NCBI GenBank assembly: GCA_024276075.1
Contig: JAJRXX010000029.1
Span: 1 to 34,524, forward strand
Direction: 5' to 3'
From: Planctomycetota bacterium
GTDB lineage: Bacteria; Planctomycetota; Phycisphaerae; Phycisphaerales; Phycisphaeraceae
Length of the DNA stretch: 34,524 bases
The notes beneath the pieces were generated by a model. The model was not told where the DNA came from. It did no database searches and saw only the letters and a list, made by a program, of their open reading frames with translations. Position 1 is the first letter of the stretch, and each line of letters starts with the position of its first letter. The position numbers and the translations under genes are program-made. Of this stretch, positions 1-34,524 are shown piece by piece.

Positions 1-72
1 AAACCGAGTGCGTATTAACTGAAACGCACACCAAACAAAACGACTGCAATAATCAGAAAACAAACGTCGCGG

Positions 73-100
73 TGTAATAGTCAAGATTTGATCTGACATT
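73..100 (+). repeat. Left terminal inverted repeat of the IS
   Basis: It begins TGTAATAG and contains ATTTGATCTGACA. It pairs with 1340-1367 read on the other strand, 21 of 28 positions matching. Confidence 0.8.
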
Positions 101-122
101 CCTCGATCTAGAGGTATAGGAT

Positions 123-169
123 GCTGATGGCACGCAGCGCAGGCGCAGCCGAAGCGAAGTGCCATCAGC
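123..169 (+). promoter_or_regulatory. Hairpin upstream of the transposase gene
   Basis: GCTGATGGCAC at 123-133 pairs perfectly with GTGCCATCAGC at 159-169, an 11-bp stem with a 25-base loop. It lies inside the IS, between the left end and the ribosome binding site of the transposase. Such hairpins in other insertion sequences limit transcription or translation entering from outside; that role is inferred here. Confidence 0.5.
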
Positions 170-200
170 CCACGCCTCACAACACCAAGGAGTGTCAATC

Positions 201-1241
201 ATGACCACCGAACAGAAGATCATCAAAAACAAATTGGGCCTGATGGAATTGGCTCATCAACTGGGCAACGTCTCGCGGGCCTGCAAGATCATGGGCTACT
301 CACGCGACAGCTTCTACCGATTCAAAGAACTCTACGACACCGGCGGCGAGCAGGCCCTCCACGAGATCAGCAAACGCAAGCCCATCGTCAAGAACCGCGT
401 CGATCCGGCGATCGAGCAGGCCGTCGTGGCCATCGCCTTCGACAAGCCCGCCTTCGGCCAGGTCCGCGTCTCCAATGAACTGCGGCAGAAGAATCTGTTC
501 GTCTCACCCGGCGGCGTCCGCAGTGTCTGGCTACGCCACGATCTGGAGACGTTCAAGAAACGCCTCAAAGCCCTGGAAGCCCGGGTCGCCCAGGACGGCA
601 TCGTGCTCACCGAAGACCAGGTCGTCGCTCTGGAGAAAGCCAAGGAACAAAAGCAGGCACACGGCGAGATCGAAACCGAACACCCCGGTTATCTCGGGTC
701 CCAGGACACTTTTTACGTCGGCTCGCTCAAGGGCGTAGGACGCATCTATCAGCAGACCTTCGTCGATACCTACACCCGTGTCGCCTTCACCAAGCTGTAT
801 GACCGCAAAAACGCGCTGGTCGCCGCCGACCTGCTCAACGACCGCGTCATGCCGTTCTTCGAAGAACAAGGCATCCCGCTGCTGCGGGTCCTGACCGATC
901 GCGGCACCGAATACTGCGGCAACCGAGAGCATCACGAGTATCAGTTATACTTGACGGTCGAGGATATCGACCACACCCGAACCAAAGCCAGGAGCCCCCA
1001 GACCAACGGCATCTGCGAGCGGTTCCACAAGACGATCCTCAACGAGTTCTACCAGATCGCGTTCCGAAAGAAGGTCTATTCAAGCCTGCAAGAGCTTCAA
1101 GACGATCTGGACCAATGGACACAACAATACAACCAGCGACGCCCGCACAGCGGCAAGCACTGTTACGGCAAAACGCCCATGCAAACGTTCGAAGACGCCA
1201 TCCCAATGGCGAAAGAAAAAAGGTTAGAGCACCTTGCATAA
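201..1241 (+). CDS. IS481-family transposase (DDE integrase fold)
   Basis: This 346-residue protein has the layout of IS481 transposases. An N-terminal helix-turn-helix region (about residues 1-65, with SRACKIMGYSRDSFYRF) binds DNA and a C-terminal retroviral-integrase-like domain (about 160-330) catalyses strand transfer. The likely catalytic triad is D169 (SQDTFYVG), D233 (LTDRGTEYCG) and E273 (NGICERFH). The ATG at 201 is chosen because AAGGAG lies at the right distance upstream; a GTG at 159 in the same frame falls inside the hairpin stem and is unlikely. The frame is uninterrupted, so the gene may be active. It is flanked by matching inverted repeats. Confidence 0.9.
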   Translation: MTTEQKIIKNKLGLMELAHQLGNVSRACKIMGYSRDSFYRFKELYDTGGEQALHEISKRKPIVKNRVDPAIEQAVVAIAFDKPAFGQVRVSNELRQKNLFVSPGGVRSVWLRHDLETFKKRLKALEARVAQDGIVLTEDQVVALEKAKEQKQAHGEIETEHPGYLGSQDTFYVGSLKGVGRIYQQTFVDTYTRVAFTKLYDRKNALVAADLLNDRVMPFFEEQGIPLLRVLTDRGTEYCGNREHHEYQLYLTVEDIDHTRTKARSPQTNGICERFHKTILNEFYQIAFRKKVYSSLQELQDDLDQWTQQYNQRRPHSGKHCYGKTPMQTFEDAIPMAKEKRLEHLA

Positions 1242-1268
1242 ATAATCGCCATGCCAGTTCTGGAGTAG

Positions 1269-1292
1269 GGCAGGTCATTGACCTGCCTTCTT
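1269..1292 (+). terminator. Palindrome and pyrimidine tract after the transposase gene
   Basis: GGCAGGTCA and TGACCTGCC (1269-1277 and 1279-1287) form a perfect inverted repeat followed by TTCTTCTT, about 28 bases after the transposase stop. This resembles a rho-independent terminator inside the element. Confidence 0.5.
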
Positions 1293-1339
1293 CTTGGGGA
1301 GATGGAGAATAATTACGCAAGTTGCTCTAATGTGGCCTA

Positions 1340-1367
1340 ACTGTCAGATTAAATAGGGGCTACTACA
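1340..1367 (-). repeat. Right terminal inverted repeat of the IS
   Basis: Read on the minus strand it begins TGTAGTAG and contains ATTTAATCTGACA, the partner of the left end at 73-100. Confidence 0.8.
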
Positions 1368-1369
1368 GT

Positions 1370-1879
1370 TTACGATTCTGACGAATCCGTGCGACGGCTA
1401 CCCAATTCATTATCGATTAGGAGTAGACCCGATCCGTCCTCACCAACCATCCGCAAGCGGTTGACGTAGTGCTCCATTAGCGACTCTTCCTCTGCCTGCT
1501 CCTCGGCAAACCAATTCAACAAAGTAATCGTCGCGTAGTCACGCTCTTTGTGGGCTAAATCCATCACCTGATAGATGCCTTTAGTTGTATCTTGTTCATT
1601 CTTCAACGCCGCCTCGAAAGCTTCTCGTAGCGATTTAAATTGCGTGCTGCACTCTTTAATCGCTTGAAGGTCAACTTCGCCGTTGCGCCGCTTGACCACA
1701 TAGTCGAATATCTTCATGGCATGCTCAAGCTCTTCCTTGGCCTGAACCCGAAAGAATCCCGCCGCACCGGTCATTTCTTGCGACTCACAATATGCACAAA
1801 TTGCAAGATAATAATAAGCCGCAAAAAGCTCACGGTTAATCTGACGGTTGAGCTCGTCAAGCATCTGCTGTGAAACCAT
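1370..1879 (-). CDS. ftnA: Bacterial non-haem ferritin
   Basis: Cytoplasmic iron-storage protein that oxidises ferrous iron at a di-iron ferroxidase centre and stores it in a 24-subunit shell. The 169 residues match the family length. Likely metal ligands are visible: E17, E50 and H53 (KEELEHAMK), E95, and the EEQxEEE stretch around E127-E131. The ATG at 1879 is preceded by GGGAG at a normal distance. The stop codon is only two bases from the right end of the neighbouring IS, so any downstream terminator or 3' gene has been separated from it. The reading frame itself is intact. Transcription points away from the HEPN-like gene's stop, with about 90 bases between them. Confidence 0.92.
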   Translation of the reverse strand: MVSQQMLDELNRQINRELFAAYYYLAICAYCESQEMTGAAGFFRVQAKEELEHAMKIFDYVVKRRNGEVDLQAIKECSTQFKSLREAFEAALKNEQDTTKGIYQVMDLAHKERDYATITLLNWFAEEQAEEESLMEHYVNRLRMVGEDGSGLLLIDNELGSRRTDSSES

Positions 1880-1971
1880 CGATCTACTCCCACGGCTTGG
1901 TATCTAAAAAAAATCTGCCGCGAAACCCGACTACTCTCTATTACTTTTCAACTCGACCGTACACGAGGCAT

Positions 1972-2511
1972 TCAAACAACTGCTACAGGCGTGTGAAGCT
2001 TGGGGTCAGACGGGAGCGATGGCTTTGCTTCCCCAGGCCGAGACTCCAGGCCCACGTAGATAAAAGCGATCAGCTTGGCTAGTGTCACCGCCAGTCTACC
2101 CATTTGATTCTGAATGCTCGGCGGTGTCGGCAGTACCGAGCCCCACTCGACAAGTTCCTGAAACTCTTCGAGTCGCTTATTAAATCCGATCGGCTCAAGA
2201 TTATGCGCCAGATCATTTCTGAGTCGATTGAGTTTTTTGGCCGCATCCCAAAGCCAACCTAATTCGTCACAAGGATACAGCGCTTTGGCCAGGCAACAGG
2301 TCTGATGAAATGATAACTGCGCTTCGTCAACCGCGTGTCTGCTGACAACTTTTGCATCTACAAACTTCCTGACAGTCTCCTCAACCAGCATATGCCCCTT
2401 CAAAAGCGTCAAAACCGGGTCCGCTTTAATCGGTAAGTGTTCAAGGATGCGCCCTATCGCGGCATCCATGTCTCTATTAACCCCAAAACTGGGTGTTTCT
2501 GAACTTGACAT
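1972..2511 (-). CDS. HEPN-like small protein, function unknown
   Basis: This 179-residue, probably all-helical protein contains KLNRLRNDLAHN, with R98 and H103 spaced as in the R-x4-6-H motif of HEPN domains. Many HEPN proteins are RNases that act in toxin-antitoxin, defence or RNA-processing systems. Helical segments on either side (LLKGHMLVEETVRKFVD; LSFHQTCCLAKAL) suit that fold. No adjacent MNT nucleotidyltransferase, the usual antitoxin partner, is visible; the neighbours are ferritin and a long non-coding stretch. GGAG lies upstream of the ATG at 2511. HEPN membership rests on one motif plus helical context. Nuclease activity is inference, since some HEPN proteins only bind RNA or protein. 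Confidence 0.6.
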   Translation of the reverse strand: MSSSETPSFGVNRDMDAAIGRILEHLPIKADPVLTLLKGHMLVEETVRKFVDAKVVSRHAVDEAQLSFHQTCCLAKALYPCDELGWLWDAAKKLNRLRNDLAHNLEPIGFNKRLEEFQELVEWGSVLPTPPSIQNQMGRLAVTLAKLIAFIYVGLESRPGEAKPSLPSDPKLHTPVAVV

Positions 2512-3008
2512 CCTATGATCTCCACACCAATCACCCGCAAGTCTCTAAACCCCACCACTCGTTGATACCGCCGTTAGCCAGACTGTGCGCCAAGCAATTA
2601 ACCTATTTTATGCTCAACACGCCTATCCTGCAATGCTTTATACCAATCAAGATTGATACTTACACGGCATCTGCAAACGCGAAGGCAAAACAAACAATAA
2701 CTTACCTTTACAACGCGCTAGAAATATACGCAATGCGTATTAAACAGGCCCATTCTCACCTCTCAACACAAAACATCACCCCACAAAAACGCCCATGCGT
2801 ACAAGTAAAATCTATGAACCGCCAGCTTCAAAAGCATTACGCATTGACCATGCCTACAACTTCCAGACATATCTCTTCAGATTTAGCTGACGCACCGCCC
2901 ATTTGGTCCGATAAGTTGCCCTTATTTTTAGGTTTTGCTTAGGTTCAGCCTTGCTCATCCCGATACATTAATTGGCCGTATATCTGCCGATGGGAGGAAG
3001 CTGTTATC
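2512..3008. other. Intergenic stretch between divergent genes, with one dispersed repeat
   Basis: No convincing gene is seen. An open frame crosses the region on the plus strand but has no family resemblance beyond the repeat at 2641-2743. The right end holds the GGGAGGAAG ribosome binding site of the coiled-coil gene at 3009. Promoters for both flanking genes should lie here, but none is clear enough to place. Confidence 0.5.
2641..2743 (-). repeat. Dispersed ~100-bp repeat, copy A
   Basis: It matches the copies at 8994-9100 and 29341-29442. The shared body runs from the palindrome ATACGCAATGCGTAT (2726-2740) through CTAGCGCGTTGTAAAG and TTTTGCCTTCGC on the minus strand to CAATCTTGATTGG. 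The plus-strand frame is open and reads IPIKID...SANAKAKQTITY...LYNALEIYAMRI. It lacks one codon present in the other copies. Confidence 0.85.
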
Positions 3009-3893
3009 ATGTCGGAACATCATACATTATCAGACGAAACGATTAAGTCGTCCGGTGTACCCGATCCCGATCAGACGCTAACGCTGCTGGGATCGTTTCT
3101 TCAACAACTCAAATCCTGGCAGCAGGAAAGCGGCGAGTACTACGAGCACTTCCGCGAGCGGCTCGAACATGTGGCCACGCAGCAGGCACAACTCGACCGC
3201 CTCAGAGCGGTCTTGGATACGCATCGCGCCAACATCGAAGCCCAACGCACCGAGCTCGAAGCCCAACGGCGCCATTCCGAACAGCAATGCCGAGAGATCG
3301 AAGACCAAAACCACGCCAATGAATTAGCGCGGCAGAAGATGACCGAGCAATGGGAAACGCTGGTGGAAGAGAAAACCGCGCTGACCCAACGCCGTCAGGA
3401 ATTCGATAAACAAGTCTTCCAACTCGAAGCCCAGCGGGCCCAACTCCGAACTACACGCGCACAAGTTGAAGGCCAGCGACAGCAGCTTGAAGATCAGCGT
3501 AAAAAACTACAGCACGGCCTTCGCCAAGTCGCTAGACGACAGAAACAGCTTGATAACAAGTGGGCCTCACTGAACCAGCAAGATAAAGCGTTGTCCGGCT
3601 CGACATCCACCCGACGCGCCACAAAATCCAAATCGACAAAAACCCGAAAGGCCAAGAGCGCTAAAAAACGAAGCGCCACTGCCAAAAACCGTACCCGGGT
3701 CAAAGCAACAGGCCGAGTAAAAACCAAGGCCAAGGCACGCAAAAGCACCTCGGCTAAAGCGGGCCGCACCACAAAGACACACAAGACGTCAACAAAACGA
3801 ACACGAAAGACAAAAAGATCAACCTCGACTCGGGTTCAAGCCCGTAAGAAGGCTACCCGAGGGCGTAGCACTACGAGCCGAAAACGTCGTTGA
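3009..3893 (+). CDS. Coiled-coil protein with histone-H1-like basic tail
   Basis: Not a family I can name. The 294 residues fall into three parts. Residues 22-55 carry a short motif (LLGSFLQQLKSWQQ) resembling the N-termini of the coiled-coil proteins at 4167 and 20062. Residues about 45-195 are a Q/E/R-rich heptad coiled coil. Residues about 196-294 are almost only K, R, S, T, A and G, with no acidic residue at all, like bacterial H1-like nucleoid proteins. The ATG is preceded by GGGAGGAAG. It lies 273 bases upstream of the 1021-residue gene on the same strand and may be co-transcribed. I infer that it binds DNA or RNA through the tail and multimerises through the coil. It has no signal peptide or membrane segment. 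Confidence 0.75.
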   Translation: MSEHHTLSDETIKSSGVPDPDQTLTLLGSFLQQLKSWQQESGEYYEHFRERLEHVATQQAQLDRLRAVLDTHRANIEAQRTELEAQRRHSEQQCREIEDQNHANELARQKMTEQWETLVEEKTALTQRRQEFDKQVFQLEAQRAQLRTTRAQVEGQRQQLEDQRKKLQHGLRQVARRQKQLDNKWASLNQQDKALSGSTSTRRATKSKSTKTRKAKSAKKRSATAKNRTRVKATGRVKTKAKARKSTSAKAGRTTKTHKTSTKRTRKTKRSTSTRVQARKKATRGRSTTSRKRR

Positions 3894-4166
3894 TTTCTGC
3901 CAAGCTTTGGAGAGTCGCTCAAGAGCATAGCGTTACAACCCACAGCAAACCTGGCCAGATGTCGCGTGTGTACCGTGATCGAGTAGCAACCGGAGGCTCA
4001 AACACTGTGACTGAGCCATATGTTAAAGCCATATTTCGCAGATAGAACGACAGAACTCCGCTGCTACGATCTAACGCAGTTCCATCGATCCATCATTCAG
4101 ACGCGGAGGGCGGCGGCTTCCACGCGTGAGTGTGGATGCAGTGTCCGATAGGAGTGAGAAGGCACG

Positions 4167-7100
4167 ATGCCGCAACAGCCCCCTGACACGCAATCTCAGA
4201 CCTCCCCTGACCGACAGCCCGTGTCGGACGCCAACAGGTCGATTTATCTGCTTGACGATCTCGATCGTCAACTCAAGCAGTTGCAGTCCTGGGAACAGGA
4301 CCACGAGCCCCTTTTCGAGCAGCTAAATAAACAAATCGCAATGGTGGCCGGGATTGAGAAGAAAATCACCGCCAAAGCCAAAGACCTTGACCAACTCGAA
4401 TCCCAGTTCCAGGTTAAGCGTGCCGAAGTCGAGGCCATGCGCGCTCACGCCGACCAACAGCAACAACACCTTGACAACCAGAGACATCAGCTTAGCCATC
4501 ATCAAAATGAACTGGCTAGGCACCACGAACGGATCGAATGGATTGCTCATCAAAAGATTCAGCTAGATGAACGCGGGCGTGAGCTAGAGCACATAAGCAG
4601 GGAAACCGAGAACAAATTTTTCCAAGCACAAGCCGAGCACGAGCGCGTCGTTGAACAACAGCAGCAACTCGATCACTGGCGACAAGAACTTGACCATCAA
4701 AGCCACCAACTTAACACACAACAAAACGAGCTTGCTCAACACCGTCAACATCTCGAACAACAGCAACATGAATTAGCCAACCAGCGTCATCAACTTGATC
4801 AGGACCTGGCCAAACACCACGAAGAGGCTAACCAACGCCAACACGATCTCGATCAACAGAAAACCCACATCCAGCAACAACGGCAAGAGCTTGACGCAAA
4901 ACACGCCGAGATTGAACAACGACAAAACGACCTAAACGGTCAACGTCATCAACTCGATCAGGACCTTGCCAAACACCACGAAGAGGCTAACCAACGCCAA
5001 CACGATCTCGATCAACAGAAAACCCACATCCAACAGCAACGGCAAGAGCTTGACGCAAAACATGCCGAGCTTGAGAAGCAACAGAACAACCTAAACGGTC
5101 AACGTCATCAACTCGATCAGGACTTGGCCAAACACCACGAAGAGGCTAACCAACGCCAACACGATCTCGATCAACAGAAATCGCGGATCCAGCAGCAGCG
5201 GCAAGAGCTCGACGCAAAGCACACCGAAATTGAGCAGCAGCAGAACGACTTAAACGACCAACGCCAACAGCTCGATCGGGACCTGACTAAACACCACGAA
5301 AAAGCTAGCCAACGCCAGCACGATCTCGATCAACAGAAAGCACACATTCAGCAGCAACGGCAAGAGCTCGACGCAAAGCGTGTCGAACTTGAACTCCAGC
5401 AGTCGCAACTCGGGAATCAGTGGCAAGAACTTGACGCAAAGCGATCCGAGACCAATCAACAGCGAGACGACCTAACTTCGAATCGCAATAGACTCGAACA
5501 GCAGCGGCAACTTCACAACGAAGAGCACCAACAACAACTCGACACGATTAATCAACGCGAAGCCGAGATTGCCACACGAGACCAGGAACTCAAAGAGTTA
5601 CACAGCGAATTCGAAGCAAAACAAGCAGAACTCGAATCGGCCTCCAACCAACTCAACCAAGAACGGGAACAATTCAAGCGCCAAGTTGATGATTGGAATC
5701 AACGCCGCACACAAGACGAACAGCAAAAACAAGATACAAATCAACAACTCGATCAAACCAATCAACGACAACAAGAACTCGATCAACGCCACAAACAGCT
5801 CGAACAAGAATGGCAAGCACTAAGAGACAAACAAGCTCAGGTTGATCAACAGCAAAAAGACCTCGACAGCCAACACCAACAAATAGAACAGCAGCGCCAA
5901 GACCTGATTAACCAAAATCAGGAATCCGACCAACGAATTAACGAGCCCGGCAAGCAACCCCAAGAAAGCACCGGTGATTCACAGCACCAAAATGACCTAA
6001 CACACGAGCAGGCCCAGATGATCGCACAGCAGGAATCACTGCTTGCTCAACGATCCCAGGAAATCGAACAGCTTCGTAAACAGCTTGAATCTGTACCGGC
6101 CAGTCAACCCGAACAAACAAACACCCAACCCACACAGCAAAAGCCTGACAAGATTGAAAAAGAACTTGCCGACTTGGAGCAGCAGCGTCAAAAACTGGCC
6201 ATCGAGTCAAAACAATTCGAACAACAACAGCATGACCTAGCGAAACGCCGTGAAGAAGTCGAAAAACAACGCTTCGAGATTTCCGGTCACTGGGAACAGT
6301 TTACACACCAACGCGATGAACTAACCAAGCACCAGGAAGAACTCGCAAAGGGTCAAGAGGAGCTGAATTCCCTACAGACAACACTCAAGCAAAAGGTCGA
6401 GGAAGCCGCCCAGCAGGAAAAGCAACTCGCGCAACGCGCCCAAGAACTAGAGCAACTCAGCGACAACCTCGATAAACACCGAACTCAAACCGATCTTCTA
6501 CACAGCCAGACCGCACAACAACAGAAACAGATCGATCAGAAACAACTCGACCTAACCGGTCAGCAAACGGAACTCGAAAAACGTCAGCGTGAGCTAAACC
6601 AACAACAAAACGAAATCGACCAACAGAAACACGCGCTAGCCGAGTTAGCCCGCCAACTCAGACAAAAACGAAAAGACCTTGAAAAGTACGAAGAACGCGT
6701 AGCAGCACTAAAGAAGCAAGAAACCCTGCTAAACGAACGATCCCAAGAGCTTGAGGAATTAGCCGGAAACCTAGAATCAAAACGAACCGAAGCCGCCGCG
6801 ACACAACGGCGGCTGATAAAGCAAACACAGGAGCTAGAATACCAGCAACAGGAACAAACCCAGGAGCATCAGCAAGAAGAGATTCGAATCAACGAGCAAC
6901 GAGAAATCTTGGCTCAAACGAAACGATTCCTAGCCACCAGTGAAGAGATCATGGCTAGACGCTGGGCAACTGGGCGCGCGTCTGAATGGGTCATCCGCGC
7001 AGCCCTGGCGCTCGTGATGCTAGGGCTGTTCAGCTACTCGATGGCGTGGTACCTGGTACCCAAATACTCACCCTTCCTGATCCAGGACGGGCTGCTGGAA

Positions 7101-7232
7101 TTGGCAGCGGTTATTTTCGGTGGATCGGTCTTTGTGACGCTGATTGCTTCGGTCGCCACACGACAATTTTTGCTCAAAAGAGACCGCGTCCTACAAGTTT
7201 CCGAAGAACCTGACCCGCTGCAAGTCGATTAA
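4167..7232 (+). CDS. Giant membrane-anchored coiled-coil protein with tandem repeats
   Basis: This 1021-residue protein matches no family I recognise. Its N-terminal motif LLDDLDRQLKQLQSWEQ (about 27-43) is shared with two other genes here. An extremely Gln-rich coiled coil follows (about 60-925), including four tandem 53-residue repeats at 208-419. The C-terminal module is ARRWATGR, a transmembrane helix (about 942-964), a short loop (KYSPFLIQDG), a second transmembrane helix (about 977-997), then a basic tail. Positive charges before the first and after the second helix put both ends in the cytoplasm. At the standard helical rise the coil would be roughly 125 nm long. The ATG follows AGGAGTGAGAAGG. 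The same C-terminal module closes the 355-residue protein at 20062. A structural or tethering role is inferred; it is not an SMC protein, as no ATPase motifs are seen. Confidence 0.8.
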   Translation: MPQQPPDTQSQTSPDRQPVSDANRSIYLLDDLDRQLKQLQSWEQDHEPLFEQLNKQIAMVAGIEKKITAKAKDLDQLESQFQVKRAEVEAMRAHADQQQQHLDNQRHQLSHHQNELARHHERIEWIAHQKIQLDERGRELEHISRETENKFFQAQAEHERVVEQQQQLDHWRQELDHQSHQLNTQQNELAQHRQHLEQQQHELANQRHQLDQDLAKHHEEANQRQHDLDQQKTHIQQQRQELDAKHAEIEQRQNDLNGQRHQLDQDLAKHHEEANQRQHDLDQQKTHIQQQRQELDAKHAELEKQQNNLNGQRHQLDQDLAKHHEEANQRQHDLDQQKSRIQQQRQELDAKHTEIEQQQNDLNDQRQQLDRDLTKHHEKASQRQHDLDQQKAHIQQQRQELDAKRVELELQQSQLGNQWQELDAKRSETNQQRDDLTSNRNRLEQQRQLHNEEHQQQLDTINQREAEIATRDQELKELHSEFEAKQAELESASNQLNQEREQFKRQVDDWNQRRTQDEQQKQDTNQQLDQTNQRQQELDQRHKQLEQEWQALRDKQAQVDQQQKDLDSQHQQIEQQRQDLINQNQESDQRINEPGKQPQESTGDSQHQNDLTHEQAQMIAQQESLLAQRSQEIEQLRKQLESVPASQPEQTNTQPTQQKPDKIEKELADLEQQRQKLAIESKQFEQQQHDLAKRREEVEKQRFEISGHWEQFTHQRDELTKHQEELAKGQEELNSLQTTLKQKVEEAAQQEKQLAQRAQELEQLSDNLDKHRTQTDLLHSQTAQQQKQIDQKQLDLTGQQTELEKRQRELNQQQNEIDQQKHALAELARQLRQKRKDLEKYEERVAALKKQETLLNERSQELEELAGNLESKRTEAAATQRRLIKQTQELEYQQQEQTQEHQQEEIRINEQREILAQTKRFLATSEEIMARRWATGRASEWVIRAALALVMLGLFSYSMAWYLVPKYSPFLIQDGLLELAAVIFGGSVFVTLIASVATRQFLLKRDRVLQVSEEPDPLQVD
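4788..5423 (+). repeat. Four tandem 159-bp coding repeats
   Basis: Units begin at 4788, 4947, 5106 and 5265, exactly 159 bases (53 codons) apart. The first three are nearly identical at DNA level (for example AAACACCACGAAGAGGCTAA in each); the fourth is more diverged. Fifty-three residues equal six heptads plus one eleven-residue step, so repeat addition keeps the coiled-coil register only with a regular stutter. Confidence 0.9.
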
Positions 7233-7302
7233 CTAATGGGTAGCCTACCGCTTGATTTCAAATCAGCGCCGCTTAAAACCCACCCCACTAAAAAGCAACG
7301 GG

Positions 7303-8805
7303 TTAATCTTCCAGTTGTACTTGATCTATAAATATCTTCCCCGAACCACCACGACAAACCACCGCAAAACCACTCATCACGTTCATATCAAAACGAAGTG
7401 ACTGAGCAAGTGGCACCTTGACCTTCTGCCATTGTTGTGTCACGCCGCTGGGTAAAAAATCCTGAATATTCCCCACCATCTTTGAGTCATCATTTTGCGA
7501 CCACGTACGGTCCCATGAAAGTGTGATGTCAAAATCTTCACCCCCTTTATCGCCTCTGACGTAAAACGTCAGATACCGATAACCCGCAGCATCAAATACC
7601 TGCCCTTCAGGCACCAGCCGCATCCATAATCCGCACCAACCTCGGCTCTTCCTGTCATAAGTAATCTCAAGCGACCGTCCAGACTGACCGTACGGCTGCT
7701 CTTGCGTGATGCCAACACTGGCCCGAGAAGGAGCCCGGCGGAAGGTGTTGTACCGACCACCCAAGGAAGTCGTGGCGCTGGTGTCGTCAAAATCAGCCAC
7801 GATCAACGGCGTCAGTGAAGACGGATTCGTATTGGTCGCAATCGCCAGGGCGTAGCTTGGATACTCTTCAGGAGAAGCCCAACCCTCATTCGCATATGTC
7901 TCTGACACCCCCCGTTTATCTCCTGGTTCATTCAGCGGCGTAATACGAACCCAATCCACATACATTTTTGCTGTATCAAAGTCAGGCTTACCCGCCCACT
8001 TATCCGGAAACCATAGACCAACCCAGAATCTACCCGCGTAAACCGGTATTTCATCATAAGATATATGAACCAACTGGTCATCGATATAAAATTCCACCCT
8101 CGGCTGCCCCCCACTAGTCCCACCGCCTGTATGCCAATCAAACCGGTAGGTGTGGTATTGACCGTCATCCATAGGCCGCCCAAGGTAAATGTAAGCGTGG
8201 TTAAAATCGCCTGGCGTCAGCGCTCGCCACGTATTAAACAAGCCATGATCAAATGCAACCTCGTCGATCGCGCCCTCACTGGGACGTCCAGGAAACTCGA
8301 TATTGATTTCATGATTAACAACCGCCCCTCCCATCTCATAACCTTTTTCTCCCGGACGCACCTCCCTGTAGTGCAGTGTGTAAAATGACGAACACGCCCC
8401 TAGCACAGGTGCAAGCTTAGCCCGTACCTCGTAACGCCCCGATCCGAAATAATCCTTCGTCGCAATCGCCGCGCCGACCCGTCGCCCATGCACACGCGGC
8501 ACGCCATAGCGATTGATACCCTTCACCGGCCCGGTATACCGGTCGCCATGCGCCTCTAGGATTAGATTCCCATCGGCAACCGCTACGTTTTCCGGAACGA
8601 CACCTCCGTTGTTACCCAAGCCGCCCCACTGTTTCTTAGCGATCAACCAACGACTCGAATCTAAATCGGGGCTATCAAAATCCTCAAAAAACACCAGATC
8701 ATTACCGCCAGCGGGGTCGACCTTGAGCGTGATGGTTGCGTTCACAACCACCGCCGTCGTAATCAATGCCGCGTACAGCCAGAATTCTTTCACCATCGTT
8801 ATCAA
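7303..8805 (-). CDS. Secreted GH16-like glycoside hydrolase with C-terminal carbohydrate-binding-like domain
   Basis: A hydrophobic N-terminal segment (FWLYAALITTAVVV) indicates export or anchoring. Residues about 35-300 resemble the GH16 concanavalin-like fold that cleaves beta-1,3/1,4-glucans, agars or carrageenans: FFEDFDSPDLDSSRW near the start, YEVRAKL, and the active-site strand HEINIEFPG. Family members usually read E-x-D-x-E; here E166 and E170 are kept but the middle residue is N168. Residues about 335-500 form a second beta-rich domain resembling carbohydrate-binding modules. The TTG at 8805 has GAGGG at good spacing; an in-frame ATG at 8796 is the alternative. It converges with the giant coiled-coil gene. 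The substrate cannot be read from the sequence. Confidence 0.75.
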   Translation of the reverse strand: MITMVKEFWLYAALITTAVVVNATITLKVDPAGGNDLVFFEDFDSPDLDSSRWLIAKKQWGGLGNNGGVVPENVAVADGNLILEAHGDRYTGPVKGINRYGVPRVHGRRVGAAIATKDYFGSGRYEVRAKLAPVLGACSSFYTLHYREVRPGEKGYEMGGAVVNHEINIEFPGRPSEGAIDEVAFDHGLFNTWRALTPGDFNHAYIYLGRPMDDGQYHTYRFDWHTGGGTSGGQPRVEFYIDDQLVHISYDEIPVYAGRFWVGLWFPDKWAGKPDFDTAKMYVDWVRITPLNEPGDKRGVSETYANEGWASPEEYPSYALAIATNTNPSSLTPLIVADFDDTSATTSLGGRYNTFRRAPSRASVGITQEQPYGQSGRSLEITYDRKSRGWCGLWMRLVPEGQVFDAAGYRYLTFYVRGDKGGEDFDITLSWDRTWSQNDDSKMVGNIQDFLPSGVTQQWQKVKVPLAQSLRFDMNVMSGFAVVCRGGSGKIFIDQVQLED

Positions 8806-9557
8806 ATTACACCCTCAATAAAAGACCACACATAGGCTTCTCCCATATGCCTTATAGACCTATTTGTCTCCAGCGTAGGCAAAGCACCCAAGGTCCAAGC
8901 GGGCAAATCCCCGTGATTCGTCATGCTGTGATATCTCATACCGCCTTCCAGCCAATCGACCTTTCGCAAAAAGCGTGGCACAGAGACAACGGGTTATACG
9001 CATTGCGTATAGTTCTAGCGCGTTGTAAAGGGTGTAAGTTATTGTCTGTTTTGCCTTCGCATTCGCAGACGCCCCGCAAGTATTAATCTTGATTGGTATT
9101 AAGGTTGGTTTGACCACTTCGTCGTTCCCTAAGAAATACGAGCAAAGAGCCTCGACAACTACTCTCTATCGCAAATTTTCTCTTGGGAAGGCAGGAGCGC
9201 AGAACTCATTAACTCAAAACCCAATCCGCGCTGTTCCCAATTTGCAGCTTACCCGAGCATTTTTACGTTTTTGTTTTGGGACAAGCTTTTACTGTCATCT
9301 ACTTTTTGGCGTTACAAACAGGATCTATTGCAGACCCTATACTGTTTAAAATAGTCTCAAGCGTTTGGAAGGTTATCGTGACTACTTTTTTTAAACAACC
9401 TGAACGGCCACTACTTCACATTAGTATACCAATTGACACACAACATGTAAATCTCTCAAGCCCACGCATACCGCCTACTCACTTTTACCTACAGGCAGTT
9501 CAATATCACCTCCAATACGGCAGTTGTCTTTATTGTCTATCCACTAGCGATCCAAGA
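8806..9557. other. Long intergenic stretch with one dispersed repeat
   Basis: Apart from the repeat at 8994-9100 I see no gene, RNA or mobile element. Short open frames on both strands show no recognisable family or ribosome binding site. The left edge should hold the promoter of the GH16-like gene. Confidence 0.5.
8994..9100 (+). repeat. Dispersed ~100-bp repeat, copy B
   Basis: Opposite orientation to copy A and the same as copy C. The palindrome ATACGCATTGCGTAT is at 8996-9010 and the far end is AATCTTGATTGG. On the minus strand the frame is open and reads IPIKINTCGASANAKAKQ, then LYNALELYAMRI. Confidence 0.88.
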
Positions 9558-10049
9558 TTACGCCCCACCGCTTGTCAGACGCCGCCCTCGCTCTAGGCCC
9601 TTGTTGTAAGAAGCCTCTTTTTCCTTCGCCACACGCTTTGAAGTACCAGGCGTCCTGAGAAACAAGCCGCCCAGCCCTGTTAGAGATGCGAGAAAAAATG
9701 CACCGCCCGGCAAACTTGTCAACGGCCCAGACCCCACCTCCAATCCCATATTCATCAGCGAACCGATCAAACCGGCTACCTCAGCACTACGATCGATGTT
9801 CTCGTTAAACGATCTGCTTTCTAGTTCAACAAACGACTGCCACCTCTCCCAAGTGACACCTGCTTCAGACAAACGAACCGTCGGCTCAATATGAAGACTC
9901 GACTGTACACCCCGCGGCACACGCACCCTGATTAGGTCCGCCAAAGAACAACCTGAAATCAAAACCGTCAGCCCAGCAAAGACCCCCGCCACAGCAAGAA
10001 CTGAAATACCCGTAAAATTTTCTACTAATAATTCTTTCACCCGATCCAT
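9558..10049 (-). CDS. Small membrane protein or lipoprotein, function unknown
   Basis: I do not recognise this 163-residue protein. The N-terminus MDRVKELL is followed by a hydrophobic segment ending LTVLISGCS, which fits either a transmembrane helix or a signal peptide with a lipobox (I-S-G-C). A polar middle section follows, then a second hydrophobic segment (about residues 117-140, rich in Gly, Leu and Phe) and a basic C-terminus. The ATG at 10049 is chosen over an earlier in-frame start at 10106 because AAGGGAG sits just upstream of it. It stands alone between the GH16-like gene and the trehalose genes, transcribed away from the latter. With two membrane segments it could also be a holin-like protein, but nothing around it is phage-derived. 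Confidence 0.55.
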   Translation of the reverse strand: MDRVKELLVENFTGISVLAVAGVFAGLTVLISGCSLADLIRVRVPRGVQSSLHIEPTVRLSEAGVTWERWQSFVELESRSFNENIDRSAEVAGLIGSLMNMGLEVGSGPLTSLPGGAFFLASLTGLGGLFLRTPGTSKRVAKEKEASYNKGLERGRRLTSGGA

Positions 10050-10598
10050 TACAAAATCTCCCTTGATAACTGCTGCATTCAGGGACCGACCGCTATCAGT
10101 CAGCAAGTATCTCTCGACGCGTCAACTAAAAATACAAGCCTCCCCACCAAATCTCACAAGGCCCCATATTGTGCGCACAAACACACCACGAGCATTGCAG
10201 CAAAACCATTTAAACAAATGGCTTACGGCATACACAGCCGCGCCACCCAAAGGTCGGATTGATCGTTATCGTTCAACTACATTCACAAATTGGTCGATAT
10301 ATACCTTCACTACGATTTTTTTCGATCAATACTATTTTTTTTCATTTTTCGAAGATGACCGTTATAAAATTTGAAAAATTTATAAGACACCTCTGAAAAA
10401 CCTTGATCTGCCGCGACCCATCAACTTTGACGCTGCCAAGAATGTGGTTTGTTATTTGCCTGCCAGGGCTTTTCAGAGACCCCATAAGTAAATTTATGAC
10501 TAAAATTGTTCTCTTGAGTTGCAAAACTCAGTGATTCCCGGCATCCTGAAAGCTTAGCCGTCTGTTTGAATTGACAAATCCAATCAACTTCTCAGTCC
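10050..10598. other. AT-rich intergenic region upstream of otsA
   Basis: Divergent spacer between the small membrane protein gene and otsA. It includes an AT-rich tract (about 10310-10385) and the inverted-repeat element at 10391-10478. TTGACA at 10571 resembles a -35 box, but I see no matching -10 at the right distance. No gene is supported. Confidence 0.45.
10391..10478. repeat. 88-bp segment with 12-bp terminal inverted repeats (possible MITE)
   Basis: CTCTGAAAAACC at 10391-10402 is the reverse complement of GGCTTTTCAGAG at 10467-10478 except for one position. The size and ends resemble a small non-autonomous transposon or an IS remnant. It has no coding capacity, and I see no clear target duplication. 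Confidence 0.4.
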
Positions 10599-12002
10599 GT
10601 GACGGCATTACGTACACCTGTGAAAGAGTCAAGCCAAATCGTCATTGTCTCGAACCGACTGCCGGTTCATCGGGTCAAACGCTCACCAGAAGATGTGTGG
10701 GAGATAAGCCCCGGCGGACTGGTTTCGGCCTTGACGCCGGTGCTACAAAGCAAACCCAGCACGTGGGTCGGCTGGGCTGGCGTTGCCGGCAAAGCCCCGG
10801 CACCATTCGAACACGAAGGCATCCGAAACCATCCCGTTGCTCTGTCAAAGAAAGACGTAGAGGCGTTCTACGAAGGTTTCTCGAACCGCACCCTCTGGCC
10901 TTTGTACCACGACGCGGTCCGTCCACCGGAATACCGCCGACGCTGGTGGTGGCCTTATGTCAAAATCAACAGACGTTTTGCTGAAATCGCCGTCGAGGTC
11001 GTCGCACAAAAGGGCACCGTCTGGGTACACGACTACCACCTCCAACTCGTACCCGCCATGATCCGCGAGATGCGCCCCGACGTACGCATTGGTTTCTTTA
11101 TGCATATCCCGTTTCCTCCTCAAGAACTCTTTGTTCAGCTACCGTGGCGAAGACGCATTCTTGAGGGTCTGCTCGGCGCGGATGTCGTGGGTTTTCAGAC
11201 TCGACTCGGCGCTCAAAATTTCGCCCGGCTCGCCAGGAGATTTACAAACGCCACAGGCTCACGCGAAAATCTTCAATACGAAGGCCGAAGAATTGTCTCC
11301 GAAGCATTCCCGATTTCCATCGACGTAGAACGATTCGAAAAATTGGCGCAATCACCGGAGATCACCAGCCGGTCAAGGGAATTTCGCACAAAACTCGGTG
11401 CGGACCGTAAGATTATCCTCGGCGTGGATAGGCTCGACTACACCAAAGGAATCGACATCCGGCTACGCGCATATCAGGAACTACTACGATCCGGCAAGAC
11501 AAACCTAAACGACTGCGTTCTCGTACAAGTCGCCACACCCAGCCGTCAGCGCGTCGCTGAGTACCGCGAGCTTCGCTCACACATCGAGCAGTTCGTCGGC
11601 GAAATTAACGGTGAATTCGGCGAGCTGGGCCGCACGCCGGTTCATTATCTACACAGAAATTTGCCTGCAGAAGAACTCGCAGCACTCTACTTGGCAGCCG
11701 ACGTCATGCTCGTCACCCCCTTGCGTGACGGCATGAATCTGGTCGCCAAGGAATACGTCGCCTGCCGCACCGACGACTCGGGCACCCTTGTTCTCAGCGA
11801 GTTCACCGGGTCAGCCGAAGAGCTCTCATCCGCGCTGCTGGTGAACCCCCATGATCTCGACGGCCTCGAAGCCGCCATCGACACCGCGCTGCACCTGCCG
11901 ATCGAAGAACAGCATCGCCGCATGCGACCCTTGCGTCGCCTCATCAAGCGTCACGATGTATTCTACTGGGCCGATATGTTTCTAAAGGCCCTGAAACGAT
12001 GA
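10599..12002 (+). CDS. otsA: Trehalose-6-phosphate synthase (GT20)
   Basis: Cytoplasmic enzyme joining UDP-glucose (or another NDP-glucose) to glucose-6-phosphate to give trehalose-6-phosphate, the first step of the OtsAB pathway for the osmoprotectant trehalose. The 467 residues match the family length. Diagnostic motifs appear in order: VSNRLPV, ISPGGLVSAL, TWVGWAG, WVHDYHL, GFFMHIPFPP, GVDRLDYTKGID and the acceptor/nucleotide-sugar site RDGMNLVAKEYVA. The start is uncertain: GTG at 10599 gives the expected N-terminus, GTG at 10620 is the alternative, and neither has a clear ribosome binding site. The stop overlaps the next start as ATGA, indicating translational coupling to the phosphatase fusion. 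Confidence 0.95.
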   Translation: MTALRTPVKESSQIVIVSNRLPVHRVKRSPEDVWEISPGGLVSALTPVLQSKPSTWVGWAGVAGKAPAPFEHEGIRNHPVALSKKDVEAFYEGFSNRTLWPLYHDAVRPPEYRRRWWWPYVKINRRFAEIAVEVVAQKGTVWVHDYHLQLVPAMIREMRPDVRIGFFMHIPFPPQELFVQLPWRRRILEGLLGADVVGFQTRLGAQNFARLARRFTNATGSRENLQYEGRRIVSEAFPISIDVERFEKLAQSPEITSRSREFRTKLGADRKIILGVDRLDYTKGIDIRLRAYQELLRSGKTNLNDCVLVQVATPSRQRVAEYRELRSHIEQFVGEINGEFGELGRTPVHYLHRNLPAEELAALYLAADVMLVTPLRDGMNLVAKEYVACRTDDSGTLVLSEFTGSAEELSSALLVNPHDLDGLEAAIDTALHLPIEEQHRRMRPLRRLIKRHDVFYWADMFLKALKR

Positions 12003-14536
12003 GTGACCTAGATCAGCAGCTCGAAAAAATTGCAAGCGTTCCCATCCTTCTAGTCGCTTCCGATTACGACGGCACGATCGCTCCCATTGTCTCCGACCCC
12101 GCCAAAGCCACACCCCATCGCGAAGCAGTCATCGCGGTGCGCAACTTAGCGAACCTCTCCCAGACCCACGTAGCCATTATCTCAGGCCGAGCACTGACCG
12201 ACTTGGCGAATCTGATACGCCCACCGGAAGATGTCCACCTCGTTGGCAGTCACGGCAGCGAGTTTGACCTAAACTTCGCCACGTCACTTTCACCCGAGGC
12301 TATTCAACTCCACCGCCACATACAGACGGAACTATCCGAGATCGCCTCGCAAGGCGCCGGCCTGGCAATCGAACACAAGCCCGCGAGCGTGGCACTGCAT
12401 TACCGCAACGCATCCGAATCGGAATCAGAAAAAGCGATCCAGGCCATAATGAATGGCCCTGCGGCAATCGAAGGCGTTTCCACTAAACATGGAAAAAAAG
12501 TCGTCGAGCTTGGCGTGTTTTCAACCAACAAAGGCGACGCACTCGAAAAAATAAGACATCTTGTCGGCGCCTCAGCAGTAATATTTTTTGGCGATGATGT
12601 TACAGACGAAGATGCCTTCGCCACACTCACAGGCCCAGACATTGCCGTCAAGGTCGGCAACGGTGAGACACGCGCCACTTACCGCGTCAAAGGTCCAGAA
12701 GACGTGACTAAAATATTGGCCCGACTCAGCGAGCTGCGCGCTAGCTGGCTCGCGGGCGCCGAAGCCGTACCGATCGAGCAGCACGCGATGCTCTCGGATC
12801 AACGCACGATCGCACTGGCTACACCCTCCGCAAACATCACCTGGCTCTGCGTCCCCAGGATCGACTCACCCGCATTGTTCGCCGAACTGCTAGGGGGACC
12901 GTCGGCTGGCTATTTCGCCGTAAAATCAGCCGACAACAGCAAACCGATCGAACAGCAGTACGTCCCTCATTCGCTTGTGCTACGCACGCGCTGGCCCAAC
13001 TTTACCGTTACGGATTTCCTAGACTGCTCGGGCGGGCGCCCCATCCAGCGTGCAGGGCGATCCGACCTCATCCGAATTATCGAGGGCACGGGTAAAGTGG
13101 TCATTGAATTTGCCCCGCGGCTCGACTTCGGACGCGCTCCGACCAAGCTCGTCCAACGCAACGGAGGCCTTGAAATCCAAGGCACACTCGACCCCATTGT
13201 CCTACGATCACCAACCATCGACTGGTCGCTGACGGAAGAAGGCAGCCACCACACCGCACGAGCCGAGGTCGATCTACAAGATCAGCCGCTTGTCTTAGAG
13301 TTGTGCTACGGCACGGGTAGTATGCGTAACGGCAACACCGCTGCCATAGACCGCCGCCTGCTAACTGAGATATTCTGGTCGTCGTGGACCGAACAACTAA
13401 CCATCCCCGATGTCACGTCAAACCTGGTCCTACACAGCGCTATGGTCCTACGCGGGCTGTGCTACGGCCCCAGTGGCGCGATCAGCGCCGCAGGCACCAC
13501 GAGCTTACCCGAGCATATCGGCGGCGTGCGCAACTGGGACTACAGATACTGCTGGCTACGCGACGCGGCCATGTCGGCGGCATCACTTGTAAAGTTAGGC
13601 AGCACGACCGAGGCCATGCAGTTCCTCGATTGGGTACTCGACGTCGTGGACAACAACTGCGGCAACGAATCCCCCGAACGTCTACAACCGCTCTACACCA
13701 TCACCGGCGGCTCACTAGGACCGGAGGCTGAGATCGCCGAGCTTTCAGGCTACTGCGGCAGCAGACCGGTACGAGTGGGTAACGCCGCATCACGCCAGGT
13801 ACAACTCGACGTCTTCGGGCCCATCGTCGAACTCGTCGCGCAGCTCGTCGAAAAGGACGCGCCCCTCTCGTCGCAGCACTGGCGACTCGTCGAGGCGATG
13901 GTACACGCAGTGGAACGACGTTGGCACGAACCCGACCACGGCATCTGGGAAATCCGACGCCACCCCCGTCACCACGTCCACTCAAAGGTCATGTGTTGGC
14001 TAACGGTGGATCGAGCCATACTAATCGCAAACCGTTTCCTCGATCGACAGCAAGAAGACTGGATGATTTTGCGAGACCGTATCGCCGACGACGTCATCGA
14101 GCACGGCTTCAAACCCCAGGTCAATGCCTTTACCGCCGCCTACGACGATACCGACATCGACACCGCAGCGCTTTACGTTGGCCTATCTGGCCTGCTGCCG
14201 TCGGATGACCCGCGTTTCCTAGGCACAATCGAAGCGATCGAGCGTACCCTGCTATGCGGGCCGACGGTCTACCGTTATCGATCTGACGATGGCCTGCCGG
14301 GATTCGAAGGCGGATTACACATCTGCGCATCGTGGCTTGTTGAAGCGTATCTCTTAGTCGGCAGACGCGACGACGCACGAAAGTTGTTTAATGAAATCGT
14401 AAAATTGGCCGGTCAGACCGGCGCCCTTTCCGAACAATACGCCCCGAAAAACAAACGGGCATTAGGAAACATCCCACAAGCATATTCACACATCGGCATC
14501 ATCGAAAACGCCATCCGCCTTGCCAATCTAAAATAA
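11999..14536 (+). CDS. otsB: Trehalose-6-phosphate phosphatase fused to a GH15 glucoamylase/trehalase-like domain
   Basis: Two enzymes in 845 residues. Residues 1-245 are a HAD phosphatase of OtsB type: nucleophile motif DYDGTIAP (D22, D24), IISGR, NKGDAL and FFGDDVTDEDAF. They remove phosphate from trehalose-6-phosphate. Residues about 260-845 are a GH15 protein: NWDYRYCWLRDAAM in the substrate pocket, probable acid E651 (GIWEIR), probable base E812 (ALSEQYAP), and PQAYSHIGIIENA. GH15 enzymes release glucose from alpha-glucans, and one bacterial group hydrolyses trehalose. Both active sites look complete. It overlaps otsA by four bases and ends nine bases before the converging pstB stop. Making and possibly breaking trehalose in one chain is the odd feature; the GH15 substrate is not known from sequence. 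Confidence 0.9.
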   Translation: MSDLDQQLEKIASVPILLVASDYDGTIAPIVSDPAKATPHREAVIAVRNLANLSQTHVAIISGRALTDLANLIRPPEDVHLVGSHGSEFDLNFATSLSPEAIQLHRHIQTELSEIASQGAGLAIEHKPASVALHYRNASESESEKAIQAIMNGPAAIEGVSTKHGKKVVELGVFSTNKGDALEKIRHLVGASAVIFFGDDVTDEDAFATLTGPDIAVKVGNGETRATYRVKGPEDVTKILARLSELRASWLAGAEAVPIEQHAMLSDQRTIALATPSANITWLCVPRIDSPALFAELLGGPSAGYFAVKSADNSKPIEQQYVPHSLVLRTRWPNFTVTDFLDCSGGRPIQRAGRSDLIRIIEGTGKVVIEFAPRLDFGRAPTKLVQRNGGLEIQGTLDPIVLRSPTIDWSLTEEGSHHTARAEVDLQDQPLVLELCYGTGSMRNGNTAAIDRRLLTEIFWSSWTEQLTIPDVTSNLVLHSAMVLRGLCYGPSGAISAAGTTSLPEHIGGVRNWDYRYCWLRDAAMSAASLVKLGSTTEAMQFLDWVLDVVDNNCGNESPERLQPLYTITGGSLGPEAEIAELSGYCGSRPVRVGNAASRQVQLDVFGPIVELVAQLVEKDAPLSSQHWRLVEAMVHAVERRWHEPDHGIWEIRRHPRHHVHSKVMCWLTVDRAILIANRFLDRQQEDWMILRDRIADDVIEHGFKPQVNAFTAAYDDTDIDTAALYVGLSGLLPSDDPRFLGTIEAIERTLLCGPTVYRYRSDDGLPGFEGGLHICASWLVEAYLLVGRRDDARKLFNEIVKLAGQTGALSEQYAPKNKRALGNIPQAYSHIGIIENAIRLANLK

Positions 14537-14545
14537 TCTCACCGC

Positions 14546-15430
14546 TCAACCCCGACAGCCATTGACATACTCATACGTCAGCGGGTCGCTGGGTTGCTTG
14601 AAGACCTGGCGACTAGTTCCAAACTCGATCAACCGCCCCGACCCGCCACGGACCCAGAAAACACCCACCCAATCAGCCAAACGCGCAGCCTGAGCCAGGT
14701 TATGGGTCACAATCACCACCGTATAACGCCCCCGCAAGCCTGCAATCAGGTCCTCCACGACACCGCTTGAGATCGGGTCCAAAGCGCTGCAAGGCTCATC
14801 GAATAGCACAACTCGTGGCTTCAGCGCCAACGCGCGGGCAATACACAATCGCTGCTGTTGACCACCCGAAAGCCGCAACGCCGACGTATCAAGACGATCT
14901 TTCACCTCATCCCACAGACCGACGTCTTCGAGAACACCCTGAACGATCTGACCGAGTTCCTGCCGACCACGCACGCCGTACTCACGCAGCGGCAACTCGA
15001 TATTCCTACGGATCGATAACGGAAACGGGTTTGGCTTTTGGAATATCATCCCCACACGCCGACGCAACGTCACCACATCAGTAGCCGGGCTATTTACATC
15101 AGCCTGGTCAATACACACACGCCCCGAAACGCGGCAGCCGGGAATTAAATCCGTCAAACGGTTCATGCACATCAGGAAGCTGGTCTTACCACACCCTGAT
15201 GGCCCCACGATCGCCGTGATGCTCCCATGCCGAATCGACAACGATACGTCCTCAAAAGCAGGCTTACCGCCATACATTAGCCCTAACGAATGGGTCGTAA
15301 TCGCGGGTTGTACGCTATGATCGATCGGCTTCACGTCCGATGCGGTGACCATGACTTTCGGAGCCGGCGCATCCGTATACTGCTCCACTACACCCGTCAA
15401 AACCTGATCTTCGATAGCGACCTTGTTCAT
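14546..15430 (-). CDS. pstB: Phosphate ABC transporter ATP-binding protein
   Basis: ATPase driving PstCA-mediated uptake of phosphate delivered by PstS. Walker A is GPSGCGKT (76-83), the signature LSGGQQQR, Walker B VVLFDEPCSALD and the switch histidine VTHN, all intact. The 294 residues are longer than usual because of a roughly 45-residue N-terminal extension before the ABC fold. The ATG at 15430 is chosen because it overlaps the pstA stop as ATGA and has GGAGG upstream; a TTG at 15451 is the alternative. It is the last gene of the operon. No phoU follows, although phoU usually accompanies pstB. Confidence 0.93.
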   Translation of the reverse strand: MNKVAIEDQVLTGVVEQYTDAPAPKVMVTASDVKPIDHSVQPAITTHSLGLMYGGKPAFEDVSLSIRHGSITAIVGPSGCGKTSFLMCMNRLTDLIPGCRVSGRVCIDQADVNSPATDVVTLRRRVGMIFQKPNPFPLSIRRNIELPLREYGVRGRQELGQIVQGVLEDVGLWDEVKDRLDTSALRLSGGQQQRLCIARALALKPRVVLFDEPCSALDPISSGVVEDLIAGLRGRYTVVIVTHNLAQAARLADWVGVFWVRGGSGRLIEFGTSRQVFKQPSDPLTYEYVNGCRG

Positions 15431-16323
15431 ACCCTGATTAACCTCCGGCAAAGACAGCCATCCGCCACGACCGACGCCACCCAGTTAATCACCAACAAAC
15501 AAACCATCAGGACCAACGCCGTGGCGTATGCGTTGGCATCGCCGCCCGCCACGTTCATCGATAAGTCGTAGATATGGATCGACAACGATCGACCAGAGTC
15601 GAGCAGCGACTCAGGCATCCGGGTCACATAGCCGCTGGTAAATATCAGCGCCGCTGTCTCTGCGATCGCTCGGCCGATGCCCAGCACCAAACCCACGATC
15701 ACACCCGGCGACGCCGCAGGCAGCAACAAGTGCCAAACCGCACGCCCCCGCGTCAGCCCCAATGCCGCCGCTCCCAAACGATACTCCTCAGGCACCGACC
15801 GTATTCCCGCCTCGACAGACCGGATCAAAATCGGCAACACCATGCACGCCAGGGTCAACCCACCTGCCAGAATGGAATACCCCATCCTAAGATAAACGCA
15901 AAAAAAGGCACTGCCGAACAACCCAAAAACAATCGACGGCACGCCGGCCAAAACATCCAAGCTCCGACGCACCAGAACGCCGAACAGGCGATGATCCGAC
16001 GAAAATTCTGCCAGCAAGACAGCCGTGCCCAAACCCACCGGCACCGACACCGCAAGGCAAACCGTCAAGATCAACCCCGTCGACACGATCATGGGCCCGA
16101 TACCACCAGCCCGGCCCGCGTCCCGTGGCAGATCAACGATAAACGACCACGACACCTGTCCAATGCCGTGCCAGACCAGATCGCCCACAATACAAACGAA
16201 CACCGCCGTCACCGCCGCCGCCACGCCCCAAACACACAGCGTCACACAACGATCCAACCACACCGGACACACCGACCGATAAGAGTTGTCTAGCCAGCCC
16301 GCTGGCAATACAGCCTCAACCAT
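15427..16323 (-). CDS. pstA: Phosphate ABC transporter permease
   Basis: One of the two inner-membrane channel subunits of the Pst importer. The 298 residues hold about six hydrophobic segments and the permease loop near GIGRAIAETAALIFTSG, the EAA-like region that contacts PstB. The ATG at 16323 is preceded by GGGAG and overlaps the pstC stop by eight bases. An upstream in-frame TTG at 16353 lacks such support. The stop overlaps the pstB start. Confidence 0.93.
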   Translation of the reverse strand: MVEAVLPAGWLDNSYRSVCPVWLDRCVTLCVWGVAAAVTAVFVCIVGDLVWHGIGQVSWSFIVDLPRDAGRAGGIGPMIVSTGLILTVCLAVSVPVGLGTAVLLAEFSSDHRLFGVLVRRSLDVLAGVPSIVFGLFGSAFFCVYLRMGYSILAGGLTLACMVLPILIRSVEAGIRSVPEEYRLGAAALGLTRGRAVWHLLLPAASPGVIVGLVLGIGRAIAETAALIFTSGYVTRMPESLLDSGRSLSIHIYDLSMNVAGGDANAYATALVLMVCLLVINWVASVVADGCLCRRLIRV

Positions 16324-17158
16324 GGCTCTCCCTTTTACTGATCGTCTCCGCAACGATCACCAGAACCATGATTAAGCCCATGAGAACCAACCCACTAACA
16401 AACAATGCCGACCGATGATCGCCCATTGCATACGCCATTTCCAACGCGATATTGGCTGTCAGGGTACGGACCGGATCAAACACGCTCGTCGGTACCTGGA
16501 CGATATTGCCGCAGACCATCAGGATGGCCATGGTCTCGCCGATCGCTCGGCCAATACCCAGGATCACACCCGTCAACACACCCGACTTCGCAGCCGGGAT
16601 GACAACGCCCCACAGCGTCGCCCGCTTCGATAGCCCCAAAGCCGCAGCACCATGCAGATACGCCCGTGGGACGTTCATCATCGCCGCCTCAGCGGTCAAC
16701 GCGATCGTCGGCAAGATCATCACCGTCAGGATGAGCACGCCCGCCAACAAACTCGGCCCCGGCGGCTCAAAACGACGCACCAGCGGAACAAGCACCACCA
16801 AACCCCAGAACCCATACACCACCGACGGGATACCCGCTAGCAACTCGATCAACCTGCGGTAACAACGTGCAAGAACCGGGGGCGCGTAATAACAACAAAA
16901 TACCGCTGAAATTAGCCCCAACGGCACAACGATCATCACCGATCCTGCCGTCGTCGCAAGCGTACCCACAACGATAGGCGTCAGGTTAAAAGTACCTTCA
17001 GCCGCGTCACCTGCGGGGTGCCAGGACGCATCTGTCAAAAAACGAGACCACCCCATATGCCCCAACACCGGCAGCGACTCGGTCACCAGAAACAATACGA
17101 TCAATAACACCACACTCCCCGCCACCGCTGCGCATGCGCGTAAGCCCCAAATCAGCAC
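16316..17158 (-). CDS. pstC: Phosphate ABC transporter permease
   Basis: The partner channel subunit to PstA, with several hydrophobic helices and the conserved coupling loop GIGRAIGETMAILMVCGN. The GTG at 17158 is chosen, giving 280 residues, because GAGGTGA lies a few bases upstream across the pstS stop codon. A TTG at 17182 in frame would give 288 residues with poor signals. It runs on from pstS and overlaps pstA, so the transporter genes are probably translated as a coupled set. Confidence 0.92.
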   Translation of the reverse strand: MLIWGLRACAAVAGSVVLLIVLFLVTESLPVLGHMGWSRFLTDASWHPAGDAAEGTFNLTPIVVGTLATTAGSVMIVVPLGLISAVFCCYYAPPVLARCYRRLIELLAGIPSVVYGFWGLVVLVPLVRRFEPPGPSLLAGVLILTVMILPTIALTAEAAMMNVPRAYLHGAAALGLSKRATLWGVVIPAAKSGVLTGVILGIGRAIGETMAILMVCGNIVQVPTSVFDPVRTLTANIALEMAYAMGDHRSALFVSGLVLMGLIMVLVIVAETISKRESHG

Positions 17159-17162
17159 GCCG

Positions 17163-17990
17163 TCACCTCGATAGTGCGACAAAATATTGCTCCATCACAA
17201 GGTCACGCACGCTGTCGGAACACGCGAATTCGATAAACTGCCTAGCCAACTCAATAGGCTCATCATTCGTTATCAGATTCAGCGGGCGTACAAGCGGAAA
17301 CAACCCACTGCTGACATTTTCGACCGTTCCCGCCACACCACCCATCGGCAGGATTTTGATCGACGCCGCGTGCTCAGCTTCGTATTGCGCCGCACCGATC
17401 GACACGTAACCGATAGCAGCCGGATTGCCCGCGACGGTCTTGATGCCCTGCTGATTGTCGCCGATGATCACCGACGCCTTGATCCGATCACTGGCGAGCC
17501 TGAAGTGCTTCAGGAATACCTCCAACGTGGATCGGCCTTCGGCTTTGTTTACGACCACGATCGGCGTATCTCGCCCACTCACAGCCCGCCAATTCGTGAT
17601 CGCGCCCGTGTAGATGTCAATGATCTGCTTGTCGGTCAACTCTCTGACGGGGTTATCCCGATGCACAATGACGCACACGCCATCCAGAGCAATAAGGTAG
17701 CCGTAAAGGTCTGCTTCATCGCTTGTGATCGCTCGCGAAACCATGCCGACGTCCGCCAGCCCACGACGCACATCGGAAATACCACGCGATGAGCCCCCGG
17801 TCTGCACGTCGATACGCACATGCGGGTAGTGCTGCTCAAACCGCTTAGCAATTTCAGCCACCAGCGGCGCGACGGTGCTTGACCCGGTCACCACCAGCTT
17901 GCCGATCGCCTCAGACGATTCGCCCCCGCACCCCCCGTTAGCCGCCATGAATACCAGCAACCAACCTACGCACCAAAATTGCTTTGCCAC
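17163..17990 (-). CDS. pstS: Phosphate-binding protein, probable lipoprotein
   Basis: Captures phosphate outside the cytoplasmic membrane and passes it to PstCA. The N-terminus (KQFWCVGWLLVFMAANGGCGG) is a signal peptide that probably ends at the lipidated Cys of GGC. The mature part carries TGSSTVAPL and the phosphate-loop-like QTGGSSRGISDV. Length (275) is normal. The GTG start at 17990 has GGGAGGGG upstream and shares one base with the arsR stop (TAGTG). Leading an operon from an ArsR gene is unusual for pstS. Arsenate mimics phosphate, but nothing in the sequence tells which oxyanion it prefers. Confidence 0.92.
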   Translation of the reverse strand: MAKQFWCVGWLLVFMAANGGCGGESSEAIGKLVVTGSSTVAPLVAEIAKRFEQHYPHVRIDVQTGGSSRGISDVRRGLADVGMVSRAITSDEADLYGYLIALDGVCVIVHRDNPVRELTDKQIIDIYTGAITNWRAVSGRDTPIVVVNKAEGRSTLEVFLKHFRLASDRIKASVIIGDNQQGIKTVAGNPAAIGYVSIGAAQYEAEHAASIKILPMGGVAGTVENVSSGLFPLVRPLNLITNDEPIELARQFIEFACSDSVRDLVMEQYFVALSR

Positions 17991-18298
17991 TAAACCCCTC
18001 CCCTCTGATCACCTGATTCAAAAGAAAGTTGACAACACCCCAGGTGAATCGATTGCCCGGACACAGACCCCTCCACGTTTTTCGCTAATCGATATAGCTT
18101 TGCTTTGCCTTCGCGTGTCGCCTCAACCAGCCCCGCATCGCGTAGGACCTTGAGATGATGCGATAGCAGGGTCTGTTCCACATTTAACAGCTCCATTAAA
18201 TCCGCCACACGCTTTGGCCCCTCCAACAGCGCCTCCAAAACCGACAGACGAGTCGTATCAGCAAGCACCTTCAACCTATCAATACACGTCTGGCTCAT
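17990..18298 (-). CDS. ArsR/SmtB-family transcriptional regulator
   Basis: This 102-residue winged-helix regulator is the first gene of the Pst operon. Residues about 5-75 match the family: LADTTRLSVLEALLEGPKRVADLM, then the recognition helix EQTLLSHHLKVLRDAGLV and the wing REGKAKLYRL. The family usually represses its own operon until a metal, metalloid or redox signal is bound. Candidate thiols are C5 and the adjacent pair in the C-terminal LGCCQL; the classic ELCVCDL arsenic site of helix 3 is absent. The ligand is therefore unknown. Its stop overlaps the pstS start by one base, so it is almost certainly co-transcribed with the transporter. A tandem palindromic site lies just upstream. Confidence 0.88.
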   Translation of the reverse strand: MSQTCIDRLKVLADTTRLSVLEALLEGPKRVADLMELLNVEQTLLSHHLKVLRDAGLVEATREGKAKLYRLAKNVEGSVSGQSIHLGCCQLSFESGDQRGGV

Positions 18299-18331
18299 TG
18301 AGCAATTCCGGTATCCGTCATCTCAATATCA

Positions 18332-18355
18332 ATTCATATGAATAGGCATTCATAT
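18332..18355. promoter_or_regulatory. Candidate ArsR operator
   Basis: ATTCATATGAAT (18332-18343) is a perfect 12-bp palindrome, and ATTCATAT recurs 16 bases after its start. The pair lies 34-57 bases upstream of the arsR start, where it would cover the promoter of the arsR-pst operon. AT-rich palindromes of this kind are typical ArsR-family operators. Binding is inferred. Confidence 0.6.
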
Positions 18356-18486
18356 CAGAGTACCTACCGCTAGCCAACCTCGATGCTTATCGAGATATTC
18401 CCGTGATTAGATGTTTTGCGAATGAACCAAGATCATTCCGGCCTCGCTGATCCTCATACCTCCGCGAAAGGCTAAACTGATTCTCA

Positions 18487-19302
18487 ATGTACACACGCCG
18501 CACAACGCCATCTTGTAACGGCGCAGGCCTTCAGCCATGTAATGTCACAGATCATTCTTCCAACCCAACGATCAATCATCGCCCTTGGCTGTCAATCATC
18601 ATCCCCGCCCGGAACGAAGCCAACCTAATCGCAGCCACAATCAAGCGAGCCCTAACAGCCGAAGGCACTCAGATCATTGTGGTAGACGGAGATAGCCAGG
18701 ACGATACCGCTCAGATTGCCCAGACATCGGGCGCCACCGTTTTGAGTTGCCCACCGGGACGAGCCCGTCAGATGAACCATGGCGCCGCTCACGCCACCGG
18801 CAAGGTCCTGTTGTTTCTCCACGCCGACACACGCCTACCCCGCCGATACGACAACACCATCCGCGAGTTACTCCGCCAACCGAAAGTAGTGGCCGGAGCG
18901 TTCCGACTACGTATCGGTGCCGCCTCACCCTCACTTCGCCTGATCGCAGCCGCTGCGAATCTGCGATCAAGCCTGTTGGGAATGCCGTACGGCGACCAAG
19001 CCCTTTTTGTAACGGCTGACACCTTCACACGCCTCGGCGGACTCCCGGACCTACCCGTAATGGAAGACTACGAATTCGTGCGAAGGTTAAAACGCCTGGG
19101 AAAAATACGGATATCCGACGTGGCTGTAGAAACCTCCGCACGCCGCTGGCGGTCACAGGGTGTTTGGCGTGTCACCATGCTCCATCAATTAATGATACTG
19201 GGATACCACCTAGGCATATCGCCACACCATATCGCCTCGTGGCGAGCCAAAAGCTCGTCAACTGCTGACGCACGGTGCCATGACGCATCCCTCCCAGCGT
19301 AA
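18487..19302 (+). CDS. Family 2 glycosyltransferase, TIGR04283-like
   Basis: A GT-A fold sugar transferase of 271 residues. Visible are the NDP-sugar site SIIIPARNEA, VVDGDSQDDT, RARQMNHGA, the metal-site region LFLHADTRLP, GDQALF and MEDYEFVRRLKR. This pattern matches the subfamily called rSAM/selenodomain-associated transferase 2, often found near radical-SAM genes including arsenosugar-type ones; none is in this window. It diverges from the ArsR-Pst operon across about 190 bases. The ATG at 18487 has only a weak ribosome binding site. No signal peptide or membrane segment is evident, so it is probably cytoplasmic. Donor and acceptor are unknown. Confidence 0.8.
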   Translation: MYTRRTTPSCNGAGLQPCNVTDHSSNPTINHRPWLSIIIPARNEANLIAATIKRALTAEGTQIIVVDGDSQDDTAQIAQTSGATVLSCPPGRARQMNHGAAHATGKVLLFLHADTRLPRRYDNTIRELLRQPKVVAGAFRLRIGAASPSLRLIAAAANLRSSLLGMPYGDQALFVTADTFTRLGGLPDLPVMEDYEFVRRLKRLGKIRISDVAVETSARRWRSQGVWRVTMLHQLMILGYHLGISPHHIASWRAKSSSTADARCHDASLPA

Positions 19303-19361
19303 CGCCAAACCCTCTAGCCACCGGGATAAGATCGATTCGCGGTTTGCCACGGCTCTCATCT

Positions 19362-19799
19362 TCATTCGATTACGTGAGCGACAATTTTCGCCTTGGGCCA
19401 CCCACCCTGGCCGGCAATAGCAAAGTCGACAGACCAACGCTTGCGCCACCCAGTCTCAGCGGTATCGCTGGCGGACACCCGCACCCGTGCCCACATCGTA
19501 TGTACCTGATGCCCCGTCTCGAGTACGCTGATACTCACGGCATCGACCCTGTTATCGTCCCGGATCACGCAACGCACAGGCAGGCCCCGATCCTGTGCCC
19601 AATTCTTATGCTCCAACAGCCGCTGCATTGGAACCTCAACCATGATCGACACCGTCTCGCCGGGACGGACCGTCACGTAATACGTAAACCGACACTGGTA
19701 CACCCACACCACACCACCCACCAGAACCGCCACCGCCGAACCAGCCAGCAACCACCGCCGAAGGCGCTTCTTCTTACCCAGCGTTAATGACATATCCAT
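19362..19799 (-). CDS. Single-pass membrane protein, function unknown
   Basis: The 145 residues start with a basic stretch (KKKRLRR), one transmembrane helix (WLLAGSAVAVLVGGVVWVY) and a roughly 110-residue beta-rich domain predicted outside the cytoplasm. That domain includes VRPGETVSIMVEVP and a run of short strands. I recognise no family. The start is ATG at 19799 or at 19793, with no strong ribosome binding site. It converges with the glycosyltransferase gene. The spacer to the coiled-coil gene at 20062 is 262 bases and both are transcribed away from it. Confidence 0.6.
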   Translation of the reverse strand: MDMSLTLGKKKRLRRWLLAGSAVAVLVGGVVWVYQCRFTYYVTVRPGETVSIMVEVPMQRLLEHKNWAQDRGLPVRCVIRDDNRVDAVSISVLETGHQVHTMWARVRVSASDTAETGWRKRWSVDFAIAGQGGWPKAKIVAHVIE

Positions 19800-20061
19800 A
19801 TCTCAAATAACCGTGCCCATCACTGTTTATTTCAGCACCCTTTACGTCATGATGCTGGGAGCATCCCAAAGCACACCAAACCGTTACTCTAAGTGTATTC
19901 ATAGCCGAATACGTCATCCCGCAAATATCTCCGTCTAGGGCAAAGCAAAAGACCGATAAGCCCCGCAAAACGGACACGACACACCCACGCCAACCCTCAG
20001 CTTGCCCCTCCAATCGTCCGATACCAGATCAGGCGCACTATCACCGCGTGAGTAGACGGTT

Positions 20062-21129
20062 ATGACTCCCACCGATCCAACCGAGCAACCCTTGTCCGAT
20101 CAAACCCGTAACCAATCAGAGTTTACCGATACCCAGCAGCCACTGGACCTGTTGAATGAATTAGACCAACGTCTCGATCAATTGCGGTCTTGGGAGCAAG
20201 GCCACGAGCGATTGGTACAGGAAATGCGCAGCCAAGTCGAAGCCGTAGAACTGCGTAAAGAACAACTGGAACGCCAGGGCCGCAGCCTCGACTTGCTCCG
20301 CCGCGACCTACATAAAAAACAAGACGAACTCGAAGCGTCTCATCAGCATCTTGATGTACAACAAAGCCAAGTCGAAAAGCATCGACGCGAATTAACCGTT
20401 AAACAACTGCGGACCGAAAAACAGCAGCACGATCTGGACTCCAAGCACCAAGAAATCCAGATGCTCGAACAAGAGCTCAGCTCAAAGCGCCAACAGCTCC
20501 AGGCGTCACGAGACGAATTAGACACTCAACAAGAAAAAGTCAAACAACAGCAGCAGGAACTCACTCAACAGCAAAAATCTCTAGAAAAACTCCACCACGA
20601 AGTCGCTAAAAAGAAAAAATCACTCGAACAAGACCGTAACCAAGTCGAGCAGGATCGAGAAGAACTCGACCGCATCCGTGAAGAAGTTTCTACACAACAA
20701 CAGATCGCCGTTCGGCTGCGCGTTGAGATGTCAGAGCAACAGGGAGATATCGAAAAGCAGCAACGTGAACTCGCCGGCCAACTAGAACAACGAACGCTAC
20801 TAAACGACGTCAAGATGTGCCTGAAGGAAAGTGAAGAGGAAATGGTCCGGCGTTGGGCAACCGGCCGAACATGGGAGCTGGTGACCAGGGTTGTGCTGCT
20901 GCTGGTCTTTCTAGCAGCCTTCAGCTATATGGCCGGGGAAAAGTTACAAGACAAATACGCGCCGATGCTCATCAAAGACGGCAAACTCGAATTAGCTGCC
21001 GTTATCTTCGCCGGGTTTCTCACGACCATCCTTATCACCGTCGTGCCCTTAAGACTTTGGCTACGCCGTAGAAGCCGTGTACTCGACGAAAAAAAGCAGA
21101 AAGCGATCCTCACTCAGATAGATGAATAG
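20062..21129 (+). CDS. Membrane-anchored coiled-coil protein, paralogue of the gene at 4167
   Basis: A 355-residue version of the giant coiled-coil protein. The N-terminal motif is LLNELDQRLDQLRSWEQGHE. A Q/E/K-rich coiled coil (about 50-255) is followed by the shared C-terminal module: VRRWATGR, helix one (about 274-291), KYAPMLIKDGKLELAAVIFAG leading into helix two (about 309-329), and a basic tail with LRRRSR. The spacing of RRWATGR, the loop and ELAAVIF is the same as in the 1021-residue protein, while the coil is about four times shorter and lacks the 53-residue repeats. Both ends should face the cytoplasm. The ATG at 20062 has only a weak ribosome binding site. Function unknown; a scaffold or tether is inferred. 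Confidence 0.78.
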   Translation: MTPTDPTEQPLSDQTRNQSEFTDTQQPLDLLNELDQRLDQLRSWEQGHERLVQEMRSQVEAVELRKEQLERQGRSLDLLRRDLHKKQDELEASHQHLDVQQSQVEKHRRELTVKQLRTEKQQHDLDSKHQEIQMLEQELSSKRQQLQASRDELDTQQEKVKQQQQELTQQQKSLEKLHHEVAKKKKSLEQDRNQVEQDREELDRIREEVSTQQQIAVRLRVEMSEQQGDIEKQQRELAGQLEQRTLLNDVKMCLKESEEEMVRRWATGRTWELVTRVVLLLVFLAAFSYMAGEKLQDKYAPMLIKDGKLELAAVIFAGFLTTILITVVPLRLWLRRRSRVLDEKKQKAILTQIDE

Positions 21130-21163
21130 CACCCAGCACCTCCTCAATCTGCACACCTACTCA

Positions 21164-21324
21164 TACCAATCAAGACTAGAGCAATTGGCGTCATTAATCT
21201 TCATTGACCGGGTGGCACGGCTTGCTTGCAAGCAGTGAAATACAGATGTTTGTTGCACCTACTATCCAATCAAGATGGAAAATATTGACGCCAGTCGCTC
21301 CAGAACTATACGCAATGCGTATTA
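21164..21324 (-). repeat. Degenerate or rearranged copy D of the dispersed repeat
   Basis: Only the ends are recognisable. TACCAATCAAGA occurs at 21164 and a second CCAATCAAGAT near 21265. The other end has AGAACTATACGCAATGCGTA, with the full 15-bp palindrome at 21308-21322. The middle does not match copies A-C. It lies between two converging genes. Confidence 0.5.
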
Positions 21325-21369
21325 CCTGCTTCGTTGTTATGAAACCATCCCTCTGTAACGAAATTTATA

Positions 21370-21795
21370 TCAGTCCTCGTCGTCTCGTACCGATCGACGC
21401 GACTGTTTGGCCTGACCTCGCTGCTGCTTGGCCTTCAAACGCCTGGCCTTGGACGCCAGAGTTGGTTTCGTCTTTCGGCGGGGCTTGGGTGTCGCAGCCG
21501 CTTTTCGGACCCACGCGATCAAACGGTCCAACGCGTCCCGGCGATTACGCTCCCGCGTACGATACCGCTTAGCCTCGATAATCAACACCCCCCCACCCGT
21601 CACACGCCGACCAGCTAACCGGATCAGACGACGACGCACCGCTTCAGGCAACGACGGCGAATTGACCACGTCGAAGCGTAATTGGACAGCCGTGGCGACC
21701 TTATTCACGTTCTGACCACCCGGCCCTGAAGCACGGACAAACCGTTCATGAACCTCGTCTTCGCCGATTGCAATGGTGTGGGTAATGCGTAGCAC
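21370..21795 (-). CDS. arfB: Peptidyl-tRNA hydrolase ArfB (stalled-ribosome rescue factor)
   Basis: Hydrolyses peptidyl-tRNA on ribosomes stalled at broken mRNAs. The catalytic GGQ loop is in RASGPGGQNVNKVATAVQL, and the C-terminal tail (about residues 105-141) is Lys/Arg-rich, as needed to enter the empty mRNA channel. With the GTG at 21795 the protein is 141 residues and its first residues (LRITHTIAI) line up with ArfB; a TTG at 21861 would add 22 residues of no known domain. No clear ribosome binding site precedes either. It lies downstream of the SUF operon on the same strand but a hairpin separates them. Confidence 0.85.
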   Translation of the reverse strand: MLRITHTIAIGEDEVHERFVRASGPGGQNVNKVATAVQLRFDVVNSPSLPEAVRRRLIRLAGRRVTGGGVLIIEAKRYRTRERNRRDALDRLIAWVRKAAATPKPRRKTKPTLASKARRLKAKQQRGQAKQSRRSVRDDED

Positions 21796-21864
21796 GACGC
21801 CAGCGTACGAGACGATGGCAATCCGCTCAATCCGGACCCCTATTACCTGTGACGTACACAACGA

Positions 21865-21904
21865 GCCGTGAGCGTGGCGGGGCTTCGTTCGCTACGCTCA
21901 CGGC
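21865..21904 (-). terminator. 11-bp perfect hairpin between the SUF operon and arfB
   Basis: GCCGTGAGCGT (21865-21875) pairs with ACGCTCACGGC (21894-21904) around an 18-base loop. On the minus strand it follows sufT and precedes arfB. Only a weak T-containing tail (TCGTTGTGT) follows, so it may be a terminator or simply an intergenic palindromic repeat. Confidence 0.4.
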
Positions 21905-22010
21905 GCCCAGCCACGCACAACGACAAACCAGATCAAACTATACTCACAGATAGATACAAGGGAGCGGGCAATTTGTTGTAACCAAACGCTACGACTGCGT
22001 TGGGAATGCT

Positions 22011-22412
22011 CTAGAGCATCCCCAGCTTCAGCTTCGCCACCTCGCTCATCCTAGCCGGGCCCCATGGCGGGTCCCAGACCAGTTCAATCTCACACTCGTT
22101 GACCTCAGGGATTCGTCCGACCACCGCTCGCACCTCACCGGGCATAGACTCGGCCACCGGGCACGCGGGGCTCGTCAGCGTCATCTGGATATGGACGTTG
22201 TTCTGGCTATCAATATTGATCCCGTAGATCAGGCCAAGCTCGTAAATATCGACCGGCACCTCCGGGTCGTACACGGTCCGAAGCACATCGGTGACCTTCT
22301 CCTGAAGCGTTTTTTCGCCGCCCTGCGCCGCAGGCTCTGACGCCGTCACGCCTTCGTTCTTACTGGGGTCTTCCAAGGGGACACCTCCGATTCGTAGTTC
22401 CGTCTTACCCAT
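22011..22412 (-). CDS. sufT: Fe-S assembly factor SufT (MIP18/DUF59 family)
   Basis: Helps load or mature Fe-S clusters on client proteins. Residues about 35-130 form the DUF59 domain, with DPEVPVDIYELGLIY and the cysteine loop TSPACPVAESMPGEV; it ends in the family's WDPPWGPARMSE. The first ~33 residues are a low-complexity extension. It is the last gene of the SUF operon, seven bases after sufU, with GGAG overlapping the sufU end. Confidence 0.9.
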   Translation of the reverse strand: MGKTELRIGGVPLEDPSKNEGVTASEPAAQGGEKTLQEKVTDVLRTVYDPEVPVDIYELGLIYGINIDSQNNVHIQMTLTSPACPVAESMPGEVRAVVGRIPEVNECEIELVWDPPWGPARMSEVAKLKLGML

Positions 22413-22419
22413 AGCCTGT

Positions 22420-22872
22420 TCACTCCGTCGAAATGGTCGCCGCCCCGCCTGTCAATGCCTCTTTCATCGTATGCCAAGGCAGCGTCGCACATTTCACGCG
22501 CATCGGAAACTCACGCACACCCGTAAACACCGCCAATCTGTCCAACTCATCAATCGTCTGGTCCGCCTCGACATTCCCCATGACCAGGTCGCGAAACGTC
22601 CCGAATAACTGCGTGGCTTCGTCGATCTTCTTGCTCACCAGGGACTGTGTCATTAACGACGCCGACGACGTGCATATCGCGCAGCCCGAGCCGGTAAAGC
22701 TCACGTCGGTGATCGTATCGCCGTCGACCAGGAGATACACGGTCACGCGATCGCCGCACAGAGGATTATAGCCCTCGGCATGATGCGTCGCGTTCGCCAT
22801 TTCGTGGAAATTGCGAGGCTTCTTCGTGTGATCGAGGATCACCTGTTGGTATAGCTCTCTTAAGTCGGTCAT
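22420..22872 (-). CDS. sufU: SufU sulfur-transfer protein
   Basis: Zinc-containing partner that takes persulfide sulfur from SufS and passes it to SufBCD. The 150 residues carry the four expected zinc ligands: C39 and D41 (NPLCGD), C64 (GSGCAIC) and C128 (VKCATLPW). This is the SufU pattern rather than the scaffold IscU. Its start overlaps the sufS stop as ATGA, so the two are translationally coupled, in keeping with their direct interaction. Confidence 0.94.
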   Translation of the reverse strand: MTDLRELYQQVILDHTKKPRNFHEMANATHHAEGYNPLCGDRVTVYLLVDGDTITDVSFTGSGCAICTSSASLMTQSLVSKKIDEATQLFGTFRDLVMGNVEADQTIDELDRLAVFTGVREFPMRVKCATLPWHTMKEALTGGAATISTE

Positions 22873-24149
22873 GAGCGGAAGACTCCGATCGCCTCCCTGA
22901 CCGCACCCGCCAACACATCAAGCTCCCCACGGGTGTTGTAGAACGCCAACGATGCCCTCGCCGTCGCCGGGACGTCGTAGCGATCCATCACCGGTTGACA
23001 ACAGTGATGACCCGTGCGCACCGCCACGCCGCCGTGGTCGAGGATCGTCCCCACGTCGTGTGCGTGCACACCCTCGATGACAAAATTCAATATGCTAGCC
23101 TTCTCATCAGCTGTGCCGATCAAACGCACCCCCTCGATCGATTCCAATAGCTCGGTTCCGTATCGCAGCAAATCCTCTTCATGACGCGCCACCGCAACAG
23201 CGTCCAACGCTCCGAGATAATCCACAGCCACACCCAGACCGATCGTCCCAACAATGTGAGGCGTGCCGGCCTCAAACTTGTAAGGCAGGTCGTTGTACAG
23301 CGTCTTATCAAAACTCACCGATTTAATCATATCCCCACCACCCTGGTACGGGGGCATCGCCTCAAGAATAGCTTCTTGCCCATATAACACACCGATACCT
23401 GTGGGTCCGAACAGCTTGTGGCCTGAGAAGACGTAGAAGTCGCAACCCAACGCCTGCACGTCAACCGAAAAATGCGGCACCGCCTGAGCCCCGTCAACGA
23501 GCACCTTCGCACCAACCTGATGCGCCGAATCGATAATCCGCCGCACCGGGTTGATCGTGCCCAAGACATTCGACACGTGCACAACAGACACCAGCCGAGT
23601 CCGATCACTTAGCAGCTTTTCGTATTGGTCCAGGTCCAACCGACCCCGATCATCGATCGGCACGACCTTGAGCACAGCCCCCGTCTGCTGGCACAACATC
23701 TGCCACGGCACGATATTGCTGTGGTGCTCCATGTGCGTGACCAAGACCTCGTCGCCAGCCCGAAGGTTCTCACGACCCCACGACCCCGCTACGAGGTTGA
23801 TCCCCTCCGTCGTGCCCCGCACGAAGATCACTTCACGCGTGCTTGAAGCGTTGATGTACCGCTGTATCTTGCCCCGTGCCTCTTCGTACGCCTGGGTCCC
23901 CAGTTGGCTCAGGCGATGCACGCCGCGGTGGATATTAGCGTTGTACGTCTGGTAATAGCTGTCGATCGCATCGATCACTGCTGCGGGCTTCTGTGCCGTC
24001 GCAGCATTGTCCAGGTACACCAACGGTCGGCCGTTCACCTCGCGGCCAAGGATCGGGAAGTCCGCACGCACCTTCTGCACATCAAATACCCCACCTCGGC
24101 TAGCGGTGGCCTTGGATTCGGATACGGATGTCTCTAGCGGAACCGTCAT
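22869..24149 (-). CDS. sufS: Cysteine desulfurase SufS
   Basis: PLP enzyme that takes sulfur from cysteine as an enzyme persulfide and releases alanine. The PLP lysine is K245 in FSGHKLFGP and the persulfide cysteine is C383 in RTGHHCCQP, a group II (SufS) arrangement. The 426 residues include a short N-terminal extension before FPIL. It lies between sufD (90 bases) and sufU (four-base overlap). Confidence 0.95.
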   Translation of the reverse strand: MTVPLETSVSESKATASRGGVFDVQKVRADFPILGREVNGRPLVYLDNAATAQKPAAVIDAIDSYYQTYNANIHRGVHRLSQLGTQAYEEARGKIQRYINASSTREVIFVRGTTEGINLVAGSWGRENLRAGDEVLVTHMEHHSNIVPWQMLCQQTGAVLKVVPIDDRGRLDLDQYEKLLSDRTRLVSVVHVSNVLGTINPVRRIIDSAHQVGAKVLVDGAQAVPHFSVDVQALGCDFYVFSGHKLFGPTGIGVLYGQEAILEAMPPYQGGGDMIKSVSFDKTLYNDLPYKFEAGTPHIVGTIGLGVAVDYLGALDAVAVARHEEDLLRYGTELLESIEGVRLIGTADEKASILNFVIEGVHAHDVGTILDHGGVAVRTGHHCCQPVMDRYDVPATARASLAFYNTRGELDVLAGAVREAIGVFRS

Positions 24150-24239
24150 ATCACATACCGCCTCGCGTGCCGTCGGCGACTAAACCAAAAACGCGACCGA
24201 TAACACTTTAACCCTCTCAACACACAATAACCTTCTCGG

Positions 24240-25595
24240 CTATAGCAGCCGCTTCAGGACCGCACCCGCAGGCAAGCGATCCAGCAACTGCGACCGCAAA
24301 AAACCACGCACAGGCTCTACTTCCATACGCTCCAGACTCTCGCTGGCAAAGGCGTACACAATCAACGCTTGGGCCGTCTGCTTGGGGATACCTCGCGACC
24401 GCAGGAAGAAGACCTGGTCCTCATCGATCTGCCCGATCGTCGCGCCGTGCGTGCATTTGACGTCGTCGGCGTAGATCTCAAGCTGCGGGTCAGTGTTGGC
24501 GCTGGCATCATCAGACAACAGCAGATTTTCGTTACTCTGTTTCGCATCGGTCTTCTGAGCGTCCTGCCGCACCACAATGCGCCCGCGGAAAACACCACTG
24601 GCACGGTCGGTCATGATCCCCTTGTAAAACTGACGGCTATCGCAATGGGGCTTCGTGTGCTCAACGCGCATGTGGCTGTCAGCGATTTGGTCGCCCCCGA
24701 TGACATACAACCCATTTAGCAGCGAATCGCAGCCTTGACCGTCCAACACAGGGTAAATGTTATTACGAACGATCGCTCCGCCAAACAGGATCGAGTGCGA
24801 TGTAAATCGGCTATCGCGTCCCTGCCGCACGTACAACGAAGAAACATTAAAAGCCTTGTGGCTCTCACGCTCGATCAGGTAGTGCGTCACGTCCGCGTTG
24901 TCGCCGACCACGACCTCAGTCACCGCGTTGGTCAGATACACGTCCTCACGGGGTGAGGCGTAGTCCTCGATCACCGTCGCGGCCGCGTTTGCCTCCACCA
25001 CGATCAAGTTGCGTGAGTTGGTCATCAACGGCTTGTCAGCCACGGTGATGTTTAAGATGTAGATCGGCTGAACCGCAGAGCACCCCTTTGACACAAAGAC
25101 GACCACGCCGTCGTCGGCCAACGCGGTATTCAGGGCTGTAAATGCCTGATCCTGAACGCCAGCAAGCGTACCCAGATGTTTTTCCAGCAGCGCCTGTCGG
25201 CTCGTAAACGCCTGGGCCAAACTCAAGACTTCGACGCCCTTGGGCATTGTACCGAGGCTCGACAAATTAGAATCAAACCGGCCGTTCACGAATACCAGTC
25301 GTGGACCGTCAAGACCCAGGATGCCGACCGATTCGACCTGCTTCGCAGCGACCAGACCACTGTCGACACTGGTGGGCAACTCAAACGCCGTTTCTCGGAT
25401 CGAAGCGATATTGGTAAACCGCCAATCCTCGTGTCGAGACGTTGGCAGGCCCAGTTGGTTATACCTCTGTGCCGCCGCGTGGCGCATGGCGTAAAACCAC
25501 TGCGGAGCTTGCGCCGCCATGAGTGTATCCCGGCTGCTAAATGTAGGCACCAGTCTTACCTTCTTTACTTGTTGCCCAGCTGTGCCAGTGATCAC
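24240..25595 (-). CDS. sufD: SufD, Fe-S scaffold complex subunit
   Basis: Pairs with SufB in the SufBC2D complex where Fe-S clusters are built. The 451 residues include the N-terminal SRHEDWRFTN, a beta-helix core, and KCTHGATIGQIDEDQVFFLRS near the C-terminus. H383 there corresponds to the histidine thought to help hold the nascent cluster. The GTG start at 25595 is supported by AAGGAG about ten bases upstream. It follows sufC by 71 bases. Confidence 0.93.
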   Translation of the reverse strand: MITGTAGQQVKKVRLVPTFSSRDTLMAAQAPQWFYAMRHAAAQRYNQLGLPTSRHEDWRFTNIASIRETAFELPTSVDSGLVAAKQVESVGILGLDGPRLVFVNGRFDSNLSSLGTMPKGVEVLSLAQAFTSRQALLEKHLGTLAGVQDQAFTALNTALADDGVVVFVSKGCSAVQPIYILNITVADKPLMTNSRNLIVVEANAAATVIEDYASPREDVYLTNAVTEVVVGDNADVTHYLIERESHKAFNVSSLYVRQGRDSRFTSHSILFGGAIVRNNIYPVLDGQGCDSLLNGLYVIGGDQIADSHMRVEHTKPHCDSRQFYKGIMTDRASGVFRGRIVVRQDAQKTDAKQSNENLLLSDDASANTDPQLEIYADDVKCTHGATIGQIDEDQVFFLRSRGIPKQTAQALIVYAFASESLERMEVEPVRGFLRSQLLDRLPAGAVLKRLL

Positions 25596-25666
25596 GTGTG
25601 GGTAGCTCCTTACGACTAAATCCTGCCTTACCTTGCCCTATCCATTGAGCAAAGGTGTGCTATTTT

Positions 25667-26428
25667 CTATACCGTCGCGGCACGGGCTTCTTCTTCGATC
25701 CATTGATAGCCCTTGTCTTCGAGCTGCAGCGCCAACTGCTTGTCACCGGACTTAACGATCCTGCCGCGGTAGAGCACGTGCACAAAGTCAGGCACGACGT
25801 ATTCCAAAAGCCGCTGGTAATGGGTGATGATGAGAAACGCCCGCTCGGGGCTACGCAAGCTGTTGACCCCTTGAGCCACAACCCGCAACGCATCAATGTC
25901 CAACCCCGAATCGGTCTCGTCCAAAATCGCTAGCTTCGGCTCCAAAACAGCCATCTGATAGACCTCGTGCCGCTTCTTTTCGCCACCTGAAAAACCCTCA
26001 TTCACCGAGCGAGACAGCAGCTTCTCGTCGATCTTCACCAGATTCCGCGTCTCCTTCGTGAGCTTGAGAAACTCGATCGCGTCGATGTCGTCCTGGCCCC
26101 GGTACTTCCGCTGCGCGTTGACCGCTGCGTGGAGAAACTGCGTGTTGCTCACGCCGGGGATCTCAACGGGGTATTGAAACGCAAGAAAGACCCCCTCAGC
26201 AGCACGCTCGTCGGGCGCCATATCCAACAGGTCTTTGCCGTTGTACGTGATCGACCCCTCGGTCACCTCAAAAGCCTCGTGACCCGCAAGCACCTGAGCG
26301 AGCGTAGACTTGCCAGACCCGTTCGGGCCCATGATCGAATGTATCTCACCGGCGTTGATCGTCAGGTCAACGCCCTTGAGAATTTCATTGCCTTCGACTC
26401 GTGCGTGCAGGTTCTTGATCTCAAGCAT
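25667..26428 (-). CDS. sufC: SufC ATPase
   Basis: ABC-type ATPase whose ATP cycle reshapes the SufB-SufD scaffold. Motifs are Walker A GPNGSGKST (from residue 34), the variant signature SGGEKKR typical of SufC, and Walker B LAILDETDSGLD. The ATG at 26428 gives the usual N-terminus MLEIKNLHA and 253 residues; an ATG seven codons earlier at 26449 is possible. It sits between sufB (89 bases) and sufD. Confidence 0.95.
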   Translation of the reverse strand: MLEIKNLHARVEGNEILKGVDLTINAGEIHSIMGPNGSGKSTLAQVLAGHEAFEVTEGSITYNGKDLLDMAPDERAAEGVFLAFQYPVEIPGVSNTQFLHAAVNAQRKYRGQDDIDAIEFLKLTKETRNLVKIDEKLLSRSVNEGFSGGEKKRHEVYQMAVLEPKLAILDETDSGLDIDALRVVAQGVNSLRSPERAFLIITHYQRLLEYVVPDFVHVLYRGRIVKSGDKQLALQLEDKGYQWIEEEARAATV

Positions 26429-26517
26429 CTTTTCACATTTCCCAATCATTTTTTGAAGTTCAATGTTCCGACCGATGCCGGCATCTCACAACCGCGAGCC
26501 ACCCCGACGGCCTGTCG

Positions 26518-27978
26518 CTACCCGACGCTGCCCTCGAGGCTCACGCTCAATAACTTATTCGCCTCCACTGCGAATTCCATCGGCAACTCGCTAAATACCT
26601 GCTTACAGAAACCGTTCACAATCAGCGACACCGCATCCTCTTCGTTGATGCCCCGCTGCTTGCAGTAGAACAACTGATCCTCACCGATTTTTGAGGTCGT
26701 CGCCTCGTGTTCGACGTGGGCGGTCGGGTTCTTCACATCAATGTAGGGAAACGTATGCGCCCCACACTTGTCCCCGATGAGCATCGAGTCGCACTGGGTG
26801 TAATTGCGAGCGTTGTCTGCCTTGCGCAGCACCTTTACCTCGCCGCGGTACGTGTTGTGGCCCCGGCCAGCGCTGATCCCCTTCGATATGATCGTGCTTT
26901 TTGTGTTCTTACCGATGTGAATCATCTTGGTCCCCGTGTCGGCCTGCTGCATGTTGTTGGTCAATGCTACCGAGTAAAACTCGCCGACACTGCGGTCGCC
27001 CTGCAAGATCACTGATGGGTACTTCCAGGTGATCGCCGATCCTGTCTCGACCTGTGTCCAACTCACGTGCGAGTCCTCGCCGCGGCAGGCGGCACGCTTG
27101 GTCACAAAGTTATAGATACCCCCTCGACCGTTTTCGTCGCCGGGGTACCAGTTTTGGATCGTCGAATACTTGATCCTGGAATCCTTGAGTGCCACCAATT
27201 CGACCACCGCAGCATGGAGCTGATTTTCGTCGCGCATCGGGGCTGTACAGCCTTCGAGGTAACTTACATACGCCCCTTCGTCAGCAACGATCAGCGTGCG
27301 TTCAAATTGGCCGGTATTCGCAGCATTGATACGGAAATAGGTGCTCAACTCCATCGGGCAACGGACACCCTTGGGCACGTACACAAACGAACCGTCGCTG
27401 AACACCGCCGAATTGAGCGTGGCAAAAAAATTGTCCGAATAGGGAACCACCGACCCGAGGTACTTCTGAATCAATTCGGGATGACTCTGCACCGCTTCGG
27501 AAAACGAGCAAAAAACAATGCCCAGTTCCGCAAGCTTTCCTTTAAACGTCGTCGCTACGGACACCGAGTCGAATACCGCATCGACCGCGACGCCCGCGAG
27601 CATCTTCTGCTCCTCAAGCGGGATACCCAATTTCGCGTACGTCTCGAGCAGCTTCGGATCAACCTCGTCGAGGCTCTTGAGCTGATCTTTATCCTGCTTC
27701 GGGGCCGAGTAGTAGCTGACGCCCTGGTAATCAATCGGGCCATAACCGTAAGGCAAAAACGGCCAGGTCGGCTGCGTCATGGTCGTCCAATGGCGATAGG
27801 CCTTGAGCCGCCACTCGGTCAGCCATGCCGGTTCGTTTTTCTTGCCGGATATGGCACGAACGACATCTTCATTGAGCCCTGGAGGAAGCGACTCGGATTC
27901 AATGTCCGTCACCCAACCTTCTTTATATTTTCGGCTAGCCAACTGCTCGATGGCTTGCTGTGTGTCCATCGTCGTCAT
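26518..27978 (-). CDS. sufB: SufB, Fe-S scaffold subunit
   Basis: Core scaffold of the SUF system. The 486 residues show the SufB-specific [49 protein letters not shown] and [13 protein letters not shown]405 in the last motif corresponds to the cysteine implicated in cluster assembly in Escherichia coli SufB. AAGGAAG precedes the ATG at 27978, which overlaps the rrf2 stop as ATGA. Confidence 0.96.
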
Positions 27979-28490
27979 CTGGACTTCCTTCTTAATGGGT
28001 GGAGCGTATCCTGCTCTGTACCGCTATCGGTAGCACCAACCTGCTCGCAGGGCACATCAATACCACCGGAATCAATCAACTGCCCGATCGTAGCCTGACT
28101 GAGCAACATAACAATTTTCTCGTTAAGCTTCCGGACATTGGTGATGATTGGACACCGCACTGCCAAGTTACACGTCACACACTGGTCGTCGTCATGGACG
28201 TCACAACACAAGGTCACGCGTATCGGGTCTTCAATCGCCGCGATCACACTCGTGAGCGTAATCTCGTCCGGCGACACCGCTAGGTAATAACCCCCAGCAG
28301 CCCCGCGGACCGACTCCACCAAGCCCGCCCGATGCAGATCCTTAAGCAACTGCATCAACAGCGGTAACGGCAGGCCATACTGCTCGGCAATCTGCCGGGC
28401 ACTCATTGGACGCTCTCGGCTAGCACCTTCTTTCGCAAGCGTCGCCAGCCCTACAAACGCATAATCGGTCTTGCGCGTAAATCCAAACAC
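27975..28490 (-). CDS. Rrf2-family Fe-S-responsive regulator of the SUF operon
   Basis: DNA-binding protein of 171 residues related to IscR and SufR. A winged helix (about 5-75: [47 protein letters not shown]) is followed by a cysteine cluster C95, C96, C104, C107 and C113 that could hold an Fe-S cluster, as in IscR. A roughly 40-residue C-terminal tail lies beyond. Start is GTG at 28490 with AGGAAG upstream. As first gene of the operon, overlapping sufB by four bases, it probably represses suf when Fe-S clusters are plentiful. A nested palindrome upstream is a likely target. Confidence 0.9.
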
Positions 28491-28844
28491 CTTAAAAACT
28501 TCCTAATATATATGTCGTGGCAGTATTCATACAATGCCATGCAATTAATCATATATTAGGATAATTCAGGTACCATTTCAAACAATCTACCCCAAATACA
28601 CTTTATTTTCTTTTTACACAGTAGCTTACATCATATTCCAACCATGCCATGTTTCCCGATCTTGACCAAAGACAAACAACCGACGATAAGATTCGAAGAT
28701 GGACGGTCCCACGGAGGAATATCCTCTCCTAGTTCGTCATTAATACTCGTCCAATCAGTTTGCTTACAGAATGCGTACAATTATCATACGAATTAGCTAA
28801 CACGAATTGACGAATCGAATTTTAGATCATGGGAGTGTTCTTTT
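28491..28844. other. Divergent promoter region of the SUF operon and the A-type carrier gene
   Basis: AT-rich, non-coding. It carries the nested palindrome at 28502-28560 near the rrf2 end and GGGAG before the carrier gene. TTGACG near 28807 could be a -35 element for the carrier gene, but the -10 is unclear. Shared placement suggests common Rrf2 control of both transcripts. Confidence 0.55.
28502..28560. promoter_or_regulatory. Nested palindrome, candidate Rrf2 operator
   Basis: CCTAATATAT (28502-28511) and ATATATTAGG (28551-28560) are a perfect inverted repeat. Inside it TGGCA...TGCCA (28518-28539) brackets the inner palindrome GTATTCATAC. The whole lies 12-70 bases upstream of the rrf2 start, where a self-regulating repressor would bind. 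It does not exactly match the IscR or NsrR consensus that I know. Confidence 0.55.
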
Positions 28845-29177
28845 ATGGCGATCGATCTGACTGAAACCGCAGCCCGTGAAATCAAGACGATCATTGAGCA
28901 ACAAGAGTTGGACACGCAGAAGGTGTGTCTGCGCGTCGGCGTGAAAGGCGGCGGGTGTTCCGGCTTCAACTATCTACTTGACCTGACCGAGCAGGAACGC
29001 GAAACCGACGAACAATTTGTGCAGCACGGAATCAAGGTCGTCTGCGATCCCAAAAGCTATCTCTATCTCAACGGCACACGCATTGATTTCAAGGACGAAC
29101 TCATGGGCAGGGGTTTTGTATTCAACAACCCCAACGCCTCATCAACCTGCGGCTGCGGCAGTTCGTTCAGTGCTTAA
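28845..29177 (+). CDS. A-type Fe-S carrier protein (SufA/IscA/ErpA family)
   Basis: Carries Fe-S clusters from the SufBCD scaffold to client proteins. The 110 residues match the family, and the three cluster-binding cysteines are present: C38 (GGGCSGFNY), and C102 and C104 (TCGCGSSF). GGGAG lies upstream of the ATG. It diverges from the SUF operon across about 350 bases and completes the pathway. Which of SufA, IscA or ErpA it equals cannot be decided from sequence alone. Confidence 0.94.
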   Translation: MAIDLTETAAREIKTIIEQQELDTQKVCLRVGVKGGGCSGFNYLLDLTEQERETDEQFVQHGIKVVCDPKSYLYLNGTRIDFKDELMGRGFVFNNPNASSTCGCGSSFSA

Positions 29178-29199
29178 ACTAACCGGTCGTGTCCTGGTT

Positions 29200-29250
29200 A
29201 AAACCGAGCGTCACCATGACGAGCCGCGACCGTCAAGGAGCGGTTTTCTT
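29200..29250 (+). terminator. Possible terminator after the A-type carrier gene
   Basis: AAAACCG (29200-29206) pairs with CGGTTTT (29241-29247), followed by CTTTG. An inner CGTCA...TGACG hairpin lies between. The loop is long, so this is a weak call. Confidence 0.35.
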
Positions 29251-29340
29251 TGCTGCGATTGAAAAGCACAAAAATTAATTAGAATGCGTATAACCTATCG
29301 CATGCGCAGCCACACGCCCCTGATTACAATCAATCACCTG

Positions 29341-29442
29341 ATACGCATTGCGTATAGTTCTAGCGCGTTGTAAAGGATGTAAGTGATTGTCTGTTTTGCC
29401 TTCGCGTTCGCAGATGCCGCGCAAGTATTAATCTTGATTGGG
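29341..29442 (+). repeat. Dispersed ~100-bp repeat, copy C
   Basis: Closest to copy B. It starts with ATACGCATTGCGTAT (29341-29355) and ends AATCTTGATTGGGA. The minus-strand frame is open: IPIKINTCAASANAKAKQ then LYNALELYAMRI. It lies directly upstream of the thioredoxin-like gene. Confidence 0.88.
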
Positions 29443-29468
29443 ATGACTACATAATAAAGGTACACCTC

Positions 29469-30047
29469 ATGCTGATGGACCAAACACCACTGCACACAAA
29501 ATTTGACCAGGGCCTCCAATACGCTGACTTTGTCGCTCTGGGTCAGCCCGAAGGTCACGACCATCAATGGCATCAGCGCTACACCCAACTGGAGTTGACT
29601 CCCGATCAAACAGCATTGGTCCACTCATTTACGCGTGAAATGAATCTCCTGTGCCTAACCGGCACGTGGTGCGGAGACTGTGCATTGCAAGGCTCAGCGA
29701 TACAGCGGATCGCCGAGGCAAATGATAAAATCCATCTGCGCTTTATCCTGCGCTGCGACGAACACGCGGACCTGATCGTCAAGTCACAGATCAACGCTGG
29801 ATTCCGCGTGCCCGTGACGTGGTTCCTAGCCGAAGACTTCCAGCCCGTGGGATGGTTCGGCGACCGCACGCTAAGCCGATATCGCTCGATGGCACGCAAG
29901 GCCTTACCACCGTCGGAAACCAACCACTTCCCGCCACCGCCAATCGACCCGGTTCGAGAGGTGTTGCACGAGGTACTTGAGCAGTTTGAGCGGGTTCAAC
30001 TCCTGCTACGCCTGAGCACACGTCTGCGCCAAATACATAACGATTAA
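29469..30047 (+). CDS. Thioredoxin-like protein with WCGDC active site
   Basis: The 192 residues hold a thioredoxin fold (about 45-140). The redox motif is C68-G-D-C71 in TGTWCGDC, and the likely cis-proline is in VPVTWFL. The GD spacer differs from the CGPC of ordinary thioredoxins. A helical tail of about 45 residues follows. No signal peptide, so probably cytoplasmic. The ATG at 29469 has AAAGG upstream; ATG at 29475 is possible. It is on the same strand as the A-type carrier, 291 bases on, with a dispersed repeat between, so co-transcription is doubtful. Substrate unknown; a disulfide-reducing or thiol-protective role is inferred. Confidence 0.8.
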   Translation: MLMDQTPLHTKFDQGLQYADFVALGQPEGHDHQWHQRYTQLELTPDQTALVHSFTREMNLLCLTGTWCGDCALQGSAIQRIAEANDKIHLRFILRCDEHADLIVKSQINAGFRVPVTWFLAEDFQPVGWFGDRTLSRYRSMARKALPPSETNHFPPPPIDPVREVLHEVLEQFERVQLLLRLSTRLRQIHND

Positions 30048-30773
30048 GTTACGCCGCTACGTCTTGCCACTGCCGGCGCCCTAAATTGGAAATCAAATCG
30101 ACAACATGATTCGAGATGAAAGAAGTACCAGAAAAGTCGGAATTGGAAAATCCCAATTCGCCGCTAAAATGCTTAGTTGTGGATGTGACGACTCATTTTC
30201 TCTCTTTTTTGTAACGATCGCTTGTGGGCTTGCGGTTGTTGTGGGGCCATTCTAAATCTGGATTAAAAAAATCTATATATCCCTTACGCTGCGACGTCCA
30301 TCTAAACACTTACTTGAACATATCTTACAGCAATACAATTTCTCTCGTCCACGATTTTAGCCCTTTTTCCTATAAGCCAAAGAACAAACACTTCTATAAC
30401 CCCGTACAATAATCATTGAAAAATAACTTGCCAAAGGTTGCAATAAATCTACGTCAGAGTATATTAGTTCTAAAGAAGTAATTTTTTTGCTTTTCCCTCC
30501 AACACCAGCCCACCCGAACGGTTAAGTTTGAAAGAGGACAAGAGAGAGCCCTCGCCAGAAAGCCTAAAAAAAGCCTCGTGGGAATTCGCATCGCATAAGC
30601 ACTAACCCCATGCGATCGGTTCCCGACAACAAACGAATGAGTGTTATGGTTCGAGTCGAATCGCTTGCGTAACAACTTTTGGTCTGGCTAAACAGCCCGG
30701 CCAAGAAGCATCCCGCCAAAGTTACGCACGACGCGACTGCCAAACCAAAATTAGCAATGAAAGAACGGTAGAG
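30048..30773. other. AT-rich intergenic region before the giant secreted protein
   Basis: No gene is supported. Two short hairpins are visible: GAATTGG/CCAATTC at 30140-30159 (six-base loop) and ATCGCAT/ATGCGAT at 30590-30616. Neither has a T-tract. A minus-strand frame with a hydrophobic segment (about 30564-30818) overlaps the next gene's start and has no other support. Confidence 0.45.
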
Positions 30774-33700
30774 ATGCCTTCTAAATTCGCCGCCAACACA
30801 CCAATCGGTAACGCACATCTATCAGCACGTCCGCTCCTTCGATCTCGATCACACCCGAAAATCGATCCCACATCCCAAACGATGTGGTGTGGCCTGGAAA
30901 ATCTCGAGTCACGGATACTGTTGTCAGTTAGCCTCGATGCCGCGGGCTGGACTCAGGTCGGTGCCAGCAGTGACACGCAGATCATCTACGTAAGCAGCTC
31001 TACCGGCAACGACAACAACAATGGTCTCTCAGCCAACGCGCCTGTCAAAACCCTATCGGCGGGCGTCTCACTGCTGCGTGATGGGATGCCGGATTGGCTG
31101 CTGCTGAATCGGGGCGACGTCTGGAATGAATCGTTCCCAAAGTGGTGGACAAAAAGCGGCCGCTCCGTAGATGAACCGATGCTCGTCTCTGCCTATGGGA
31201 GCGGGACTCGGCCCTTAATCCAGAGTGGTAGCCGGGAAGGGATGACAATCCTCCTGAGCGACCTTAACTCCGGCGCCCCCCTGGCCGGCAACCTCGCCGT
31301 CATCGGCCTTGAGTTCTACGCGCACACCAGAGACCCCGGCTCTCCTTTTTTCACTTCCACTCAAGGGGATGCCGGCATAGAAATTCTGGGCACGGGTCAG
31401 AACCTCTTATTTGAAGACAATAAATTTTCTTTCTACACCACCAACATCAATATCCAAGACGCCGCAGGCGGCGGATCAATCAATAATATCTCCATCCGCC
31501 GCAACGTCATTACGGATTCCTATGCGCCGTCAGCCAACTCTCAAGGCCTCTTTGTCAGACACGTTGATGGTCTACTAATTGAGGAAAACGTTTTTGATCA
31601 CAATGGATGGAACGAAATCATCGCAGGTGCCCAGGCCACGATTTTCAACCACAACGCTTATCTAAAAGAAGTCAAAAACCTTACATTCCGCGGCAATATA
31701 TCCGCCCGCGGGTCTCTACAAGGACTCAAACTCAGCAGTGATGCGGTCGGCGCCTTCGATAATTTTGTAGTCGAAAACAACCTGTTTGTTGCGAACGCCG
31801 TCGGCACGTTTTTAGATCACTCGAAATCCAGCCCCGGCCTAACGCACAGTAATTTCGCATTCCGAAATAATGTTTTTATTGATACCGGACGTTTTGTTGA
31901 TAACGCCGACCGGCTCAATGGCATATGGGTGCTAACCGGCCAAAACGGGGTGATCGAAAATAATTTCTTCCTCAATCGAGACTCCTCGACCACCGGCGGC
32001 AACGGCGCGATCGTCATCGCGGGAAACCCGCAGCAGAACCTGACCATCCGTGACAACGTCATCCACAATTGGCCATTGACTAATGGAAAACAGGCACTGG
32101 ACATTCAAACGTCGGAACCGTCGATTACTGTCTCGGGCAACCTCGTCGAAGCACCGGATAGCACCTACCAAGACCCTTCGCGGACTGTAGAAAGCTACAA
32201 CGCGAGTATCGGAGGACAGCCTTCCCTCGACGCGTTCCTGTCACAAGCACGGAATCTATCAAAATCCAATTGGCAGGTGCAGCTCACCGCCGATGCCGTC
32301 AACCAGTACATCGCCGCCGGATTCTCTACACTTGCCGGACCCATCGCCCCTGCAATCTTAACCAACCTTGCCGCGGCAGCGGTCACTCATAACTCATCAA
32401 CGATCTCTGCCACTGTGGCTGATACAGGCGGGCAGAATCCTGAGATACATATCGTTTACGGCACCACAAACGGGGGGACCAATCAAACCGCATGGCAAAA
32501 CGATCTCAACATCGGTATCCGTGGGACAGGCAATTTCTCGTCAATTATTAACAACATTAATTCACAGACCTCCTATTTTTATCGTATATACGCGGTAAAC
32601 TCAGCAGGCACTGCTTGGAGCGGTAATACGCTCACCTTTACAACAGATGTTGCCCCTCCGCCCGTCGCACCCACACTTACTGGATTGGCCTCATCTGGCG
32701 TCACACACAACACCGCCACATTATCAGCTTCCGTTACCGACACCGGCGGCGAAAACCCAACCGTATTCATCGTCTACGGAACAACCAACGGCGGAACCAA
32801 CACCGCCAACTGGCAGAACTCTGTCGCACTGGGAACGCTGCCCACTGGCCCCTTGTCAACCGTCATCACAGGCCTATCACCGCAGACCAGCTACTTCTAC
32901 AGCGTCTACGCTACAAACTCCGCGGGAACTACATTCGCAGCAACCTCACAAACACTCACAACTGCGGCAAAACCAGCCGGCTTGGCTTTACTGGCAGGCC
33001 TGGCCTCATCCGGCGTCACACACGACCAAGCAACCATCGCTACCTCAATCACAGACACAGGCGGCGAGAACCCAACCGTATTCGTCGTATACGGAACCTT
33101 TGATGGAGGTGCGAACCTCGCGTTTTGGCAAAACACCGTTGCGCTAGGCACGTTACCCACAGGCCCCTTGTCAACCATCATCACGGGCTTGGCACCGCAG
33201 ACTAACTACTTCTTCCGTGTCTACGCTGTGAACTCAGCGGGTATCGCATGGACACCTGTTACTCAATCATTCAATACTACCTCAGGTGGCCCCGTCGCCA
33301 CACCAACCCTCACTGGCCTGGTAGCCTCAAACATCACAACCAACGCCGCAACCATCGCCGCCTCAATCACAGACACCGGCGGCGAGAACCCAGCCGTATT
33401 CGTCGTATACGGCACAACTGACGGCGGGACCAACTCCGCCAACTGGACCAACTCCGTCGCACTGGGAACGCTGCCCGCGGGGCCCTTGTCAACCGTCATC
33501 ACAGGCCTGGCTCCGCAAACCAATTACTTCTACAGCGTCTACGCAACAAACTCAGCGGGTACAACCTGGGCCGCAGCAGCACAAACGCTCACAACCACAG
33601 AAGACCAGACCGGCCTAGTCACACACCTGACACTCAACGACGCAAGCGGCACCACCGCCTCTGACACCTCGCCCTTTGGAAGCATTAATAACGGCACACT

Positions 33701-34524
33701 CGAAGGCGGTACACTCTGGTCCACCGCAGGTGTCATCGACGGGTCCCTGGTCTTCGATGGCGTCGACGACCGCGTCACACTGCCAAGTTCCTCAGACATC
33801 AATCTAGGCAATACCTTTGGCCAGCGGACCGTCTCGATTTGGTTCAAGGTCGACGACAAGACCGTCGCCTCACAAAAACAGGTTATCTTCCAGGAAGGCG
33901 GCAATTCCCGCGGGATGAATATCTACATCCACGACGGCAGGCTCTACGTCGGCGGCTGGAATACGCCTGCCAGCCAGAGCGGCTGGGCAGGCACGTTCCT
34001 GAGCACAGACCAAATCCAATCCGGAAGATGGCACCTCGTCACCCTAACCCTCAACGGCAACGCAACGGTCCAACCAGGAGCACTCACCGCATACCTCGAC
34101 GGAGCGGTGTTCGGTAGCGGAGAGGGGTCCCAACTCTGGAGCCACAACTTCGCCTCAATCGGACAAGCGGTAGCTGACACGTTATTCCATGACAGTATTT
34201 TCGTCGGCGATGGGCACGCGTTTGCCGGCATGATCGACGACGTACGGATATACAACCGCGTCCTAAATGCGCCTGAGGTCCAAGCAATGGCGCAAGCCGC
34301 TCCGCCCATCGTCGCGCCAACAATCGCATCACTAACCGCCTCAAACGTCACGCACAACGCCGCAACCATCGCCGCCTCAATCACAGACACCGGCGGTGAG
34401 AACCCAGCCGTATTCGTCGTATACGGCACAACTGACGGCGGGACCAACTCCGCCAACTGGACCAACTCCGTCGCACTGGGAACGCTGCCCGCAGGACCAC
34501 TCTCAACCGTCATCACGGGACTGG
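30774..34524 (+). CDS. Giant secreted LEPR-XLL protein: beta-helix, FN3-like repeats and LamG domain (3' end outside the window)
   Basis: The frame is open from the ATG at 30774 to the window edge, 1250 codons, with no stop. A basic N-terminus leads to LENLESRVLLS (41-51), a form of the LEPR-XLL motif found near the start of many large planctomycete surface proteins. IYVSSSTGNDNNNGLS (about 71) begins a right-handed parallel beta-helix to about 440, rich in N-N-x-F/I turns (ENNLFV, FRNNVF, ENNFFL), as in pectate-lyase-like proteins. Four FN3-like repeats of about 100 residues follow (about 526-945), then a LamG/concanavalin-like domain (about 948-1172: VFDGVDDRVTLP, VSIWFKV, GMIDDVRIYNRVL), then a fifth repeat cut by the edge. 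The role is probably polysaccharide binding or adhesion; a lyase activity is possible but no catalytic residues can be named. The ribosome binding site is weak. Confidence 0.85.
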   Translation, partial: MPSKFAANTPIGNAHLSARPLLRSRSHPKIDPTSQTMWCGLENLESRILLSVSLDAAGWTQVGASSDTQIIYVSSSTGNDNNNGLSANAPVKTLSAGVSLLRDGMPDWLLLNRGDVWNESFPKWWTKSGRSVDEPMLVSAYGSGTRPLIQSGSREGMTILLSDLNSGAPLAGNLAVIGLEFYAHTRDPGSPFFTSTQGDAGIEILGTGQNLLFEDNKFSFYTTNINIQDAAGGGSINNISIRRNVITDSYAPSANSQGLFVRHVDGLLIEENVFDHNGWNEIIAGAQATIFNHNAYLKEVKNLTFRGNISARGSLQGLKLSSDAVGAFDNFVVENNLFVANAVGTFLDHSKSSPGLTHSNFAFRNNVFIDTGRFVDNADRLNGIWVLTGQNGVIENNFFLNRDSSTTGGNGAIVIAGNPQQNLTIRDNVIHNWPLTNGKQALDIQTSEPSITVSGNLVEAPDSTYQDPSRTVESYNASIGGQPSLDAFLSQARNLSKSNWQVQLTADAVNQYIAAGFSTLAGPIAPAILTNLAAAAVTHNSSTISATVADTGGQNPEIHIVYGTTNGGTNQTAWQNDLNIGIRGTGNFSSIINNINSQTSYFYRIYAVNSAGTAWSGNTLTFTTDVAPPPVAPTLTGLASSGVTHNTATLSASVTDTGGENPTVFIVYGTTNGGTNTANWQNSVALGTLPTGPLSTVITGLSPQTSYFYSVYATNSAGTTFAATSQTLTTAAKPAGLALLAGLASSGVTHDQATIATSITDTGGENPTVFVVYGTFDGGANLAFWQNTVALGTLPTGPLSTIITGLAPQTNYFFRVYAVNSAGIAWTPVTQSFNTTSGGPVATPTLTGLVASNITTNAATIAASITDTGGENPAVFVVYGTTDGGTNSANWTNSVALGTLPAGPLSTVITGLAPQTNYFYSVYATNSAGTTWAAAAQTLTTTEDQTGLVTHLTLNDASGTTASDTSPFGSINNGTLEGGTLWSTAGVIDGSLVFDGVDDRVTLPSSSDINLGNTFGQRTVSIWFKVDDKTVASQKQVIFQEGGNSRGMNIYIHDGRLYVGGWNTPASQSGWAGTFLSTDQIQSGRWHLVTLTLNGNATVQPGALTAYLDGAVFGSGEGSQLWSHNFASIGQAVADTLFHDSIFVGDGHAFAGMIDDVRIYNRVLNAPEVQAMAQAAPPIVAPTIASLTASNVTHNAATIAASITDTGGENPAVFVVYGTTDGGTNSANWTNSVALGTLPAGPLSTVITGL
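32349..33614 (+). repeat. Four FN3-like coding repeats
   Basis: Units start at about 32349, 32670, 32979 and 33303. Each has the pattern T-x-T-x-SITDTGGENP, VVYGTTDGGTN, W-x-NSVALGTLP, LSTVITGL, NYFYSVYATNSAGTTW. The first unit is the most diverged. They encode tandem extracellular beta-sandwich domains. Confidence 0.8.
34317..34524 (+). repeat. Fifth FN3-like repeat, cut by the window edge
   Basis: It begins VAPTIASLTASNVTHN and lies beyond the LamG domain. From 34365 it is nearly identical in DNA to the fourth unit from 33351, exactly 1014 bases (338 codons) earlier. Confidence 0.8.

Follow-up and report, generated by a model that had tools for sequence, protein, structure and literature searches.

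The stretch of DNA analysed in this work (the window, 34,524 nucleotides) is contig C21 of a planctomycete genome (G000; 2.88 Mb in 77 contigs, 95.8% complete). It carries three genes of one coiled-coil family within about 18 kb. The first of them, P0001, is the subject of this study; its parts and the two paralogues are as follows:

3009..3893, + strand: P0001, a soluble coiled-coil protein of 294 amino acids with a basic, H1-like tail; SD-like sequence GGGAGGAAG at 2992-3000, highest 19-residue hydropathy 0.12
3048..3188, + strand: N-terminal family motif of P0001, residues about 14-60 (from profile scores)
3066..3593, + strand: single predicted helix of P0001, residues 20-195 (from structure prediction and heptads)
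3594..3890, + strand: predicted disordered basic tail of P0001, residues 196-294 (from composition and the model)
4167..7232, + strand: paralogue of 1021 amino acids (W4167), with a long Q-rich coil and a C-terminal hairpin of two TM segments (from sequence and tree)
20062..21129, + strand: paralogue of 355 amino acids, with a coil and a C-terminal two-TM hairpin (from sequence and tree)

P0001 is an intact frame of 294 codons, which starts with ATG and is preceded by the SD-like sequence. The properties computed for the protein are membership in the family, a predicted helix, the absence of a TM segment, the composition of the tail and kinship to soluble paralogues. In the single-sequence AlphaFold2 model one helix extends from residue 20 to 195, mostly with pLDDT values above 90, and the tail has values of about 50. 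The net charge of the first 195 residues is -2, that of the tail is +41. The hydropathy profile revealed no TM segment, and the C-terminal two-TM module of the hairpin branch is absent from P0001. Over residues 55-188 of the coil, one position is hydrophobic in 18 of 20 heptads; the strength of this periodicity was matched by 6 of 2000 shuffled sequences for period 7, and by 26 of 2000 for period 3.5. The 99 residues of the tail comprise 22 K, 19 R, 22 T, 14 S, 12 A, 4 G, 3 V and one each of N, H and Q, that is 41 K/R and 52 S/T/A/G, with no D or E, no proline and no KPAA repeat. An earlier reading of the DNA, made from the sequence alone, had described a coiled coil, a terminal stretch of about 99 K/R/S/T/A/G residues without Asp or Glu, and a membrane hairpin encoded by the neighbouring gene; the heptads, the composition count and the C-terminal two-TM hairpin of the 4167-7232 product bear out all three.

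Comparison of P0001 with solved structures yielded a best E value of only 0.2, and its Pfam matches include no phasin family. Identity with SMC, Rad50 or HmpF was rejected, the profile scores being far under the curated cut-offs (22.3 bits vs. 729.4 for SMC, 34 vs. 200 for HmpF); we read these matches as coil resemblance.

The distance between P0001 and the 4167-7232 gene is 273 bp, and each gene has its own SD-like sequence. In both hairpin proteins the hairpin is flanked on either side by arginine-rich sequence, which, by the positive-inside rule, suggests that the coil is cytoplasmic. Within the coil of the 4167-7232 gene there is a 159-bp tandem repeat of 3.7 copies (4785-5377). A repeat of about 104 bp that contains the palindrome ATACGCAATGCGTAT is dispersed over the window, at 2636-2740, 8996-9103 and 29341-29444, and partially at 21296-21340; the block that runs from P0001 to a GH16-like gene lies between two copies in inverted orientation. 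The genome contains this repeat in at least 40 places including the query, the others being 84-91% identical to it (40 scored of 148 candidates). Its folding as single-stranded DNA is not unusual (z -1.19), and the window has no Rfam match. At the contig end (32658-34524) there are repeats of 220-300 nt, most of them spaced 315-318 bp.

The N-terminal motif and the family it defines

The consensus of the family motif is PDxxQxLxLLxDLExRLxQLKxWQQxS, three residues of which are missing in P0001. Because coil composition alone inflates the scores of the full profile, the motif was scored by itself. With motif-only profiles built without P0001 its N-terminus received 46.2, 24.5 and 22.1 bits, compared with control maxima of 7.6 bits over 829 real coil segments and 11.2 bits over 2000 shuffles (827-828 of the segments and 1945-1959 of the shuffles were actually reported by the scoring). 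The full 70-column profiles gave 59.3, 42.9 and 38.8 bits for P0001 and 35.8, 35.2 and 30.5 bits for its own block-shuffled coil; they were not relied on, since composition can carry block shuffles up to 35.8 bits. The sister protein C25 of the same genome, scored with profiles lacking the soluble branch, received 9.8 and 6.3 bits, on a level with the controls, thus by this measure the motif is weak in C25. Judged by the motif-only scores, the N-terminal similarity of P0001 to the two membrane-hairpin proteins of the window is real, and the SW(E/Q)Q motif previously noticed in P0001 and its neighbour held up against the controls.

A profile of the N-terminal region, built from 18 proteins of 13 genomes, picked up members, at E <= 0.01, in 39 of the 51 genomes from its taxonomic family. 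Of 301 genomes taken from the order, 88 had a match at E <= 0.001, 38 of the 88 belonging to the taxonomic family. It must be noted that the 13 genomes behind the profile are part of both counts, and that at the E <= 0.01 cut the weakest matches of short members reach E 0.00135 (G019). By these profile matches the motif-plus-coil proteins are a widespread, unnamed family of Phycisphaerae, of which we found no description in the titles and abstract openings of the open-licence literature. P0001 had been called the third member of its family: the membership stands but the count does not, as G000 has at least five members. One of these, the C22 protein, is cut by the contig end and its own C-terminus lies outside the sequence.

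The members of the first kind combine a long coil with two TM segments. Between these segments, ten proteins of relatives (L024, L027-L031, L033, L034, L036, L037) have about 105 extra residues that are missing from the two hairpin proteins of the window and from G012:C36, where there is a short hairpin instead; G012:C6 (L070) looks the same as these short-hairpin proteins. The stretch between the TM segments gave a weak Pfam Wzz signal in two of nine scanned members (best E 0.0033, 18.1 bits vs. a cut-off of 25.5), and in the comparison with solved structures three of the eight matches listed were Wzc chains (best E 0.21). The Wzz profile had no match in G000.

The second kind, soluble proteins with an acidic end, is represented by C25 (703 amino acids) and G012:C5. 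The net charge of the last 95 residues of C25 is -25, that of the acidic protein of G012 is -22. In two loci (L021, 7024-9135; L022, 6664-9135) the acidic-tailed soluble paralogue is followed by a gene that is homologous in both genomes and that we take to be DUF1338-like. A search of the contig database for further related loci returned one, which was G012:C5 again.

The third kind comprises short soluble proteins, found in eleven genomes, with 168-257 amino acids in the frames read (one ends at 143 owing to the contig end). The short members of genus g9 (L072-L074, L076, L077, L079) have a basic N-terminal extension in six of six genomes, with net charges from +6 to +11, thus a basic end recurs in the family; the short members of the five other genomes lack the extension (net -3 to +4). 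In each of these eleven genomes a longer member is listed as well. Two TM segments are present in the four longer members that were read at full length (G026, G008, G019, G005); no TM segment was seen in the 308-residue frame of G017, and the frame of G035 is cut by the locus end. The neighbours of the short-member genes are conserved within g9 (a STAS protein in five of six loci, and others) and within G005/G034; across genera no family was found in common except an ABC-transporter link.

G000 is the only one of the 51 genomes in which two family genes, in separate frames, lie no more than 20 kb apart (E <= 0.01), in a count where its genus is represented by G000 only and where contig breaks could hide pairs elsewhere. 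G005 and G034 each have two family genes on a single contig of chromosome size, separated by about 2-3 Mb. The sequence-only reading had proposed, as a check on its idea of a link between nucleoid and membrane, to look for conservation of the two genes side by side; the 51 genomes showed no second case, a result that goes against the idea, and the adjacency of P0001 and the 4167-7232 gene is no evidence for such a linker.

Coil register and kinship of P0001

One register over 20 heptads is common to P0001, C25, G012:C5 and the hairpin protein encoded at 20062-21129. The coil of the adjacent hairpin protein (4167-7232) shifts phase and departs from the register of P0001. As far as heptads can tell, the register would fit hetero-assembly of P0001 with C25 and with the 20062-21129 protein.

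P0001 is 33% identical to C25 and 30% to G012:C5, and about 180 residues can be aligned without internal gaps. Two landmark tryptophans are 148 residues apart in all three proteins. Phylogenetic trees joined P0001, C25 and G012:C5 with supports of 99/98 (18 rows, without G012:C36) and 96/85 (19 rows, including G012:C36). Within this group C25 and G012:C5 were the closest pair (97/87 and 97/90, respectively) and P0001 fell outside, thus P0001 looks older than their split if the root lies outside the three. Pairing of P0001 with W4167 was rejected (p-AU 0.0035); grouping of P0001 with five hairpin-type proteins was not formally rejected (p-AU 0.069), and the groups for these tests were named after seeing a first tree. 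L032, L035, L038, L083-L088 and the short members are in neither tree. G010:C320 lacks the 148-residue spacing, does not group with the soluble branch and was not counted there. We regard the trees as supporting, not decisive, because they come from coil sequences, have long branches and leave most of the deep forks unresolved, and because the groups were chosen post hoc.

With the same reservation, the nearest relatives of P0001 appear to be the two soluble acidic-tailed proteins, with which it has the N-terminal motif, the coil register and the tryptophan spacing in common. The sisters extend the coil by several hundred residues and have acidic ends, whereas P0001 stops about ten residues past the second tryptophan in a basic tail. 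The earlier suggestion that P0001 swaps the membrane module of its neighbour for a histone-like tail is not the relationship seen in the tree, the spacing or the register, and P0001 as a hairpin protein with an exchanged end was rejected as unsupported by these three, with the p-AU of the wider grouping as given above.

The basic tail

Origin of the tail by frameshift or read-through was considered and rejected: the other two forward frames contain stops and no coil. When the six-frame translation of the tail region was compared with the rest of the paralogues' coil, the best match had E 0.026 with composition correction switched off. The codon choice of the tail fits translation, its CAI being 0.70 compared with 0.624 ± 0.031 for random synonymous sequences, 15 of 2000 of which were as high. 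Contrary to coding, the composition-based score of the tail (-0.153) is lower than that of a stop-ridden other frame (-0.028). The tail region contains 27 different codons, thus it is not a microsatellite.

Among 358 putative genes (at least 150 amino acids, from the window and loci longer than 7 kb, either end counted) P0001 was the only one with a 99-residue end containing at least 28 K/R and at most 3 D/E. This count excluded the 3.3-kb loci chosen for matches to HC2 (PF07382, the chlamydial-type H1-like family), three of six of which (L090, L091, L095) hold such lysine/arginine-rich ORFs. A search with the tail in the 51 genomes of the taxonomic family matched G000 itself only, an absence which is weak evidence because composition correction makes the search insensitive. 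No orthologue carrying this tail turned up, so the case for selection on it depends on a single sequence. The HC2 Pfam profile had no match in G000 at E <= 0.01; it had matches in 16 of the 51 genomes, seven of them above the cut-off. In L091 (1462-2316) and L095 (1507-2274) lysine-rich H1-like N-terminal extensions precede another core, presumably of DksA type.

Possible functions and comparison with known systems

P0001 is a real, somewhat unusual protein of a widespread unnamed family. The explanation that we favour, and think somewhat likelier to be right than wrong, is that it assembles into an oligomeric rod and binds DNA non-specifically through its tails, a build like that of AlgP, PhaF and FrzCD, with no kinship to them implied. 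P0001 would be a soluble cytoplasmic coiled-coil protein of the Phycisphaerae family defined by the short N-terminal motif. The motif and the helix of residues 20-195 (some 26 nm long when helical throughout) probably drive self-assembly into a small oligomer, in which each chain would present a disordered +41 tail that could bind DNA by charge, without sequence specificity. One oligomer might then bridge or coat the nucleoid. DNA binding by the tail is likely. Against this explanation, RNA, ribosomes, acidic proteins or anionic lipid would suit a polybasic tail just as well, and the basic extensions of the g9 proteins are weaker than the tail of P0001 and sit at the opposite end, while the short members of five other genomes lack them. 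The missing proline and KPAA repeats, the lack of an HC2 match in G000, the single sequence in which the tail is seen and the low motif score of C25 also count against it. Two HU-type matches in G000 indicate that ordinary nucleoid proteins are also present.

Physical linkage of nucleoid and membrane, in which hetero-assembly of the coil of P0001 with the hairpin paralogues would place the basic tail on DNA and the hairpins in the membrane, is a minority hypothesis that we consider unlikely. It can draw on the motif present on both P0001 and the hairpin proteins, the register that the 20062-21129 protein keeps with P0001 over 20 heptads, the cytoplasmic coil suggested by the arginine-rich flanks of both hairpins, the closeness of the three family genes and the longer members that accompany the short ones in 11 of 11 genomes, with two TM segments in the four read at full length. 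It is opposed by the absence of the pair as neighbours from the other genomes surveyed, by the solubility of the closest kin of P0001, by the phase change in the coil of the adjacent hairpin protein, and by the 273 bp between the two genes, each with an SD-like sequence. Co-assembly of P0001 with the acidic-tailed C25, so that the basic tail would mainly neutralise or compete and DNA would be secondary, is quite unlikely. The identical tryptophan spacing, the common register, the sister grouping in the trees and the opposite charges of the ends (-25 vs. +41) speak for it, but the tails would be at different distances along the rods (294 vs. 703 amino acids), and G012 has an acidic protein with no basic-tailed partner found in the searches. 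It has also been considered that one coil family makes up a whole nucleoid-envelope scaffold, whose members, alike in motif and coil register but with interchangeable ends (hairpin, acidic or H1-like basic), would co-assemble and by the ratio of their ends set the tightness of nucleoid-membrane contact, with the short g9 members with a basic N-terminus and their longer member acting likewise; this, too, strikes us as quite improbable.

We hold it rather unlikely that the tail binds, not DNA, but another polyanion (RNA, ribosomes, polyphosphate) or an anionic membrane. Charge alone does not choose the ligand, and AlgP was found at polyphosphate granules (PMC9239181). Against this stands that Ppk1, Ppk2 and PhaC had no match at E <= 0.001 in the 95.8% complete genome, which makes polyphosphate or PHA granules less likely and bears on granules, not on RNA; a role of P0001 as a granule tether on polyphosphate or PHA was rejected on the same ground. 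Very improbable, finally, is a decaying or accidental copy, in which a truncated paralogue would read through into a basic tail that has no meaning. The lack of an orthologue in our searches, the position of P0001 among dispersed repeats and the weak composition-based coding score of the tail would agree with it; the SD-like start and intact frame, the codon choice of the tail above random, and the core aligning with the sisters over about 180 residues without internal gaps argue against it, as does the branching outside the C25/G012:C5 pair, which does not look recent if the root is outside the three.

Much about the condensed nucleoids of planctomycetes is unsettled, and DNA-type tails and membrane anchors on coils in register with each other provide a short list of genes for testing a physical link between nucleoid and membrane. 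Even if the explanation turns out to be ordinary, a widespread unnamed family, matched in 39 of the 51 genomes from the taxonomic family, has been outlined.

It is useful to compare our preferred reading, the DNA-binding oligomeric rod, with three characterized systems. AlgP of Pseudomonas aeruginosa has, like P0001, a predicted helical N-terminus followed by a long disordered basic tail of H1 type; a fragment of its C-terminal domain and KPAA peptides bind DNA, the protein associates with polyphosphate granules, and it was proposed to tie something to the chromosome (PMC9239181). The likeness is one of description, not of sequence: the tail of AlgP consists of KPAA repeats whereas that of P0001 lacks proline, and AlgP acts at polyphosphate granules whereas the genome of P0001 has no Ppk1 or Ppk2 match. 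PhaF of Pseudomonas putida is a tetramer with a leucine zipper, and its helix and oligomerising coiled coil have predicted counterparts in P0001; its C-terminal domain was modelled around DNA by the authors (PMC3574117). PhaF differs in its PHA-binding amphipathic helix and short zipper, and no PhaC match was found in G000. P0001 was not filed with AlgP, PhaF or FrzCD because it has no KPAA repeats and its genome has no Ppk1, Ppk2 or PhaC match; by prediction, it has the architecture of AlgP and PhaF, a helical N-terminus followed by a disordered, basic tail at the C-terminal end. FrzCD of Myxococcus xanthus, which is likened to P0001 by description, is a chemoreceptor whose tail is N-terminal; it is cytoplasmic and binds the nucleoid through this positively charged tail independently of DNA sequence (PMC5716589), as we propose for P0001. 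With P0001, a coil core other than that of AlgP or PhaF is seen to carry an H1-like tail.
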